A stretch of 64,000 nt of DNA from Natronomonas gomsonensis (GTDB lineage Archaea; Halobacteriota; Halobacteria; Halobacteriales; Haloarculaceae), in NCBI RefSeq assembly GCF_024300825.1, contig NZ_CP101324.1, positions 1-64,000 on the forward strand, read 5' to 3'. Each line of letters opens with the position of its first letter. Position 1 is the stretch's first letter. Positions 1-64,000 of the stretch are shown piece by piece. Under the pieces are notes generated by a model, which did no database searches, was not told the origin of the DNA, and was given only the letters and a program-made list of their open reading frames with translations. Position numbers and translations under genes: made by a program.

Positions 1-110
1 TAGATAGCGCGCCCAATTTGTCTGACGCAGAATTAAGGTGGGTGAACTTCATTAGCCGCGTATGAGCAAGGCAAAACTCACATTATCAACGAAACGAGCG
101 CAACCTCCAA

Positions 111-145
111 AATCTACACAATGTAGATTGTCTACAAAATGTACA
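111..145. repeat. Partition operator or centromere-like repeat upstream of parA
   Basis: A perfect inverted repeat AATCTACA-CAA-TGTAGATT occupies 111-129 and is followed by TCTACA (131-136) and TGTACA (140-145). That gives four related half-sites in 33 bp, 30-64 bp upstream of the ParA start. A related stretch lies just after the partition pair (1575-1597). Arrays of this kind commonly serve as centromere or autoregulatory sites for ParA systems; that role is inferred here. Confidence 0.5.
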
Positions 146-174
146 AAATCCACCCATTGCGGGGGTGCTGACTC

Positions 175-1047
175 ATGAGTGCTGACGAGTTTGAAGGACT
201 TCCTGGAGCAGCTGTCTCGTTGCTCAAGGGGGGTGTAGGAAAATCCACGATCGCGCTCAACATCGCTGATCGACTCGCTGCTCGTGGCCATGAGACGGTA
301 CTATTGGATCTGGATAAGGACGGGCACATGACGACCCAGCTTGGGTACGACGATGCGTACGACCGCGATGCGAACCTCGGTGACGCCCTTATCGATGGTG
401 AAGACCCCGAAGACCTGCTTATTGAGACGGACTTCGGCGTTCACCTCCTCCCGTCGAGCAACGAGCTTGAGAACGTCGAGACGAGGCTGAAGGACGAACG
501 GTTCGCAGACGTGAAGCTTCGGCGGAACGTTGTCGACCCGCTCATTCAAAACGGATACGACTACGTGATAATTGATGCTGCCGGCGGCCGTGGGAAACTT
601 TCCGATAACGCCCTCATCGCCGTCCAGCGCGTCATTATCCCGCTAATTCCGCGTGCTGGCTCGATCAACGGTCTCAACAAAATGATTGAACGCCAGATCT
701 CCCCAATCCGGCAGAATATCGGGTTAGATATCCTCGCAGTCACTCCGAATATGATTCGCGAAACGATGGGGCAACACAACGAGCATCGGACTCTCGTTGA
801 AAATCTCAACCGAGAGTTCGGTTCATTCGTCCCAGAGTACGCTCGTGTGGACTCGGAGATCTTCGATGCCCTCGATGATTCGGGACGCACCATCGATAGT
901 ATTCCGAAGCCAGGGATTCGCGAACGGACCGCGATTTCTCGCGCGTTCAAGCAAGGAATGCCGGTCTCGGAGTTCGACGAAGATTGCGACCAGATCCCGA
1001 ATTTCGACCACTTAGCGGACCTCGTGGAGGAACACAGCCATGCCTAA
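175..1047 (+). CDS. parA: ParA/Soj-type plasmid partition ATPase
   Basis: This is a cytoplasmic deviant Walker ATPase that moves plasmid copies apart before division. The 290-residue protein has the signature KGGVGKST at residues 18-25 and a Walker B-like YVIIDAAGG near residues 125-133, as in ParA/Soj proteins of usual length. The N-terminus is short, without the extra HTH of P1-type ParA. The last 8 bases overlap the next gene, which implies translational coupling with a partner protein. TCTACA-type repeats lie immediately upstream. Confidence 0.92.
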   Translation: MSADEFEGLPGAAVSLLKGGVGKSTIALNIADRLAARGHETVLLDLDKDGHMTTQLGYDDAYDRDANLGDALIDGEDPEDLLIETDFGVHLLPSSNELENVETRLKDERFADVKLRRNVVDPLIQNGYDYVIIDAAGGRGKLSDNALIAVQRVIIPLIPRAGSINGLNKMIERQISPIRQNIGLDILAVTPNMIRETMGQHNEHRTLVENLNREFGSFVPEYARVDSEIFDALDDSGRTIDSIPKPGIRERTAISRAFKQGMPVSEFDEDCDQIPNFDHLADLVEEHSHA

Positions 1048-1528
1048 TGAGGACGACCGTTTCGGGGACGTCGCTGAACAGCTCAAACAAACGGAGGAAG
1101 GAGTAGGCTCGGACGACGCCGACGAGCGTACTGACACCCGGGATGAACCACAACCGGATGAGGAGATAACTACTGAGGACACAGAGTCGGAGACTGAATC
1201 CACTCCTGAGCAGGATGAGGAGGATGTGGACGAATCCACCGGTGGACCGGCCTTCTCCTTTGATGAGACCGATATGCACGGCTTCTATGTCCGGGAGGAC
1301 ACGTGGGATGGCGTCACCCGGATGCGATCATCGGTAACTGCTGCGTGCTCTATGTTTGATGTTCCCGAATTTGAGGGAAGAGAGTTTCAAGATGCGTGTC
1401 TCCGGGTAATTGCGGACCACGGTGATGAGGTCGCCCTCCAGATCCTCCGGGAGCGTGGTATCGAAGCCGATGAGGAACGTGTCCAGGAAGTTGTGGAGAT
1501 GCTGAGCGAGCAAGCTACGAACGACTAA
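1040..1528 (+). CDS. Acidic protein coupled to ParA, probable partition partner
   Basis: The 162-residue protein starts inside the end of parA (ATGCCTAA overlap). Residues 1-70 are low-complexity Asp/Glu/Thr/Ser. The rest is a compact region beginning around FSFDETDMHGFYVR and ending in a helix rich in Glu and Val. I see no ParB N-domain or ribbon-helix-helix motif I can name. Position and coupling suggest it is the site-binding or adaptor half of the partition system. That is inferred from context, not from homology. Confidence 0.7.
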   Translation: MPNEDDRFGDVAEQLKQTEEGVGSDDADERTDTRDEPQPDEEITTEDTESETESTPEQDEEDVDESTGGPAFSFDETDMHGFYVREDTWDGVTRMRSSVTAACSMFDVPEFEGREFQDACLRVIADHGDEVALQILRERGIEADEERVQEVVEMLSEQATND

Positions 1529-1909
1529 TATTGGATTTGGCCGATTTCCCTCACCATTTAGATTTCGTGCGCATTGTACATTATGCAGATTGTGTAGCAA
1601 GCCATCTGCTTGCAGTCTCGCGATTATTCTCGGAACCGGGTCCGAACGGCGGTCGCGGTTTTGGTATAGCGGTATATGATTTATACCGTTGACCAAATCC
1701 GAATTTCGGGGGATAGAACCCTTCTATCATAGGAAAAATGGGTATGAGACTTCTGTCACCGGTGGTCCTGATTACGCCGGTAATCACGACCACTTTGAAG
1801 TACCTCGCCGCCGTCCGGTAAGCACGAATGCTGCAACCGCCTCACGACGGCGCTTCCCCCAGGGTAGAGGCACCGAGACCGGGCCCGCAGGACGGTGGAG
1901 GGCCGGTGG
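1529..1909. other. Non-coding gap between partition genes and recombinase
   Basis: About 380 bases with no convincing gene. It holds TGTACA (1575-1580) and TGCAGATTGTGTAG (1584-1597), the latter matching 122-135 upstream of parA at 11 of 14 bases. It also holds an inverted repeat CGGTATA-TGATT-TATACCG (1670-1688). The closeness of a tyrosine recombinase makes 1670-1688 a conceivable core or arm site, but no second copy was found to define an attachment site. Confidence 0.4.
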
Positions 1910-3142
1910 ATGCCTGATCGAGCGCTTTCGACGCCACTCGAAGACAGCTTCGAGCGCTACCTCCAGGACAAGGGGAAAGGCCGCGGCGGCGACGGTGGGA
2001 ACTATCGACGTAACGCTGCACGCGAGCTCGAACGGTTCGCCGAGTGGGCCGCCGGCGACCGCGGCGCCGACGACTGGACCGGGATCGTCCCCGACGACAT
2101 CGACCGCGAGCCGACCTTCGACGATCTCGACGAACGCGTGTTCCGGGAGTACGCCCGACATCTCGGTGGAGATCGGGGACTCAAGCAGAACACAGTACAA
2201 ACCTATTACCGCTATATCTCTGCCTGGTGTGGCTGGTGCGTCAACGAGGGATATCTCGAGGCGCATTACGCGCAGCGGGCCAGTGCGATGGCGCCGCTGC
2301 CGGAGGACGACGGCCGCAAGCCCGGCGACCAGCAGGCCTGGACGTCCGAACAGCGCCACGCGCTCACCCGGCACGTCGACGAACGGGCCCGCGACGCCGT
2401 CGAGGCGTACACGACACTCCCGGAGGGTACTGACCCCCTCGACAAGCAGCGAGCGCACTATGCGGCGCTGAAGGCGGCTCGTGACCGGGCTCTGGTGTTC
2501 GTTCTCGCGTACACGGCCGTCCGTGTTGGGGAACTTCTCCGGGATCCGAACGACCCGCGGCGACGTGGCGTCCGCTGGGAGGACCTCTCGCTTGACGAGG
2601 GGAGTATGGACGTCTACCGGAAGAAACAGCAATGGGACGCCGCGAGTCTCCCCGACCCGGTGATCTCGCCGCTGCGGAGCTACCGCCAGCTGATGGACCC
2701 ACCGACGGGGCGCTGGCCGGTGTTTCCCACGTTCGACCAGCGGACGCTCGCAGGGCTCGTCCAGGATGAGCTCGCCGACCGAGGGGAACATACGGAGGCA
2801 ATCGCCGAACGCCGTGAGGAGTACGCTCGCGACCTCCTCCTGGCGCTCGATGAGGATATTCGGCCGCCCTCGATTACGACGGACGGCACACGATCGATTC
2901 TCCAACGGCTCTCAGAAGCTGCAGAGATAGACATCGACCATCCGAAACACGATTACCTTGCTCCACACGGCGGCCGGCGTGGAATGGGTGAAGTTCTCGT
3001 TCGAGCATTCGGATACACGGTTGCCGCCCGGTATCTCGACAATTCAGAGGAGATGGTGAGAGAGCGGTATTCACATATCGAGGCCGGAGAACTCGGTGAT
3101 GTCGCTACTGAGGCGCTCGAGGAGATCGATAGTATACCGTAG
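1910..3142 (+). CDS. Tyrosine recombinase/integrase (XerC/D-like)
   Basis: A phage-integrase family site-specific recombinase that may resolve multimers or integrate the element. The N-terminal part (residues 1-130) resembles a SAM-like core-binding domain. The catalytic part shows Arg in TAVRVGELL (about residue 204), His-Arg in PHGGRRGMGE (about 355-359) and a late Tyr in ERYSHIE (about 386). Length, 410 aa, is normal for the family. I chose the ATG at 1910 because GGAGG stands 8 nt upstream; a GTG at 1895 is the alternative. It lies next to the partition genes, as is common on archaeal plasmids. Confidence 0.88.
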   Translation: MPDRALSTPLEDSFERYLQDKGKGRGGDGGNYRRNAARELERFAEWAAGDRGADDWTGIVPDDIDREPTFDDLDERVFREYARHLGGDRGLKQNTVQTYYRYISAWCGWCVNEGYLEAHYAQRASAMAPLPEDDGRKPGDQQAWTSEQRHALTRHVDERARDAVEAYTTLPEGTDPLDKQRAHYAALKAARDRALVFVLAYTAVRVGELLRDPNDPRRRGVRWEDLSLDEGSMDVYRKKQQWDAASLPDPVISPLRSYRQLMDPPTGRWPVFPTFDQRTLAGLVQDELADRGEHTEAIAERREEYARDLLLALDEDIRPPSITTDGTRSILQRLSEAAEIDIDHPKHDYLAPHGGRRGMGEVLVRAFGYTVAARYLDNSEEMVRERYSHIEAGELGDVATEALEEIDSIP

Positions 3143-3178
3143 TAACATATTTCGAGTGTGAGGGGTAGACCGTTGCGT

Positions 3179-3832
3179 TCACACCGCGTCGACGGTGAAC
3201 AGCGAGTCGTCGCTGAGGACGACCTGTACCCGGCGGTGCCAGGCGTCAGCAAAGGCCTCCCGTTGCTGGTCGCTTGCCGATCCGTCGAGAATCCCCTGGA
3301 GGTTCCCGATCGCGGGTCCACCGCCAGGAACGTCGCTGACGTGGTAGGCCACTTCGACGGTCTCGTCCGTGTCGGTTCGCCGGAACCGGAACGTCGGGTC
3401 CGCCGTGTCCGGGTCGAACGCGTCGAAGACGAGGAGGTCGCGGCGGCCGCCATAGCCGCCGGCGAGCCCGCTGAATCCGTCATCGCCGGTCGCGCCAGTC
3501 ACGTACGAGATGATGCGGCTCATCACGCCGTACGCGGCATCGTCCTGCGGGCCGGCCGTCTGGACCTCGATTTTGCTCCGGGCTGGATAGTCGTCGGGAT
3601 ACAGGGCGTCGAGCCCGAGCTGGACGATCCGGTAGGCGCCCGAGGCTGTCGGACAGGAGTGGCCCGCTTCTTTCACCGCGTCCCGGTAGGTGACGACGAA
3701 CGGCTCGCCCGGTTCGAGGACGCCGAGGGCCTCCGCGACGGGGTCGCGGATTTCGATCGGGTCGACGTCGTAGTCGACCTGCCAATTGGTTCTCGTCTGG
3801 GTCGTGTCAGTCGCAGTCGAATTCGATGTCAT
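3179..3832 (-). CDS. FmdE-like metal-binding domain protein
   Basis: The protein (217 aa) contains AGHSCPTASGAYRIVQLGLD near residues 51-70. This matches the His-x-Cys-Pro core of the FmdE/Tra5-like domain, first seen in formylmethanofuran dehydrogenase subunit E and later in many metal-related proteins. It has no signal peptide or membrane segment, so it should be cytoplasmic. It is the third gene of a leftward operon after an HMA chaperone and a P1B ATPase, which suggests metal handling rather than methanogenesis. Substrate unknown. Confidence 0.6.
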   Translation of the reverse strand: MTSNSTATDTTQTRTNWQVDYDVDPIEIRDPVAEALGVLEPGEPFVVTYRDAVKEAGHSCPTASGAYRIVQLGLDALYPDDYPARSKIEVQTAGPQDDAAYGVMSRIISYVTGATGDDGFSGLAGGYGGRRDLLVFDAFDPDTADPTFRFRRTDTDETVEVAYHVSDVPGGGPAIGNLQGILDGSASDQQREAFADAWHRRVQVVLSDDSLFTVDAV

Positions 3833-3860
3833 GAGTTGTGGTTGTGATCGTGTCTCGTGG

Positions 3861-5780
3861 TCAGTAGCGGAGCAGTCGCATCCCGTTGAGGATGACGAGG
3901 AGGACGCTGGCCTCGTGGACCAGCATTCCCGACGCGAGGGTGACGTAGCTGGTGAGCACGCCCGCGAGGAGGACGGTCACGGTCAACACTGCCAGCCCGA
4001 CGTTCTCGAGGACGTTCCAGCGCGTCGCCTTGCTGAGTTTGACCGCGTACGGGATTCGTTCGAGGTCGTCGGCCATCAACGCCATGTCAGCCGTCTCGAT
4101 GGCGGTGTCCGTCCCCGCAGCACCCATCGCGATGCCGACGTCGGCGGTCGCCAGCGATGGCGCGTCGTTGATGCCGTCGCCGACCATCGCGACGACGTGG
4201 CCGTCGGCCTGGTAGCCCTCGATGACGGACTGCTTGTCCTCGGGGAGGAGTTCAGCACGGTACTCGTCGATACCGACCTCCTCGGCAACGGCAGCGGCCG
4301 TCCGCTCGTTGTCGCCGGTGAGCATCACCGTCTCGATGCCAGCGTCTTGGAGCGCCGCGACGACCCCAGGAGCGGCCTCCCGGAGCTCGTCCCGCATCGC
4401 AATCGCGCCGATGATGTCCCCGTCCCGAACGACGTGGACGACTGTCTCGCCGCGCCCCTCACGCTCGCGGACGTAGTCGGCGACCCGGCTGGGGACGTCA
4501 ATGTCGCGGTCGGCCAGCAGTGCGCGGTTGCCGACAACAACTTCCTGGCCATCGGCGTGGGCGATGACGCCCTTGCCAGCGACTACGTCGAAGTCATCCG
4601 GATCGGGGACCGACTGGCGCCCCGCGTCCGTATCGTCCGCTTGGGCGACCGTCGTTCCGCCGTCCGTCGCGGCGGTCGGATCCTCGCGGGCCGCGTCGAC
4701 GATGGCGTCAGCGAGGTGGTGTTCGCTCTTCTTCTCGGCGGTCGCCGCGAGTGAGAGGACCTCGTCATCAGCAACGCCGAACCCCTCAACATCGGCGACG
4801 GTGGTCTCGCCCTTCGTGAGGGTGCCGGTCTTGTCGAAGGCGACAAGGTCGATCTTGCCGGCGCGTTCGAGGTGTTCGCCGCCCTTCATCAGCACGCCAG
4901 ACCGAGCGGCGTTGCCGATGGCCGAGACGATGCTGACCGGTGGCCCGATGACCAGCGCGCCGGGACAGCCGATGACCAACAGGGTCAGCGACAGGATCGC
5001 GTTCTGCGTGACTGCATACGCGCCGATGGCCAGCACGATGACGGCCGGCGTGTAATACTTCGCGAACCGGTCGATGAGACTCTCGGTCGGCGACTGAGCC
5101 TCTTGGGCCTCCTCGACACGGCGGATGATCCGTTCGAGCGTCGTATCCGAGCCCGCACCCGTCGTTCGGATCTCCAGTGCGCCTTCTTGATTGACCGTCC
5201 CGGCGTAGACCTCGTCGCCGTCGGCCTTGTGGACGGGCGCGCTCTCGCCGGTGACTGGTGCTTGGTTGACGGCGCTCTCGCCGTCGACGACGGTGCCGTC
5301 AACCGGAATCTTCCCGCCCGGCTTTACGACGACGACTTCGCCCTCTTCGACCTCGCGGGCGGGGACTTCTTGGAGTTCCCCGTCGCGACGGACGGTCGCC
5401 GTGTCGGGCGTCATCTCCAGCAGCTCCTGGAGGGCAGTCCGGGTCTTCCGCATCGTCCGTCCCTCGAGGTAGCTGCCGAGGCTGAACAGGAAGACGACGG
5501 CGGCGGCCTCCCAGTACTCCCCGATGATGATGGCCCCGATGGCGGCTAGCGTCACCAGCGTCTTGATGCCGAGCGTCCGGTTGGTGACCTCGTGGTAGGC
5601 GGTTTTGGCGATGTCGTAGCCACCCACGAGCGTCGCCAGGACGAGGATGGCGGCGCTGGCCGTATTAAAACTCGTGAGGTAGCCCAGACTCCAGCCACCG
5701 CCGTAGAGCAGGCCGCTCGTTGCCGTGACGATGGCCTTCCGGTGTTTCCGGTAGTACTGCGTGATCGATTGTTTGTTCAT
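3861..5780 (-). CDS. Heavy-metal P1B-type ATPase with CPG membrane motif
   Basis: A polytopic membrane pump that uses ATP to expel a metal cation. Visible motifs in order: paired N-terminal helices, the actuator TGES, the membrane motif IGCPGALVIGPP (about residues 270-281), the phosphorylation site DKTGT, the SEHHLAD nucleotide-binding loop and GDGINDAP near the C-terminus. It is short (639 aa) because it has no N-terminal HMA domain; that domain is the separate 71-aa protein encoded 4 bp upstream. CPG replaces the usual CPC, CPH or SPC, so the metal cannot be assigned; the rest is closest to Zn/Cd/Pb pumps. Confidence 0.88.
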   Translation of the reverse strand: MNKQSITQYYRKHRKAIVTATSGLLYGGGWSLGYLTSFNTASAAILVLATLVGGYDIAKTAYHEVTNRTLGIKTLVTLAAIGAIIIGEYWEAAAVVFLFSLGSYLEGRTMRKTRTALQELLEMTPDTATVRRDGELQEVPAREVEEGEVVVVKPGGKIPVDGTVVDGESAVNQAPVTGESAPVHKADGDEVYAGTVNQEGALEIRTTGAGSDTTLERIIRRVEEAQEAQSPTESLIDRFAKYYTPAVIVLAIGAYAVTQNAILSLTLLVIGCPGALVIGPPVSIVSAIGNAARSGVLMKGGEHLERAGKIDLVAFDKTGTLTKGETTVADVEGFGVADDEVLSLAATAEKKSEHHLADAIVDAAREDPTAATDGGTTVAQADDTDAGRQSVPDPDDFDVVAGKGVIAHADGQEVVVGNRALLADRDIDVPSRVADYVREREGRGETVVHVVRDGDIIGAIAMRDELREAAPGVVAALQDAGIETVMLTGDNERTAAAVAEEVGIDEYRAELLPEDKQSVIEGYQADGHVVAMVGDGINDAPSLATADVGIAMGAAGTDTAIETADMALMADDLERIPYAVKLSKATRWNVLENVGLAVLTVTVLLAGVLTSYVTLASGMLVHEASVLLVILNGMRLLRY

Positions 5781-5784
5781 GGTG

Positions 5785-6000
5785 TTAGGCGGGCTGGGGC
5801 GTGTACCCCTGGTTTTCGATGGTCTCTGCGAAGACGTCGGGGTCCGCGACGTTGTCGTCGTACTCGATTTCGACGCGGCCGGTCGCGTAGTGGACTTCGA
5901 CGTGCTGGACGCCGTCGACGTTCGACAGGGCGCGTTCGACGGTGCTCGCGCAGGTCGGGCAATCGAAGTCGAGGACGCGGAATTGGGTTGTGTCGCTCAT
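5785..6000 (-). CDS. HMA-domain metallochaperone
   Basis: A 71-residue heavy-metal-associated (ferredoxin-like) domain with the metal-binding CxxC in DFDCPTCASTV near residues 12-22. It is cytoplasmic and likely delivers metal to the P1B ATPase encoded 4 bp downstream, which lacks its own HMA domain. It is the first gene of a leftward three-gene operon. An A/T-rich TATA-like stretch at about 6028-6042 sits upstream of the ATG. Confidence 0.85.
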   Translation of the reverse strand: MSDTTQFRVLDFDCPTCASTVERALSNVDGVQHVEVHYATGRVEIEYDDNVADPDVFAETIENQGYTPQPA

Positions 6001-6201
6001 TACAGTTTGAGGTAGTGCCCATACCCCAATAAGTATTTTTTAGATGATATGTTTGAATTCGGAGACGGGTCGTTGGAACAGTCAAACGGGTCGTCTAGGG
6101 CTTTCGCTATCGCGGGTCCATCCTGTACTGGATACCTCGACAGACACCTACCCGACTCCTGCCCCGCTACCTTTTCCCGCGTGCTCGCGCTCAGTTCTCG
6201 T
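6001..6201. promoter_or_regulatory. Divergent promoter region of the CPG-ATPase operon and its regulator
   Basis: These 201 bases separate the leftward HMA/ATPase operon from the rightward winged-helix gene. The sequence TTTGAATTCGG at 6052-6062 is a half-match to the TTTGRATYYAAA palindrome seen before four copper genes elsewhere in the window. The A/T-rich run 6028-6042 is the likely TATA element for the leftward operon. A metal-dependent switch by the neighbouring regulator is the simplest reading, but is inferred. Confidence 0.45.
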
Positions 6202-6726
6202 ATGAGTGATTCCGATACCGACCACCGTCTCGACGACATCGCGGTGCGAGACACTCGGATTTCGGACGCCATCGACGAGCCGATGCGGGCGATGGTCCTC
6301 GACATTCTGTCCGAGGAAGCCCTAACTGCGACCGAGGTCCACGAACGCCTCGACGATCGCGGCATCGACCGGACGGAGAACACGGTCCGCCATCACATCA
6401 ACGAGCTCCGGGATGCGGGCCTCGTCGACGTCGTTCGCTTCGAGGAGGGGCGTGGTGGGACGACGAAGTACTACCACGCGAACACGATCGTCCTCTCGTA
6501 CTCACTACCAGATTCGGCCGACGCCGCCGTCGAGGAGATGATCGACGCTGCCCAGCCCCAGATCACGGACGCGCTCACTACGCTCACCGACGAGTACGAC
6601 GACGCTATTGAGGAGATCGTCGAGGATATGCAGCCCTGCGAGCACTGCCAGACCCAGAAGTACGAGACGTACGTTCTTCTGACCGTCCTGCGACGTGCGT
6701 TCGTTCGCGCCCACAGAAATTCCTGA
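6202..6726 (+). CDS. ArsR-like winged-helix metal regulator
   Basis: The 174-residue protein has a winged-helix fold at residues 25-95 (DILSEEALTATEVHERL, then ENTVRHHINELRDAG as recognition helix) and a wing GRGGTTKYY. Its C-terminus carries QPCEHCQTQKYE near residue 150, a CxxC motif able to bind a metal ion. It is divergent from the HMA chaperone/CPG-ATPase operon, so it likely controls that operon. I set the start at MSDSDTDHRL, because the 51 upstream codons have no domain character. Confidence 0.8.
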   Translation: MSDSDTDHRLDDIAVRDTRISDAIDEPMRAMVLDILSEEALTATEVHERLDDRGIDRTENTVRHHINELRDAGLVDVVRFEEGRGGTTKYYHANTIVLSYSLPDSADAAVEEMIDAAQPQITDALTTLTDEYDDAIEEIVEDMQPCEHCQTQKYETYVLLTVLRRAFVRAHRNS

Positions 6727-6755
6727 GGGGGAACCACCCCTACGCTGGCAGGGTC

Positions 6756-8222
6756 TTAGAAGGAGAACCGATCACGCGCGGATTGCATCGCGAGGCGAGT
6801 CAGGAGTCGCGCAGGGCCACGCTTTGGGAGGTCCCGTACAGTCTCGATGCTGGTCGGCGGTTCACTACCACCAATGTCTAACTCCCAGCCTGTCTCGTCC
6901 ATGAAGCGTTCGACAGCCTGATTTACTCGCTGTCGCACGTCGTCCGAGTCCATTGTCTCGGGCACACCATTCCGGAGGACGACGTCGCCGTCAACGATCA
7001 CTGTCTCGACGTCGGCCGGCACCGCGTTGTTCACGACCTGTGCAGGAATATTGGTCCGTGGCGTGAACTTCGGTTTGTCGACGTCGAGGAGGATAATATC
7101 CGCGCGCTTTCCCGCTTCAATACTGCCGATCTCGTCGCCCATCCCCAGCGCGCGTGCGCCCTCGATAGTGAGCATTCGTATCAGTTCCATCGAGTCGAAC
7201 TGCCCAGCTGAACGCTTGAGATTTGCCGCCAGCCGAGCTTGCCGCGCTTCACCGAACATGCTGTACGAGTCGTGCCAGTAGTGGTCGTCAATCCCTACTC
7301 CGACGTCGACGCCGGCGGCTCGAAGCTCGGGAACGGGCGTCCACTGCGTCTCCCCGTTCGGATTCCAGTAACAGAAGACGGACGGGCAGTGCGCAACAGC
7401 CGCGTCCGCCTCGGCGGTTCGCTGGATGTCCTCTTCGTCGGCGAGGCGGAAGTGAGCAGCGACCAGTCGGTCGTCCAGGAGTCCAACGTCGTCGAGCAAT
7501 CCCACCGAGTCCTCGCCACCGTTCGCTCGTGCCATCGTGTTACTCTCCTCGAGTTCGAGCAAGTGCGTGTGGACGAGCAGGTCCGGGTACTCTGCGGCGA
7601 GGGACGCGGTCCGTTCCCACAGCTGCCTGGTACACGACCAGTCGTCGTGCGGGCAGATCGTCGCCCTGATTCGGCCCTCGTACGTGTCGTGGTACGTTTC
7701 GACGAACTCGCGAGCACGGGAGAACTGCTGATCGACTGGTTGGTCCCAGAAGAGGTCCGAGATCGCCGGGCCGAAAAATCCGCGGAGCCCTGCTTCCCCG
7801 AACGCCTCTGCACCTGCGGCAGGCCGTGCGTCCATCGAGTTCACGGTCGTGACACCGCCCAAGAGGAAATTGAGCGCTGCGAGCTCGACGCCTGCCTCGA
7901 CGAGGTACTCGAATTCGCCGTTCCCTAATCTGTTAAACAAGGCCGTCCCACTCCCAAGCATCTCCGTCAGCTCGAGTTCGCTAAACGCACCGATGAGCGG
8001 TGTCATCTCCAAGTGCGTGTGGGCGTTCACCAACCCCGGCATCACCAGTTTCCCGTTCCCGTCGATAACGGTGGACGCTTCTAATTCTCCGTCTCCTGCA
8101 CGTGATGGTCGGACTTCTTCGATACAGCCATCGGTGATGCATACTGTGCCGCGCTCGTACAGGCGGTTCCGCTCGTCGGCTGTGAGAACGAGTGCATCAT
8201 GGATTGCCAGATCGACAGCCAT
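6756..8222 (-). CDS. Amidohydrolase/deaminase of the MTA/SAH deaminase-TrzN type
   Basis: A metal-dependent hydrolase of the TIM-barrel amidohydrolase superfamily (488 aa). It has the N-terminal small beta domain, the HTHLEM metal pair (about residues 66-71), HTHLLE mid-protein, AAHFRLADEED, and the catalytic Asp in GVGIDDHYW. These match chlorohydrolase-like deaminases acting on heterocyclic amines such as methylthioadenosine, guanine or triazines. It ends 30 bases after the stop of the convergent winged-helix gene and has no metal-resistance partner, so it seems a passenger in the island. Substrate not decidable from sequence. Confidence 0.82.
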   Translation of the reverse strand: MAVDLAIHDALVLTADERNRLYERGTVCITDGCIEEVRPSRAGDGELEASTVIDGNGKLVMPGLVNAHTHLEMTPLIGAFSELELTEMLGSGTALFNRLGNGEFEYLVEAGVELAALNFLLGGVTTVNSMDARPAAGAEAFGEAGLRGFFGPAISDLFWDQPVDQQFSRAREFVETYHDTYEGRIRATICPHDDWSCTRQLWERTASLAAEYPDLLVHTHLLELEESNTMARANGGEDSVGLLDDVGLLDDRLVAAHFRLADEEDIQRTAEADAAVAHCPSVFCYWNPNGETQWTPVPELRAAGVDVGVGIDDHYWHDSYSMFGEARQARLAANLKRSAGQFDSMELIRMLTIEGARALGMGDEIGSIEAGKRADIILLDVDKPKFTPRTNIPAQVVNNAVPADVETVIVDGDVVLRNGVPETMDSDDVRQRVNQAVERFMDETGWELDIGGSEPPTSIETVRDLPKRGPARLLTRLAMQSARDRFSF

Positions 8223-8550
8223 CGTAAATTAGGAAGTGGATGTGACAGTTACCGTACTGGACAACCGAGCAGGCCGGCGAAGGCTGTTCTTCCAGGTGGT
8301 GTTCCCCTCATTTGGGATATCATCGGTCTCTACTGGTCCCATTAGCCTCTAATACGTCGGCGTGATTTAATCAGATTCCCCTTTTGAATCTGAAGTCGGA
8401 TTCCGTGGAGCTTGTGGAGGTTTGCAATGTTTTCCCCTCTTCACGATAGATCATCTATGGCCGACGGTTACGATACCATAGTACTGATACCCTCATAGGC
8501 AGCATATTCTAATCAAAACCGCAATAGATGATCCCTACAATGATACACCT
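8223..8550. promoter_or_regulatory. Intergenic region with copper-box-like palindrome
   Basis: This 328-base gap lies between divergent genes and contains no gene. CTTTTGAATCTGAAG (8381-8395) resembles the palindrome found before copA, both copZ genes and copB. It overlaps an inverted repeat CAGATTC-CCCTTTT-GAATCTG (8372-8392). The element lies about 155 bp before the permease start, further than the others, so a direct role in that promoter is less sure. Confidence 0.4.
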
Positions 8551-9939
8551 ATGCAGGCGACGATAATCGACGGAGTTCTTGAATCCCTCCGTATCGGTGT
8601 CGGATTTCTCTGGACGGCGGCGTGGGCGATCATCATGGGCCTCACGATTACGAGTCTGGTCCAGGTCTACGTCTCGAAGGAGCGGATGGCACAGGTGCTG
8701 GGTGAGGGCGATCTAACTGGACTTACCAAGGCGACTGTGTTCGGAGCAGCAAGCAGTGGCTGTAGTTTCGGCGCCGTCGCCATCGGGAAGGGCCTGTTCA
8801 AGAAGGGGGCGCACGCGGTGAACTTCCTCGCGTTCATGTTCGCGTCGACGAACCTCATCGTCGAACTAGGGCTGATGATTCTCATCCTGCTTGGCTGGGA
8901 GTTCCTCGTCGCGGAACTGCTCGGCGGCCTGATTCTCATCGCCGTCATGGCCGCCATCGTCCACCTTACGCTTCCCGAAAACCTGTTTAACGAAGTCCGC
9001 GAGAAGCTCAACGAGCGCGACCGCCAGGCGGGCGTCACGGAAGATCCCACCTGCGGGATGGAGGGGAAAGACGAGTACACGCTCACGACCGACGGCGGTG
9101 AGACGCTCAAATTCTGCTCGGAGGGCTGTATGGAGACCTATCGCCAGGAGACGTCGAGTAGCGGCGGGTGGCGTGACGAGTTGCTGTCGTGGGGTGGCTG
9201 GTACAAGGTCGGGAATCAGTACCGCAAGGAGTGGTCGATGATCTGGAAAGACATCGTCGCCGGCTTCCTTATTTCTGGGTTCGTCATCGTCTTCGTCCCG
9301 CAGTGGGTGTGGAACACGCTGTTCATTCAGGGCGACGGCCTGCTCGTGACTGCCGAGAACGCCGTCATGGGCGTCATCATCGCCGTCCTCAGTTTCGTCG
9401 GCAGTATGGGCAACGTCCCGTTCGCCGTCGCGCTGTGGGGCGGTGGCGTCAGCTTCGCCGGGATCATCGCGTTCGTCTACGCCGACCTCATCACCGTGCC
9501 CGTGCTGAACGTCTACCGGAAGTACTACGGCTGGAAGATCATGCTGTACATCCTTGGCGTCTTCTTCGTGACGATGGCGTTCACTGGCTTCCTCATGGAG
9601 TTGCTGTTCGACGCCCTCGGCATCGTACCAGATCTGGCCGGTGGCGAGACGGCGACCGAACAGACGTACTTCGAGCTCAACTACACGTTCTACCTCAATA
9701 TTATCGCCTTCGCGCTCTCCGGGTTCCTCCTGTATGTCTACCGACGTGGAATCGGCGCACCAGGTCAGTATCGTGATCCGGTGTGTGGCATGCGGACCGA
9801 CGATGAGGGGCCGAGTGCGTCCAATGATGGGATGACGTACTATTTTTGCTCGAAGACCTGTAAGCGGGCATTCGAGGAAGAGCCCACGGAATTTGCTGAT
9901 CAAAGCCCGCAGATAACAAACCACGATCACGATCACTGA
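8551..9939 (+). CDS. DUF318-family permease with two YHS/TRASH-like domains
   Basis: A polytopic membrane protein (462 aa) of the ArsP/SO_0444-like permease group used for metal or metalloid efflux. Two sets of transmembrane helices (about residues 10-145 and 230-400) are separated by a metal-binding insert, DPTCGMEGKDEYTL...FCSEGCMETY at 168-200. A second such insert, DPVCGMRTDD...YFCSKTCKRAF, is near 410-440. The tail ends in HDHDH. The paired Cys motifs fit YHS/TRASH metal sites. The setting among copper genes suggests copper or a related soft metal. Confidence 0.82.
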   Translation: MQATIIDGVLESLRIGVGFLWTAAWAIIMGLTITSLVQVYVSKERMAQVLGEGDLTGLTKATVFGAASSGCSFGAVAIGKGLFKKGAHAVNFLAFMFASTNLIVELGLMILILLGWEFLVAELLGGLILIAVMAAIVHLTLPENLFNEVREKLNERDRQAGVTEDPTCGMEGKDEYTLTTDGGETLKFCSEGCMETYRQETSSSGGWRDELLSWGGWYKVGNQYRKEWSMIWKDIVAGFLISGFVIVFVPQWVWNTLFIQGDGLLVTAENAVMGVIIAVLSFVGSMGNVPFAVALWGGGVSFAGIIAFVYADLITVPVLNVYRKYYGWKIMLYILGVFFVTMAFTGFLMELLFDALGIVPDLAGGETATEQTYFELNYTFYLNIIAFALSGFLLYVYRRGIGAPGQYRDPVCGMRTDDEGPSASNDGMTYYFCSKTCKRAFEEEPTEFADQSPQITNHDHDH

Positions 9940-10064
9940 TAGATGTACTGTGGTTCATCCGCTGTGAAGCACTTCATCATCGCACCTTCAATCCGCAATT
10001 GTCACACCTGTCGCGCCAAAATTGATTGTATGAGCAGTCAGATATCGAAACAAGGGGATGTCAT

Positions 10065-10646
10065 ATGAACCAACGTCCAGCGGATACCGTCGTTGGTGTG
10101 CTCCTTGGGTTCGTCCTCTTGGCTGGCGGACTACTCAGTTGGCGGGCCTATCAACAGCGTCGCGCTATCGAGCAGTCGATGGGGCCGATGATGGACTCGT
10201 CTATGGGGGCGATTCACGGTCCAGATCCTCTCTGGTACGTGGTTGGAACCCTTCTGGTCGCAGGCAGTATCGGTGGCATCTATTACGTGGTTCGAGGGAA
10301 TCTCATCGATTCGACAACCGACTCAGCGGATCACATCGACCCCGATCAGGTATCGGAGGCAACGCCTACATCGATCGACGATGACGCCTCGCCGGCGACG
10401 CCTATCAATCCTGAATCGGATCCGCAAGCGCGCGTTCTCGATCTCTTACCGGATGATGAACGACGCGTCCTTGAACCCGTCCTGAACTCGCCTGGAATCA
10501 CGCAGATCGAACTTCGGGATCGATCTGAGTTCTCAAAGAGTAAAGTGAGCCAGACCGTGAGTTCACTCGAGGAGCGCGGGCTGCTGTATCGGGAACGACA
10601 GGGTCGAACCTACCGCGTGTATCCGAGTGATGACCTGCAGAACTAA
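10065..10646 (+). CDS. Membrane-anchored winged-helix regulator (MarR/TrmB-like)
   Basis: The 193-residue protein has two N-terminal membrane segments (about residues 8-25 and 55-75), an acidic linker, and a C-terminal winged helix (residues 125-190; EFSKSKVSQTVSSLEERGL as recognition helix). This is a common haloarchaeal layout for membrane-tethered regulators. I start at MNQRPADTVV (ATG 10065) because GGGG stands just upstream; a TTG at 10026 would add 13 residues. A Met-rich stretch SMGPMMDSSMG between the helices could bind copper outside the cell, which is inference. Confidence 0.72.
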   Translation: MNQRPADTVVGVLLGFVLLAGGLLSWRAYQQRRAIEQSMGPMMDSSMGAIHGPDPLWYVVGTLLVAGSIGGIYYVVRGNLIDSTTDSADHIDPDQVSEATPTSIDDDASPATPINPESDPQARVLDLLPDDERRVLEPVLNSPGITQIELRDRSEFSKSKVSQTVSSLEERGLLYRERQGRTYRVYPSDDLQN

Positions 10647-10679
10647 CAGACGTAGAAATTCATACTAACACTACCCATC

Positions 10680-11384
10680 ATGTCACAAGCAACACTCGAA
10701 ACTGATCGCATTAGCCGGGTTCTCAAGTCAAGCACGTGGCTCAATCTCCTCCTCGCCGCACAGTTGATCGCCGGGTTGGTGTACGCATATTTCACAGGAG
10801 ATATGGGGAGCCGGTGGACCCATTTCGTCCTTCCATTTATTTGGTTCACCGCCTCAGTCTGGGTGATCTGGCACACTCGACCTGTAACGAAACGTCGAGT
10901 GTATCGTATTGGTGCCGCACTTGTCGTTGCTCTATATCTCATCGTGATGTTTTATTTTTCAGGATTACTTGGACCGAGCACCTCTCATTTCGGGCAGCTC
11001 ACTGGACCAAGCGGCTTCGGAATAACGTGGGGTCGATCTTTGGGATGGAGTCCGGTCTTCGTCTATACAGGTGACCTGATCACGGTCTCGCTCATTCCTT
11101 ACCAAGCGGTTGGCCTGTTCGCGCTGGCGTATCTCGTCTATGATGCATTGCTTGATTTCTCGCAGTCGGCAGTCGGAGGAATAGTCGGGATTGTGGCGTG
11201 CCCTGCCTGCGTTAGCCCGTTGTTTGCCGTACTACTTGCAGGCGGACTGAGTGGTTCTTCAACGATGTTATTGCTTGGTGCGTATGGCTACGAAATTGCG
11301 ACCGTTCTGTTCCTCATGACAATTGGAATCCTCTACCATCGTCAGGCACTCACGAGGCAGTATCACCAGTTCCGAGGGAACTGA
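10680..11384 (+). CDS. Polytopic membrane protein of unknown function
   Basis: I do not recognise the family by function. The 234-residue protein has about six or seven hydrophobic segments. It also has a striking IVACPACVSPLFAVLLAGG near residues 171-190, where two Cys flank a membrane entry. It follows the membrane-tethered regulator by 33 bases in the same direction and is probably co-transcribed. The Cys-Pro-x-Cys in a membrane setting within a copper island hints at metal or thiol chemistry, without proof. Confidence 0.6.
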   Translation: MSQATLETDRISRVLKSSTWLNLLLAAQLIAGLVYAYFTGDMGSRWTHFVLPFIWFTASVWVIWHTRPVTKRRVYRIGAALVVALYLIVMFYFSGLLGPSTSHFGQLTGPSGFGITWGRSLGWSPVFVYTGDLITVSLIPYQAVGLFALAYLVYDALLDFSQSAVGGIVGIVACPACVSPLFAVLLAGGLSGSSTMLLLGAYGYEIATVLFLMTIGILYHRQALTRQYHQFRGN

Positions 11385-11656
11385 TCCATCTCGTTCGTGG
11401 TCAGCAATACCCGAGCCTCCCTCGCCGCCTGAACCGTGGTTATTGTCTGGATCGCCGCAATGAGGTGAACAGTCTCGACGGATCCCCTTTGCTCTCACCA
11501 TTCCTCTGATCCTTTCGAATTCGGCAGGTATGAACGATCCCGTCAGTAGAAAACGTTTAGATGGCGTTATAGACGTTCTTGAACGCTCTCCTGTTTGAGT
11601 TCTCTCCCACGAAGATAACTCCGAACCCACCGTATGACTACTTGAGGCGAAAAACA

Positions 11657-11974
11657 ATGACCAACCGAAACCTCGGACGATGGCTGCTCGTGGTGCTCGC
11701 GATTGTCGGACTCGCGTTTGCCGCCCCGGTAGTTAGCGCACACGGTGACGAACCGATCCAGGGGAACGAGACGGCAGCTGAAGGGACGCCAGCCGATGGT
11801 AGTGCAGCAGACTGGGCGGCCTGGATGGAAGGTCACATGACCGACTACATGGGCCCGAATGCCGTTGACGAGATGGAAGCGCACATGGGCGTGACCGTCG
11901 ACGAGATGGCCCAAGATATGGCGGACGACAATCACACCGCGACGGGGATGAACGGACAGGGGTACGGCTGCTAA
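11657..11974 (+). CDS. Small secreted Met/acid-rich protein
   Basis: The 105-residue protein starts with a clear Sec-type signal (RWLLVVLAIVGLAFAAPVVSA, residues 8-28), cleaved after Ala-His-Gly or nearby. The mature part is acidic with many Met and His residues (MEGHMTDYMG, MEAHMGVTVDEM) and ends in GYGC. I do not recognise the family. Met/His-rich secreted proteins next to copper pumps often bind Cu(I) outside the membrane; that is my inference. An earlier ATG at 11579 would place residues before the signal and is less likely. Confidence 0.6.
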   Translation: MTNRNLGRWLLVVLAIVGLAFAAPVVSAHGDEPIQGNETAAEGTPADGSAADWAAWMEGHMTDYMGPNAVDEMEAHMGVTVDEMAQDMADDNHTATGMNGQGYGC

Positions 11975-12032
11975 CGATCCCTGTTCGGATCCTCGTCTGA
12001 CACGATAGATATTCGACTTACTGACTCAACGA

Positions 12033-12146
12033 TCACAATGACACACTACACCAACACTCTCGGGCGGACGACTCGTCGAATCCAGCAGCTGCTGCAAGCC
12101 CGGCCATCCCTCCACCTATTACCGCAATTTTGGACGTTCGAGTCAT
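12033..12146 (-). pseudogene. N-terminal remnant of an FAD/NAD(P)-binding oxidoreductase
   Basis: Read leftwards from the ATG at 12146, the frame gives MTRTSKIAVIGGGMAGLAAA, a dinucleotide-binding (GxGxxG) N-terminus. It then runs into unrelated sequence and stops after 37 codons. Typical flavoproteins of this kind exceed 350 residues, so this is a truncated gene. It starts 28 bases after the stop of the DUF63 gene on the same strand and may once have been the fourth gene of the copA operon. Confidence 0.6.
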
Positions 12147-12174
12147 CGGTTTTTGCCAATCTTTGAGGCCATCG

Positions 12175-13176
12175 TTAAGCTCCCAACAGCATCCGAAGTG
12201 ACCCACGAACGCCCATCGGGAGTCCGATCGCTCCGATGAAGAACGTCATAAGCCACCACCACGTGTGATTCATCTCCTCTTTCGCATCGGCGAGATACCA
12301 CACGATGCCGACAGTCACGACGAGTTTCAGCACGAACGTCGATCCGGAGAATCCAGTCGCCTGGTACACGAGATTCGTCACGACCAGCTTTGGGGAGTAG
12401 CCGAGGAACGTCACACCGATGAGATTCTGCGCAGCGTCCCACAACTGGCCGAAAACGGCCAGCAGAATTAGCGGGTGTCGAAGGTGGGTGATATTGGCGA
12501 AACTCGTGCCCCAGTAGTAGAGTGCGGTTACGCCGAGCGCTATCCCCGTCGTCGCGACAGGAACCCATAGGCGGAGTGGGGTCGATGTCGAGAGGCCGTG
12601 CCAAACAGCCCACCAGACGGCCCCGACAGCCCACACCGACCCGACGAGCCCGACTGTTAGCGGGATAGATCCGATATTTTGGTCACGCAAGAGTGCACCG
12701 ACACCGAGCGCGAGGATGGTGACAGCGGTGACGACGATGTAAATCGATGGCGTGATGAACCACACCGCGTAGTCCCCGAGCAGCCCGAGATCCTCGAGGG
12801 CGCGCATCGCCCCACCTGCGATGATGATCGGAGCGAACCCGTAGGCCAGTCGTGCGTCGAACGTGACGTCGAGTTGGTCGAGATACGCACGTAGTCCGGG
12901 GAGGCTGTATACGACTGCCGCGAGGTAGATTACCGTGTTCACCGCGTTGTAGCCCTGGACAGCACGAATCCCCTCGTGCGTGACTGGCTGACCGGCCGCA
13001 TCGGCGACGACTGGTCCCCAGAGATACTGCCAGATGAACCGGTCGTAGACCAACGTCGGAAACACGAGGATGCCCCCACCGAGAAGGACGAGCGGGGCCA
13101 GCAGGTACAGCGCCCACCACTCGCGTGAGCCGGTCTCCGGAAGGACAGTCTCGACGCGGCGGGTGACAGTACTCAC
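12175..13176 (-). CDS. DUF63-family membrane protein
   Basis: An archaeal polytopic membrane protein (333 aa from the chosen GTG) with about eight to nine helices and the family-like segment YGFAPIIIAGGAMRALEDLG. The GTG at 13176 overlaps the TGA of the upstream small winged-helix gene by 4 bases, which fixes the start better than an in-frame ATG at 13224. It is the third gene of the leftward copA operon. Function of the family is unknown; a role in membrane physiology under copper stress is speculative. Confidence 0.75.
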   Translation of the reverse strand: MSTVTRRVETVLPETGSREWWALYLLAPLVLLGGGILVFPTLVYDRFIWQYLWGPVVADAAGQPVTHEGIRAVQGYNAVNTVIYLAAVVYSLPGLRAYLDQLDVTFDARLAYGFAPIIIAGGAMRALEDLGLLGDYAVWFITPSIYIVVTAVTILALGVGALLRDQNIGSIPLTVGLVGSVWAVGAVWWAVWHGLSTSTPLRLWVPVATTGIALGVTALYYWGTSFANITHLRHPLILLAVFGQLWDAAQNLIGVTFLGYSPKLVVTNLVYQATGFSGSTFVLKLVVTVGIVWYLADAKEEMNHTWWWLMTFFIGAIGLPMGVRGSLRMLLGA

Positions 13177-13397
13177 GACCCGTTCACCTCCAATCGCCAC
13201 GTCGTGCTTTTCGAGCGCCCCCACTGTTCGAGTGAAACGATTGTGAGTTCGTCCTGGAGCTGGCTGAGGTACTGCGCGACTGCCTTGGGAGATCCGTCGA
13301 GGTCGCTGGCAATCTCGCGAGCCCGGAGGTATGTCGGTTCGCTACTGGCTGTCTCGACGAGGTACCTTCGAACCGTGTGCCGGGAAATATTCGACAT
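13173..13397 (-). CDS. Small winged-helix-like haloarchaeal protein
   Basis: The 74-residue protein has a compact helix-turn-helix-like pattern (YLRAREIASDLDGSPKAVAQYLSQL) followed by a probable wing (TTWRLEVNGS). It lies 17 bases after copA and overlaps the next gene by 4 bases (GTGA), so the three genes form one operon. It might regulate the operon or a remote gene. The start MSNISRH is chosen because longer frames overlap copA. Confidence 0.68.
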   Translation of the reverse strand: MSNISRHTVRRYLVETASSEPTYLRAREIASDLDGSPKAVAQYLSQLQDELTIVSLEQWGRSKSTTWRLEVNGS

Positions 13398-13414
13398 TGA
13401 TCTAGAGGTGACGG

Positions 13415-16021
13415 TTAGCGAAGAAATCCGAAGAGCTTGTAGTCGTGATCGGGGGTGTACCGCCGGAACAGGAGACTGTTCGTCAGCACCGACACCGACG
13501 AGAACGCCATTGCTGCTGCAGCGAGCACGGGCTGGAGGAGGCCGAGCGACGCTAACGGAATCATCGCCGTGTTGTAACCGAGCGCCCACACGAGGTTCTG
13601 TTTGATCTTCTGGAGTGTCGCGTCTGAGATTCGGATCGCCTTTACCACGTCGAGCGGGTCGTCTCGCATCAGCGTGACGTCTGCAGCTTCGATGGCGACG
13701 TCGGTGCCGGAGCCGATTGCTGTCCCGACGTGTGCGACCGCGAGTGCCGGAGCGTCGTTGACGCCGTCACCGACCATCATCGCCTGCCGGCCCTCGTCTT
13801 GAATACTGTCGACCGCGTTGGACTTGTCCTCAGGAAGGACTCCTGCGCGGACGTTCTTCGGGTCGATACCCACCTGTTTAGCGACCGCACGGGCAGTTCG
13901 CTCGTTGTCGCCCGTAATCATCATCACGTCAACTCCCCGCTCCTGGAGTGCTGTGACAGCCTGCTTGGAGCTTTCCTTCACTGTGTCGGCGTCGGCGACC
14001 ACACCCACGAGCTCCCCCTCGTAGGCGACCAGCATCGCCGTCTTCCCCTCGTTCTCGAGGCGTTCCATCGTCTCCTCAGCGGGAGAGGGGTCGATCCCGT
14101 TGTCCCGCAGCAGCTTGCGGTTGCCGACCAGCACCTCGCTGTCACCAATGACTGCTTTGATCCCGTGGCCCGGAACGTTCTCGAAGTCGTCAGGCTCAGT
14201 CACGTCCAGGCCGCGTTCTTCGGCCCCTTCGACGATTGCACGGGCGAGCGGGTGTTCGCTGCCGCTTTCAGCTATCGCCGCCAGTCGAAGCACATCATCC
14301 TCTGAGAGGCGCTCACGGGTGCTGAGCTGTCCACCATCTGGGGTCGGCTCGCCACCGTCAGTCACCACATTTCCATCGCTATCAAAGACGACCACGTCGG
14401 TGAGTTCCATTTCCCCTTCGGTGAGTGTGCCCGTCTTGTCGAAGACGACTGTATCGACGTCTTTCGCTCGTTCGAGGATGTCACCGCCCTTGAACAGGAC
14501 GCCGTTCTGGGCACCAATCGTCGTCCCGACCATCGTCGCTGCGGGCGTCGCCAGCCCCAGCGCACAGGGACAGGCGATGAGGATCGAGGACGCGAAGACA
14601 ATTATCGCGAACTCGAAGACTGAAACGGTCCCACCGACCGGGGCCGGGCCGCCAGCAACCTGACCCCACAGCGGGAGCCAGTCGACGAAGCCAGCGAGAG
14701 CCTCGGGGAACAGGAACCAGACGACACCCCAGAGAAGGGCGTTCGCGATGACCGCAGGCACGAAGTACGCGGAGATGCGGTCGGCGAGATTCTGGATGTC
14801 GGGCTGGCGCGACTGGGCCTCCTTGACTGTCTGGACGATCTGTTGGAGGGCCGTGTCTTCTCCAACCTTCGTCGCCTCCACGACAAGGACGCCGTTCTCG
14901 TTAATCGTCGAGCCGACGACCTCATCGCCCTCCTCTTTCTCGACAGGCACAGATTCGCCAGTGACCATTGACTCGTCGACGGCAGACTGACCGTCGACAA
15001 CGACACCGTCTGTGGGAATCTTCTCACCTGGACGAATTTTCATCCGGTCACCAGTTGTGACCTCTTCAAGCGGAACTTCTTCTTCACTGCCGTCCTCGCG
15101 GACAATGGTCGCCGTTTCGGCTTCCATTTCGAGGAGCTTTCGGAGGGCCTCACCCGCTTGGCCCTTCGACCGAGCTTCGAGATAGTTACCCAACGTGATG
15201 AACACGAGGATGAGGGCTGCCGTGTCGAAATAAAGTCCACCTGCAATGAGTTCAGCAAGGACTGCCACAGAGTATAGATAGGCCGTTGTTGAACCGATCG
15301 CAATCAGCACGTCCATATTGGCGCGGCCGTTCTTCACGATCGCCTTGTACGAGTTCTTATAGAACGGCCAGCCGAGGATCGCCTGTACCGGCGTGGCGAG
15401 GAGGAACTCAACCCAGCCAAGTTCCACACCGAAGACGGCTTCAGGGACGATCGCGCCACCGAGCAGATAATTGTCGATGAGGAAGAAGAGCAACGGTGCC
15501 GATAACACTGCCCCAAAGAGGGTCAACCTGAGTTGCTTCCGAGTTTCGGCTTGACGGGCGGCATCTCGTGCGTCCTGGCCCGACTCTTCGTCGGCACCAT
15601 CTTCGCGGACGGGCGAGTAGCCAGCCTCCTCGATAGCATCGTACAGCGCACCAATAGATACTTCCGCAGGATTGTAGGTGACCTGTGCTTCGTCGGTTGC
15701 GTAATTGACCTCCGCATTAACGACGCCCGGAATATTTTCAAGAGCGGTTTGGTTGGTCTCGGCGCAGTTGGCACAGGTCATATCGGAGATGGCAATCGTT
15801 ACCGTCTCAGAGACTGCGCCGTACCCGGCCTCGTCGATCGCGTCGTAGATTTCTTTGAGCGATACCTCTTCAGGGTCGTAGGTGACGGAACCCTCGTCGG
15901 TGGCGAAGTTCGCATCCGCCTCCGATACCCCGTCGAGCGATTCGAGAGTGTCCTGGATCGTCGCCGAACAGTTGGCGCAGGACATTCCCGTGATATCAAG
16001 ATGGATTGTTTGGCTTGTCAT
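13415..16021 (-). CDS. copA: Copper-exporting P1B-1 ATPase (CopA type)
   Basis: A membrane pump that exports Cu(I) from the cytosol (868 aa, full length). Two N-terminal HMA domains carry CxxC at GMSCANC (about residues 13-19) and DMTCANC (about 83-89). Then come the transmembrane region, VTGESVPV in the actuator, [12 protein letters not shown] in the membrane (about 482-493), DKTGT, SEHPLA and GDGVNDAP. This full motif set is diagnostic of the copper/silver subgroup. It is followed by a small winged-helix gene and a DUF63 gene, and preceded on the same strand by an Lrp-TRASH regulator. A TTTGGATTCCAAA palindrome stands about 75 bp upstream. Confidence 0.95.
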
Positions 16022-16095
16022 GCTTGTTCTACTATACGGGGTCTAGGTTTAGGCGATTTACTGCTTCGAGAGGCGGGGTTTCGACTGCAGGAAAA

Positions 16096-16108
16096 TTTGG
16101 ATTCCAAA
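16096..16108. promoter_or_regulatory. Copper-box palindrome upstream of copA
   Basis: TTTGGATTCCAAA is a perfect 13-bp palindrome in the 94-base gap between the Lrp-TRASH regulator and copA. Similar sequences are seen at 16787-16798, 23436-23449 and 8381-8395. Lrp-family proteins bind palindromes of about this size, so it is a good candidate operator for the neighbouring regulator. Confidence 0.55.
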
Positions 16109-16115
16109 GACAGCG

Positions 16116-16706
16116 TTACGCTCCCTCTTCGAGTCGCTGATACCGATCGTCGAACCGTGTGAGACAGGACGGACAACAGAAGTGATAGATCTCTCCGTCG
16201 ATTCTCGTCGTTTCACCTTGATTATCAACGGTATTGTTACATTCAGCACAGGTGAGTGCAAATTCGACGCCATCAACGGACGGCGTCCATTCAAGCTCGT
16301 CAATTAGCGTGACGGTGTAATCTGCTACATCGATCTCGTTAAAGAGTCCATCTACCCACTGACGTACGTTCTGGGCTTCAACACGGGCATAGAACCAAAG
16401 ATCTCCTTCGGAGGTCGTGAAGACGTGTTCAACGCCATCTGACTCTCGAGCCCGCTCGCGGGCGGCCTCCAACGACGCTGAGCCGATTTCGGCCTGAATA
16501 AATACCGGTACACCAGCTCGGAGATGAGCCCGGTTGACGTCAATCGTGAAGTTGTTAATGATGCCAGCTTCCTGTAATCGCTTTACCCGGTCAGACACGG
16601 CTGGCCCCGACAAGTCGACCTCCTCGCCAATATCGCTGAACGGGCGGCGGGCGTCATCAGCGAGTAACGAGAGGATTTCTAAGTCGGTTTCATCCAAATT
16701 GCGCAT
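16116..16706 (-). CDS. Lrp/AsnC-type regulator with C-terminal TRASH metal domain
   Basis: A copper-responsive regulator type known in archaea (CopR of Sulfolobus; VNG1179C of Halobacterium). The 196-residue protein has an Lrp HTH at residues 1-60 (DLEILSLLADDARRPFSDIG, then AVSDRVKRLQEAG) and a central alpha/beta domain. Its C-terminal TRASH zinc-ribbon-like module is LTCAECNNTV...YHFCCPSCLTRF (about 155-185). The start MRNLDETDLE is the usual one for this family; 27 extra upstream codons lack character. It lies directly upstream of copA on the same strand. Confidence 0.9.
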   Translation of the reverse strand: MRNLDETDLEILSLLADDARRPFSDIGEEVDLSGPAVSDRVKRLQEAGIINNFTIDVNRAHLRAGVPVFIQAEIGSASLEAARERARESDGVEHVFTTSEGDLWFYARVEAQNVRQWVDGLFNEIDVADYTVTLIDELEWTPSVDGVEFALTCAECNNTVDNQGETTRIDGEIYHFCCPSCLTRFDDRYQRLEEGA

Positions 16707-16786
16707 ACGACCGCTTCGTCTCGCAGGATACATTATTGTTGCCCACAACACACCTTCGAAATCGGTGATCCAGGGCTGCGACAACA

Positions 16787-16798
16787 TTGGATTCTAAG
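16787..16798. promoter_or_regulatory. Copper-box palindrome upstream of copZ1
   Basis: TTGGATTCTAAG lies about 37 bp before the HMA chaperone start and matches the half-sites of the palindrome upstream of copA. It also lies upstream of the Lrp-TRASH gene, which runs the other way, so it could serve both promoters. Confidence 0.5.
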
Positions 16799-16834
16799 CA
16801 GAAAACCACATAGAATACTCGCCCCTATCTACGA

Positions 16835-17038
16835 ATGGATATGACTCAGACAATCACCGTCGAAGGAATGACCTGTGAACATTGCGAGCAGACCGTCGAA
16901 GAGGCACTCGAAGAAGTTGAGGGGGTTACGTCTGCTACTGCGGATCGTGACTCAGAATCCGCGACGGTCGAGGGGTCCGCTGAACGGGATGAGCTTGTGA
17001 CTGTGGTCGAAGACGCTGGATACGATGCCTCTGCGTAA
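16835..17038 (+). CDS. copZ: CopZ-like HMA copper chaperone
   Basis: A 67-residue cytosolic HMA domain with VEGMTCEHCEQTVEEAL (CxxC near residues 14-17), typical of Cu(I) chaperones that hand copper to CopA. It is divergent from the Lrp-TRASH regulator and preceded by a copper-box-like palindrome. It is very similar in sequence to the other small HMA protein at 23521-23718, so the two are probably a recent duplication. ATG 16835 or ATG 16841 could be the start. Confidence 0.88.
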   Translation: MDMTQTITVEGMTCEHCEQTVEEALEEVEGVTSATADRDSESATVEGSAERDELVTVVEDAGYDASA

Positions 17039-17044
17039 CAAATC

Positions 17045-17063
17045 CCGATTCTCGTCGAATCGG
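17045..17063. promoter_or_regulatory. Inverted repeat between copZ and aconitase
   Basis: CCGATTC-TCGTC-GAATCGG is a 7-bp perfect inverted repeat starting 6 bases after the copZ stop and ending 46 bases before the aconitase ATG. It could stop copZ transcription or act as an aconitase operator. There is no T-run after it. Confidence 0.35.
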
Positions 17064-17109
17064 ATTCGGAGAGGGATTGATACGACTGCCAATCCCAGGT
17101 GTAGATACT

Positions 17110-19893
17110 ATGACTGATACACTTCCGTTCGATGCCGTCCGCGAGCTCGACGTCGACGGGACGACGTACAAGATGGCCGATCTTCGAGCACTCGAAGAGC
17201 AGGGGCTCTGTGACCTCGACACGCTCCCTGTGAGCATCCGTATTCTGCTTGAGTCGGTGCTCCGGAACGCCGACGGCGAAACTGTTACTGCAGCGGATGT
17301 CAAGAATGCTGCTGGCTGGAAGCCAGACGTACCGGACGCAGAGGTTCCGTTCTCTCCATCACGAGTCGTCCTACAGGATCTCACTGGCGTGCCCGCAGTT
17401 GTCGACCTGGCGGCCCTTCGATCCGAAGTCGACCGCAAAGATCGGGACCCGACCCTGGTCGAACCAGAGATCCCTATTGATCTCGTAATCGACCACAGCG
17501 TCCAAGTCGACTACTTCGACTCCGAGGACGCCTACGAGAAGAACGTCGAACTGGAGTACGAGCGCAACGCCGAACGGTATCGCGCGATCAAGTGGGCGCA
17601 GAACGCCTTCGAGAACTTCAACGTCGTCCCGCCGGGGACCGGCATCGTCCACCAGGTGAATCTCGAGCATCTGGGCCGGGTCGTCCACGCCCGCGAGCGA
17701 GACGGTGAGAAATGGCTCCTGCCGGACACACTCGTCGGCACGGACAGCCACACCCCAATGATCGGTGGCATCGGTGTGGTCGGCTGGGGCGTCGGCGGCA
17801 TTGAAGCGGAAGCGGCAATGCTCGGTCAGCCGGTCACGATGAAACTTCCCGAGGTCGTCGGCGTCCGCCTCGAAGGCGAATTACCCGAGGGCGCGACGGC
17901 GACGGATCTCGTGCTCCACATCACCGAACGGCTCCGCGAGGTCGGCGTCGTCGACCGGTTCGTCGAATTCTTCGGTCCTGGTGTGGAGAATCTCACAGTC
18001 CCCGACCGGGCCACGATCGCCAATATGGCGCCCGAACAGGGCTCGACGATCAGTATGTTCCCGGTCGACGAGCAGACGCTCGAGTATCTCGAACTCACCG
18101 GGCGTGACCCCGCCCACATCGACCTTGTTCGCGAGTACCTCGAAGCGCAAGGGCTATTCGGAGAACAGGAACCGGAATACACCGAGGTGGTCGAGTTCGA
18201 TCTTTCGACTGTTGAGCCGAGTCTCGCCGGACATAAGCGGCCACAGGACCGGATTCCGATGGGGGACGTGAAACAGAGCTTCCGGGGACTTCTCCACGGG
18301 GAGTTCGAAGACGACCTCGATGATGTCGACGAAGACGCCCTACAGCGGTGGCTCGGCGAAGGTGATGCAGCTGGTGCGGAGACCGACGGCGGTGTTCAGG
18401 TCGAACCCGAATCGGAACTGCACCCGTTAACCAAACGCATTGAGGTCGACCTCGACGGTGAGACAGTGGAAATTGGACACGGAGACGTCCTCGTCAGCGC
18501 CATCACGAGCTGTACGAACACTTCGAACCCGTCGGTGATGATCGCTGCTGGTCTGCTTGCCCAGAACGCCGTCGAGAAAGGTTTAGATGTCCCGCCGTAC
18601 GTCAAGACGAGTCTCGCACCCGGCAGTCGCGTCGTCACGCAGTACCTCGAGGAATCGGGCCTGCTTCCGTATCTCGAAGAGCTCGGGTACGCGGTCGTCG
18701 GCTACGGCTGTACCACTTGTATCGGGAACGCCGGACCACTTCCCGATCCCATCGAGCAAGCGATCGACGACCACGACCTCTGGACGACGAGCGTCCTCTC
18801 CGGAAATCGGAACTTCGAGGCGCGTATTCACCCGAAGATCCGCGCGAACTACCTCGCGAGCCCGCCGCTCGTCGTCGCCTACGGCCTCGCAGGGCGGATG
18901 GACGTCGACCTCGAGAACGAGCCGCTAGGCACCGACGAGGAGGGGGGATCGGTGTATCTGGCGGACATCTGGCCCGACGCAGCGGACGTGCAGGCAGCAA
19001 TCCACGAGAACGTCTCTCCTGGGATGTTCGAGGAGAAGTATGCCTCTGTGTTCGAGGGTGACGAGCGGTGGGCTGCTCTCGACGCGCCCACAGGTGACGT
19101 CTACGAGTGGGACGACGACTCGACATACATCCGAGAGCCGCCGTTCTTCCAAGACTTCCCCCTCGAGAAACCCGGCGTCGCCGATATTGAGGATACACGC
19201 TGCCTGCTGACACTCGGCGATACCGTTACGACCGACCACATCAGCCCTGCTGGCCCCTTCGGATCTGACCTCCCTGCCGGCCAGTGGCTGCTCGATAACG
19301 GCGTTGAGCCGCACGAGTTCAACACCTACGGCGCGCGCCGGGGCAACCACGAGGTGATGATGCGGGGAACGTTCGCCAATGTCCGCATCGAGAACGAGAT
19401 GCTCGACGATGTCGAGGGTGGCTATACGATCCACCACCCAACCGACGAGCAGACGACCGTGTTCGAAGCCAGCCAGCGCTACCGCGAGGAGGGAGTCCCG
19501 CTCGTCGTGATGGCGGGCGAAGAGTTCGGTACCGGCTCCAGCCGGGACTGGGCGGCGAAAGGAACGGACCTACTCGGTGTTCGCGCAACCATCGCCGAGA
19601 GTTACGAGCGCATCTACCGCGACAACCTCGTCGGCATGGGTGTGCTCCCCCTGCAGTTCGATGATGGCGACTCGTGGGAATCTCTCGGTCTGGATGGGTC
19701 GGAGATCTTCACGATCCACGGCCTCGATGACGGGCTCGACGTGATGGACGAACTGACCGTTATCGCCGAGCGTGCGGACGGGTCGACTGTCGAGTTCCCG
19801 GTCACAGCACAGGTCGGCACGCCGGCCGCCGTGACCTATATCGAACACGGCGGCATCCTCCACTACGTCCTTAGACGGCTCCTCACGCGATAA
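17110..19893 (+). CDS. acnA: Aconitate hydratase (AcnA/IRP type)
   Basis: A cytosolic TCA-cycle enzyme that interconverts citrate and isocitrate through an oxygen- and copper-sensitive [4Fe-4S] cluster. The 927-residue protein has the cluster ligands in ITSCTNTSNPS (about residues 463-473) and YGCTTCIGNAG (about 533-543), VGTDSHTPMIGG in the core, and the C-terminal swivel domain with GEEFGTGSSRDWAAKG. This is full length for the AcnA/IRP group. ATG 17110 is chosen over a TTG at 17077. A TCA enzyme inside a copper island is unusual. Confidence 0.95.
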   Translation: MTDTLPFDAVRELDVDGTTYKMADLRALEEQGLCDLDTLPVSIRILLESVLRNADGETVTAADVKNAAGWKPDVPDAEVPFSPSRVVLQDLTGVPAVVDLAALRSEVDRKDRDPTLVEPEIPIDLVIDHSVQVDYFDSEDAYEKNVELEYERNAERYRAIKWAQNAFENFNVVPPGTGIVHQVNLEHLGRVVHARERDGEKWLLPDTLVGTDSHTPMIGGIGVVGWGVGGIEAEAAMLGQPVTMKLPEVVGVRLEGELPEGATATDLVLHITERLREVGVVDRFVEFFGPGVENLTVPDRATIANMAPEQGSTISMFPVDEQTLEYLELTGRDPAHIDLVREYLEAQGLFGEQEPEYTEVVEFDLSTVEPSLAGHKRPQDRIPMGDVKQSFRGLLHGEFEDDLDDVDEDALQRWLGEGDAAGAETDGGVQVEPESELHPLTKRIEVDLDGETVEIGHGDVLVSAITSCTNTSNPSVMIAAGLLAQNAVEKGLDVPPYVKTSLAPGSRVVTQYLEESGLLPYLEELGYAVVGYGCTTCIGNAGPLPDPIEQAIDDHDLWTTSVLSGNRNFEARIHPKIRANYLASPPLVVAYGLAGRMDVDLENEPLGTDEEGGSVYLADIWPDAADVQAAIHENVSPGMFEEKYASVFEGDERWAALDAPTGDVYEWDDDSTYIREPPFFQDFPLEKPGVADIEDTRCLLTLGDTVTTDHISPAGPFGSDLPAGQWLLDNGVEPHEFNTYGARRGNHEVMMRGTFANVRIENEMLDDVEGGYTIHHPTDEQTTVFEASQRYREEGVPLVVMAGEEFGTGSSRDWAAKGTDLLGVRATIAESYERIYRDNLVGMGVLPLQFDDGDSWESLGLDGSEIFTIHGLDDGLDVMDELTVIAERADGSTVEFPVTAQVGTPAAVTYIEHGGILHYVLRRLLTR

Positions 19894-19961
19894 TCTCTCT
19901 CAACTGACTCTATTTCTGGAAGCACAAGCAACACGAATAACTTTGAGTCCAAATTAGCGTT

Positions 19962-20462
19962 TCAATCGTGCGTAGACTCTGTTCGGATGATGCCCGCTAC
20001 GTTATCCATCTGAGCTGAAACGTGTGCACTCTCACCAGCAACATGCGTAATTAAATCGTCCAGAGTGATCATCCCGATAACGCTCCCGTCTTCAACAACC
20101 GGGACGTGTCGAGCACCCGCTTCGTTCATTTGTCTCAGGACTTTTGGAATCTCAGCATCTGCTGGCACAGTAAGTGGGTCACGCGTCATCACGTCAGCAG
20201 CTCGTACGTCGTCTCCACTAGTCTCGGCTGTGAGCACACTTAACTCGCTTTCCTCGGTGAGCAGGTTAGCAATCAGGTCTCGGTCGGTGATGATACCAGA
20301 GATCTGATCGGATTCTTCGACGACCACGTACCTGGCACACCGCGATTGGGAGATCATCGTGTGAGCGATCTCGGCAACCGTGGCGTCAGGCGTGACACGG
20401 GCGACCGACTCATCAGCAATACGACCAATGTCCATCCGGAGGTCAGTTGGTCTGGTACCCAT
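19962..20462 (-). CDS. Tandem CBS-domain protein
   Basis: The 166-residue protein is made of two CBS repeats (about residues 12-65 and 88-145; motifs GIITDRDLIA and GMITLDDLI), which usually bind adenine nucleotides and act as energy sensors. It has no catalytic domain, signal or membrane segment, so it is a stand-alone regulatory module. It is convergent with aconitase. A TTTGAGTCCAAA sequence (19942-19953) just after its stop weakly resembles the copper-box. Confidence 0.88.
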   Translation of the reverse strand: MGTRPTDLRMDIGRIADESVARVTPDATVAEIAHTMISQSRCARYVVVEESDQISGIITDRDLIANLLTEESELSVLTAETSGDDVRAADVMTRDPLTVPADAEIPKVLRQMNEAGARHVPVVEDGSVIGMITLDDLITHVAGESAHVSAQMDNVAGIIRTESTHD

Positions 20463-20614
20463 GCTAATCAGTACGACTCATAACAGGAAATAGCTTAGCA
20501 TCAGCTGGTCGTCATAGAAATCCTCCACTCTTCAACCCTGAGAGACGACAATCTCCAAACTTTGTGAAGTTACAAAAAGTGTTACCAGCTACGCCACTAT
20601 CCAAGAGCGCTGGC

Positions 20615-20623
20615 TTTTATAAT
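20615..20623 (+). promoter_or_regulatory. TATA box of the UspA gene
   Basis: TTTTATAAT stands 24-32 bases before the UspA ATG at 20647. This spacing would start transcription almost at the start codon, which is the usual leaderless arrangement in haloarchaea. Confidence 0.55.
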
Positions 20624-20646
20624 CTAGTCTCAATAAGTAAAGAGAA

Positions 20647-21096
20647 ATGTACGATACGGTTTTGCTCTCGACTGACGGGACAGTTGCTTCTGAGGAAGCT
20701 GAATCCCATGCTATCGCGCTAGCAGAGGCCCATAATGCCGATCTTCATGTTCTGTATGTAGTCGATGAGGACGTCGTAACAGCATACAGCGGTGACGAGT
20801 ACGTTGATGAAGCCGAGGGCCCAGAACATGGCCTCGAAGAACTTGGAACGGAAACAATCGCAGACATCCAATATAAAGCGAAGGAGGTCGGTGTCAATGT
20901 TGTCAAAGCAATTGAGCACGGCCGACCGGCTGAGACGATTGTACGGTATGCTGATGTCGAAGATATGGATCTACTTGTACTTGGAACGAAACACCGGCCG
21001 GAAGAATACCGGGCCTTGCTCGGAAGCGTGACCGACCGCGTCCTTCGATTGACGACCCGCCCAGCGACCGTCGTGAAGACGGAAGTCGACGAATAG
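20647..21096 (+). CDS. Universal stress protein (UspA family)
   Basis: A cytosolic alpha/beta nucleotide-binding stress protein (149 aa, family-typical). It begins with YDTVLLSTDGTVASEEAESHA and has the C-terminal Usp signature, here LGTKHRPEEYRALLGSVTDRVLRLT, close to the ATP-binding G-x2-G-x9-G-S pattern. It sits alone with its own TATA box, convergent with the SHOCT protein gene. Codon use is a little more A/T-rich than the neighbours, which may reflect a separate origin. Confidence 0.88.
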   Translation: MYDTVLLSTDGTVASEEAESHAIALAEAHNADLHVLYVVDEDVVTAYSGDEYVDEAEGPEHGLEELGTETIADIQYKAKEVGVNVVKAIEHGRPAETIVRYADVEDMDLLVLGTKHRPEEYRALLGSVTDRVLRLTTRPATVVKTEVDE

Positions 21097-21107
21097 GGGA
21101 AGAACAG

Positions 21108-21506
21108 TCAGTAACGGCCGCCGTCAGGCGTGAGTCGGGCGCGCCGGCGTTCGAACTCCTCGTCGTCGATTTCGCCGCGAGCGTACCGTTCCTGGAGGAC
21201 AGCGAGTGCGCTATCCTCGGTGGGGCCGTCCGATGGCGACCGCGTTGTCAGCCAGTAGACGATGTAGACGGGAAGGGCGATCAGAAGTGCCATCCACAGC
21301 AAACCGATCAACATCATCCCCCAGCTCCATATTCCCCACCCGGCCATGTGACCATCATTCCACATCCCGTCATGCCAGTCCCACATCACTGTATCTGGAA
21401 CAGCAGCGTGCGTCAGAGTCATTCCAATGATGACGGCTAGCGTCAGTGCTCCGATGACGATGAGTCCCAGAGAACGAATCCCGCGTGCTTGAATTGGATT
21501 TTGCAT
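21108..21506 (-). CDS. SHOCT-domain membrane protein
   Basis: The 132-residue protein has two membrane segments (about residues 12-30 and 60-82). A C-terminal SHOCT module follows: ALAVLQERYARGEIDDEEFERRRARL, the short helical motif found at the ends of many bacterial and archaeal membrane proteins. His/Trp-rich stretches (MWDWHDGMWNDGHMAG) lie outside the first helix and could bind metal. It follows the DoxX gene by 30 bases on the same strand, so they likely share an mRNA. Confidence 0.82.
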   Translation of the reverse strand: MQNPIQARGIRSLGLIVIGALTLAVIIGMTLTHAAVPDTVMWDWHDGMWNDGHMAGWGIWSWGMMLIGLLWMALLIALPVYIVYWLTTRSPSDGPTEDSALAVLQERYARGEIDDEEFERRRARLTPDGGRY

Positions 21507-21536
21507 TATTGTACTCCTGAAGAGAGTTCGGCGTGG

Positions 21537-22097
21537 TTAGCCGAGGATGTATTCGAGGGCGGGGTAGCGCTCGACGAGCGCTTCGCCGCCGATCTCGTAC
21601 TGTTCGATGTACTGGTCGAGACCCAGGATGCGGCCCGCAGCGAACGCGGCGACCGCGAGGAACACGAGCATGTACGCGAAGTCCCCGTTGATGAACCCGT
21701 GGCCCATGTCCCAGTTGCCGAAGTAGAACATGAGCATCATGAGCGCGCCGAAGAACGCCGCGAGGCGAACGAACGCGCCGACGAGCAGGCCGAGGCCGAT
21801 GAACAGCTCGCCCCACGGGACGGCGATGTTCGCGAACTCGACGAACCACGGCGTACTACCCATCCACGCGAACAGGCCCGCGAGCGGATTCCCGTTCGTC
21901 GCCGCGACGTTCGACAGGTAACCGCCCGCGGCGAACTCGCCGGTGATCTTCGTGAACCCGGAGTACGCGAACGCGTAGCCCATCATGAGACGGAGCGCGA
22001 GCACGAACCACGCACTGAGACTGTGAACTTTCCCGCCGACGGTCAGACCGCCGACTCTGCTCTCGAGCTGATTCATGCCGGAGTCGAGTGTGGACAT
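21537..22097 (-). CDS. DoxX-family membrane protein
   Basis: A four-helix membrane protein (186 aa) of the DoxX/DoxD group, related to a subunit of thiosulfate:quinone oxidoreductase and widespread as a stand-alone stress-linked protein. Seen features are LRLMMGYAFAYSGFTKITG in the first helix, a middle ELFIGLGLLVGAFVRLAAFFGALMM segment and a final FLAVAAFAAG helix. It is divergent from a small winged-helix gene, with a TATA-like TTATATC (rightward 22137-22144) upstream. Confidence 0.85.
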   Translation of the reverse strand: MSTLDSGMNQLESRVGGLTVGGKVHSLSAWFVLALRLMMGYAFAYSGFTKITGEFAAGGYLSNVAATNGNPLAGLFAWMGSTPWFVEFANIAVPWGELFIGLGLLVGAFVRLAAFFGALMMLMFYFGNWDMGHGFINGDFAYMLVFLAVAAFAAGRILGLDQYIEQYEIGGEALVERYPALEYILG

Positions 22098-22180
22098 AGT
22101 TATTGCACCTTCAACTATCAGTACGGAGGCAGAGACGATATAACGGCGAGCCGGCGTTCTGAGTCAGAAAATCGGCGGGC

Positions 22181-22187
22181 TATATTA
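22181..22187 (+). promoter_or_regulatory. TATA box of the small winged-helix gene
   Basis: TATATTA stands 25-31 bases before the GTG at 22212. This supports a leaderless transcript and the choice of that GTG as start codon. Confidence 0.5.
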
Positions 22188-22211
22188 CGCTCCTGTCGCG
22201 AGTAGAGACGT

Positions 22212-22562
22212 GTGACCGAGGAGTCCGACCCGTCGGAAATCTTCGCTACACTCGACGACGAGTACGCTCGCGACATCCTCGTGGCGACGAAGACCGACCG
22301 ACTGTCTGCGAAGGAACTCAGCGATGAATGTGACATGTCACGCCCGACCGTCTCGCGCCGTGTCACCCGCCTCGTCGAGCAGGGCCTCCTCGAAGAGTAT
22401 ACGCACGTCGACCCCGGAGGACGGCACTACAGCGAGTACGAGGCTCGTCTCGAACGTATTGAAGTCCTCCTCCAGGCAGAGGGCTTCGATGTCCAGATCG
22501 ACATCCAGCCTGACCCCGCCGACCGGATTACGACCATCTTCGAGGAAATGCGGGGAGACTGA
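22212..22562 (+). CDS. Winged-helix transcription regulator
   Basis: A 116-residue haloarchaeal ArsR/TrmB-like regulator with EIFATLDDEYARDILVATK as first helices, then SAKELSDECDMSRPTVSRRVTRLVEQGL as the HTH, and a short wing. It starts with GTG, supported by the TATA box 25-31 bases upstream. The next gene, a small membrane protein, starts 3 bases after its stop, so the pair forms a unit. Signal unknown; divergence from DoxX suggests it may control that gene. Confidence 0.82.
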   Translation: MTEESDPSEIFATLDDEYARDILVATKTDRLSAKELSDECDMSRPTVSRRVTRLVEQGLLEEYTHVDPGGRHYSEYEARLERIEVLLQAEGFDVQIDIQPDPADRITTIFEEMRGD

Positions 22563-22565
22563 ATC

Positions 22566-22841
22566 ATGGACCACACGCTATTCGTCATCGGCAAACTGTT
22601 CACGACCGCGTTAGCACTGGTCATCGCATATCAGGCCTATCGCGGGTACCAACGACATCACACGCAGTTACTCCTGTACGTCGCCGCCGGCTTCGCATTG
22701 GTCGGGCTTGGCGGCCTCCTTGAAGGCGTCCTCTTCGAACTCCTCCAGGTGTCGATCTTCGAAGCAGGATTCGTCGCAGCACTCGTCACCGCAGCCGGGA
22801 TGCTGTCTATCCTCTACGCCCTGTATGCCCCGAATCCATAA
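22566..22841 (+). CDS. Small three-helix membrane protein
   Basis: The 91-residue protein is nearly all membrane: three hydrophobic helices (about residues 5-22, 33-55, 63-88) with short charged loops (YRGYQRHHTQ). I do not recognise a functional family, but such proteins commonly follow a small winged-helix gene in haloarchaea, as here. It may be a membrane partner of that regulator. Confidence 0.68.
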   Translation: MDHTLFVIGKLFTTALALVIAYQAYRGYQRHHTQLLLYVAAGFALVGLGGLLEGVLFELLQVSIFEAGFVAALVTAAGMLSILYALYAPNP

Positions 22842-22978
22842 GGATTCAGGACGCCCATTCGACAAGCGGCCTCTGCGCGTCGTGCCCGGTTCGAAGCCGC
22901 TACTGTTCGGACTCCCCTCGTTCTCGATAGTGTAGCGTCGCAGTGGGAGTTATATCCATATCGGTCGTACCATATCGT

Positions 22979-23374
22979 ATGATTCGAACACTCGTCGGTG
23001 TCCTCGGCGCTATCTCAGCGCTGTTCCCGGACGAAATCGTCGAGCTCTTCGAGAAACTCGCCATTTCGAATCCAGACGAGGGAACAGTGAGAGGGTGGAT
23101 ACGTCCAGCAGTCCGGTCGGAGGGTGTTCTGATAGCTGCGCTTTCACTCTTTAACGGGCGAGCATACGCATTGCTGATGAATCTTACCGGCGTGTTCGGT
23201 GCGATAGTCCTCTTATTTCCCGACCTGTATCAGAGATTTGCCACCGCGTTCCTGTACGAGCGTCCAGAGTCGATAGAATGGAACGAGCGATTCCGCTTGG
23301 GCATTCGGGCTATCGGCGCACTCTATGTCTTTTTAGCGGCGAAGACGTACAGAGAGCGTCACAACGATACTTGA
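22979..23374 (+). CDS. Hypothetical membrane protein
   Basis: The 131-residue protein starts MIRTLVGVLGAISALFPDEI and has about three hydrophobic segments (residues 2-15, 50-75, 108-123). It shows an internal resemblance between GVLGAISALFPDEIVELFEKL and GVFGAIVLLFPDLYQRFATAF, suggesting a duplicated unit. ATG 22979 is preferred to an upstream start at 22943, which adds no domain. Function unknown. Confidence 0.6.
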   Translation: MIRTLVGVLGAISALFPDEIVELFEKLAISNPDEGTVRGWIRPAVRSEGVLIAALSLFNGRAYALLMNLTGVFGAIVLLFPDLYQRFATAFLYERPESIEWNERFRLGIRAIGALYVFLAAKTYRERHNDT

Positions 23375-23435
23375 GCCACCTCGCTATTGACACCTGGCGC
23401 ATCCGATGTCTAGTTCGTTACGGCCGCAGGTATCA

Positions 23436-23449
23436 CTTTGAATCTAAAG
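23436..23449. promoter_or_regulatory. Copper-box palindrome upstream of copZ2-copB
   Basis: CTTTGAATCTAAAG lies 71-84 bp before the second HMA chaperone and matches the copA palindrome. The distance is about the same as for copA (75 bp). Confidence 0.55.
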
Positions 23450-23520
23450 TTTGAGCCCCACGATATCAGTATGATCGAAGGGGAAATCCGCTAAAGAGAG
23501 GAGGCCGTGTGTATCCCTGT

Positions 23521-23718
23521 ATGACGACGACGATCATCGTGGAAGGCATGACGTGCGGTCACTGTGAGCAGACGGTCGAAGAGGCCCTCGAAGAGGTATC
23601 CGGCGTGACTGACGTGACCGTCGACAGGGAGAGCGAACAGGCGAGCGTCGATGGTGAGGCAAATGTCACAGCTCTCGTGGAGGCCGTCGAAGACGCCGGG
23701 TACACCGCTTACGCCTGA
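23521..23718 (+). CDS. copZ: CopZ-like HMA copper chaperone, second copy
   Basis: A 65-residue HMA domain with VEGMTCGHCEQTVEEAL (CxxC near residues 12-15). It closely resembles the chaperone at 16835-17038; both end in a VEDAGY-type motif. It lies 132 bp upstream of the CopB-type ATPase in the same direction and is preceded by a copper-box palindrome, so it likely serves that pump or cytosolic copper buffering. The internal ATG at 23521 is used because 23509 adds only MYPC. Confidence 0.87.
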   Translation: MTTTIIVEGMTCGHCEQTVEEALEEVSGVTDVTVDRESEQASVDGEANVTALVEAVEDAGYTAYA

Positions 23719-23850
23719 GAATCGCGCGGACCACTCCGAGACAACGGCCAACCGTTGTCTTTGAAGCTTCGCTACGCTGGTCCTGCTGTACAGTTTCAGT
23801 GGGGAAGATTCAGGGGGCCAGCGGATCCACCTCTACAGAGAATATGGGCT

Positions 23851-26133
23851 ATGGACGACCACAAAGATACAAATGAGAATCCCCCTGGAGGGGAACACCA
23901 GCAGGACGACAGCAGTCACCAGCACGAACACGGCGAGCAGGATGAATCGGACGCCGAGTCGGACGAGCAGCGGGTAGAACAGGAGCTACTGGAAGAAGAG
24001 GCACACCCTGCTGCGGAGAGTGAGACGGTGCTCGACGAGCAGCACGAGCACGCTGGACACGAGGGCGAAGGACACGACCACGGTTCCCATGAGGGCCACG
24101 GTGAGGGGCATGGCGGGATGCACGAGGGCCACGAGCAGATGTTCCGCCGGCGCTTCTTCGTCTCGACGCTCCTGTCGATCCCAGTCCTGCTATACAGCGA
24201 AATGCTGCAGGAGTGGCTCGGGTTCTCCGTCCCCGCGTTCCCGGGCAGCGAGTGGATCAACCCCGTCTTCGCGGTCATCGTCTTCGCGTACGGTGGGATG
24301 CCGTTCCTCCAGATGGCGGTGCCGGAGCTGAAAGACCGGTCGCCGGGGATGATGACGTTGATCTCGATGGCGATCACCGTCGCGTTCGTCTACAGTCTCG
24401 CGAGCGTGGTCTTCCCGACGCAGTCTGCGTTTTTCTGGGAACTCGTCACGCTGATCGACATCATGCTGCTGGGCCACTGGGTCGAGATGCGGTCGGTCCG
24501 GCGGGCCTCCAGCGCGGTCGACGAACTGGCGAAACTGATGCCAGACACCGCCGAGCGTATTACCGACGACGGAGAAACCGAGGAGGTTCCCGTCAGGGAG
24601 CTCTCGGAAGGCGATCTCGTGCTCGTCCGGCCGGGCGCAAGTGTCCCTGCTGACGGCACCGTCGAGGAAGGTGATTCGGACGTCAACGAGTCGATGATCA
24701 CTGGCGAGTCCAAGCCCGTCTCGAAGGAGCCTGGCGACGAGGTCATCGGCGGCACCATCAACGGCGATGGTAGTCTCCGCGTCCGTGTTGGCGCGACGGG
24801 CGAGGAGACGACGCTGGCGGGCATCATGCGTCTCGTCGAGGAAGCCCAGCAGAGCAAGTCCAAGACGCAGGTACTGGCCGACCGGGCGGCAGGCTGGCTG
24901 TTCTACGTCGCGCTCGGGGCGGCAGTCGTGACGGCGATTGCGTGGACCGTCGCGGTCTCGTTCGACGCGACCGTCATCGAGCGAGTCGTGACGGTGCTCG
25001 TCATCGCCTGCCCACACGCCCTCGGACTCGCCATCCCGTTGGTCGTCGCGATCAACACGTCGCTCGCCGCTCGCAACGGGATGCTCGTTCGCGACCGCAT
25101 CGCGATGGAAGACGCACGGAATCTGGACGCGATCATCTTCGACAAGACAGGGACGCTTACCGAGGGCGAACACGGCGTCGTGGATATGGCGACCGTCAAC
25201 GGCGTCGACGAGGACGACGCGCTCGGGCTGGCGGCAGCCGTCGAGAGTGACTCCGAACACATGATCGCGCGAGCGATTCGCGAGGCCGCCGACGAGCGAG
25301 ACCTAACTACTCCCGACGCGACCGCCTTCGAGGCGATCAAAGGGCGAGGGGTTCGCGCAAACGTCGATGGAAACGAGGTGTACGTCGGTGGGCCGAACCT
25401 GTTGACCCAGCTCGATAGCGAGATCCCCGCCCATCTCCAGCGCTTCGCTGACGAGGCGGGACAGAACGCTCAAACGGTGGTGTATCTCGTTCGTGACAGT
25501 GAGTTGATCGCCGCGTTCGCGATGGCCGACGTAATCCGTGAAGAGAGTTTCCGCGTCGTCGACGCCCTCCACGATCTGGGAATCGAAGTGGCGATGCTGA
25601 CTGGCGACTCCCAGGACGTCGCCAACGCTGTCGCTGACGAACTGGGCATCGACACGGTGTTCGCCGAGGTCCTCCCCGAAGACAAAGACGAGAAAGTCCA
25701 GGAACTCCAAGACCAGGGGAAGCTCGTGGGGATGGTTGGTGACGGTGTAAACGATGCGCCGGCGCTGACGCGAGCCGACGTCGGGATCGCCATCGGGAGC
25801 GGCACCGACGTCGCCGTCCAGTCGGCGGATGTCATTCTCGTGCAGAACAACCCGATGGATGTAGTGCGACTCGTGAAACTCAGTAAGGCGAGCTACCGGA
25901 AGATGCAGGAGAACATCGTGTGGGCCGCCGGATACAACGTCTTCGCACTTCCGCTTGCAGCAGGCGTCTTGGCACCGATCGGGATTCTGCTCTCCCCCGC
26001 TGTGGGTGCGCTCCTGATGTCGTTGAGCACGGTCATCGTCGCCATCAACGCACAGCTGCTCCGCCGCGTGGACCTGTCCATCCCCGAGCTTCCAAGCGGG
26101 ACACCAGCGACTGACGCACAACCTGCAGACTGA
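23851..26133 (+). CDS. copB: P1B-3 copper ATPase (CopB type, CPH motif)
   Basis: A copper-translocating membrane ATPase (760 aa) of the CopB subgroup, which usually exports Cu and Ag. There is no CxxC HMA domain. Instead residues 1-110 are rich in His, Asp and Glu ([20 protein letters not shown]), a metal-binding tail typical of CopB. Other motifs are [20 protein letters not shown] (about residues 385-396), DKTGT (about 431), SEHMIA and GDGVNDAP. An upstream start at 23755 would add 32 residues without domain character. It follows a CopZ-like gene. Confidence 0.93.
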
Positions 26134-26255
26134 AACGCTCCCGATCGCTTCGGAGCTTCTTTCAATTGAATTCGGTTGCTGGACAGCAGATGGCGACCTG
26201 CGTAATTTCGGTGGGTATCGCAATGCGGTCACCGGTTCCACAGTTTTCCCGAAGG

Positions 26256-26275
26256 GTGTATAGTTCGGTATACAC
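26256..26275. promoter_or_regulatory. Perfect inverted repeat GTGTATA-N6-TATACAC
   Basis: Seven-base arms separated by GTTCGG lie about 75-95 bp before a 34-codon gene. Symmetry and position suggest a dimeric regulator site. A TATA-like TTTATACC follows (about 26316-26323), 26-33 bp before the start codon. Confidence 0.45.
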
Positions 26276-26348
26276 AAACGCTTCCTCTGATGGGCGACAC
26301 TGCTGCGTCAGCACTAGGTTTATACCGTTAGACGGACTTTATTCCGAT

Positions 26349-26453
26349 ATGAGCCTCGAAGAGACGGTTGACTACCTCGCCGAGGAACTCGACCTCGAGC
26401 GAAGTGAACACGTCCGTGAGGTTGGTCAGTCGGTCGCCGAGCTTCGCGACTGA
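26349..26453 (+). CDS. 34-residue acidic small protein
   Basis: A short frame MSLEETVDYLAEELDLERSE... ending VAELRD, with strong helical, acidic character. TTTATACC stands about 26-33 bases upstream, so a leaderless transcript would start near the ATG, which supports it as a real gene. Its stop TGA directly abuts the stop of the convergent Doc/Fic-like gene (TGATCA). Small size, acidity and position would fit an antitoxin, but I recognise no family; this is only a hypothesis. Confidence 0.45.
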   Translation: MSLEETVDYLAEELDLERSEHVREVGQSVAELRD

Positions 26454-27341
26454 TCAAAACATTTCTCTGAAGTCTCGTTCGACCAGTCCGTTCTCCAGAT
26501 ACGTGATGAACTCTTGTTTCGTTGGTCCTTGACGGTCAAGTAGATCGTCCCGTCCTGCTCGTTCGAGAACTGCCTGCGCGAAGTCCGTACAGTGAGATTC
26601 GTGCTGCCCAGCATACTCTGTGAGGGCTTCTCGCCAGTGCATATCCAGCTCGAACTCGGCTAATCGGATTTGGATCCCGTCTTTCCGTTCGACGAGGTCG
26701 ACGTCCAGCTCTTCGAGTTGCTTGAAACGGAGGTTGTTCCGGCGGACCGTGATGAGCCGCTTGGAATCGACGATATAGGGATCGACCCACTCTCGCCAGG
26801 AATCGTCGTCGACGTGCGTTCGTGGCATCTCAAAATCTGGGTCCACACTCTCAATACAGAACTGCAGCATCGCGATGCCAGTTCGATGATTCGCATTCGG
26901 GAGGGAATGGCGGAGGATCAAATTTGACATCACCTCTCCAGCGACGGTCGGAAGTGGGGCTCCCCAGGACACGTGATCGAGTGCCTGTTGGATCTTTTGC
27001 GGTTCGAACTCCTTGTAGAGCCGAAACTCATCCTCATCTCGAACATCGACAGCAGCTTCGAGCAATTCTACTAACCGGAAGGCGACAACTTGCCCAGGGC
27101 GGGGGAGGTCACGAATACGGTCACTCAGCCATTCCTGATCGAAGTCAATATCTTGGGCTGATTCGATCTCTGAATCGCCTTCGTAGAGCACATAGACCGG
27201 TGTCTCGAAGGGGTATCCGATGAGTTTTGTCGATTCGTCGGATTGCTCTCGTTGAGACCGGATTTCTGCTACCGATGCCGAGCTATATTTGAGTGAGAAA
27301 TTCTCGGCCTGTGGGTGGTGATAGAAGACGAGCCGAGCCAT
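26454..27341 (-). CDS. Fic/Doc-like protein
   Basis: A 295-residue cytoplasmic protein. Near residues 144-158 it has LRHSLPNANHRTGIAML, which matches the Fic/Doc active-site pattern H-x-F/L-x-D/N-x-N-x-R-T. Doc and Fic enzymes phosphorylate or AMPylate target proteins such as translation factors. The basic residue between N and R of classical motifs is His here, so activity is uncertain. The N- and C-terminal parts are unassigned. A TATA-like run (27384-27391) precedes it. It could be a toxin or a regulatory modifier. Confidence 0.6.
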   Translation of the reverse strand: MARLVFYHHPQAENFSLKYSSASVAEIRSQREQSDESTKLIGYPFETPVYVLYEGDSEIESAQDIDFDQEWLSDRIRDLPRPGQVVAFRLVELLEAAVDVRDEDEFRLYKEFEPQKIQQALDHVSWGAPLPTVAGEVMSNLILRHSLPNANHRTGIAMLQFCIESVDPDFEMPRTHVDDDSWREWVDPYIVDSKRLITVRRNNLRFKQLEELDVDLVERKDGIQIRLAEFELDMHWREALTEYAGQHESHCTDFAQAVLERAGRDDLLDRQGPTKQEFITYLENGLVERDFREMF

Positions 27342-27409
27342 CTCACTGTGTATTCGTCGGAAGTGGATAAAGCAGTCCCGTTTTTATATTGAGTTCTATT
27401 TGCCTGGTA

Positions 27410-27706
27410 CTACGACGGTGTGGGTGCGTTCACGTCCTCTAAATACTGGCTTTCCCACTCACGTCGCGCCTCGATCTCCCGCACTCCGCGTTGTGTGACC
27501 GTGTACACATTCGTCCGTTTGTCGAGTTCACCTTTCTTCAGGAGGCCTTTGCCGACGAGGTCGTCGAGGTTTGGATAGAGCCGCCCATGATTGATCTCTT
27601 GTTCGTAGTAGTCGTCAAGTTCGGCCTTTACTGCGAGCCCGTGTGGTTCCTCGAGCCCGGCGATCACGTACAAGATGTCCCGCTGGAACCCAGTTAGATC
27701 GTGCAT
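27410..27706 (-). CDS. PadR-family regulator
   Basis: A 98-residue winged-helix protein of the PadR family: DLTGFQRDILYVIAGLEEPHGLAVKAEL as first helices, INHGRLYPNLDDLVGKGLL as recognition helix, then wing and terminal helix. The ATG 27706 gives the usual family N-terminus. It is divergent from the histone-fold-like gene at 27841, with 134 bp between them, and may regulate it or itself. Confidence 0.88.
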   Translation of the reverse strand: MHDLTGFQRDILYVIAGLEEPHGLAVKAELDDYYEQEINHGRLYPNLDDLVGKGLLKKGELDKRTNVYTVTQRGVREIEARREWESQYLEDVNAPTPS

Positions 27707-27840
27707 CCGTCTGTTCCCTATTTTTGAGGGGTGGCATATGTTCTCTCTGGTACTCAGAGGCGGATACAGTATGACTGGGCAAGAACCCCGCGTGGAAACT
27801 TCGAACATTTATATGGTGGACAAGAGAAGTTCGCGATGGA

Positions 27841-28008
27841 ATGTCTGACCTAATCGTCAAAGCGGCCGTGAAGGACGCACTCTCGGATCAGAACGTCTCG
27901 GCAGATTTCTACGACGCCCTCAATGAAGAGGTCGCCGAACTGCTCGACGACGCCGCAGAGCGTGCCGAGGCCAACGACCGGAAGACGGTTCAGCCCCGCG
28001 ACCTGTAG
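27841..28008 (+). CDS. Short histone-fold-like protein (DUF1931 type)
   Basis: The 55-residue protein MSDLIVKAAVKDALSDQNVS... ending NDRKTVQPRDL resembles the truncated histone-fold (DUF1931/NFYB-like) proteins common in haloarchaea, which may bind DNA as dimers. The ATG is supported by an upstream TATA-like ATTTATATGG (about 27807-27816), 25-34 bases away. The last 27 bases and following 7 bases recur at 31184-31217, where the rest of the gene is missing. Confidence 0.75.
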   Translation: MSDLIVKAAVKDALSDQNVSADFYDALNEEVAELLDDAAERAEANDRKTVQPRDL

Positions 28009-28350
28009 GCGTACTATCTCCCGAGAGGCCCGTACGTGCTTTTCCGAAAGAACCAACCTCTCCTCTGGACGATGGTAGAAACGTTCAGGAACGACAGCGA
28101 CAGCACCACTACCGCTGGACAGTCGCTATTTCGAATCGCGCTCCACCCCCACCGCTCTCCGTGATTGTCACTTAGCTGGATTTTGCTCTCGACTCACCGA
28201 CGTTATAACAGGTTCGGCTCCGCTGTGAGATTGTGTAAAACGCATCTCAACGGGATAATGAAATGGCTAAGCAGTGGATTTGGAAGTGACTACCGGATAG
28301 TATTTTAATCCCCCCTCTCCGATGTATAGGGGAACGGAATAATCATCGTA
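28009..28350. other. Gap before the sensor kinase
   Basis: About 340 bases without a credible gene. It contains GTGATTGTCAC (28161-28171), a short palindrome, and a TATA-like TATTTTAAT (about 28301-28309) that could serve the kinase at 28351. I see nothing else. Confidence 0.35.
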
Positions 28351-30633
28351 ATGGTCTGGCAACAAACTCCCTACACACTCCCGCTGCTACTTTCGGGAGG
28401 CCTGCTTACATCTTTCTCGGTCTATCTCTGGTGGATAGGCCGGGGACAGCAATCCCACGGAACGATCCTCGGGTCGCTGCTGATGTTGGTGGGGGCTGAG
28501 TGGGTCTTTACATATGCGTTACAGCTCTCTGCGACAACGCTGTCAGGGAAGCTCTTCTGGCTTCGATTTGAGTTTGTTGGAGTGGTCTTACTCCCGCTTA
28601 TTTGGTTCGGGTATGTCCTCTGGTACACTGGTCGTGACCGGTGGTTCACGCCTCGGGTGTTCGGTTCTCTTGGGGTGTTTGCTGTCGGATTTCTGATCCT
28701 GTTGGTGACGAACGACGCCCACCATCTCGTGTATCAAGAGTTTCAGCTTACAACGATCGATTCACTCGTCATTCTCGATACCACATACGGCCCGGCATTC
28801 GGCCTATATATGATCTACGCCAACGGCCTGTTACTGGCGACGTTGGGGCTGCTAGCCAGTACGTTCGTTCATACCCGTGGCGTGTTCAGATGGCAGATTA
28901 GCGTCCTCTTCATTTTTGCGCTGGTCCCTGGGATAGCAGGGATCCTCTATGTGACCGAAAATAATCCACTACCAGGACTCAACATCGCGGCGCTCTCGAA
29001 CATCGTGACGGCCTTTGCAGGCGGCATAAGTCTCATCCGATTTAAATGGATGGACGTGACGCCGGTGGCGCGTGATACCACGTTCGATGCGATGAACGAG
29101 GTGGTAGTCGTCGTCGACCCCGCTCATCGGATTGTCGATCTGAACGCTAGTGCTGGTCTCTTGTTTGGCGATCCCCGTGACGAGATCATCGGGACTCCCG
29201 CGACCGAGTATATCCCGGAACTTGACGCGATGTTGAGCGACCCCGATCCCCCCGATCGACAGGAGCTCACCGTCTCAGCTGGGGCTGATGAGCGCGTGTT
29301 CGAGGTGACGATCTCGCCGATTAAAGACGTACCTGGGGATGAGACTGGTTATACGATCCTGTTGCACGACATCACCGCGCGGAAACAGGCTGAACAACAG
29401 GTTCAACAACAATCCACCCGACTCACACAGCTCCATTCCGTGGCTCAGAAACTGGCTGCAGCCCATACGACTGACGAGGTCTACGATCTGGCGGTGTCGG
29501 GTGCAGGTGAGTTGCTCGCCTGTGACGATGTCCGGATTTCCGCTGTCGAAAACGAGTATTTCGTGCCGCAAGCCAGTCTGAACGGCGATCTTTCAGAGAC
29601 CTGCTCACCGATGCCGATCGATGCCGGATATGCTGGATACAGCTACTCGAAAGGAAGCATCGAGATTATCGATGATATGACGCACACGCGCTCTGCGGCT
29701 GCGGATACCTCCGAGAGCGATCCCCCGTCGGCGCATTCGGTCCCTCTGTCAATCCCGAATGCCGATACGACGACAAACGAAGAAACGCCAACCCACGATG
29801 CTGAATATCGCTCTTTGCTGTCTGCGCCTGTTGGTGAGTATGGGGTGCTGCAGGCATTCGATACGGGACCTGGTGCGTTCGATGATCAGGACCGCCAGAT
29901 CATCGATTTGCTGCTCTCACACGTTGAAACAGCGCTCGAACGCGTGGCTGTCGAAGAGGAACTCCGTGCCGAGCGCGATCGCCTCGACGAGTTCGCCAGC
30001 GTCGTCTCGCACGATCTTCGTAACCCGCTCAACGTCGCCGACGGTCGTGTTCGGCTGGCCGCTGATGAGTTAGATGGGGAGAACGAACATCTCGAGGCCA
30101 CCAAACGGGCGCTCACGAAGATGGCCGACCTGATTGAGGATATGTTGACGCTGTCCCGGGAGGGCCGCACTATCGGCGAGACGGAATCCGTTCACCTCGA
30201 TTCGATCGTCAAGCAGGCCTGGTCCTCTGTCGAGACTAAAAATGCATCACTGACGATTGCCGATTCTCTTCCGGCTGTCGAGGCAGACCCTGCGCGACTT
30301 CGGGAGCTGTTCGAGAACCTGTTCCGCAATGCGGTCGAGCACGGCGGGGCGGACGTAACGGTTACGGTCGGTACACTCGAAAACGGCTTCTATCTCGCAG
30401 ATGACGGCCCGGGAATTCCCCAAGACGAACGGTCTTCCGTATTTGAATCCGGTTATTCAACGGCAGCGAATGGGACTGGTTTCGGACTCGCGATTGTCGA
30501 ACAGATTGCAGATGCGCACGGCTGGGATGTCGCCCTCCACGAAAGCCAAGAGGGTGGCGCACGCTTCGAATTTACTGAACAAGAATCAGTGTACGATCGT
30601 GCGACGCCCGATCAACCTACTGGCGAGTCCTGA
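28351..30633 (+). CDS. 7TM-PAS-GAF sensor histidine kinase
   Basis: A membrane sensor kinase (760 aa). Residues 1-220 form seven hydrophobic helices of the hisKA_7TM type. A PAS domain follows at about 235-345 (DEVVVVVDPAHRIVDLNASA is typical) and a GAF domain at about 360-540. The dimerisation/phosphoacceptor H-box is FASVVSHDLRNPLNVA (about 547-562). The ATPase core has ENLFRNAVEHGG, ADDGPGIPQDE and GTGFGLAIVEQIADAHGWDV. There is no receiver domain and no adjacent response regulator, which is common in haloarchaea; the output partner is unknown. Confidence 0.92.
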   Translation: MVWQQTPYTLPLLLSGGLLTSFSVYLWWIGRGQQSHGTILGSLLMLVGAEWVFTYALQLSATTLSGKLFWLRFEFVGVVLLPLIWFGYVLWYTGRDRWFTPRVFGSLGVFAVGFLILLVTNDAHHLVYQEFQLTTIDSLVILDTTYGPAFGLYMIYANGLLLATLGLLASTFVHTRGVFRWQISVLFIFALVPGIAGILYVTENNPLPGLNIAALSNIVTAFAGGISLIRFKWMDVTPVARDTTFDAMNEVVVVVDPAHRIVDLNASAGLLFGDPRDEIIGTPATEYIPELDAMLSDPDPPDRQELTVSAGADERVFEVTISPIKDVPGDETGYTILLHDITARKQAEQQVQQQSTRLTQLHSVAQKLAAAHTTDEVYDLAVSGAGELLACDDVRISAVENEYFVPQASLNGDLSETCSPMPIDAGYAGYSYSKGSIEIIDDMTHTRSAAADTSESDPPSAHSVPLSIPNADTTTNEETPTHDAEYRSLLSAPVGEYGVLQAFDTGPGAFDDQDRQIIDLLLSHVETALERVAVEEELRAERDRLDEFASVVSHDLRNPLNVADGRVRLAADELDGENEHLEATKRALTKMADLIEDMLTLSREGRTIGETESVHLDSIVKQAWSSVETKNASLTIADSLPAVEADPARLRELFENLFRNAVEHGGADVTVTVGTLENGFYLADDGPGIPQDERSSVFESGYSTAANGTGFGLAIVEQIADAHGWDVALHESQEGGARFEFTEQESVYDRATPDQPTGES

Positions 30634-30716
30634 GCCACCCCGAGTCTGTCTTTTTAAGACGAATCTTCATCCACCTCGTATTGTCCTTTTTATTGACTCA
30701 CCTGCAAGCATAAGGT

Positions 30717-31109
30717 ATGCCCCCTGAAGCGGCGCAACGACTGACCACCTATTGCCGGGAGCGGGCGGGAGATGACGTTCGGAGTGTCGTTGAGTATTCT
30801 GGTGACGAGTATACGGTAGCGTATCTCCGGGACGGTTTGCAGGCACAATATGATGAAGATCAGTTTGATGACCTCGTTCAGTATGCTCGCGAGGTTCACG
30901 AACGGCTGGCAACTGTCGAGGCTACCGAGACCCCGTTAGGGGATGCCCGTGCAACGGTCCATTACTTCGAGAACGCCTTTGTCATCCAGCTAGTCGTCGA
31001 CGAGAATTTGGGCTATTTCGTGACGTTCAATAGCGGGGTCGGGCAAACCCTCGGGACCTTCATCACAGACTGTCTCAAACGAGTCCGTCCCTCCAAGTCA
31101 TCGGGGTGA
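30717..31109 (+). CDS. Small haloarchaeal protein of unknown function
   Basis: A 130-residue soluble acidic protein starting MPPEAAQRLTTYCRERAGDD, with predicted helix-strand alternation and a hydrophobic core near HYFENAFVIQLVVDENLGYFVTF. I recognise it only as a type often found beside haloarchaeal signalling genes. It follows the kinase by 83 bases; the gap has an A/T-rich AAGAC/GTCTT palindrome (about 30648-30661) that could end kinase transcription and a TATA-like run. Confidence 0.6.
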   Translation: MPPEAAQRLTTYCRERAGDDVRSVVEYSGDEYTVAYLRDGLQAQYDEDQFDDLVQYAREVHERLATVEATETPLGDARATVHYFENAFVIQLVVDENLGYFVTFNSGVGQTLGTFITDCLKRVRPSKSSG

Positions 31110-31183
31110 GTTGTCGTTTTAAGAATCGATGTAAGCGTATCTGAGTGTTTGTTACTGACCGATGTTTTGGGGGTCAACAATCT

Positions 31184-31217
31184 GAAGGCGGTCCAGCCCC
31201 GCGACCTGTAGGCATAC
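31184..31217 (+). pseudogene. 3' fragment of the histone-fold-like gene
   Basis: These 34 bases match 27981-28014 at 31 positions and cover the last nine codons, the stop and a few downstream bases of the histone-fold-like gene. The bases before it do not continue the match, so only the 3' end is present. The two copies flank the kinase block (28.0-31.2 kb), as expected if that block was inserted or duplicated by recombination at this sequence. Confidence 0.6.
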
Positions 31218-31286
31218 TTAGCGTAGCCAACCCCAACACTCGAACGTAGCTTTTTGAGGTTCCTGTTCAGAAGTTAGGAAACGAAG

Positions 31287-32339
31287 ATGGCGGACGCACC
31301 GGATACCGAACGGCAGGCGGTCGAACCCGACGCGAAAGAGGTCCTCAGCGTGTCACAGCTGAACGACCGGATTGCGTCGGTCGTCCAAGACACGCCCGCC
31401 CTCAACGGCGTCCGCTGTATCGGGGAGGTCACTGACCTCCACAAGAACAGTACGGCGCTCTACTTCACGCTCACCGACGGCGAGGCCGAGCTTCCCTGTA
31501 TGATTTGGGCGAACCGCTACCGGGAGATGGACGCCGACCTCGAGGACGGGACCGAAGTCATCCTCGAGGGCGATATCGACTACTGGACAGAGGGCGGGAA
31601 AATCGATCTCAAGCCGTGGGAAATCATCGTCGGCGGCGACGGCGACCAGGCGGCTGCCGTTGAGCGACTGCGAAGCGAACTCGAAGAGCGTGGCTGGTTC
31701 GACGACGGCCAGAAACAGCGCCCGCCGGCGTTCCCAGAGCGGGTTGGGGTCGTAACCTCCCTCCGCGGCGATGCCCGCTATGACATCCAGAACGCGATCC
31801 ACGAGCAGGACCCCACCGTCGACATCTTGGTGAAGGACGCCACCGTCCAAGGGTCGGAGGCGCCCACATCCATCGCGAACGGCATTCACCATCTCGACCG
31901 CTCGGAGGACGTCGACGCCATCATCGTCGGTCGGGGCGGTGGGAGCGATTCGAACCTCCAAGCGTTCAACACCGAGCGGGTCGCGGAGGCGATCTTCACC
32001 GCGAATACCCCGGTGGTCACCGCGATTGGGCACACCGATGACCGGTTAATCGCAGATCAGGTCGCAGATGTGGCAACGATCACGCCGACGGCCGCCGGCG
32101 AGTATATCGTGAATTCCCGCGAGGAGTTCTTCGCGGGCGAGGTCAAGCCGTTGGCCCAGCAACTCGACGCCGCGTACGAAACCTTCCAGCAGGAGCACGA
32201 ACACGAACAGGAACTCGCCGAAGCAGTCGACGAGGCGGCCGCATCCGAGGGGCTCCCGCCGGTCTACTACAAGGCCGCAATCGCTGTGCTGCTGTTGCTG
32301 TTGTTGGCCATCACTGGGCTTTGGTTGGGGGTGATCTAA
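31287..32339 (+). CDS. xseA: Exodeoxyribonuclease VII large-subunit homologue with C-terminal membrane helix
   Basis: ExoVII large subunits degrade single-stranded DNA. The 350-residue protein has the N-terminal OB domain (LSVSQLNDRIASVVQD...GEVTDLHKNSTALYFTL, residues 20-105). The catalytic domain follows with RVGVVTSLRGDARYDI, IIVGRGGGSDSNLQAFN and TAIGHTDDRLIADQVAD. The long coiled coil of bacterial XseA is missing. In its place residues 325-350 form a single membrane helix (AAIAVLLLLLLAITGLWLGVI). It precedes the small-subunit gene by 2 bases and heads the conjugation cluster. Confidence 0.88.
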   Translation: MADAPDTERQAVEPDAKEVLSVSQLNDRIASVVQDTPALNGVRCIGEVTDLHKNSTALYFTLTDGEAELPCMIWANRYREMDADLEDGTEVILEGDIDYWTEGGKIDLKPWEIIVGGDGDQAAAVERLRSELEERGWFDDGQKQRPPAFPERVGVVTSLRGDARYDIQNAIHEQDPTVDILVKDATVQGSEAPTSIANGIHHLDRSEDVDAIIVGRGGGSDSNLQAFNTERVAEAIFTANTPVVTAIGHTDDRLIADQVADVATITPTAAGEYIVNSREEFFAGEVKPLAQQLDAAYETFQQEHEHEQELAEAVDEAAASEGLPPVYYKAAIAVLLLLLLAITGLWLGVI

Positions 32340-32341
32340 AC

Positions 32342-32524
32342 GTGGCAAACGACCAAGAGATCCACGACCGGCTGGCCCGTGTCGAAGAAATCATTAAACA
32401 GCTCGATGCGGACGAGTGTGACCTCGATGAAGGAACAAGGCTCCACGAGGAAGGTCAGGAACTCTTGGCCGAGGTGCGAGAAATCCTCGACAACGGGCGT
32501 GGAGAGGTCGTGGAACTCGAGTAG
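32342..32524 (+). CDS. xseB: Exodeoxyribonuclease VII small-subunit homologue
   Basis: A 60-residue helical protein (ANDQEIHDRLARVEEIIKQL...LDEGTRLHEEGQELLAEVREIL), with the length and helix-turn-helix bundle of XseB small subunits. The GTG at 32342, 2 bases after the xseA stop, is the natural start; the frame extends upstream into xseA. Together the pair should form ExoVII, here perhaps tethered to the membrane by the large subunit. Confidence 0.82.
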   Translation: MANDQEIHDRLARVEEIIKQLDADECDLDEGTRLHEEGQELLAEVREILDNGRGEVVELE

Positions 32525-32539
32525 AGCGCGATTTCAGTC

Positions 32540-32580
32540 TTAACCAACAGTCAACGGAATCTAACCCCATTGTTGGTTAA
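32540..32580. promoter_or_regulatory. Inverted repeat TTAACCAACA-N21-TGTTGGTTAA, copy 1
   Basis: Perfect 10-bp arms at 32540-32549 and 32571-32580. The element starts 16 bases after xseB and ends 147 bases before the conjugation genes begin at 32728. Equivalent 41-42 bp elements occur at 47053-47094 and 53564-53604, each also upstream of a rightward operon. Confidence 0.65.
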
Positions 32581-32727
32581 CGGTGCCTTTGCGAGGTGAA
32601 CGAACTCTCCGGTTATAATTTACTTTAGATTTTTGCGCCAGTTGGTGGCCAGAAAGCATATACCGATCTTCTAGCTATCGCACCACCATGGACCGGGGCT
32701 CAACCGGTGCATACCCACCCCGCACAT

Positions 32728-32976
32728 ATGATCACACGGGCAGTCACCATCGAAGACATCGATGATCTGTACCTGACGTGGAACAGCCATATCAACGGTT
32801 CCGCCCTCTATCGCCGCGCCCTCCGAGATGAGATGGAGCTTCGCGACGTCGACCCCGACGAGCTTCGAGATCTCTTCGAACGGGCCCGCGAACAGGGCTA
32901 CACGAAAGACGAGATCGTCGACGAGACCAACCGCTACGCTGATCTGAAAGCACTCGTCGACGACGCAGAGGAGTAA
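32728..32976 (+). CDS. Small unknown protein at start of conjugation operon
   Basis: The 82-residue protein MITRAVTIEDIDDLYLTWNS... is acidic and helical, with no membrane segment. It may bind DNA or a partner through its Tyr/Arg-rich middle (SALYRRALRDEMELRDV). It is the first gene after inverted repeat 1, with the next gene 6 bases downstream, so it probably heads the operon. An alternative GTG at 32707 adds MHTHPAH. Family not recognised. Confidence 0.6.
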   Translation: MITRAVTIEDIDDLYLTWNSHINGSALYRRALRDEMELRDVDPDELRDLFERAREQGYTKDEIVDETNRYADLKALVDDAEE

Positions 32977-32982
32977 CCCGCT

Positions 32983-33405
32983 ATGTCACAGGACAATACG
33001 CCCTCCGAGACGGCTTCGAATCGCCCCGACAGCCAGTCCACGGCATCGAGTAGGCTTCCCAGGCAAGCTGTGTTCATCGTCGTCGTCCTGAGCCTGTTCG
33101 CTGTGGAACCCGCCGCCGCACAGACGAACGCTGTCTGTAGCGCAGACAACCTTCCCAGCATGATCGAGGGCTTCTTCCAGCTTACCACGGCGCTGGGCAT
33201 TGTCGGCCTCGCAGTCGTGTGGCAGGCTGACTCCCTTATCGAGATGTTCACGATTACGCCCGAGCAGAAGAAGGGCCTCAAGCGCCACAAACGGTCGGCG
33301 ATGAAGTCCGCGGTCGTCCTCGTCGCCCTCGGGCCACTCTACACCGTCGCTGGGTCGATGATGAACCTCCCGCTGGCGCAGTGCGTCGACCTCGCCCCCT
33401 GGTAG
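32983..33405 (+). CDS. Pilin-like small membrane protein (VirB2-like candidate)
   Basis: The 140-residue protein has a polar N-terminus, a signal-like helix (AVFIVVVLSLFAVEPAAAQ, about residues 29-47) and two further helices (about 64-84 and 107-128). These are linked by a basic loop (EQKKGLKRHKRSAMKS). Two Cys (CSAD and QCVDL) may pair. Order and topology match VirB2/TrbC pilins or similar small channel proteins of type IV secretion systems. Sequence alone does not prove it; the assignment rests on context. Confidence 0.6.
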   Translation: MSQDNTPSETASNRPDSQSTASSRLPRQAVFIVVVLSLFAVEPAAAQTNAVCSADNLPSMIEGFFQLTTALGIVGLAVVWQADSLIEMFTITPEQKKGLKRHKRSAMKSAVVLVALGPLYTVAGSMMNLPLAQCVDLAPW

Positions 33406-33433
33406 GTGACTACCACCCCCGTCGCGAGCCCCC

Positions 33434-35170
33434 ATGACACAACGAGAGCTCTCCGTGCTAATGGCCGCCCTGTTCGTGACGAGTTTAGTCACGGGTCTCG
33501 TCACTGCAAGCCCGCCACGGCCAGGCACGGAGGGGAATGGGCTCACTGAGAATGAATCAGCGACGCTGTGGTCTCGCGACGCGGACAACTACATCACCCA
33601 GGAGGAGTACCAGCAGCGCTACGGCGAGAGCCGGACCGCGATGCACCAACTCGCAAACGGGACGGACATCACGTTCACGCGCCCGCCGGCGACAGCTGCA
33701 ACGTGGACGCGAAACGATTTCGCTGATCTCGAACCCGGTGGGTCGGATACGTCTGTGCATCCGCGCCACGCGTCGCTCGAAGACGGGGTGTTCATCGAGG
33801 ACGCCCACGCCACGGTGTTCGCAGTGCAGCCGTCGACGCGAGGTCACTTGGAGTCGGGTGACACGCCGCTCTATATCGCGCCGAACGGCACGATGCGGGG
33901 GTTCGTCGACTATCGCGTTCGCGTCCCGAACGGGAGCTCTTCGGGGAACACGACGATCGAGTGGTCGCTCGCGAGCAACGAGGTTGAGGAGGTTCGATTG
34001 CAGAAGGACGGCGAAACCATCGTCGAGCGCGACGGCTCGCACACGCCGGCCCTCGACTACCAGATCGAGGACGACTGGAGTGCAAACCTCACGCTTGAAG
34101 CCGAGATCAGCGTCCGGTTGAAGAAGACCACGCGAATCGACCGAGGCGACGAGACTGATGTCGAGGTCACGTACCGAACCGAATCGCTCAACGTCTCGGA
34201 TTCGATCGCCGTCGAGATCTACGACCTCTCGGCGTACCCCTACTACGCCGAGTATCCCAATGGTGACGCCGGTGTGGCCATTTTCCAGTCCAGACCGTGG
34301 CAGGGGTACACGCTGACGGAGAATGGAAGCGCACGAGTGCGTGGCGTCTGGCGGTTCTACACCGCTCGGAACACCAACTGGGATACACTCGTCAGGTCGA
34401 ACCGAACCGACAGCGCCACCGTCGAGTCGGATGCGATTCCGGTCTATATTCACGCGTACCCGTCGCGAATCGGCCCGCGTGCTGAACCAGTTCGCGATGG
34501 CCCAGAGATTATCGACACCTGGGGCACTGACCGACCGTCTCCGGACGGAACGCTCGGTGAGAACATCAACATCGACATCGTCAACCAGTCGTACACGACG
34601 ACGTACGGTGTTGCGGTTCGCGCGGAGAACGTCGACCGCGACGCGCTCCAGGTGGCGGGGATCGTACGGGGCGTGAACGCCTCGATTGTGGCACCTGACG
34701 CTAGCTCAGAGCGGCAGCTCCGGCGCAGTAATCTGACGGTTGAGGTGCTCCAGCAGAACGAAAGTCAGGCCACACTCCGCATCGAACTCCGAGACAACGA
34801 GACCGGCGCACCGATCGTGCTCAGCGATCCCGACCGACGATATCCAATTGGCGGGAACACTCGCAACGGCTACATCACCATCGCGGAGCAACGCGTCGAG
34901 ACCAACGCCTCCGGGGTGGCGATTGTGACGATCGACGAGCCGGGTATCTACACGGCACGGTACCATCCGGGTTCGTGGCTCGGGCACAACCCCGCATATG
35001 TGAGTGCGACGGCTACTGCTCGCTGGCATCCGCTCGGCACCATCGACGGTTGGTTCGCATTTATTTTCGAGGTCGGCTGGCAGCTCATCCCGTTTCTTGT
35101 GATGTTCTACGCAGGCAAGCGGCTCCTCCGAATGCTCGGTCCAGAAGACATCTTCCAACGGAACCCATAG
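33434..35170 (+). CDS. Large surface-exposed membrane-anchored protein
   Basis: The 578-residue protein starts with a signal helix (LMAALFVTSLVTGLVTASPP). A long extracellular region follows, rich in Thr, Asn and Asp, with many N-x-S/T sequons and beta-sandwich-like stretches. It ends in a membrane helix (WFAFIFEVGWQLIPFLVMFYAGKRLLRML, about 545-573). This fits a cell-surface adhesion or mating-pair factor. The 28-base gap to the previous gene and 3-base gap to the next place it inside the conjugation operon. No family recognised. Confidence 0.65.
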   Translation: MTQRELSVLMAALFVTSLVTGLVTASPPRPGTEGNGLTENESATLWSRDADNYITQEEYQQRYGESRTAMHQLANGTDITFTRPPATAATWTRNDFADLEPGGSDTSVHPRHASLEDGVFIEDAHATVFAVQPSTRGHLESGDTPLYIAPNGTMRGFVDYRVRVPNGSSSGNTTIEWSLASNEVEEVRLQKDGETIVERDGSHTPALDYQIEDDWSANLTLEAEISVRLKKTTRIDRGDETDVEVTYRTESLNVSDSIAVEIYDLSAYPYYAEYPNGDAGVAIFQSRPWQGYTLTENGSARVRGVWRFYTARNTNWDTLVRSNRTDSATVESDAIPVYIHAYPSRIGPRAEPVRDGPEIIDTWGTDRPSPDGTLGENINIDIVNQSYTTTYGVAVRAENVDRDALQVAGIVRGVNASIVAPDASSERQLRRSNLTVEVLQQNESQATLRIELRDNETGAPIVLSDPDRRYPIGGNTRNGYITIAEQRVETNASGVAIVTIDEPGIYTARYHPGSWLGHNPAYVSATATARWHPLGTIDGWFAFIFEVGWQLIPFLVMFYAGKRLLRMLGPEDIFQRNP

Positions 35171-35173
35171 TCC

Positions 35174-36010
35174 ATGACTAGAAACCACCCACACATCAGT
35201 CGGCGAACCGCCCTCCGAACAGTCGCAGGTGCTGCGCTCGTAAGCGTCGCTGGCTGTCTGAACGACAATGGCGGTTCTGGGACGCCTGGTGATGGAACGA
35301 CCTCTCCAGATGGCAACGGCCCACTCACGCGCATCGCTGTCGAGGAGACAACACTCGTCGTCGAACTCTCCGAAGAGGCCGACGTCGACCAAGTCAACCT
35401 CATCCAACCGAACGGCGAGTTATTCGGGAAGCGTGACGTAGCCGCAGGTGCTCAGCAGGTCTCATTCGAGATCGGCACCGCATATGCGCCCGGTGAGTAC
35501 CGCGTACTCGCGTTGAAAGGCGAGGAGACAGTAGTTGAGACCACGACTGAACTCCGTCCAGAGATTCAGATACAGGATGTCGGACTCTATCGGAATAACC
35601 CAGATAAGCCGTGGGACGAAGTCTATGGTGAGAGCGAGACGGACCGGATCAAGAATGGCGAGGCATTCGTTACGGTAGAGAACACAGGAAGCGGTCCGGA
35701 AGCGATAACTGAACTAATCTTCTCCGGGGACGTTCCCAATCCAATTGAGAACCCCAGAGGCAGTGGAATGCACGAAACCGACCGGGTAGTAGTTTCCCCC
35801 GGCGAGACGGCCGACCTGTTCAGTAGTTCGTTTCCGTTCGGTACAGAAACTGAGGACGGGATGGGATGCTCCCCAGACGGGAATAGTGGCCAGTTTACTG
35901 TTATCGTTGAGACACGGGTCGGTGGAAATCAGGTCTCAAGCACCTACAACGTTCAATACACTGGTTCCGACGATATGACTGATTGTGAGGTCACGATCAC
36001 TGAGGTATAA
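35174..36010 (+). CDS. Tat-type lipoprotein in conjugation operon
   Basis: The N-terminus SRRTALRTVAGAALVSVAGCLND has a twin-arginine motif and a lipobox ending in Cys, typical of haloarchaeal Tat-exported lipoproteins. A Gly/Ser/Asp/Thr linker follows, and then beta-rich domains (about residues 60-275) with Gly/Ser/Thr-rich loops. It is probably exposed on the outer face. Codons in its second half are less GC-rich than in flanking genes, hinting at another origin. Function unknown; position suggests a role in surface assembly. Confidence 0.7.
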   Translation: MTRNHPHISRRTALRTVAGAALVSVAGCLNDNGGSGTPGDGTTSPDGNGPLTRIAVEETTLVVELSEEADVDQVNLIQPNGELFGKRDVAAGAQQVSFEIGTAYAPGEYRVLALKGEETVVETTTELRPEIQIQDVGLYRNNPDKPWDEVYGESETDRIKNGEAFVTVENTGSGPEAITELIFSGDVPNPIENPRGSGMHETDRVVVSPGETADLFSSSFPFGTETEDGMGCSPDGNSGQFTVIVETRVGGNQVSSTYNVQYTGSDDMTDCEVTITEV

Positions 36011-36012
36011 CG

Positions 36013-37128
36013 ATGGTCGATCTCATTGATGTCGTCCTTGAGGGTATCAAGGGCGTCGTTGAGTGGTTCATTGGGCTGTTCATGGACGGTCTCAGATCAG
36101 GGTATGAAACTCTGACTGAGGGAATGTTCGGGACACCTACTCCAGAGACGAACGGAGCTTTTGTCTTCGGTGAACCAACCAATGCACCCTGGCCAGCGAT
36201 TCACGATGCTCTCATCGGCGGCGAAATCATGCTGGTTGCCCTCTTGCTCCTCGTGATGAGCGTTCAGGGCCGTCACACGGTTCGGATATTCAATATTGGA
36301 AGTACCTACGAAGCCCGAAAAACGAAGAAGACGGCCTGGGTCGGTGCTTTTCTAATCATTACGTGGTATTGGGTTGGAACTCTTGCACTCTACCTCGTTG
36401 ACGGATTCACTATCGCCCTGATGCCGGAGCTTTCCTCGGTTACGGAGGCGATGATTGGATTCTTGGAGGTATCTATCACAAACCCAGGGCTGGGACTATT
36501 GTTCGCCGTGATTGGTGGAATCTCGATGTGGGCGCTGGAGGCGCTGTTCTACATCCGGATGATTCTGCTGTATGTCTACCTGTACGGAATGCCGATTGCA
36601 TTTGCACTGGCCTACGGAAACATTCCGGTCGTATCCGATATCGCGATGGGGTTCTGCAAACGGTTTGTCCCGTTGGCTGTCCTCCCGCTCCCAGCAGCGA
36701 TGGTCCTCAAGGGGTACGATTTGATCTACGGCGGTGGAACGCTCACACCCGGAACAGCGTTCCTCAAATATCTCGTCGCGGCGTCGCTTCCACTGGTCGC
36801 CCTCTACATCACGTGGAAGACGTTCAAATACGCGACGCCGCTGACGGCCAAAGTCGTCGGCGGTGCGACGAAAGGCGCAGCACTCGTTGGTGGTGTCGCC
36901 GCCGGTGCCTATGTCGGTGGCGCCGGCGTCGCGACGACCGCCGCTCGGTGGGGGCCGAAAGCCGCCGCTGGCCACGCCGTCGCACAAAAGGCAGCTGCCC
37001 GCGGTGGGCATGGAGGAGACGATGGCGGGACGCCATCGTACCGTCGAACAGAGAATGACCCTGGTGGAGCGACAGCGGAATCGGCGAGTGACGACCGTGG
37101 GATGGAGTTTGATCGAGGAATCCACTAA
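36013..37128 (+). CDS. VirB6/TrbL-like polytopic membrane protein
   Basis: The 371-residue protein has about seven hydrophobic segments between residues 1 and 265. A Gly/Ala-rich stretch follows (VGGATKGAALVGGVAAGAYVGGAG) with a polar tail. Such architecture is typical of VirB6/TrbL inner-membrane channel proteins of type IV secretion systems. It lies 2 bases after the lipoprotein gene and 2 bases before the PrgI-like gene. The assignment is by topology and order, not by sequence motif. Confidence 0.62.
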   Translation: MVDLIDVVLEGIKGVVEWFIGLFMDGLRSGYETLTEGMFGTPTPETNGAFVFGEPTNAPWPAIHDALIGGEIMLVALLLLVMSVQGRHTVRIFNIGSTYEARKTKKTAWVGAFLIITWYWVGTLALYLVDGFTIALMPELSSVTEAMIGFLEVSITNPGLGLLFAVIGGISMWALEALFYIRMILLYVYLYGMPIAFALAYGNIPVVSDIAMGFCKRFVPLAVLPLPAAMVLKGYDLIYGGGTLTPGTAFLKYLVAASLPLVALYITWKTFKYATPLTAKVVGGATKGAALVGGVAAGAYVGGAGVATTAARWGPKAAAGHAVAQKAAARGGHGGDDGGTPSYRRTENDPGGATAESASDDRGMEFDRGIH

Positions 37129-37130
37129 CA

Positions 37131-38252
37131 ATGTCAGCAGATCAAGACGCGGCCGCACGGCGCATCATGGATCAGTTCGGCGAGGAGAGTCGCATCCCGT
37201 ATCTCAATATCGAGGAAGGAGACGTCGGCATGCTCATCGCCTTCCCCATTATTGGGCTGTTTATCGCTGGCCTCACCGGGATCGAGTCGCTTGCCCTCCC
37301 GTTCGTCGCTGGCGGGCTTGGCTTTGGCGTTGCCGTCATCTACGTCTCACCAACCCACCTGAACGCTTGGACGTGGACCAAAGACGTCTATAGGTACCTC
37401 AAGCGACCTCAGATCACGTTCAGTGCGCCCGCCGAAGCCGACACGAGTACCAACGAGTCAGAGCGCAACGAAGGCGGACTCGCGAACTACACGCCGTTCA
37501 AGCCGGACGAGCGGACACAGGACCTCACGAACATCAAGCGGGCGTGGCCGGGTGCTGGTGCCATCCAGCGTGAAGACGGCGCGATGGAGGCGTTCATCGA
37601 GATCGATCCGGCCAACATGGACTTCGCGATGTCCGACGACTGGGCGCAGCTGCAAGACGCCGGCGAAGAGTTCGCCAACAAAGAGCTGGACTCGAAGCTC
37701 AAACTCCACGCCACAACTCGTTCCTTCCCGGTCGAGCAGATCACCGAGACTATCGAGGATCGGCTCACGGACGAAGACGTCACGGAGAACCCGATCTTCC
37801 GGGAACTCCTCGAAGAATATCGGGAAACACGGCCGAAGGAGATGCGTGACCGGGGCATTCAGCAGGTCCGGTACTACATCGGCGTTGAAGTCAGCCCGAT
37901 AGAAGTGTACGACCGCTTCCGCGACGAGGGCACCCCCGCCGAGAAGCTGACCCAGTTCCCCGTCATCGGGTTCCTGTTCAACCCGTTCGTCACCCGCCGC
38001 GAGGACCTCACCGACGTCGAACGTCGTGCGCAGATGTTCGAGAAGCTCGACAGTCGCGTGAACGACGTTCGCTCCGAGTTTATCCAGCAGGCGTCGGGGT
38101 GGTCCGCACGTCGACTCAGCACGGTCGAGCTGTTCGTTCTGAATATGGACTTTTGGAACGGCCGCGAACATGACTACGACGAGGCGGAACGTGTCGTTCG
38201 CGACCAATCGATCATCGGCCACTCGCGCCGGGAGGACCCACACGATGCGTAA
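37131..38252 (+). CDS. PrgI/VirB3-like membrane protein with cytoplasmic domain
   Basis: The N-terminal part has PYLNIEEGDVGMLIAFPIIGLF, a PrgI/VirB3-like two-helix hairpin (about residues 32-76), followed by KDVYRYLKRPQ. Residues 110-373 form a soluble domain (YTPFKPDERTQDLTNIKRAWPGAGAIQREDGAMEAF...) that resembles the N-terminal part of VirB4 ATPases. The 373-residue protein therefore looks like VirB3 joined to a piece of VirB4. The ATPase gene overlaps its end by 8 bases. Confidence 0.7.
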   Translation: MSADQDAAARRIMDQFGEESRIPYLNIEEGDVGMLIAFPIIGLFIAGLTGIESLALPFVAGGLGFGVAVIYVSPTHLNAWTWTKDVYRYLKRPQITFSAPAEADTSTNESERNEGGLANYTPFKPDERTQDLTNIKRAWPGAGAIQREDGAMEAFIEIDPANMDFAMSDDWAQLQDAGEEFANKELDSKLKLHATTRSFPVEQITETIEDRLTDEDVTENPIFRELLEEYRETRPKEMRDRGIQQVRYYIGVEVSPIEVYDRFRDEGTPAEKLTQFPVIGFLFNPFVTRREDLTDVERRAQMFEKLDSRVNDVRSEFIQQASGWSARRLSTVELFVLNMDFWNGREHDYDEAERVVRDQSIIGHSRREDPHDA

Positions 38253-40452
38253 CGTGATCCTCCAGACTGGTGGTGGCGCGCTTGGCTCCGTCGCCGGGTG
38301 GCTCCAGAATCTGACACCAGCAGAGAGTGCAGTACTTGCCCTTGCAGTGGGTCTCGGCCTTGGCGTCGGCAGTAAGTACCTGTGGGACCGCTTCACTGCG
38401 GATGATGAACCAGACGTGGACTTTACCGATGTCCTCGACGAGGAGACACTCGAAGAAGGCGAGGCCGAACGCAAGCTCCTCGACGACATCTCCGAGTCGC
38501 ACAAGACCGTCACCGCTCCCGGAGCTGTCGAGTGGGAAACGCGAGCCGCACGGGTCGGCGAACAGTGGACGACGACACTCTACATCGCTAACTATGCCGA
38601 CTATCCCAACGACGGGTATCTGAGCGACCTCTTCGAGATGACCGATGTCCAGTTCGATTTGACGGCCCACATCACGCCGAAAAATCAGGAGCGGGCCCGG
38701 AACGAACTGCAGGACATCGCTGACGACCTCCAGGTCGATGCTGACCTCGAACAGAGTATCCGGAGCGCCTATCTCCAAGAGCGCGCCAACGAGGCCGCAG
38801 CGACGTACAAGGCCGTCGAGAACGGCGCGAACGTCTTCGACCAAGGGATGTTCATCACCGTGCGGGCCGACGAGAAAGACGAACTCAGAGATGCCGTCCA
38901 GACGGTCAAGAGCGCGCTCCGCGACGACCCGGCGAACCTCACGCCGAAGACGGCTATCTGTCGGCAGGATCTCGCCCTCCAATCCGCCGCGCCCATTGGT
39001 GACAACGAATTCGGGCGGACATCGATTGCGCTCGGCGGCGCCGTCGGCGCGTTGCTGTCCTCGCCGCACAACGCGACGATTCTCGAGGAGGGCGGCGTCG
39101 AGTTCGGGATTCACAAAGATAACCAGAGTCCCGTGGTCATCGACCCGTTCGCGCGGGACAACGGGTACGCGATGTTCACCGTGGGCGACACGGGGTCGGG
39201 GAAGTCGTTCAGTTCGAAGCAGAACTTCATCCGCTCCATCGAGCAGAGTAAGGACCGTATCGGCATCATCCTCGAGCCGCTGAACAACTGGGCCGGTGTC
39301 TCGGAGGCGCTCGACGCCAAGCGGATCACAGTCGGCGGGACGCTCGGGCTGAACCCCTTGGAGATTCGGGAGACGCCCGAACACGTCCAGCGGGCGATGG
39401 GCGAGGACGCGAGCCCGTTCAACGAGAAACTCGACGACGCGATGAGCTTCCTGACGAACTTCTTTGCCCTCCGGGGCATCTCACTGGGAGACCGGCGCAC
39501 TACGCTCGAACTCGCCCTCAAACGTGCCTACCAGCGCAACGGCATCACCGACGACATCTCGACGCACAGCAATCCGAGTCCGACCATCCGTGATATGATG
39601 GACGTCTTCGAGGACATGGTCGACGACCCTGAGGAGTTCGTCGTTCGATCCGACGAAGAGGCAGGGAAGATCAAAGAGGACGCGACGTGGCTCCTCGATC
39701 AGCTGCGCCCCTTCGAGGACGACGGTCGCCACGCCAACCTCGGCCAAGAATCGGATTTCGACATCCGGGACGAGAAGGTCATCTACCTCGATCTGGCCCA
39801 GCAGGAGGGCAGCGTCGACAGCAGCACGGCACTGACGATGCAGCTACTCATCTCGCTGGTGTACGAACGGGCGAAGGTCTCGGAGAAGGAGGTCGTGTTC
39901 TACATCGACGAGGCGCGCTACATCATGCAGGACGCCGCAAGTCTGGCGTTCCTCGAGACGGTGTTCCGGCACCACCGCCACCACGACCTCTCGATCCGGC
40001 TGGTCACCCAGACCGTCGACGAGTTCTTCGAGCACGCCGAAAGCGAGGCGATCCTCGATCAGTGTGCCGTCAAGCAGTTCCACCGCCTCGACGGGATGGA
40101 CAAGGAGTGGGCCGACGAGTTCGGGCTGAACTACGCACAGATGCGGTTCGTCCAGGACGCCGTCCCCGGCAACGAGGACGCCGGCTTCTCCGAAGCACTG
40201 GTTGGCGTCGACGGCGAGTGGCGTGGGATCCAGGTCAAAGCGATGCCCAAGGAGAAGCAGGTCATCGACTTCGAGCCAACCGAGCAACGGCGAGCCTCAC
40301 TCCCCGGGACTGGTGAGAACGCCGTGGACGCGGACGTGCAGGCGTTCCAAGACGATATTGAAAGCCGAGCGACCGACAATGGACAACGCCCACCTGAGCA
40401 GACGCCAGCAGAGACTGATGGTGGCGCAGCGGGAGGTGACGACGATGCGTGA
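38245..40452 (+). CDS. virB4: VirB4/TraC-type conjugation ATPase
   Basis: An AAA+-like motor that drives assembly of the conjugation channel at the membrane (735 aa). It has Walker A VGDTGSGKSFSSKQ (about residues 313-326) and Walker B VVFYIDEARYIM (about 551-562), followed by RLVTQTVDEFFEH. A hydrophobic segment near residues 20-40 may anchor it. The start ATG overlaps the TAA of the previous gene (ATGCGTAA), which fixes it. It is co-translated with the coupling-type ATPase, whose start overlaps in the same way. Confidence 0.9.
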   Translation: MRNVILQTGGGALGSVAGWLQNLTPAESAVLALAVGLGLGVGSKYLWDRFTADDEPDVDFTDVLDEETLEEGEAERKLLDDISESHKTVTAPGAVEWETRAARVGEQWTTTLYIANYADYPNDGYLSDLFEMTDVQFDLTAHITPKNQERARNELQDIADDLQVDADLEQSIRSAYLQERANEAAATYKAVENGANVFDQGMFITVRADEKDELRDAVQTVKSALRDDPANLTPKTAICRQDLALQSAAPIGDNEFGRTSIALGGAVGALLSSPHNATILEEGGVEFGIHKDNQSPVVIDPFARDNGYAMFTVGDTGSGKSFSSKQNFIRSIEQSKDRIGIILEPLNNWAGVSEALDAKRITVGGTLGLNPLEIRETPEHVQRAMGEDASPFNEKLDDAMSFLTNFFALRGISLGDRRTTLELALKRAYQRNGITDDISTHSNPSPTIRDMMDVFEDMVDDPEEFVVRSDEEAGKIKEDATWLLDQLRPFEDDGRHANLGQESDFDIRDEKVIYLDLAQQEGSVDSSTALTMQLLISLVYERAKVSEKEVVFYIDEARYIMQDAASLAFLETVFRHHRHHDLSIRLVTQTVDEFFEHAESEAILDQCAVKQFHRLDGMDKEWADEFGLNYAQMRFVQDAVPGNEDAGFSEALVGVDGEWRGIQVKAMPKEKQVIDFEPTEQRRASLPGTGENAVDADVQAFQDDIESRATDNGQRPPEQTPAETDGGAAGGDDDA

Positions 40453-43400
40453 GTACCTCCGCGTGACGCCTACCTCCGAACGCCTCAATCCGGAGCGGCT
40501 GCCGCAGGCACTGGAGAGTCTCCACAAACTGACCTTAACGAACTCGACAGGGCTAGCTGACAAACTCAATCCGCTACACAGCAAAACACCGCTACGATTC
40601 GAATTCCTCGCGCTCAGCGAGGGTGCAGACGACCCCGTCGAATTCTACTACGGTGCTGACGACCATCTGGATACGCTTGAGAAACGTCTCCGGTCGATCT
40701 ATCCCGAGACGTTCGACATCGAGCGTACCAAAGTCGACGTCGCATCCCGACTCGTGCAGCCTGTGGAATTCGACCGAGAGACATTCGTCGATCACTATGA
40801 GTCGGGCGATCTCACGTACGAGTTCGGTCCTGACGAGCAATACGAACGTGGGACTGACGAAGACAGTCAAGCGAGGCAAGCAGACGCCCAATCAGTCGCG
40901 GAAGGAGGGACGGTCGGCGACCTGTCTGCCGACCACATCATCGAGATCGGAGACACCGCCCTCGAACTCGCCCCACCAGATGCGATTCCCGAGGATGAGC
41001 CACTCACGACGCTTGCCAAACCAACGGTGACAACAGAGGGGACGATACTCGCCCGGCCAGCGACCAAGACCGTCTCCCCACTCGGCGTGCGGTGGCAGGG
41101 GTCGGCCACTCGGAAACAGGACTGGATGACCTCACTCTCGCCATTCACTGCCGACGACGAAGCAGAACTCCCAGCCGTCGATCAGCCAGGTGGTGCGCTC
41201 GCGTCGCTTGTCGACCACCTGATGGAGGCGACAGCACCAGTAGCGTTCCAGGCCGTCTTCCAGCGACGCGAGAGCTGGCAGTCCGATGCCGACCTTCGCA
41301 AGGAGGACGTCATCGACGGCCGAGACACACTCGCTCAGGAGATTATTGGCTCCCTTTTCGAACTCGACGATCAGTCGGAGAGCCGGGACAGAAACCAGCT
41401 GAGCGACGCCGTTGCAAAACGTGTCGCGGCAATCGAGGCGAAAAATCCGAAGCGGTCGTTCACCGCGAACATCCGAGCGATCGGGATTCCGTCCGGGGAC
41501 GACGGTCGCGATGATCTCGATGATCGGATGCAATCACTTGTCCCGGTATTCGACCCGCTTGACGGACCGTACTACGAGGTTGCGGCCGAACGGGTACGCG
41601 ACAGCGGCTTCCGGGCAGCCACGAAAGAACGGAACGCACGAGCGGCGCTGCAGCGGCTCTTGGATCGTGAGATCACGACCGGCCGTGGGACGACCCGACC
41701 CGAGTTCGTCCTGAGTGGCCGAGAACTCGCGAATTTCGTACTCGTGCCCTCCTCGGAACAGCTGACTGTCGAGGGGGCACGTGGGACGCGTGCGGAACAG
41801 CAGAGTCGGAATCCATTGCCACGCCCCCACCAGGACCTCATGAGTGAATTCCGCGACGGGATGGCAATCGGGTATGCCCTCGACGACACCGGCGAGGCCG
41901 AAGACGAGCCGACACACATTCCACCCGGACTGCTGCCCACTCATTACGGCCGGTTCGGAACAACCGGCTCTGGGAAGTCGAAAGCCCTCATCAACGATAT
42001 GCTGTCGCTGTACGCCAACACCGAGGGGCCGACGATCCTCATCATCCCGAAGAACGACGACATGGCCCAGAATTATATGCGGGCTCACGCGCGTCGGTTC
42101 GGAATGACCGACCTCCAAGAGAACGTCGTCCACTTCCCGATCCCGGACGTCCTCCCCGGGTTCTCGTTTTTCGATCTCGAACCGTCGATGGAGAGCGGAC
42201 GGCGCCGCGAAGACGCCGTCCAACGGAAGGCCGACCACTACGAAGAGATTTTGAAGCTCGTGATGGGAACCGACCGCTACGAGCGGGCGACTGTGGCCCC
42301 AACTCTCATCAAGACACTCATCAAGACACTGTTCGACGAGGAATACGGGCGTGAGAACGGGCTCTACCGAGCGTCGACGGACTACTTCGCCCACCGACAG
42401 CTCGAACACGTCGTCGACCAGCTCTGGGAGGCCGGGCCACCGAACGAGAACATCGGCGACGCCCCACGGTCGAGCGACGAGGAAGTCACCCGGACGATTC
42501 GACGGCAGCTCCAGTTAGATTCGAACACCTTCGCGAACGTGATGGGCGGTGTCGGAAACCGTCTCGCCTACATCTCACAGGATACGCACCTGCGGCAGAT
42601 CTTCAATAATACCGAGAACCAGTTCGACTTTCGGGATGTCCTCGACGAGGATACGGTCATCCTCTTCGACCTCGGCGACCTCCGCGACGACGCCGCCCGG
42701 ATCATGACCGGTGTGATCCTGACCAATCTCGATGCAGCTCTCAAGGACCGCAAACAGGCCCTCCCCCAGCACTCGGACGACTACGTCGTGAACTTGCTCG
42801 TCGACGAGGCAGCATCGGTCGTGGTCTCCGACATCATGAATGATCTCCTCGAGAAAGGCCGGGGATTCCGGCTCTCTGTTGGTCTGTCGATGCAGTTCCC
42901 CGAACAGATGGAGGCTGAAGGTGGGCGGAAGATCTACCTGAATGCTCTGAACAACATCGGCAGTTCACTCATCGGGAAAATCAACGTCGACCGGGAACTG
43001 GCGCGAGCGATGGCCCACGAAGAGATGGACCCCGCGGATTTCGCCAATCGGATTCGTTCGTTGCCACGAGGGGAGTGGATCGCCAGCCTGCCAAGCCCGA
43101 CGTTCGGTGAAACGGGGCCGTATCCGTTCAGTCTCGAACCACTCCCGATCCCACCGGGCCACCCCGAGAGCGAATCCCCGCTCACTGAGCGTGAAGAGGA
43201 GCAGTTCACTGAGACACTCTCCTCGATGCACGAGGACATCAGTGACGAACACGGTGTGCCGGCTGAGCCAGACACTTCAACAACGAGCACACCGACCAAC
43301 GGACACGAGGTGCTCGATATCGAGAGTGACGACTTGGACGGTGCGATTGCGAAGGTGGTCCGGAGTCTCCAGCTTCGAGAGGGCTGCCGTGAGGAGAACG

Positions 43401-44827
43401 GCTGGGTGGCCGTTGAAGCAGTTGACGACGAACTCAGACGGCTCTTTGACGACACCGACGCCGAACCGCCATCGTATGATGCACTCGCAGATATTCGAGA
43501 ACGATCACGATACCTCGATACGACCGTCGATATCGACGCCGACGAGCTCCGCATCCGGCTCACTGACGCCGGAGAAGAGGTCGCGACACCCGATACTGGT
43601 GGCGTGCAGGCCGCTGGTGGAAGTGCCCACGACGCAGCACTCCTTCAGATCGAAGAAGAACTCACTGCACTCGGTTTCACCGTCTCGATCCTCGCACAGG
43701 ATGGCAGCGAGAAACCTGACGCGAGGGCGAGCCACCCCGACGTTTCCGACCGATTCGCCATCGAAGTCGAAACGACGACACCCGAGAATCCCGCGAAAGT
43801 GCTCACGAATCTCCGGAAGGCCCAAGCAGCAGGTGATATCCCGCTGTTTGTCGTTCGACCAGGAAACGACGAAACTGAGTGGGCCGAGCGTGTTGACGGC
43901 ATTCTCACGCCACCCGTCCGTACCCTCCAGAATGGTGAGACACGGTTCTACACGACTGACTCGAATCTCACGTTCAGCGGTGGAGCGACCGAAGAAGGTG
44001 GAGTGACGGCCGTGCGACCGGCGACCGACGACGAGAACGGGACCCAGAACATCTGGCAGCGTGATGGCGCCGAGATCGTCCTTCGTGATGCCAGCGGGAC
44101 GGAACATATCCGCCTCGAGTCGCTTGAAAAACTCTCGAAAGATCGTGTTCCGGCCATCTACAGCTACGACCACGCTGCCGACGAGTACGTCGTTTATGAG
44201 CACGGTGAGCAACACATCTACGAGACGAAATCGGCGTTCGAGGACGACTGGATTCGGATCAAAAAGCCGTTCGTTCCGGAAGACGAGTTCTCCACCCCAG
44301 AGTACAGCTGCGACAGCTACGTAATCGTGATTCTTGCCGATGAGAAGTCATCAGTCGTCTACACGGACGGGACAACGAAACCTCTCACAACCCTATTTGA
44401 TCACTCAACCGCCCACAATGAATCAGAGGGGGACTCCAAAAACGACGACGAAAATAGTGACCGGGCGGAGACTGACTATCGGGCCGAATCTGCTCCGGGA
44501 GAGGATATGCCGAGGGAAGATTCCTCAGAGCAAATCTCCCAAACTAACGGGAGTGAACTCGATCACGACGCGGACGATTTCGAGTCATTCGTTGACGTGT
44601 ACGTTACCGAAGAAGAGGACGCGGAACTCCCGAAGGATGATCTCTATAATGCGTATCGGATATGGGCAATCAGACACGACAAAGAAGTTCAATCGAAAGC
44701 GTGGTTCTCCCGTTCTCTCGGGGAGTTCGTAACGTATGATACGAGTCGGATTCGTCAAAATGGAACCCGCGTGAACTGCTATACAGGTATTTCGCTCACG
44801 GCAGCAGGGCAACAGTTGATTGAATGA
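40445..44827 (+). CDS. Coupling-type ATPase with nuclease-like and primase-tail-like C-terminal domains
   Basis: A very large protein (1460 aa). The motor part has Walker A GTTGSGKS (about residues 503-510) and Walker B LLVDEAAS (about 784-791), as in TraG/TraD/HerA coupling ATPases that feed DNA to the channel. Residues 1060-1170 (LLQIEEELTALGFTVSIL...PDAR...IEVETTTP) resemble a PD-(D/E)XK nuclease core. The last 80 residues (LYNAYRIWAIRHDKEVQSK...YTGISLT) resemble the C-terminal winged helix of phage/plasmid primases. The start is fixed by ATGCGTGA overlap with virB4. Confidence 0.78.
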   Translation: MREYLRVTPTSERLNPERLPQALESLHKLTLTNSTGLADKLNPLHSKTPLRFEFLALSEGADDPVEFYYGADDHLDTLEKRLRSIYPETFDIERTKVDVASRLVQPVEFDRETFVDHYESGDLTYEFGPDEQYERGTDEDSQARQADAQSVAEGGTVGDLSADHIIEIGDTALELAPPDAIPEDEPLTTLAKPTVTTEGTILARPATKTVSPLGVRWQGSATRKQDWMTSLSPFTADDEAELPAVDQPGGALASLVDHLMEATAPVAFQAVFQRRESWQSDADLRKEDVIDGRDTLAQEIIGSLFELDDQSESRDRNQLSDAVAKRVAAIEAKNPKRSFTANIRAIGIPSGDDGRDDLDDRMQSLVPVFDPLDGPYYEVAAERVRDSGFRAATKERNARAALQRLLDREITTGRGTTRPEFVLSGRELANFVLVPSSEQLTVEGARGTRAEQQSRNPLPRPHQDLMSEFRDGMAIGYALDDTGEAEDEPTHIPPGLLPTHYGRFGTTGSGKSKALINDMLSLYANTEGPTILIIPKNDDMAQNYMRAHARRFGMTDLQENVVHFPIPDVLPGFSFFDLEPSMESGRRREDAVQRKADHYEEILKLVMGTDRYERATVAPTLIKTLIKTLFDEEYGRENGLYRASTDYFAHRQLEHVVDQLWEAGPPNENIGDAPRSSDEEVTRTIRRQLQLDSNTFANVMGGVGNRLAYISQDTHLRQIFNNTENQFDFRDVLDEDTVILFDLGDLRDDAARIMTGVILTNLDAALKDRKQALPQHSDDYVVNLLVDEAASVVVSDIMNDLLEKGRGFRLSVGLSMQFPEQMEAEGGRKIYLNALNNIGSSLIGKINVDRELARAMAHEEMDPADFANRIRSLPRGEWIASLPSPTFGETGPYPFSLEPLPIPPGHPESESPLTEREEEQFTETLSSMHEDISDEHGVPAEPDTSTTSTPTNGHEVLDIESDDLDGAIAKVVRSLQLREGCREENGWVAVEAVDDELRRLFDDTDAEPPSYDALADIRERSRYLDTTVDIDADELRIRLTDAGEEVATPDTGGVQAAGGSAHDAALLQIEEELTALGFTVSILAQDGSEKPDARASHPDVSDRFAIEVETTTPENPAKVLTNLRKAQAAGDIPLFVVRPGNDETEWAERVDGILTPPVRTLQNGETRFYTTDSNLTFSGGATEEGGVTAVRPATDDENGTQNIWQRDGAEIVLRDASGTEHIRLESLEKLSKDRVPAIYSYDHAADEYVVYEHGEQHIYETKSAFEDDWIRIKKPFVPEDEFSTPEYSCDSYVIVILADEKSSVVYTDGTTKPLTTLFDHSTAHNESEGDSKNDDENSDRAETDYRAESAPGEDMPREDSSEQISQTNGSELDHDADDFESFVDVYVTEEEDAELPKDDLYNAYRIWAIRHDKEVQSKAWFSRSLGEFVTYDTSRIRQNGTRVNCYTGISLTAAGQQLIE

Positions 44828-45274
44828 AGAGAAATCTATGAGGTACTTGAATTCGAGACGGGTCATCAAAAAACCGCCCGAAGGCGTTGCCGGTCAGGGG
44901 AAACGACCACTAACAGCACGAGAGGGTAAGAATCAAGAGTTAATGCTCGGTTATGGACCGAGAAAAACGCAAGACGGAACCGCCGGTCAGGGCATCTGGG
45001 AGGGGCAACAGTATCTAACATCAAGTGAACATACGAAATCGCAGGACGGCGCTGCTGGTCAGGGGAAATTAAGAAAGGGTACTCCCGCCCGTATCAGCGG
45101 TCAGGGGAAAAACCACCAGACGGCGAAGCTGGTCAGGGGTATCACCGAGCGAAAACCAACTAGGATAGAACGGGGGGTCCCCGTTGGGACCAAGGGATTG
45201 GATCGAGGAGTAGAACTGAGTGAGTTCTGTGCTGGCTCAGAATTAGTGAAAGCCATGCAAGGTACTGTGAGAAC
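44828..45274 (+). repeat. GGTCAGGGG repeat array between coupling ATPase and primase genes
   Basis: Five copies of GGTCAGGG(G) lie at 44892-44900, 44985-44992, 45057-45065, 45099-45107 and 45131-45139. Upstream bases are partly shared (GACGGcgctGCy), so the unit is about 20-24 bp. Distances between copies shrink: 93, 72, 42 and 32. A 152-codon frame (44820-45278) reads four copies as AGQGK/SGQGK, but the fifth is out of frame. Base composition is A/G-rich, unlike nearby genes. Iteron-like or oriT-like DNA is possible; a repeat protein is the alternative. Confidence 0.55.
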
Positions 45275-46528
45275 ATGAGTAAGAATATCATCGACGAACC
45301 GGAGGCGATCCCGGAGACGCTACGCGAACGGGACCAATGGGTGTGCTGGCGCGAAGAGGAGCGAGACGGCAAGCCGACGAAGATTCCGGTAACGCCGGGG
45401 GCTGGGGGGTTTGCGTCATCAACAGAGCCGGAGACCTGGGCGAATTTTGAGGCAGCACTCGAGTACACCGAGACGGCACACGCCGATGGTGTCGGGTTCG
45501 TGTTTACCGACGACGATCCCATCGTCGGCGTCGATCTGGACGACTGCCGCGATCCTGAAACCGGCGACGTCGACGACGCGGCACTAGACATCATCGAGCG
45601 CCTCGACTCCTATACGGAGGTGTCACCGTCCGGCACCGGCTATCACGTCCTCATCAGGGGCGAACTTCCCGACGGGCGGAACCGTCGCGGGAGCATCGAA
45701 CTGTACGACACGGCACGCTTTTTCACCGTCACTGGCGATCACGTCGAGCGGACACCAACGTGCGTTGCACGTCGACAGGACGCGCTCAGAGCGATTCACC
45801 GTGAGTACGTTCAGGAGACAGAGCGTGACACGGCAGCAGAGTCCGAACAGCGTGGTAGCACTGACGACGAGTCACCGACGCCCGGTGGAGCCGCCGTTGA
45901 CGTCGACCTCGAAGACGAGGACCTCCTCGAGAAAGCGCGGAATGCATCGAACGGCGAGAAGTTCGAGCGGCTCTGGAACGGGAACACAGCCGGCTACGAC
46001 AGCCAGTCCGAGGCCGACATGGCGCTGTGCTGTCTGCTGGCGTTCTGGACCGGTGGTGACCGGACCCAAATGGAGCAGCTGTTCCGCCAGTCAGGATTGC
46101 TTCGGGAGAAGTGGGACGAGGTCCACTACGCTGATGGGTCGACGTATGGGGAGAAGACCATCGAGCGAGCAATTGCGACTACTTCGGAGTTCTACGACCC
46201 GGACGCCGGCGACGATACCGCAGATGATATCTCCGCCACATCGTCGCCAGACGTCGGCGCTGCTGACTCGGAGCGGAGTCGCGCATATCTCGCCGAGAAG
46301 AACCAGATCTTGAGCGACCGCGTCGACGAACTCGAGGCGACACTCACGGAGAAAACCGAGCGCATCGACGCTCTCGAAGCGGAGGTCAAGCGACTCACTG
46401 ACGAACTTGCCACCCGTGGCCAGGAGGAGGAGTGCCAGGGCGAGCACGCCGCTACTACGAGTGAGAACAGTAGTGAGTCAGAGTCATCCTCACTGTTGGG
46501 TCGGTTATTCGGCGGTCGGTCCAAGTAG
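45275..46528 (+). CDS. Phage/plasmid-type primase-polymerase-like protein
   Basis: The 417-residue protein begins with a primase-polymerase-like domain (ERDQWVCWREEERDGKPTKIPVTPG, then GVGFVFTDDDPIVGVDLDDC with acidic residues, about residues 65-90, and SPSGTGYHVLIRGE). Next comes a region SEADMALCCLLAFWTGGDRTQMEQLFRQSGL typical of the helix bundle that follows such domains in NrS-1-like primases. The C-terminus is a coiled coil (EATLTEKTERIDALEAEVKRL). It may make primers for plasmid replication or transfer. It is too short to include a helicase. Confidence 0.8.
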   Translation: MSKNIIDEPEAIPETLRERDQWVCWREEERDGKPTKIPVTPGAGGFASSTEPETWANFEAALEYTETAHADGVGFVFTDDDPIVGVDLDDCRDPETGDVDDAALDIIERLDSYTEVSPSGTGYHVLIRGELPDGRNRRGSIELYDTARFFTVTGDHVERTPTCVARRQDALRAIHREYVQETERDTAAESEQRGSTDDESPTPGGAAVDVDLEDEDLLEKARNASNGEKFERLWNGNTAGYDSQSEADMALCCLLAFWTGGDRTQMEQLFRQSGLLREKWDEVHYADGSTYGEKTIERAIATTSEFYDPDAGDDTADDISATSSPDVGAADSERSRAYLAEKNQILSDRVDELEATLTEKTERIDALEAEVKRLTDELATRGQEEECQGEHAATTSENSSESESSSLLGRLFGGRSK

Positions 46529-46555
46529 CGTTGCGACCGCAGCGGCACGTCTGTC

Positions 46556-46579
46556 ACCCCCGCCAGGGGGCGGCGGGGT
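46556..46579 (+). repeat. Leader hairpin, 24 bp before the start of the next gene
   Basis: ACCCC (46556-46560) can pair with GGGGT (46575-46579). In a competing fold CCCCC (46557-46561) pairs with GGGGG (46566-46570) around GCCA. It belongs to the family of GC-rich leader hairpins described under findings. Confidence 0.45.
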
Positions 46580-46602
46580 ACATCACGTGCCCCCGATAGA
46601 CG

Positions 46603-47043
46603 ATGGCTTCGGAACGTACGACCCAAACGCAGACGGTACAGCAAGCAGCAACCAACTCCGACGGGGAGGCTCCGTGGGCAGACCTCGAGGTGGCGATCCC
46701 GAACGACCGCGATCACGCGTCGCTCGTCGCGCTCGTGGAGTGTGCCCTAATCGAGCTGACGCACGAGCACGTGGGGGCAGTTGTCGTCACTCACCAGGTC
46801 CGGGGGACAAACCGCACGCAGTACGTCGCCGTCGACGACGTCAGCGAGCAGTTCCAAAAGCGGCACTTCGACGCCCGGCTGGGCTGGCACGAGACAACCG
46901 TTCCTCGGGAGATCGTTCGCGACGAACTCGTCACCCAGCTCACCCGGTCGGCAGCCTCACAAGCGGAACGCACACGAGAAGCAGCAGCCAGCGAGCCGGA
47001 CACGTTCACCGTGAAGCCGGTTCAGGAACTCCGGACTCCATAG
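46603..47043 (+). CDS. Acidic protein of unknown function
   Basis: The 146-residue protein starts MASERTTQTQTVQQAA; residues 25-120 look like a compact alpha/beta domain (HASLVALVECALIELTHEHVGAVVVTHQVRG). There are no Cys, signal or membrane segments. It lies 74 bp downstream of the primase-like gene, after a leader hairpin. I do not recognise a family. Confidence 0.6.
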   Translation: MASERTTQTQTVQQAATNSDGEAPWADLEVAIPNDRDHASLVALVECALIELTHEHVGAVVVTHQVRGTNRTQYVAVDDVSEQFQKRHFDARLGWHETTVPREIVRDELVTQLTRSAASQAERTREAAASEPDTFTVKPVQELRTP

Positions 47044-47052
47044 GCCACACTC

Positions 47053-47094
47053 TTAACCAACACTCGGGACCAGTTCTGTCGAAGTGTTGGTTAA
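47053..47094. promoter_or_regulatory. Inverted repeat TTAACCAACACT-N18-AGTGTTGGTTAA, copy 2
   Basis: Perfect 12-bp arms (47053-47064 and 47083-47094). It begins 9 bases after the previous stop and ends 169 bases before the next gene. Same arms as the elements at 32540 and 53564. Confidence 0.65.
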
Positions 47095-47263
47095 TGACGT
47101 TGCCAGAATTTATGCCCTCAACCCACGCCCACCGCCCTATCCCTCCGCGACGTTGCCGTTTTCGAGTACCGCGACCCAGGGTCGGACTGACGCCCTCCGA
47201 CTGGGCTGTTTATCGGCGCCGGGAGGCGTGCAGCGCGCGAGAGCGTGCGCGGCGTGATTCACC
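47095..47263 (+). other. Leader with GC-rich structures before the next gene
   Basis: Contains CGGCGCCGGGAGGCGTGC (47214-47231), a possible GCGCC/GGCGT hairpin resembling the element before 53695. Also holds GCGCGC-GAGA-GCGTGC (about 47234-47249). No gene seen. Confidence 0.3.
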
Positions 47264-47554
47264 ATGGTTGGTCCCGATCCTCACGACGACACGAGTGCCG
47301 ACCACGAACAGCTCGAAACCGAACTCCTCGCACAGGACCGTGACGCCGCGAGCGTCGCGACCGCGGACGTCGACGACGCAACGGCCCGCAGCCTAGTCGA
47401 CGACCTCATCGACGCGGACGTCGTCACACCCGTTCCCGAGGATCGCGTTCTCGTTCACGAGCCGAGTGTTACTACCTTCGACTCGACGACGCAATTGGCC
47501 GTCTTCCACCGTGGCTGGACGGCCGGCCGCGACGCCGACGCGGAGGCGGAGTAA
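47264..47554 (+). CDS. Small acidic protein of unknown function
   Basis: The 96-residue protein (MVGPDPHDDTSADHEQLETE...) is about one quarter Asp/Glu. Residues 35-70 (VDDATARSLVDDLIDADVVTPVPEDRVLVHEP) could form a small winged-helix-like unit. The next gene begins on its stop codon (TAATG), so they are co-translated. It is the first gene after inverted repeat 2. Confidence 0.6.
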   Translation: MVGPDPHDDTSADHEQLETELLAQDRDAASVATADVDDATARSLVDDLIDADVVTPVPEDRVLVHEPSVTTFDSTTQLAVFHRGWTAGRDADAEAE

Positions 47555-47877
47555 TGCAGCAGACGCTTACAGGGTGTGCGTTCTGCGACGCTCCGCCCAG
47601 CACCGAGACTGGCGAGGCCCACACATGGGGGGAAGATGAGCGGGTCACCCACCCCATCTGCGTCGACTGCGCGATCCAGATGGAGCCGGACCCCAACGAG
47701 CGCGATCGCTACGCCTGCGATGGCTGTGGGCTCGTCGTCGACGCCCTCGCGGCGCTCACGCGCTTCCGTGTGGAACTCGGCCATCTCGAGGGGCCGCTGC
47801 AGCTGTGTGCGCGATGTAGTCCTGGCGGGCCCGCGACGTACTGGACGCACGACCTCGATGAGCATCTCGTTGAGTGA
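47554..47877 (+). CDS. Zinc-ribbon protein
   Basis: The 107-residue protein has three Cys pairs: CAFC (residues 8-11), CVDC (37-40) with CDGC (55-58), and CARC near 87-90. These are enough for two zinc-binding sites. It is cytoplasmic and acidic, of a type common on haloarchaeal plasmids. The start overlaps the stop of the previous gene by one base. Exact role unknown; nucleic-acid or protein binding is likely. Confidence 0.7.
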   Translation: MQQTLTGCAFCDAPPSTETGEAHTWGEDERVTHPICVDCAIQMEPDPNERDRYACDGCGLVVDALAALTRFRVELGHLEGPLQLCARCSPGGPATYWTHDLDEHLVE

Positions 47878-47963
47878 GACATATTGCCGACGCTTACACC
47901 GTTTCCATGGAGGACCTCGTTGACGAAGTCGACGTCGCGCTTGACCGCGACTAATGGGGAGTC

Positions 47964-47983
47964 TCCCTATCCATGGATAGGGA
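47964..47983. other. Perfect 20-bp palindrome
   Basis: TCCCTATCCATGGATAGGGA is fully symmetric with no loop. It lies 60 bases before the end of the leftward nucleotidyltransferase gene and about 87 bases after the rightward zinc-ribbon gene. It could be a two-way terminator, a recombination site or a dimer-binding site. No T-run follows. Confidence 0.45.
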
Positions 47984-48042
47984 AAGTATCCAATAAGCCG
48001 CACCGCTTGGCATTACGCCATAGATTCCGGTATCCCTCGCCG

Positions 48043-48855
48043 TCAGATCGTCGTCGAAAGACGCTCGATGCGATCAGCGGTTTCCTTGACTGCGTCTTTC
48101 TCCTCGAGACGACTCACGATATCCTGTAATTCAACCGTGGTGTAATCGAGTTCCTGCTGGAGGGCAGGCATAGATTTCGGTTCGTCGAGGGCGTGAAGCA
48201 CTTCGAGTTCCTCGTATACGCGCTCTGTAATCTCCGCGACCGGCTCATGCAGGGGTGTCCTCACGTTGTGTTGCTCGGTGAGATCGGCCAACGCCTCGTT
48301 CACGTATGTTACGAATAGCTCTTGATCCAAGAGGTCGATCTGCGCGGCGAGTTCTGCTTCGACGACGTCGAAATCGAGGTCAGTCTGCAGCAGCGAAAAC
48401 ATATCTTCGATATCGTCCACCCGTCCGGCGACCGCCTTGAATAGGAAGATGTCCTCTGGGCTCACGAGTTCGACCACCAAGTTGCTGGGGTTGAGGTACC
48501 GCTCGCTACGCTTCCGAATCCCGTCAGAAAGAACCAGTTTATCGATTACCTGCTGGTGAAAGATGTCGATTCGACACCCATCATCGTTCTCGAGGATTCG
48601 CTGAGCACCGAGCGCTTCGTATTCTTCGTCCGGTTCCCGAACGATATCGTAACCAAGTTCGAGCAGTACTGCTTGGAGCTGCCCGAGGTCATCACCGGAT
48701 GCGACGATGAGATCGATATCCTTGGTAGTGGTCTTGAGATCCTGGAACGCCATTGCCCCACCGCCGATCAAGAAGACAGTGAGTGGGTCGTCTAGCTGCT
48801 CGCCGATGCGCTCGAGTTCCGACCGAATGTACGAACTGTCGAATCGCGCCCTCAT
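48043..48855 (-). CDS. DUF6036-type nucleotidyltransferase, candidate toxin
   Basis: The 270-residue protein has the pol-beta nucleotidyltransferase signature FLIGGGAMAFQDLKTTTKDIDLIV (GG and DxD, about residues 28-51) and a second acidic site near RIDIFHQ. Related enzymes (MNT, AbiEii/MenT group) modify tRNA or proteins and act as toxins in toxin-antitoxin or phage-defence pairs. The ATG overlaps the upstream HTH gene stop (ATGA). A similar gene order recurs at 61470-62833. Toxin activity is inferred from the pairing. Confidence 0.75.
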   Translation of the reverse strand: MRARFDSSYIRSELERIGEQLDDPLTVFLIGGGAMAFQDLKTTTKDIDLIVASGDDLGQLQAVLLELGYDIVREPDEEYEALGAQRILENDDGCRIDIFHQQVIDKLVLSDGIRKRSERYLNPSNLVVELVSPEDIFLFKAVAGRVDDIEDMFSLLQTDLDFDVVEAELAAQIDLLDQELFVTYVNEALADLTEQHNVRTPLHEPVAEITERVYEELEVLHALDEPKSMPALQQELDYTTVELQDIVSRLEEKDAVKETADRIERLSTTI

Positions 48856-49775
48856 GCTGACACCCCGTAGTCCGCAGCCAATTCTTGGAACTCTTCCCAC
48901 TCGGGAAGTCGAGATGCCCGCTCCTCGCCACTCGTGTCGAGATACGTGAGCAAGTCCTCGACGAGATCGTCGACGCCGTACTTTGTGGCCTGGTCACGCA
49001 GTTCGTCACGGTCGACGTCAACGTGGCTGAGCAGGAGCAGACAGTATGACTGGGTACGTGCGCCCGAATCGATTACGAGCATATGACAGCACAGCATCGC
49101 CGGCGAGAGATCATTCATCGTCTCTGAATGGAAATAGTACCGACGGTCGCGGGCCAGAAGGGGCAGGTCGTAGGTCTGGAAACGCTCTGGCCCCGTCGAA
49201 AGGAAGTCCTCGGCGGTAATCTCATCTGCGGTCTGGACGAGGAACTCGTCGAGTGACTCCCAGAGAATCGTGTAGGTGTCGGTGTGTTGTTCGACGGTCT
49301 GGCGATGGTCGTGGTGAACGAGTTCCCGAGCAAGCGTACTCAGTTGTTCGAATCCCTCGTTCAGCACATATGCATCCTCGTCAGTTTCGTAGATGATCCC
49401 TCGATGCTGAAGTGGATCGAGGGCGCGATGGACGGTACTCCTGTGAATGTTGGCCCGGCGTGCGAGCTCCATTACGACCCGCGGTGTTTCAAGATAGTAG
49501 AGAACGCGGAGCGTCGCACCCGACAACAGTTCAGGCCAGTCGATGTGCGAATACTCTTGGGTGATGTCTGCGAGGAGTTCGAGTGCTTTCGCGTCCGATG
49601 GCCGGATCTGCTTTGTTTTCCCTTGTCGACGCGTCTCGACGAGTCCGGTCGCTTCGAGACGATCGACAAGTTCAGACGTGTAGCTGAGACTGCGGTCCAG
49701 CTGGGTCGCAAATTCGGAGACTGTCTGCTCACCGTGAAGGACGGTGAGCGCGCGAACCTCGCCTTCGGTAAGCAT
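48852..49775 (-). CDS. Double winged-helix protein paired with nucleotidyltransferase
   Basis: The 307-residue protein has two HTH units: residues 1-60 (TVSEFATQLDRSLSYTSELVDRLEATGL) and about 85-145 (ETPRVVMELARRANIHRSTVHRALDPL). A C-terminal domain follows without clear motif. It likely represses its own operon and may neutralise the nucleotidyltransferase encoded after it (4-base overlap). An inverted repeat flanking a TATA box lies directly upstream, which supports autoregulation. Confidence 0.75.
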   Translation of the reverse strand: MLTEGEVRALTVLHGEQTVSEFATQLDRSLSYTSELVDRLEATGLVETRRQGKTKQIRPSDAKALELLADITQEYSHIDWPELLSGATLRVLYYLETPRVVMELARRANIHRSTVHRALDPLQHRGIIYETDEDAYVLNEGFEQLSTLARELVHHDHRQTVEQHTDTYTILWESLDEFLVQTADEITAEDFLSTGPERFQTYDLPLLARDRRYYFHSETMNDLSPAMLCCHMLVIDSGARTQSYCLLLLSHVDVDRDELRDQATKYGVDDLVEDLLTYLDTSGEERASRLPEWEEFQELAADYGVSA

Positions 49776-49777
49776 CT

Positions 49778-49825
49778 GTTGCGTAGATACGAACCGATAT
49801 TTAAATAACTTCGCTATCTCGCAAC
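49778..49825 (-). promoter_or_regulatory. Promoter/operator of the HTH-nucleotidyltransferase pair
   Basis: GTTGCGTAGATA (49778-49789) and TATCTCGCAAC (49815-49825) are inverted copies with one base of asymmetry. Between them lies a TATA sequence TATTTAAATA (49799-49808). The start codon is at 49775, so the downstream half-site overlaps the probable transcription start. Binding there would block the promoter. Confidence 0.6.
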
Positions 49826-49830
49826 GAGTA

Positions 49831-50514
49831 TGACTGACTCAGCTGAGGTTGCTGGGTGAGCAACACGATGAAGGCCCTCGGCCGTTCACGGGCGGCGCGC
49901 CGCCCGTTAGCTCGGGAGAGCCTGCTTTCCCGGTGACCGAGACGGCCTCGCCCTTTCTGAGTCCGCCAGGGCAGTAGTTGGGTCGCTGAGTGTCGCGGCT
50001 GGGTGGACAGGTGTGTCCGTTATGGCCCGCACCGCTCGCCGCGTTCCGCCCTCCGCGTCGCTCGCGACCGACCATTCCGGGCGTGCGGGCGCTCTCCGCA
50101 CCGCCCGCGCCCGTTCCGGGCTAAAATGCATGTGCCCTCGGCGCCAGCGGGTATCCCCGTCGGTTGCGCCCCTTGCGGGCTTTCGCGTTCCAGCGCTTGG
50201 TGCCGCCTGCGCTGTCGCGCGCCACACCGCGGCGCGCGTTCTCGGCGACAGTCGCCCTGGACACGGACCCGCACATCGGGCCGGACACGAGCGGGCATAT
50301 CCCGCTGGCCGCTCGCTCCGGGCGGGTCGGCGCGCGGTGCTGGTTGAGTGGCCTCCCTATGGCGCGCTCTCGCTCGCGCCCCAAGGGGCGCTCGCGAAGG
50401 CGCGAGCGAGAGCGCGCAGACGAGTCTGTCGGTCGTTGTCGTCGAGGAAATCCGCGATGTTGTAGCATCGCGGTGTCGGGCGCTGAGCGCCTTCAGGAAT
50501 CAGGGTAGATTCCA
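49831..50514. other. GC-rich structured non-coding region
   Basis: About 680 bases with no credible gene, very GC-rich and full of symmetrical sequences. They include a perfect 20-bp palindrome ACGGGCGGCGCGCCGCCCGT (49888-49907) and a 17-bp inverted repeat (50362-50378 with 50401-50417), whose 22-base loop contains CCCCAAGGGG. Also present are CCGCGATG-TTGTAG-CATCGCGG (50452-50473) and GGCGC-TGA-GCGCC (50479-50491). Open frames exist on several strands but look like composition artefacts. A plasmid origin or a structured RNA upstream of the ssDNA-binding gene is possible. Confidence 0.45.
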
Positions 50515-51411
50515 ATGTCTAGTAACAACGTCACCACGGATGTAGTTTCGGTCGATGAACAGGCTTTCGAGAAACACGATGAAGGCGAGGTCGACGAGGA
50601 TGGCTTCGAAGTCGTCGACGAGACCCCGGAGTTCCGGGCGACGGTCGACATGGAAGTCCAGGCCAAAGTCGATTCCAACCACCCAGACGCGCGCGTCGAG
50701 GAAGGCCCGGATCACCTGTTCGGGAAGACCCTCGAACAGGAAGAGCGCATCAAGGCACGAGAGGCCGAGTTGGAACACATCAGTGCCCAGGCAGAACTCA
50801 GTCAGCAGGAGGGGCGTGCGAAGCGGACGCGAGACATCGCAGCGAAGCGAAGCGCTGAGCGGCGTGTGAAGTTCCAGAAGCGGGCAGCGAGCGTGAATCC
50901 GATGGCTGACCCGGAGCGAGACGATCCTCGTGCAGAGCTCACGCAGGAGCAGTTGGCGGCGGTGAACAAGCAGTCGATGCGGTTGGCGGAAAAACTGGAT
51001 GGCTGGTCGCGAGCAGCGATTGGCCGGCGGTTGGGTGAAGCCGTCGTCGGTGGGAAAGACCTAACGAGTGCAGTCGTCGGGGTGTTCGAGGAGTTGCAGA
51101 CGGCGCCTGGGACGGTGATCCCCATTGGGAAGCTCGAGGACGTCAATCGCAAAGAGGTGAGCATCGAGGGTCGAGTCGAAGTACTCTGGGATGCGGACTC
51201 GCCGGCCATCGCTCAAGTCGGGCTGATCGCAGACGACAGTGGAAAAACGAAGGTGACGATCTGGGAGAAATCAGATGCGCCGTGGATTGAAGAGGGCGAG
51301 CAGGTGCGTATTCACAAGGTAGCCCGGAACTGGTACGAGGGGCGCGTCTCACTGGCTGTCACTGGGTGGAGCACCATTATGTTCCCTGAGCGCGGTCGGT
51401 GGTGGGAATAG
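50515..51411 (+). CDS. RPA-like OB-fold ssDNA-binding protein
   Basis: The 298-residue protein has a polar, helical N-terminal half (residues 1-190). A C-terminal OB-fold follows at about 195-290, starting PIGKLEDVNRKEVSIEGRVEVLW and containing KTKVTIWEKSD. This is like the short RPA/SOSS-type proteins of haloarchaea. It should bind single-stranded DNA in plasmid replication or transfer. A GC-rich structured region precedes it. A CCCCTTTTTTG run (51425-51435) follows 14 bases after its stop and may terminate it. Confidence 0.82.
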   Translation: MSSNNVTTDVVSVDEQAFEKHDEGEVDEDGFEVVDETPEFRATVDMEVQAKVDSNHPDARVEEGPDHLFGKTLEQEERIKAREAELEHISAQAELSQQEGRAKRTRDIAAKRSAERRVKFQKRAASVNPMADPERDDPRAELTQEQLAAVNKQSMRLAEKLDGWSRAAIGRRLGEAVVGGKDLTSAVVGVFEELQTAPGTVIPIGKLEDVNRKEVSIEGRVEVLWDADSPAIAQVGLIADDSGKTKVTIWEKSDAPWIEEGEQVRIHKVARNWYEGRVSLAVTGWSTIMFPERGRWWE

Positions 51412-51570
51412 CCGGTCGGCGCACCCCTTTTTTGCTGGTGTGTACGCGGTCACCGCCACCTCCCACCACCTCCACGGTCCGGGCTGCTCACGGCGCTCAC
51501 GCGCCGTTTCGCGGCCGGGCTTTCGCCACCGCAGCCCTCCAGTGTCAGCGCTGTTCCGTGTGGTGTGTAT

Positions 51571-51594
51571 GTGCCCCTGATGGGTGAGGGGCAC
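51571..51594 (+). repeat. Leader hairpin with TGATGGGTGA loop before TFB gene
   Basis: GTGCCCC (51571-51577) pairs perfectly with GGGGCAC (51588-51594) around TGATGGGTGA. An inner CCC/GGG fold (51575-51577, 51582-51584) competes. It ends 41 bases before the ATG. Confidence 0.55.
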
Positions 51595-51635
51595 TCCGAG
51601 AGACGCGATCCGCGTGAGTCCCCTCGTGAGTATCC

Positions 51636-52562
51636 ATGGCAACCAGAGAGATCTACGAAACGACGTTCGACGAAGACGTCCAGACCGACTCGAATGCTAC
51701 GCAGTGTCCCGAGTGTAACGGGCAAGTTACAACCAACGCGGTTGAAACCGTCTGCGAGGACTGTGGACTCGTCGTCGACGAGCAGCGGATCGACCACGGG
51801 CCAGAGTGGCGAGGGTTCGACGAAGACGAACGGGAGCGCACGGGTGCTCCGTTGACAGCGGCGCGGCACGATCGTGGGTTGTCGACGGAGATCGGCCACG
51901 GGACCGATGCGAACGGGAACGAACTCTCAGGACAGAAGCGACGGCGGCTCGCTCGGATGCGCCGTGAACAGACGCGTGGGCGGTTTCAGTCGAAAGCCGA
52001 ACGCAACCTCGCACACGGGCTTAGTGAAGTCCGCCGGATCAGTAGTACGCTCGAACTATCCGAGACGATCCGTGACCAGGCCTGCCAGCTCTTCCGCAGC
52101 GCTCAGAACGAGGAACTCCTGCAGGGCCGGTCGATTGAGGCGATGGCCGCCGCGAGTGTCTACGGAGCGTGTCGGTGTAACGGGCGACCACGAACGCTCG
52201 ACGACATCACCGAGTCGGCGCGCGTCGAGCAATCGCGGGTGACGAACGCATACACGACGCTGAATACGGAACTTGGCCTGCCAGCCCAACCCGTGACGCC
52301 CAGTGCGTTCGTTCCGCGGTTGGCCTCGGAGCTCGACGTCTCCGATCAAATCCGGCAGCGGGCTCGGCAGTTGGCGGAAGCATCCGAATCGACTGGGGCA
52401 ACCACCGGGGTTCGGCCGTCCGGGTTCGCTGCAGCCTGTCTGTACAAAGCCGGACGCGAAGACGGGCAATGGCTCACCCAGTCGGACGTCGCTGACGTTG
52501 CGAACGTCTCGGTGGTCACCGTGCGGACCCACCGCGACACACTGGACGAACTGGCTGTCTAA
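51636..52562 (+). CDS. tfb: Transcription initiation factor TFB
   Basis: An archaeal TFIIB homologue (308 aa, standard length) that bridges TBP, promoter DNA and RNA polymerase. The N-terminal zinc ribbon has CPEC (residues 24-27) and CEDC (45-48), with GPEWRGF in the B-reader region. Two cyclin repeats follow (about 115-205 and 210-300). Haloarchaea carry several TFB paralogues, often on plasmids, to select gene sets, so this copy may favour plasmid promoters. ATG 51636 sits 41 bases after a leader hairpin. Confidence 0.93.
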   Translation: MATREIYETTFDEDVQTDSNATQCPECNGQVTTNAVETVCEDCGLVVDEQRIDHGPEWRGFDEDERERTGAPLTAARHDRGLSTEIGHGTDANGNELSGQKRRRLARMRREQTRGRFQSKAERNLAHGLSEVRRISSTLELSETIRDQACQLFRSAQNEELLQGRSIEAMAAASVYGACRCNGRPRTLDDITESARVEQSRVTNAYTTLNTELGLPAQPVTPSAFVPRLASELDVSDQIRQRARQLAEASESTGATTGVRPSGFAAACLYKAGREDGQWLTQSDVADVANVSVVTVRTHRDTLDELAV

Positions 52563-52662
52563 CGCCCACACTGCTGATTTTCGATTGTATGTCTGTAGGC
52601 TGATTGATGTGAGAGCCATTATTTAAACCCGAAGACGAAGCATGATACGGCCAGATCACTCT

Positions 52663-53550
52663 ATGACCGACCAGTACGCCGACTACGAAGCCCTCCGACC
52701 GCTCGGCGAAGCGACCCACGTTCCCGACGATCAACTCGCCAGTAGTAGTGGCGAGCCCCGGCGGCAACGCTCTGGTGGCGTCGACGCGGGCTATCCAGAC
52801 GACCCGACAGAAGGTGAGACCGAGTGCGATTCCTGTGGAGCGTCGATCCCCGCTGGCCAGTCGAAGTGCCGGTTCTGTCTCACGAACCATCTCGAAGCAG
52901 CCGACGATCAGGACACATCGACTGCCGAACAGACTCTCCTCCATATCATCCACATAGTCGTTGAGGCGTCGACGTTCTACGGCGCCGTCGGGAAGGGATC
53001 TGCTGCGGCCACCCTCCTCGCGAAGGCAGACGATGACCCAGTAGTCGATGACTGCAAGCTAATCTATGATCTCGACGAGGAACCGGCCCCACGGCTTGTC
53101 GATCAGTGGCCCTCGCTCCCCTCGGCGACACGGGTCACGTCTGAATGTGGTAATCAGCTGCTCGCGGCTGCTCGTGAGCGGACGGCGTGGACAGAGACGA
53201 CGCAGTCCTGTCACGACGGCGAGCACACGACGTTCCTCTACGACGAAACCGGGAGCGAGGTTCGCACCGAAGCTCGTCTTGCAAGCCTACGTGAGGACGC
53301 AGACAACGACCTCTGGCTGGTGCCAGCGATTGCGCTCCAGAAATCCGTTGACAAGACCGATACCGAACAGCCACGACGCGAGCGCCCAAACAGAACTCAC
53401 CTCGAGTGTCGAGAGTGTGATCGGGAGACTAAGCATCGATTCCGCGAATTCGAGGCTGTCCCCGATGACGAGTGGACCGGGCAGCCAATGTGGGGCTGTC
53501 AGCGGTGCGGCACGCCACGCTACGGGCCCGAACCCGAAGCCGATCAGTAA
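52663..53550 (+). CDS. Double zinc-ribbon protein of unknown function
   Basis: The 295-residue protein has an N-terminal CDSC...CRFC pair (about residues 54-73) and a C-terminal CREC...CQRC pair (about 251-284), each a likely zinc ribbon. The middle region is acidic. The start MTDQYADYEALRPLGEATHV is preferred to an ATG at 52642. This type recurs on haloarchaeal plasmids but I cannot give it a function. Nucleic-acid binding is plausible. Confidence 0.7.
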   Translation: MTDQYADYEALRPLGEATHVPDDQLASSSGEPRRQRSGGVDAGYPDDPTEGETECDSCGASIPAGQSKCRFCLTNHLEAADDQDTSTAEQTLLHIIHIVVEASTFYGAVGKGSAAATLLAKADDDPVVDDCKLIYDLDEEPAPRLVDQWPSLPSATRVTSECGNQLLAAARERTAWTETTQSCHDGEHTTFLYDETGSEVRTEARLASLREDADNDLWLVPAIALQKSVDKTDTEQPRRERPNRTHLECRECDRETKHRFREFEAVPDDEWTGQPMWGCQRCGTPRYGPEPEADQ

Positions 53551-53563
53551 AGACGACGTCAAA

Positions 53564-53604
53564 TTAACCAACAATTCTGGTGTCGGCTCGGAGTTGTTGG
53601 TTAA
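53564..53604. promoter_or_regulatory. Inverted repeat TTAACCAACAA-N19-TTGTTGGTTAA, copy 3
   Basis: Perfect 11-bp arms (53564-53574 and 53594-53604). It lies 14 bases after the zinc-ribbon gene and 90 bases before the next gene. Third member of the set with 32540 and 47053. Confidence 0.65.
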
Positions 53605-53665
53605 CAGAAGCCAGCTCGCGACCACCCGACGATACCACACCTGCTGACTGCCCGCCGGTGTTTTT

Positions 53666-53690
53666 CGGCGCCGAGAATTGGCGGAGGCGC
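53666..53690 (+). repeat. Leader hairpin with two competing folds before 53695
   Basis: GCGCC (53668-53672) can pair with GGCGC (53686-53690). In the alternative CGCC (53669-53672) pairs with GGCG (53680-53683). It ends 4 bases before the ATG. Confidence 0.5.
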
Positions 53691-53694
53691 ACAC

Positions 53695-53883
53695 ATGGAT
53701 CCACGAGACACCCCCGGCTATCGACTCCACCGCGCGCTCAGTAGCCTCACCAGTATCGACAGCGACCAATTGGAGCCCGCTGATCGAGAGCGAATTAGCA
53801 CCGCGACGACGCTCCTCGAGCAGGTAGATTTTCTCACCCAACCGAATACGACGAGGGACGGTGACATCAACAGAGAATCCTGA
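53695..53883 (+). CDS. 62-residue helical protein
   Basis: A small protein MDPRDTPGYRLHRALSSLTS... with two predicted amphipathic helices and no Cys or membrane segment. It stands just after a leader hairpin and inverted repeat 3, and looks like the first gene of a cluster of small plasmid genes. Family not recognised. Confidence 0.58.
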   Translation: MDPRDTPGYRLHRALSSLTSIDSDQLEPADRERISTATTLLEQVDFLTQPNTTRDGDINRES

Positions 53884-53940
53884 CAGCTCGACGCATCGGC
53901 AGCGCAACGTCATGTGGCCGTCACAGCGTGAGCAGTTGCT

Positions 53941-53965
53941 CGCCCCCTGAAAGGGTGCGGGGGCG
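53941..53965 (+). repeat. Leader hairpin with TGAAAGGGTGC loop
   Basis: CGCCCCC (53941-53947) pairs perfectly with GGGGGCG (53959-53965) around TGAAAGGGTGC. It ends 24 bases before the next ATG. Confidence 0.6.
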
Positions 53966-53989
53966 CGAGACCGCTCCCGAGAACAATCC

Positions 53990-54370
53990 ATGGCAACATT
54001 GCAAGCCGCAACGACATCGACCGGCGCGCTCGTATCGGATCCACAGGCAGTCCGCGAGCTCTGTGAGAACCACTGCTTCGGGACGCTCAACTGGGAAGTG
54101 GACGACGACGGCGAACTCGTTATCTGGGGCTACGACAGCTTCGAAGTGTACGAGGCCCGTGAGAACGGTCTTCCTGACTACGACGGTGGCATCGTCACTC
54201 ACGAGTTCCTCCGGTCGCTCGCGGAGTATCTCGAACCGAACGAAGAATTCGACATCCAGACAGCCGGATTTACCAAGTGCCGGTTTCCCGTGCTGGCGAA
54301 ACGGTACGTCGTTCGCGACGGCGAAGTCCTCCACGCGGACCTCAGTTCCCCCGACCCGATCGACGAGTAG
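53990..54370 (+). CDS. Acidic protein of unknown function
   Basis: The 126-residue protein has an alpha/beta pattern (NHCFGTLNWEVDDDGELVIWGYDSF, then FDIQTAGFTKCRFPVLAKRYVV). No signal or membrane segment. It is framed by leader hairpins on both sides (53941 and 54381), the second belonging to the next gene. I do not recognise a family. Confidence 0.6.
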   Translation: MATLQAATTSTGALVSDPQAVRELCENHCFGTLNWEVDDDGELVIWGYDSFEVYEARENGLPDYDGGIVTHEFLRSLAEYLEPNEEFDIQTAGFTKCRFPVLAKRYVVRDGEVLHADLSSPDPIDE

Positions 54371-54380
54371 CGTTGTTCGT

Positions 54381-54401
54381 CCCCCGGGAGGGGTGCGGGG
54401 C
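54381..54401 (+). repeat. Leader hairpin with GGGTGC motif
   Basis: CCCC (54381-54384) can pair with GGGG (54397-54400) or with GGGG at 54390-54393. The GGGGTGC segment matches other members. It ends 37 bases before the ATG at 54439, with AGGAG (54426-54430) between as a possible ribosome site. Confidence 0.5.
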
Positions 54402-54438
54402 GATCCAGTCGTGGGTCGTCCTGCAAGGAGATTGTTCA

Positions 54439-55101
54439 ATGGGCCACCGCGCACTCGTTGCGTACGAACGCACAGACGGACAGTACACGCTCCACTACTC
54501 TCATTGGGGTGCAGCGAATCTCAAGCTCAAGCACCGAATCTCGGCTGAGTCGCCGTTCGGTGGCGAAGACACCGACTCCAAGTGGGCGAAACAGCTGCTG
54601 GCGGAGTTAGCCGATGGCCTCGAGGCAGATGCCGTCGACGGCTACCTCGCCGGCGAAGACCGACCGTCGACGGTCGTCGAGCCGAAGCCTCGCGCCACCG
54701 GGCTCACGCTCGAGGAGATTATCGCTGACCATCTCGACTACCTCCACCATGAGGCGTTTTACGTGGTGTCGACGACGTTCGAGGTGACCGCCTATCGGAC
54801 GCTGTGGTTCGGGCTCCAGTACGACTCGGAGACGGTCGAACAGGGAGAGACCGTCGGGAACGGCGCGCTCGCGACGGTGCGTTGGTACGACGGCAAGCCG
54901 GTCGGCGACGGCCATCTGAAGGGACAGTTCCGGGCACTGAAAGACGTCGTTGGCGACATGCTCGACAAGGGCGTCTTCACGCCGTCAACGGCGAGACAGT
55001 ATCTGAAACGGAAGCTCGCTGAGCGGGTCGGAGACCGACAGGAGCTGCTCATTCCGACCGGAGAATCACCCTTCGAGACAGCGAGTCTCGGCAAGTCGTA
55101 A
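54439..55101 (+). CDS. DUF6735-like haloarchaeal protein
   Basis: The 220-residue protein starts MGHRALVAYERTDGQYTLHYSHWGAANLKLKHRI. This is the typical opening of a haloarchaeal family of unknown function that reads like an intracellular alpha/beta protein. Later segments include LDYLHHEAFYVVSTTFEVTAYRTLWFGL. AGGAG lies 8 bases before the ATG. Longer frames upstream were rejected because they cross a leader hairpin and have no typical protein character. Confidence 0.68.
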   Translation: MGHRALVAYERTDGQYTLHYSHWGAANLKLKHRISAESPFGGEDTDSKWAKQLLAELADGLEADAVDGYLAGEDRPSTVVEPKPRATGLTLEEIIADHLDYLHHEAFYVVSTTFEVTAYRTLWFGLQYDSETVEQGETVGNGALATVRWYDGKPVGDGHLKGQFRALKDVVGDMLDKGVFTPSTARQYLKRKLAERVGDRQELLIPTGESPFETASLGKS

Positions 55102-55138
55102 CACCAATCCCTTAGTGGATATCGGGGGACGTCCAAGT

Positions 55139-55423
55139 ATGTCAAATCAGTCTGAAGATGACGTTCGTGTTTGGCTTGTCGAACGGACGTACTCCGATGA
55201 CGAACAGAACCTGATCATCCTCACCTACGCAACGCCCGATGGCGAACAGTACTATCGGAAGGAGCGGGCGCTAACCTCATTTACCGATGTCCGAGATACG
55301 ACGGCAGCAGTCGATGCTGAACTCGACAATCTTGGCATGGTCGATGACCCAGACCTCCAGGAACAATACGCGGCCGAAGCGCAGCGAATGCAGGAGGTCC
55401 ACGACCCGGACGACGTGATCTGA
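55139..55423 (+). CDS. Small acidic protein of unknown function
   Basis: The 94-residue protein MSNQSEDDVRVWLVERTYSD... has a beta-rich first half (LIILTYATPDGEQYYRKERAL) and a helical acidic tail. There is no Cys or membrane segment. ATG 55139 gives a compact protein. It has no leader hairpin and precedes the Bat-type regulator by 61 bases. Family known to me only as haloarchaeal hypothetical. Confidence 0.6.
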   Translation: MSNQSEDDVRVWLVERTYSDDEQNLIILTYATPDGEQYYRKERALTSFTDVRDTTAAVDAELDNLGMVDDPDLQEQYAAEAQRMQEVHDPDDVI

Positions 55424-55484
55424 TACCCGCCAGTAGACATCACCCCGGACCATGGGTTATGTCGTAGGAGGCCGTACACAGGAT

Positions 55485-56231
55485 ATGCGCGAACTCATCT
55501 TCGCACTCGAATACGAGCCGGGCTGTAACCGGGTGGCTGACGCTCTCGCCGACCACTCCGACGCCCGCGTCCGCTCGCTCTCGCTGCACGCCACTGCCGA
55601 ACGTCTCTGGCGGGTCGACCATGCTACCGGAACTCCTGAGGCGCTCGACGCTATCGAGGACGCCTTTCTCACCGGCGACTACTACGCCGACTGTCTGGCG
55701 ACTGAGGATTGCGGCGCCACACAGACCACCCGCGTCCTCGACCGCACGGACGACGCGCTCATCCTCTACTCAGATTGGGAGCGCACTCCGACCTGCGCCT
55801 CAGTCCCCCACATCGCTCGCGACCACCTCGGCGACGGCGTGCTGTTCGAGACTCGTCACGAGGGCCGCCACTACACGTGGCGACTCATCCACTCCGGCGA
55901 TGGCGACGTGGCGGCGTTCTTCGACGCTCTCAAAGTCGCCGTCGGGGAGTGCGCCCAGATGGAGATGCTCCGCACAGCGGACACAACATCAGCTAGGGGA
56001 AGCGACGGAACACCGAGTGGATTGCCTCCAGCCCAAGAGGCTGCTCTCCAGGCCGCCGTCGAACACGGCTATTACGAGTCGCCCCGCGAGGTTGACGTCG
56101 GCAAGCTCGCCGAGCATCTCGACGTGCCGCGGTCAACACTCACCTACCGACTCCGTCGGGCGGAAGAACATTTGGCGAAGCAACATGTCGCCGGCGAGCG
56201 GGTCACGGAAGAACAGCTGGCATCGTACTGA
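55485..56231 (+). CDS. Bat-type HTH-10 regulator, probable metal response
   Basis: The 248-residue protein ends in the bacterio-opsin activator HTH (HTH-10): LPPAQEAALQAAVEHGYYESPREVDVGKLAEHLDVPRSTLTYRLRRAEEHL (about residues 182-232). The N-terminal 170 residues form a sensor-like domain with Cys residues (CLATEDCGATQT, PTCASV) that may bind metal. It lies 60 bases upstream of the Zn/Cd-type ATPase in the same direction and most likely controls it. ATG 55485 is chosen over 55452. Confidence 0.8.
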   Translation: MRELIFALEYEPGCNRVADALADHSDARVRSLSLHATAERLWRVDHATGTPEALDAIEDAFLTGDYYADCLATEDCGATQTTRVLDRTDDALILYSDWERTPTCASVPHIARDHLGDGVLFETRHEGRHYTWRLIHSGDGDVAAFFDALKVAVGECAQMEMLRTADTTSARGSDGTPSGLPPAQEAALQAAVEHGYYESPREVDVGKLAEHLDVPRSTLTYRLRRAEEHLAKQHVAGERVTEEQLASY

Positions 56232-56291
56232 GGGCCGCAGTTGGAATATTCCAACAAAGACATATCGAACTCCCGCTCCTACCGTGACGTG

Positions 56292-58664
56292 ATGACAGAG
56301 AATCCGGACGCAGCAGGAGGAACGAACGGGGGCGGGCAGCGACGTGAGCTGACCGCCCGCCTCGTTGTCCCCGAGATGGACTGTCCCTCTTGCGCCCAAA
56401 AGGTGGACAAGAGCCTCCAGCGTGTCGACGGCATTACTGACGCCACGCTCCAGACGACCACCGGCACGGCCAACGTCACGTACGATCCTGATCGGACTAG
56501 CGAAGCCGACGTAATCAAGGCGATTGAAGGTGCCGGCTACGAGGTCGTCGGGGGCTCGGACACCGAGGGCGATGATGAGGACAACCAGGTGACCGATGGC
56601 GTCGACATCGCGCCACCATCGGAGGTCTGGACGAGTCTTCGCGCGAAGAAGACGTGGCTCGGCGCGGCGTTCGTCACGCTCGGCCTCCTCTTCGAGTTCC
56701 TCCTCACCGGACAGAACGTCACGGTGGCGAGCGTCCTCGAGTACCCGCTCCACATCGCAGATGTCCTGTTCCTCGGCGCCGTCGCGGCTAGTGGCATCCC
56801 AGTCGTCCGTAGCGGGTACTACTCTGCGAAGAACCGAAGCCTGGACATCGACCTGCTGATGGGAACGGCGATCATCGCGGCGACCGGTATCGGCTACTTC
56901 GTCGAGGCCGCCACGCTGGCCGTCCTGTTCAGCATCGCCGAGCTGCTCGAGGACTACGCGATGGACAGGGCACGGGACTCCCTGCGCGAGCTGATGGAAC
57001 TCTCGCCCGACGAGGCGACCGTCCTTCGCGATGGTGAGGAAGTGACCGTTCCCGCCGAGGAGGTCGACGTTGGCGAGACCGTCGTCGTCCGCCCCGGCGA
57101 CAAGATTCCGCTCGACGGAACGGTCATCGACGGCGAGAGTGCAGTCGACCAGTCGCCGATCACGGGCGAGAGCGTCCCCGTCGACAAGACTGCCGGCGAC
57201 GAGGTCTACGCCGGCGCGATCAGCGAAGAGGGGTACCTCGAGGTAGAGGTCACCTCGACCGCTGGCGATTCGACGCTCTCGCGCATCATCGAGATGGTAC
57301 AGGGCGCACAGGCGAAGAAGACCGAGTCTGAGCAGTTCGTCGACCGCTTCTCCGGCTACTACACACCCCTCGTCGTCGTGCTGGCAATCCTGACCGCCGC
57401 TATCCCGCCGCTGGTTATCGCCGACCCCATCTCGGTGGACGTGGCCGGGTACGGGTTCACTTTCGCCGGCGACTGGCAGACCTGGTTCATCCGCGGGCTC
57501 ACCCTGCTGGTAATCGCCTGCCCCTGTGCGTTCGTCATCTCCACACCCGTCTCGGTGGTGTCGGGCATCACCAGCGCCGCGAAGAACGGCGTCCTGATCA
57601 AGGGCGGCAACTACCTCGAAGCGATGGGCGAAGTCGATGCCGTCGCGCTCGACAAGACGGGGACGCTCACGAAGGGCGAACTCGCCGTCACCGATGTCGT
57701 CCCGGTCGGCGACACCACTGAGGCCGATCTGCTCCGTCGCGCCGCCGGGCTGGAGCGGCGCAGTGAGCACCCCATCGCTGCGGCGATTCTCGCCCGTGCT
57801 GAGGAGACGGGCGTGGGCGACCTGCCCGACCCGAGTGGCTTCGAGAGCCTCACCGGAAAGGGCATCCGCGGGGAGATCGACGGCGAGACGTACTATGCGG
57901 GCAAGCCCGCGCTCTTCGAGGAGCTGGGCTTCGACCTCGCTCGGGCACGCCGCGAGACGGACGGCGGCGTCGCGGCGGAAGAGGCGGCCGAGTACGACGA
58001 CGGGGCATTCGCCGAGGACGCGCTCACCTCACTGGAGCGGGAGGGCAAGACGGTCGTTATCGTCGGGACGGAGTCGGAACTGCTGGGTGCAATCGCCATC
58101 GCCGACGAGGTACGCCCGGCCTCGAAGCGGGCTGTCGAACGCCTGCACGAGCTGGGCGTCGAGCGCGTGGTGATGCTGACCGGCGACAACGAGGGCACCG
58201 CCCGCGCCATCGCCGAGCAGGTCGGTGTCGATGAGTATCGCGCCGAACTCCTACCCGACGAGAAGGTCGACGCAGTCGAAGAGTTACAGGCGGAGTACGG
58301 GGAGGTCGCGATGGTCGGCGACGGCATCAATGACGCCCCCGCGCTCGCCACTGCGGAGGTCGGCATCGCGATGGGCGCCGCCGGCACCGACACCGCCCTC
58401 GAAACGGCTGATATTGCGTTGATGGGCGACGACATCGGGAAACTCCCGTACCTGTACGACCTGTCGCATACGGCCAACGGCGTGATCCGGCAGAACATCT
58501 GGGCGAGCCTCGGCGTGAAGCTCCTGCTCGCGTTAGGCGTGCCGCTGGGCCTGGTCAGCGTTGCGCTGGCAGTCGTTGTCGGAGATATGGGGATGAGCCT
58601 CGGCGTCACCGGGAACGCGATGCGGTTGTCCCGGATTGAGCCCGACCGGTTCTCCGACACCTGA
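56292..58664 (+). CDS. Zn/Cd-type P1B-2 ATPase (ZntA/CadA-like)
   Basis: A membrane pump for Zn2+, Cd2+ or Pb2+ (790 aa). One N-terminal HMA domain has PEMDCPSCAQKV (CxxC, about residues 30-41). Further motifs are ITGESVPV, IACPCAFVISTPVSVVSGI (about 407-425), DKTGT (about 454), SEHPIAA and GDGINDAP. CPC followed by xxVISTP is typical of the Zn/Cd subgroup rather than CopA. Start ATG 56292 removes 17 extra codons of an earlier TTG. It follows a Bat-type regulator. Confidence 0.93.
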   Translation: MTENPDAAGGTNGGGQRRELTARLVVPEMDCPSCAQKVDKSLQRVDGITDATLQTTTGTANVTYDPDRTSEADVIKAIEGAGYEVVGGSDTEGDDEDNQVTDGVDIAPPSEVWTSLRAKKTWLGAAFVTLGLLFEFLLTGQNVTVASVLEYPLHIADVLFLGAVAASGIPVVRSGYYSAKNRSLDIDLLMGTAIIAATGIGYFVEAATLAVLFSIAELLEDYAMDRARDSLRELMELSPDEATVLRDGEEVTVPAEEVDVGETVVVRPGDKIPLDGTVIDGESAVDQSPITGESVPVDKTAGDEVYAGAISEEGYLEVEVTSTAGDSTLSRIIEMVQGAQAKKTESEQFVDRFSGYYTPLVVVLAILTAAIPPLVIADPISVDVAGYGFTFAGDWQTWFIRGLTLLVIACPCAFVISTPVSVVSGITSAAKNGVLIKGGNYLEAMGEVDAVALDKTGTLTKGELAVTDVVPVGDTTEADLLRRAAGLERRSEHPIAAAILARAEETGVGDLPDPSGFESLTGKGIRGEIDGETYYAGKPALFEELGFDLARARRETDGGVAAEEAAEYDDGAFAEDALTSLEREGKTVVIVGTESELLGAIAIADEVRPASKRAVERLHELGVERVVMLTGDNEGTARAIAEQVGVDEYRAELLPDEKVDAVEELQAEYGEVAMVGDGINDAPALATAEVGIAMGAAGTDTALETADIALMGDDIGKLPYLYDLSHTANGVIRQNIWASLGVKLLLALGVPLGLVSVALAVVVGDMGMSLGVTGNAMRLSRIEPDRFSDT

Positions 58665-58759
58665 TTCTGCGGCTGAAAAGGCGGGCAGGGCGCTCTTCTT
58701 TCGGGACTTACCTCCGCTACATCGAGACAAGTTGTGGTTTGTCTGGGGCAGAAAGGACT

Positions 58760-58777
58760 GAGCCCCACCGTGGGCTC
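58760..58777 (+). repeat. Leader hairpin exactly 7 nt before 58785
   Basis: GAGCCC (58760-58765) pairs with GGGCTC (58772-58777) around CACCGT; seven bases separate it from the ATG. This spacing equals that at 62947, 63222 and 59258. Confidence 0.5.
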
Positions 58778-58784
58778 TGATTTG

Positions 58785-59207
58785 ATGCCCGAGAATCCAG
58801 ACGACGATCCGTTTCACGATTGCGAGTTAGGTCCCGACGCAGTCCTCGGGACGCACACCTTCCACGATGTCCTGTTCACCGACGACACGGAGACACCGGT
58901 GAACGTGCTCACTGGCGAGACACCAGCGCATTCGCAAGCCACCGTCGAGGAAGTGAAGGCGTTCGCTGCGAGTATCGACACGGACACACCACAAATCGCG
59001 CTCCCCGCATCCGTCGAGTCGCAGGTCGAAACACAGAGCAAGCCCTACACCTCAGCTGCGTTCTTCCATTTCAAGGCGACGGGGTCACTCGAACGACACC
59101 GTGCCTACCACGCCGCGTACGACTCGGATGCGTTCACCGTCGACTTCGAGGCCGACTACGCGTCGGGCGATCTAACCATCACAGTCGACCGAGCGAACGA
59201 GTCCTAA
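58785..59207 (+). CDS. Acidic protein of unknown function
   Basis: The 140-residue protein MPENPDDDPFHDCELGPDAV... has a beta-rich appearance, with AAFFHFKATGSLERHRAYHAAYDSDAFTV in the second half. One Cys. The ATG is fixed by the hairpin spacing and by loss of character upstream. It follows the Zn/Cd ATPase by 120 bases and is not clearly part of that unit. No family recognised. Confidence 0.58.
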   Translation: MPENPDDDPFHDCELGPDAVLGTHTFHDVLFTDDTETPVNVLTGETPAHSQATVEEVKAFAASIDTDTPQIALPASVESQVETQSKPYTSAAFFHFKATGSLERHRAYHAAYDSDAFTVDFEADYASGDLTITVDRANES

Positions 59208-59235
59208 GAATCGACCGCTAGATCAGGTTTTTCGA

Positions 59236-59258
59236 GCGCCGGCGATGGGTGCCGGCGC
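59236..59258 (+). repeat. Leader hairpin GCGCCGGC-GATGGGT-GCCGGCGC
   Basis: Perfect 8-bp arms with the loop GATGGGT. Seven bases after it stands an in-frame GTG (59266), the same spacing as other members. Confidence 0.6.
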
Positions 59259-59313
59259 AGCAGGAGTGAGCGAGCAATCATTCCCGGTGCGTCGGCGCTT
59301 CGAGGTGTTCGAG

Positions 59314-59805
59314 ATGCACATGGTCATTTACAGTCTGGTAGAAGCATCGACAGAAGACGAAGCACTATCCACCGGAAAGTCGGTGTTCGACCGCCTGGTC
59401 GGCGCGGACCCACACGCCGGCGCCGTCTTCGACTACCACGTGACTTTCGATGAGGAAGACACGTCCGTTGCGGGGAAGGCGCGATGGGGTGAGTTGCCGA
59501 CTGCAGCCCCCATCGACTCCGATGACGGCCAAGACCTACTTGAGCGTGGCTGGGAGGCGACGAAAGAGGAGTTCGAGCGCAACCTCGAGCGGGTGAGGGA
59601 AGCACTTGACGAACTCTCCGACGAGGAGATTATGCGCGACGAAGATCTCGCTCGGCACGCGTTCCACCAGGTCGGCGCCTACGACGGGCCAACGATCTTT
59701 CTGTACAACGAATATTCGAACGGTATCCGTCACCGTGAGCAGCTGGATCGAGTGCTGGAGGAGAGCGAGGAGCTCTGGATCGTACCTGCCGACGTCCACT
59801 TCTAA
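59314..59805 (+). CDS. Haloarchaeal DUF protein
   Basis: The 163-residue protein begins MHMVIYSLVEASTEDEALSTGKSVFDRLVG and has an alpha/beta fold with a long acidic helix (LLERGWEATKEEFERNLERVREAL). A GTG at 59266, 7 bases after a leader hairpin, would add 16 residues (SEQSFPVRRRFEVFE) and is a serious alternative. I keep the ATG because the protein resembles a complete domain from there. Function unknown; common on haloarchaeal plasmids beside zinc-ribbon genes. Confidence 0.62.
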   Translation: MHMVIYSLVEASTEDEALSTGKSVFDRLVGADPHAGAVFDYHVTFDEEDTSVAGKARWGELPTAAPIDSDDGQDLLERGWEATKEEFERNLERVREALDELSDEEIMRDEDLARHAFHQVGAYDGPTIFLYNEYSNGIRHREQLDRVLEESEELWIVPADVHF

Positions 59806-59808
59806 CAG

Positions 59809-60174
59809 ATGTCCCGGATCACAAATTGGAAGCGCGAGAGTCGGTCGCCCACACTCGCATACCGGAATACGGAGACCGGAGCTCGGGCTATCTTACACCG
59901 AGCACCGGACTCGTACCGCTACAAGTGGCGCGGCGCAATCCTCGTCGACGGCTACCCGGTGTGGTCGCGGGGGTACGAGACGAAGGACGCGAAATCGTTC
60001 CGTGACGAGCTCCGTGACCGGCCAGCGCCCGAACTGAGTTGTCCCGAGTGTCCGAACAGCGATGTAGCAATCGGTGGGAAAACGGCTGACGGCGCGAAGG
60101 TTCAGCGCTGGTTCGAGTATCGGAACTGTGGGTACGAAGCATCCTCGCGAATCGTGTATGGCGCCGAGCGCTGA
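59809..60174 (+). CDS. Zinc-ribbon protein with a lost cysteine, paralogue 1
   Basis: The 121-residue protein MSRITNWKRESRSPTLAYRN... has a C-terminal ribbon CPECPNSD...WFEYRNCGYE. Its paralogue at 63532-63897 reads CPECPNED...WFECRDCGYE, so the third zinc ligand is Tyr here (TAT instead of TGT). Zinc binding may be weakened. It follows the previous gene by 3 bases and is probably co-transcribed. Function unknown; nucleic-acid binding likely. Confidence 0.7.
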   Translation: MSRITNWKRESRSPTLAYRNTETGARAILHRAPDSYRYKWRGAILVDGYPVWSRGYETKDAKSFRDELRDRPAPELSCPECPNSDVAIGGKTADGAKVQRWFEYRNCGYEASSRIVYGAER

Positions 60175-60208
60175 TTGATAAGGGCGCATCTGCGGTGACG
60201 TTTATTTT

Positions 60209-60227
60209 GGGCCGGAATGGGTGGCCC
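60209..60227 (+). repeat. Leader hairpin GGGCC-GGAATGGGT-GGCCC
   Basis: Five-base perfect arms around GGAATGGGT, matching the ATGGGTG core of the hairpin at 59236. It lies 24 bases before the ATG at 60252. Confidence 0.5.
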
Positions 60228-60251
60228 GTCTTAATCGGGCCAGATCCACAG

Positions 60252-60647
60252 ATGAGCCTGGAAGTCATCGACCGCCACAGCGAAGCACTGTTCGAGTTCC
60301 TCTGGTGTCCGGTCTGCGGGCACGAGATATTCAGTCACATTCCCTTCGAAGGTGTGTTCTGCAAGAACTGCAACACGCAGGTCGAACTCCAAGAATCCCG
60401 AGAGACACGCGGATACGAGGAGGCCGTCCTCGCCTGCTTCGACACCCACTCAACGTGGAACCTCCACGTCGACGAGAAGCTCCGTCGCGACCTACCCGAT
60501 GGGTCGGCACGGGTGAAGATCCTCGGCGCACCGGGTGCCTACAAGGTCGACTGGTGGAGTCCAGAACCCGGCGATGACTGGGAGCCGGTCGAACGAGGCG
60601 AGTTCGACGATGTCGACGAACCAGCCGATATCTCCCATCTCGCGTAG
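60252..60647 (+). CDS. Zinc-ribbon protein of unknown function
   Basis: The 131-residue protein has WCPVCGH and VFCKNCN (about residues 18-44), a four-Cys zinc ribbon, followed by an acidic alpha/beta part (WNLHVDEKLRRDLPDG, DWWSPEPGDDWEP). ATG 60252 puts the ribbon near the N-terminus; GTG 60195 would add 19 residues that overlap a leader hairpin. Type common in haloarchaeal plasmid clusters; role unknown. Confidence 0.68.
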   Translation: MSLEVIDRHSEALFEFLWCPVCGHEIFSHIPFEGVFCKNCNTQVELQESRETRGYEEAVLACFDTHSTWNLHVDEKLRRDLPDGSARVKILGAPGAYKVDWWSPEPGDDWEPVERGEFDDVDEPADISHLA

Positions 60648-60674
60648 GGGCAAGCAGTCCCTGTGGCTGTTTTT

Positions 60675-60697
60675 CACCCCCTGAGGGGTGCGAGGTG
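60675..60697 (+). repeat. Leader hairpin with TGAGGGGTGC loop
   Basis: CACCCC (60675-60680) can pair with GGGGTG (60685-60690), or CACC (60675-60678) with GGTG (60694-60697). The two folds exclude each other. It ends 28 bases before the ATG. Confidence 0.55.
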
Positions 60698-60725
60698 CTC
60701 GAACGAGTAGCTCCCGAACAGACCG

Positions 60726-61127
60726 ATGAGTAGACCTAGCGACACACACTCGATTGAACAGACACACCCAGCGAGCGACTGCGACGTCGCCTACGTCGGG
60801 TATCGGCAGAGCGGGCAGGCTATCGTTGAGAAACGTCCCGGCCAAGAACGGCTCACGCCAGAGCGGAGTCTCGCACTGGTGAACCACAGTCCCTCAGGCT
60901 TCGAATGGGGATATGGTGGTAGTGGTCCGGCACAACTCGCGCTCGCACTCCTCCTCGATTACACGGGTGCCGAAGCGTTTGCCCTCGACCACTACCAGGC
61001 ATTCAAAACCGAGGTCGTGAGCCAGCTGGGCTGCGCGGGGTCCGACGAGTACTGGCGACTCACCTCTAGCGAGATCGACGCAGCCCTTCGTGAGACGACT
61101 GCCGAGCCAGTCGCACCGACCATCTAA
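60726..61127 (+). CDS. DUF6166-like protein
   Basis: The 133-residue protein has the sequence SPSGFEWGYGGSGPAQLALALLLDYTGAEA (about residues 57-86), a Gly-rich motif typical of a small plasmid and phage family annotated DUF6166. It is soluble with two Cys. The role of the family is unknown. It is preceded by a leader hairpin. The next gene follows after 23 bases. Confidence 0.7.
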   Translation: MSRPSDTHSIEQTHPASDCDVAYVGYRQSGQAIVEKRPGQERLTPERSLALVNHSPSGFEWGYGGSGPAQLALALLLDYTGAEAFALDHYQAFKTEVVSQLGCAGSDEYWRLTSSEIDAALRETTAEPVAPTI

Positions 61128-61150
61128 GCACCACTCACCGAGAGCAATCC

Positions 61151-61432
61151 ATGTCAGAACACACCCAGCCATCTCGTGCGGATGACGAATCGGCCGAAGC
61201 CAGTGAGCAACCGACACAAACGGAGTACATCGAACGCAGTGACGTCGGCGTCTCCCTCACCGTGAAGCTCAAGCGTGGAACCGGTACCAGGGATCAGGAC
61301 GAGGTGATCGCGAAGGCGAAAGGCAAGACACTCGAAGATGCCCGCGAGGACATGGAAATCCTCCGGGAGTACATCCACGATCTTGCTGAGGACGCTCGCC
61401 AGATCCAGCCAGCAGCCCCACACGAAGAGTAA
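61151..61432 (+). CDS. Small acidic protein of unknown function
   Basis: The 93-residue protein has a disordered acidic N-terminus (1-30) and a compact part VGVSLTVKLKRGTGTRDQDEVIAKAKGKTLEDAREDMEIL (33-72). This looks like a small alpha/beta fold common on haloarchaeal plasmids. No Cys. It sits directly before the HTH-nucleotidyltransferase pair, with 37 bases between them. Confidence 0.62.
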   Translation: MSEHTQPSRADDESAEASEQPTQTEYIERSDVGVSLTVKLKRGTGTRDQDEVIAKAKGKTLEDAREDMEILREYIHDLAEDARQIQPAAPHEE

Positions 61433-61469
61433 TTCTTTTAGGTGTTGCACAGAATTGTGTAACCATAGG

Positions 61470-62135
61470 ATGTACGAAGTATGCGGTGAGAAGGAACTCA
61501 AGGTCATCCTCGCGCTTGACCAAGGCGATTCCATCTCCGGCGTCGCGCGAAAGATCGACGAGAACCGAGAGACGATTCGGCGCGTCATGAACCGCATCGA
61601 AGAAGCGGGATACGTCGCGTACGATGATGGCCTCCAGCTCGTCGATCAGACGCTCCGAGACGCCGGTCTCGAGTTCCTGACGACGGCAGCAGACATCTCA
61701 CCACCATCCATCTCGGAGGCGTACGTCATCCCGCAGTTCGCCGGCCTGGACTATGCATTCACATCCATCGATGCAGTATACGTCTGGACCCAGGGCGGCT
61801 ACCAAGTCGCTCGCGACCCGGAGGATTATCCCCTGTTCATCGCTGTTCGCGAGCAGGACGTCGACGCCTGGGAGACATTCTTCGATCGGTTCGGAATCCC
61901 GACTGCGGAAGAACGCCAGCCCGCTGAAGACCTTGATTGCGCCATTCAGGTTGTCCTCGAGCCCCGGCCACAGATCGATGCCGAGATGGTCGACGGACGG
62001 CCTGTCATTCCGCTTCAGGAAACCGTGGCATTCGCGAACGAGTACTACGCAACCTTTCAGTCTGCCCTCGACATGCTCGGCCGAATGTACGACGACGTCG
62101 ACACCGATGCGAATTATCGCCGAGAGCCCGCCTGA
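61470..62135 (+). CDS. HTH protein paired with nucleotidyltransferase, module 2
   Basis: The 221-residue protein starts MYEVCGEKELKVILALDQGD and has an HTH at residues 15-55 (SISGVARKIDENRETIRRVMNRIEEAGY). Its C-terminal domain resembles part of the companion of MenT/AbiEii-like systems (FAGLDYAFTSIDAVYVWTQGGYQVA). The toxin-like gene starts 2 bases after its stop. It is the probable antitoxin and autoregulator. ATG 61470 is chosen because upstream codons overlap the previous gene. Confidence 0.72.
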   Translation: MYEVCGEKELKVILALDQGDSISGVARKIDENRETIRRVMNRIEEAGYVAYDDGLQLVDQTLRDAGLEFLTTAADISPPSISEAYVIPQFAGLDYAFTSIDAVYVWTQGGYQVARDPEDYPLFIAVREQDVDAWETFFDRFGIPTAEERQPAEDLDCAIQVVLEPRPQIDAEMVDGRPVIPLQETVAFANEYYATFQSALDMLGRMYDDVDTDANYRREPA

Positions 62136-62137
62136 GC

Positions 62138-62833
62138 ATGAGCCAGGAAGACCGCAGTGACGCGCTCATCCAAGTCCTCGATGAACTGGAGCAGTCAAAC
62201 ATTGGATTCGTCCTCGTTGGTGGATACGCGATCAGTCAGTTCGAGACGCGGTTCTCGACCGACCTCGACCTCGTCATTGCACCAGATGACTACAAGGACG
62301 TCGTGGCGTTTCTGGAACAACATGGCTTCGAACGGACAACCGAGTTCGAAGTCCCAGCAGAAGAGACAATCTACAACCGGGAAATCGACTGCTTCGAGCG
62401 AACCGAAGGACTGCCCCATCCGGTCGGTGTGGACATTCTCGTGAACGGACTTGGGTGTCGACAAACCGAAGCAGAGTGGTCGTTCGACTATCTATGCACG
62501 CACAGCTCCCCGACGACGATTTCAGGCGGGACTCGGTCGACGACTGCACGAGCCGCTGATGGGGAAGTGCTCGTTGCCGCCAAGCTCCATAGTGGCCGGA
62601 AAACGGATCTCGCAGATGTCCTTGCTGCGATCCCCTCGATCGACTTAGATCTAGTCGAGACACATCTGCATCGCGGCGATGCTGATGCCCTTCGGGAACA
62701 GCTCAGTGACGCACAAGCGTTCATCGAAGAGGGCGGACTCGATCACCGATTCAAGAGCTTGTTCGGCCAATCGTCGGCATCGGCTGAGGACATCGAGATC
62801 CTCCTCGAGTTTCTCAAGCGACAACAGAAGTGA
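62138..62833 (+). CDS. Nucleotidyltransferase, candidate toxin, module 2
   Basis: The 231-residue protein has the nucleotidyltransferase signature FVLVGGYAISQFETRFSTDLDLVI (GG and DxD, about residues 24-47). Further on is a conserved AAKLHSGRKTDLADVLA typical of the AbiEii/MenT-like group. It is coupled to the HTH gene 2 bases upstream. It is related in fold and setting to module 1 at 48043 but not a close copy. Toxin activity is inferred. Confidence 0.77.
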   Translation: MSQEDRSDALIQVLDELEQSNIGFVLVGGYAISQFETRFSTDLDLVIAPDDYKDVVAFLEQHGFERTTEFEVPAEETIYNREIDCFERTEGLPHPVGVDILVNGLGCRQTEAEWSFDYLCTHSSPTTISGGTRSTTARAADGEVLVAAKLHSGRKTDLADVLAAIPSIDLDLVETHLHRGDADALREQLSDAQAFIEEGGLDHRFKSLFGQSSASAEDIEILLEFLKRQQK

Positions 62834-62882
62834 GACAGCGGTCACCGCGACAGCAGCAGTACCGGTAGCTGCGAATCCGTTC

Positions 62883-62894
62883 CCGTAGCTACGG
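62883..62894. other. Palindrome CCGTAGCTACGG after the nucleotidyltransferase
   Basis: A perfect 12-bp palindrome 50 bases after the stop of the nucleotidyltransferase gene. It may be a weak terminator or a site for the next leader. No T-run follows. Confidence 0.3.
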
Positions 62895-62925
62895 AAGACG
62901 GAAAGCGAGTTAGAGCGGTTTGTTG

Positions 62926-62947
62926 CCGCCTTGAAAAGGCGGAGGCG
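62926..62947 (+). repeat. Leader hairpin with two competing folds, 7 nt before GTG
   Basis: CCGCCTT (62926-62932) pairs with AAGGCGG (62936-62942), or CGCCT (62927-62931) with AGGCG (62943-62947). The second arm ends exactly 7 bases before the GTG at 62955. Confidence 0.55.
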
Positions 62948-62954
62948 AACATAC

Positions 62955-63176
62955 GTGAGTGACTCGTCAGACCAAGCTGCAGAACCAGATGGTCTCACAC
63001 CGGAGCAACGGCTCGACCCACCAAGCACGCGACTCATCAACGCCGGTATCGTGACGATCAACGACATGGAGACGCTGCGAGCCTGCGTCGCCTACGAGAA
63101 CGCGAATCAGCAACGGGTCCAGATCCTCCGCCGACTCAAACAGCGGGCTACCGAGATCCGCTCTCAGGGCGACTGA
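62955..63176 (+). CDS. Small helical protein of unknown function
   Basis: The 73-residue protein (GTG start, then SDSSDQAAEPDGLTPEQRL...) has a helical C-terminal half, ENANQQRVQILRRLKQRATEI, basic enough to touch nucleic acid. GTG 62955 is supported by the fixed 7-base spacing after the leader hairpin; a TTG at 62931 would cut into the hairpin. No family recognised. Confidence 0.6.
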   Translation: MSDSSDQAAEPDGLTPEQRLDPPSTRLINAGIVTINDMETLRACVAYENANQQRVQILRRLKQRATEIRSQGD

Positions 63177-63200
63177 CGCGACACTCGGAGGTGTCTGTCG

Positions 63201-63222
63201 GAGCCTCGGTGGGTGGAGGCTC
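63201..63222 (+). repeat. Leader hairpin GAGCCTC-GGTGGGTG-GAGGCTC
   Basis: Perfect 7-bp arms around GGTGGGTG, and 7 bases between the hairpin and the ATG at 63230. Confidence 0.6.
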
Positions 63223-63229
63223 AATCCAA

Positions 63230-63535
63230 ATGAGCGAGCGACCCGAAATCGAGATTCAACAGCAGACCGCGTTCGGTGATGATGGCCAGCTCGAAGTCAC
63301 AGAGACGAGCGTCGAAACCTCACTCGAGGACTTCGGCGCTGACGTGGATCATCGCGACCGGGATTCACGTCTCGATCGGCCCGAGTCGAGTGAGTTCGGC
63401 GTCGACGACCGGCCTGAAGTTGAGCAACCATCCGAGGGTGAACAGTCCAGTCTCTTCGCCGATACAGCCGAGGACCAGCAGACGCTCGCCGGCGACGATG
63501 CGGCCGCTCGCTGTCTTTTCGAGGAACAACGATGA
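63230..63535 (+). CDS. Very acidic low-complexity protein
   Basis: The 101-residue protein is rich in Asp, Glu, Ser and Arg (LEDFGADVDHRDRDSRLDRPESSEF) and probably disordered, with a helical end (DDAAARCLFEEQR). The ATGA overlap with the next gene makes it the translational partner of zinc-ribbon paralogue 2. A start at 63191 would cross the leader hairpin and is rejected. Confidence 0.58.
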   Translation: MSERPEIEIQQQTAFGDDGQLEVTETSVETSLEDFGADVDHRDRDSRLDRPESSEFGVDDRPEVEQPSEGEQSSLFADTAEDQQTLAGDDAAARCLFEEQR

Positions 63536-63897
63536 CACGACTCACCAATTGGACGCGAGAGAGCCGTACTCCAATCCTGGCGTACCGAAATACAGAGACC
63601 AACGTTCGAGCAGCCCTGCACCGAGCGCCGGACTCGTACGTGCATAAGTGGCGGGCCGCGATTCTCGTCGACGGCTATTCCGTATGGTCGCGCGGATTCG
63701 CGACGAAGGAAGCCACATCACTTCGTGACGAACTCCGAAAGCGCCCTCAGCCTGAACTACCCTGTCCAGAGTGTCCTAACGAAGACGTCGTCGTCGGCCA
63801 GAAGAGTGCTGACGGCGCGAAGGTACAACGGTGGTTCGAGTGTCGAGACTGCGGCTACGAAAGCCGCTCAGCAATCGTCTACGGCGCCGAGCGCTAA
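63532..63897 (+). CDS. Zinc-ribbon protein, paralogue 2
   Basis: The 121-residue protein is a close paralogue of 59809-60174 over its whole length (TNWTRESRTPILAYRNTET; AILVDGYSVWSRGF). It has an intact four-Cys ribbon CPEC...CRDC near residues 80-111. It overlaps the preceding gene by 4 bases. Likely cytoplasmic and nucleic-acid binding; function unknown. Confidence 0.72.
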   Translation: MTRLTNWTRESRTPILAYRNTETNVRAALHRAPDSYVHKWRAAILVDGYSVWSRGFATKEATSLRDELRKRPQPELPCPECPNEDVVVGQKSADGAKVQRWFECRDCGYESRSAIVYGAER

Positions 63898-63950
63898 TTC
63901 CCCTAGTAGAACAGACAAAGCCTTAGAAAACCGGCGTCGTGAGATCCACC

Positions 63951-64000
63951 ATGGATTGTACAGAGTGCGGTGAGCCGGTCGACGAAACAAAGGATCTCGA
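63951..64000 (+). CDS. Partial gene for Cys-containing small protein, cut by window end
   Basis: ATG 63951 begins MDCTECGEPVDETKDL and runs off the window. CTEC near the start suggests one half of a zinc ribbon. Only 16 codons are visible, so length and function are unknown. Confidence 0.5.
   Translation, partial: MDCTECGEPVDETKDL

Follow-up and report, generated by a model that had tools for sequence, protein, structure and literature searches.

The 447-nt gap (44828-45274) between a TraG-like ATPase gene and a primase-like gene on a plasmid of Natronomonas gomsonensis is probably a cis-acting, oriT/clt-like transfer origin of a haloarchaeal conjugation plasmid, whose repeated octamers would be bound by the winged-helix (wHTH) tail of the coupling ATPase. 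We favor this reading of the sequence comparisons because the ATPase belongs to a type IV secretion system (T4SS) cluster, in which the simplest role for a tail that recognizes DNA is to select cargo. The C-terminal winged helix would bind plasmid-specific octamers (GGTCAGGG here), this binding would mark the plasmid as cargo, and the bound ATPase would be positioned or loaded beside a hairpin element (45156-45187) at which strand processing or entry would begin. The layout of an oriT is present: repeats, and with them an inverted repeat, in non-coding DNA of a transfer cluster. An earlier note on the window, the 64,000-nt stretch of DNA analysed here, had described the repeats; beyond that note, the repeats are found to belong with the C-terminal wHTH of the ATPase, and the functional unit reaches the covarying hairpin.

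The repeat array and its surroundings

The features of the window are as follows.
38245-40452, + strand: VirB4-like type IV secretion ATPase (NCBIfam VirB4-type matches, 1.3e-37 and 6.4e-36; 'VirB4 family type IV secretion system protein' in L004)
40445-44827, + strand: TraG/TraD/HerA-like coupling ATPase of 1460 aa, its start set from the L004 CDS (NCBIfam SXT_TraD 1.3e-6, CedB 2e-4; weak Pfam DUF87 and TraG-D_C)
44285-44824, + strand: exchanged C-terminal block of the ATPase, made up of linker and winged helix (beyond residue ~1280, identity to L006 and L007 drops to 17-38% from 88-98%)
44570-44824, + strand: predicted winged-helix DNA-binding domain (recognition helix 44693-44725, wing 44735-44782)
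44869-44903, + strand: site 1, context plus core GGTCAGGG at 44892-44899
44963-44996, + strand: site 2, context plus core at 44985-44992
45036-45068, + strand: site 3, context plus core at 45057-45064
45098-45110, + strand: site 4, core at 45099-45106 without the constant context, degenerate in L005
45108-45142, + strand: site 5, context plus core at 45131-45138
45149-45274, + strand: conserved right half, common to plasmids with different repeats
45156-45187, no strand: dyad CCAAC(TAGGATAGAACGGGGGGTCCCC)GTTGG, i.e. CCAAC-N22-GTTGG, with a pairing outer stem
45275-46528, + strand: primase-polymerase-like protein with an NrS-1-type HBD domain (Pfam PF22763, 2.1e-31)

Five exact forward-strand copies of GGTCAGGG start at 44892, 44985, 45057, 45099 and 45131, an array spanning 44892-45138 with start-to-start spacings of 93, 72, 42 and 32 nt. 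These positions agree with the earlier note, which had also placed the gap correctly between a transfer ATPase and a primase-like gene; the narrowing of the spacing it remarked on is there as a set of distances but is incidental, because other plasmid types have other spacings. When extended, four of the five copies read GGTCAGGGG and the second reads GGTCAGGGC. The octamer occurs nowhere else on the 107,365-bp plasmid contig, and pairs of it no more than 140 bp apart are found only in the gap within the 3.65-Mb genome. The best-octamer score of the gap is 5.0, against a mean of 2.5 and a maximum of 3.4 in dinucleotide shuffles (0 of 100 reached it); 11 loci were covered by such shuffles, and the score of one, L149, was reached in 2 of 100. 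The GC content of the gap is about 0.51-0.55, and GC and AT skew are both positive, which bears out the purine richness that had been noticed. Neither Rfam (44400-45700) nor a tRNA search gave a match.

A context of about 20 nt, AAA.CGC..GACGG, stands 5' of copies 2 and 3; copies 1 and 5 follow closely similar versions of it and copy 4 has none, so that the partly shared context described earlier holds for four copies. In many plasmid types, one core or more follows this context (44869-45123 in the window, sites 1, 2, 3 and 5). Retention of the context regardless of the octamer suggests a second, invariant DNA-binding partner.

Do the repeats act as DNA, or are they what is left of a gene? The earlier note had proposed a role at the DNA level (oriT or iterons), with a decaying repeat gene as the alternative. 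A 152-codon open frame does cross the gap, and four GGTCAGGG copies share one frame (AGQGK) while the fifth is out of frame, as had been stated. In the 79% identical locus L005 (plasmid phalar01), however, the gap is also 447 nt, with no length change, and the differences fall on the three codon positions as 41/37/29, without coding-type bias; the frame carries an in-frame stop there and in L011. RefSeq annotates no gene in the gap of a 97.6%-identical plasmid, and in relatives the sequence is replaced wholesale. With in-frame stops and an absence of coding constraint, a coding repeat gene was ruled out, and that the repeats are the remnant of a translated repeat protein is vanishingly improbable. 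Between L005 and the window, identity is 91% in the cores and 64% in the spacers, the conserved islands being the sites and their context. Sites and spacing are thus kept while spacers diverge, in support of the proposed role at the DNA level, and the frame is not.

The T4SS cluster around the coupling ATPase comprises a small membrane protein, a multi-TM protein and VirB4. Just upstream of it lies an xseA-like gene (Exodeoxyribonuclease VII large subunit, 31287-32339), unusual on an archaeal plasmid; in L004 it is followed by a small gene, xseB. The statement that neither relaxase nor initiator was found agrees, as to the relaxase, with a search of the genome for three families, Relaxase, TrwC and MobA_MobL, which gave no match; with none of these three represented, a nicking step has no known enzyme. 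It does not stand for the initiator: an Orc1/Cdc6 gene lies on the same contig at 78,984-79,271, outside the window and about 34 kb from the repeats. PLSDB classes these plasmids as 'non-mobilizable', by a typing based on bacterial relaxases, and this label was given no weight.

Octamers and the winged-helix tail

A blast search returned 87 plasmids, and a relative of the primase-like gene is found in 228 of 391 haloarchaeal genomes. The non-coding gap is present again in most of the haloarchaeal relatives that have this pair of TraG-like ATPase and primase genes. We extracted 158 loci, some overlapping or re-fetched and 94 of them non-redundant. In each, an ATPase that has the tail motif comes first, then a gap of 267-447 nt, then the primase-like gene. 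The gaps of nearly all contain a repeated octamer, whose sequence depends on the plasmid type: GGTCAGGG, GTTCAGGG, GTCCGGGG, GTCCACGC, GTTACGGC, GTTCCACC, GTGACACC, GTCCAACC or GTCCAGGC, as called automatically (8-mers, one mismatch), with a few loci weak or ambiguous (e.g. L107, L159, L163 and L167). Absence of the repeats from related plasmids, which would have spoken against the proposal of the earlier note, was looked for: the place is kept, while the exact sequence is not, another repeated octamer and a different ATPase tail being found instead. Across unrelated octamers the site positions are fixed relative to the downstream AACCAACTAG hairpin element, in one class at about -97, -79, -55 and -23 and in another at -175(+), -116(+), -98(-), -68(-) and -10(+). 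All copies in a gap change together. Locus L009 has GGTCAGGG as in the window, though its primase is just 60% identical. In L023 and L036, which are broken loci, TnpB-like genes stand directly upstream of the primase gene.

What determines the octamer? Across 82 loci, the distance between octamers correlates with that between wHTHs (r=0.62). The correlation persists when the ATPase body and the primase are taken into account (partial Mantel r=0.595, p 5e-4, in a test that corrects for ancestry incompletely); body and primase explain nothing of the octamer beyond the wHTH. Natural swaps give the same picture. The ATPase body up to residue ~1260 is 82-100% identical and the primase ~94%, the wHTH is ~31% identical and the octamer is different; ATPase identity declines over the 60 residues after ~1260 and is then 17-38% over the last ~140. 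Blastn similarity between the window and several plasmids begins at 45149, just past the repeats. Given the drop at the ATPase tail and this starting point, tail and repeats have been exchanged as one block. Part of the covariation is co-inheritance, because the wHTH and the repeats are physically linked. Hitch-hiking of the repeats with the tail was judged insufficient as an explanation: where two loci have their octamer in common and wHTHs that are ~64% identical, identity is 78% in the sites and 41% in the spacers, so that sites are far better kept than spacers at equal wHTH divergence. The co-variation strongly supports recognition of the octamers by the ATPase wHTH, and we infer that the wHTH would physically bind them.

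The more distant ATPases that lack the wHTH (L222-L234) have no repeat array downstream, and in several genomes with a wHTH-less ATPase the primase-like gene directly follows VirB4. In the chromosomal elements L113, L121, L123, L126 and L128, which have this order, the wHTH-less ATPase is found at a distance of tens of kb, which in G308 is ~34 kb.

The nature of the tail becomes clear only through alignment and predicted fold; phmmer with the full ATPase found nothing among PDB sequences. Pfam Pox_D5 was matched in 32 of 36 homologues (best 1.8e-8), and the profile matches are D5 and RFX winged helices. An AlphaFold2 model of the tail is a confident winged helix (core pLDDT ~96), whose best solved match is the RFX DNA-binding domain with X-box DNA (1dp7; Foldseek E 4e-5, VIA Z 12.1), followed by RFX5 (VIA Z 12.0) and the phage P4 origin-binding domain (1ka8; VIA Z 9.3, rmsd 2.3 over 80 residues). 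TcpK (5vfx) is also among the structural matches, at Z 4.5, and the named viral matches include several helicase-primases. In both sequence and modeled fold, the tail matches winged-helix domains of the P4/D5-RFX type. The array, its fixed geometry, the co-inheritance of specificity with the wHTH, and the predicted wHTH fold all have strong support from sequence.

Some tails depart from this pattern. In L114, on the G360 chromosome, a divergent tail has HLTPALKEH replacing WFxRxL; the octamer repeated at this locus is again a different one, CCTCAGAG, and a CGACTAGTATAG element is present. The ATPase tails of L064, L071 and L284 are truncated or frame-broken at the wHTH.

The hairpin element and units without transfer genes

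The outer stem of the hairpin is paired in 96.7% of cells over 43 distinct sequences. Double changes from A-U to G-C occur in 12 of the 43, with more at the first pair, and slid controls fall short of this. A base-paired structure would account for this covariation, and so would a protein that binds the dyad. The loop holds TAGTATAG (TAGGATAG in the window). In relatives, a TATA-like TAGTATA lies about 110 nt upstream of the primase start codon, with a conserved leader of ~80 nt. Between 45188 and 45274, before the primase start, there is a second dyad whose sequence varies with the plasmid group (CTGGCTCAGAGCCAG; TATCA..TGATA; GCGCC..GGCGC) and whose place is roughly kept.

A pattern built on the hairpin element gave 53 matches in 44 genomes and none in a reversed control. 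Among the units found, five on other replicons have neither an ATPase nor a VirB4 or primase match within about 5 kb; L270 contains two of them, and L271, L273 and L274 contain one apiece. These lone units keep the repeats, hairpin and leader without the primase gene, and in four of the five the octamer is that of an ATPase in the same genome. Both lone octamers of G174 (GTCCAGGC; TTACGGC) match its two resident ATPases, and the lone units of G338 and G278 each match an ATPase of their own genome, the latter judged by tail sequence because the G278 ATPase is truncated in the wHTH; the octamer of L271, in G060, differs from that of the resident ATPase. A comparison of the tra-linked L117 with the lone unit L270a finds similarity confined to about -147 to +121 relative to the hairpin, a stretch that gives the outline of the cis unit. 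Lone units could be mobilizable sites or remnants of lost transfer loci. The second unit of L270 and that of L274 come from two species and share a downstream flank of 2.6 kb at 98% identity, with different octamers there, as if the unit had been exchanged at this place without tra genes.

Transfer, replication or regulation

Folds of the D5/P4 type are known best from proteins that initiate replication; in phage P4, the origin-binding domain of the alpha protein reads the ori iterons. Might the gap be a replication origin at which the primase-like protein acts, with the repeats as iterons for the D5/P4-like winged helix? The tail resembles the P4 origin-binding domain and D5, a primase-polymerase-like gene adjoins, and the array is iteron-like. 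However, the fusion partner of the wHTH is a T4SS-type ATPase and not a replicative helicase, and a GC-skew walk of the whole plasmid has no switch at the gap. An iteron origin would have its initiator beside the repeats and no other on the plasmid, whereas Orc1/Cdc6 is encoded at C2:78,984. A replication origin is unlikely, because Orc1/Cdc6 genes are present both on this contig and on a close relative, and because the unit also lies on chromosome-size contigs, and twice on one 637-kb replicon. We infer transfer rather than replication for the gap.

An operator or promoter, at which the ATPase tail or another regulator on the repeats would control the primase operon, would suit the position of the gap directly upstream of the primase gene and the TATA-like sequence and leader of relatives. 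It is less likely still, because the lone units retain the leader, with repeats and hairpin, in the absence of the primase gene; specificity switching with the tail of a motor protein would also be unusual for a promoter, and in several wHTH-less cases the primase gene follows VirB4 without such a region. As tandem sites specific to the plasmid type and read by a plasmid protein, the repeats further resemble parS or incompatibility arrays, and could be a centromere-like partition or maintenance site with the ATPase as anchor. This would be surprising, given that the recognizer is an ATPase of the T4SS cluster and that a related plasmid has its ParA gene elsewhere. Transfer is presumably the purpose of the gap.

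A transfer origin of this kind is reminiscent of TraB/clt of Streptomyces, where, according to published accounts, a plasmid-coded DNA-translocating ATPase reads 8-bp repeats (TRS) at a cis locus and a relaxase is unneeded (PMC4170104, PMC12857230, PMC3218068). Here too, short plasmid-specific repeats stand at a cis locus beside the translocase gene. Unlike TraB, the ATPase is TraG/TraD/HerA-like with a VirB4 partner (its matches are HerA, TraG-D_C, SXT_TraD and CedB, none FtsK), and the recognition domain of RFX/P4-D5 type, the covarying hairpin, the constant 5' context and the archaeal host are further differences. In the Clostridium perfringens plasmid pCW3, a 9-nt sequence that recurs in tandem within oriT is bound by the winged helix of TcpK (PMC6137059), a likeness in winged helix and tandem short repeats, with binding here predicted; TcpK is a separate small protein, whereas here the winged helix is part of the coupling ATPase and has RFX and P4 as nearer structural relatives (Z 12.1 and 9.3). 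The system is a member of neither the TraB-clt nor the TcpK-oriT type, because its ATPase is not FtsK-like and its winged helix is fused and RFX/P4-like. With phage P4 alpha and the D5-type helicase-primases it shares the fold class and its place at the C-terminus of a P-loop ATPase, but the ATPase here is a T4SS coupling-type motor in place of a replicative helicase-primase, and the primase-like protein has a gene of its own.

Archaeal conjugation (Sulfolobus pNOB8-type, Thermococcus pT33-3, Ced/Ted) is described in published accounts as using VirB4- and VirD4-like ATPases with no recognizable relaxase; for archaeal conjugative plasmids no relaxase is known and the mechanism is considered open (PMC12857230, PMC9905601). 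The haloarchaeal locus is similar in its VirB4- and VirD4-like ATPases, and the lack of a match to the three relaxase families in the genome is in keeping with these accounts. For those systems we found no cis-acting transfer site described in the excerpts of these accounts, and no archaeal oriT in the literature searched; the haloarchaeal locus supplies a candidate and would be the first transfer origin predicted on archaeal plasmids. More tentatively, it is possible that this is the first identified archaeal transfer origin and is relaxosome-free, the ATPase picking its DNA through a swappable phage-type wHTH, with wHTH and array an exchanged cassette and tra-less units mobilized in trans. 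The locus offers a defined candidate of ~300 bp, a predicted recognizer and at least eight natural specificities, from which the pairing of ATPases with their DNA can be predicted. DNA selection by an archaeal transfer machinery becomes directly testable, and elements without tra genes become findable by pattern.
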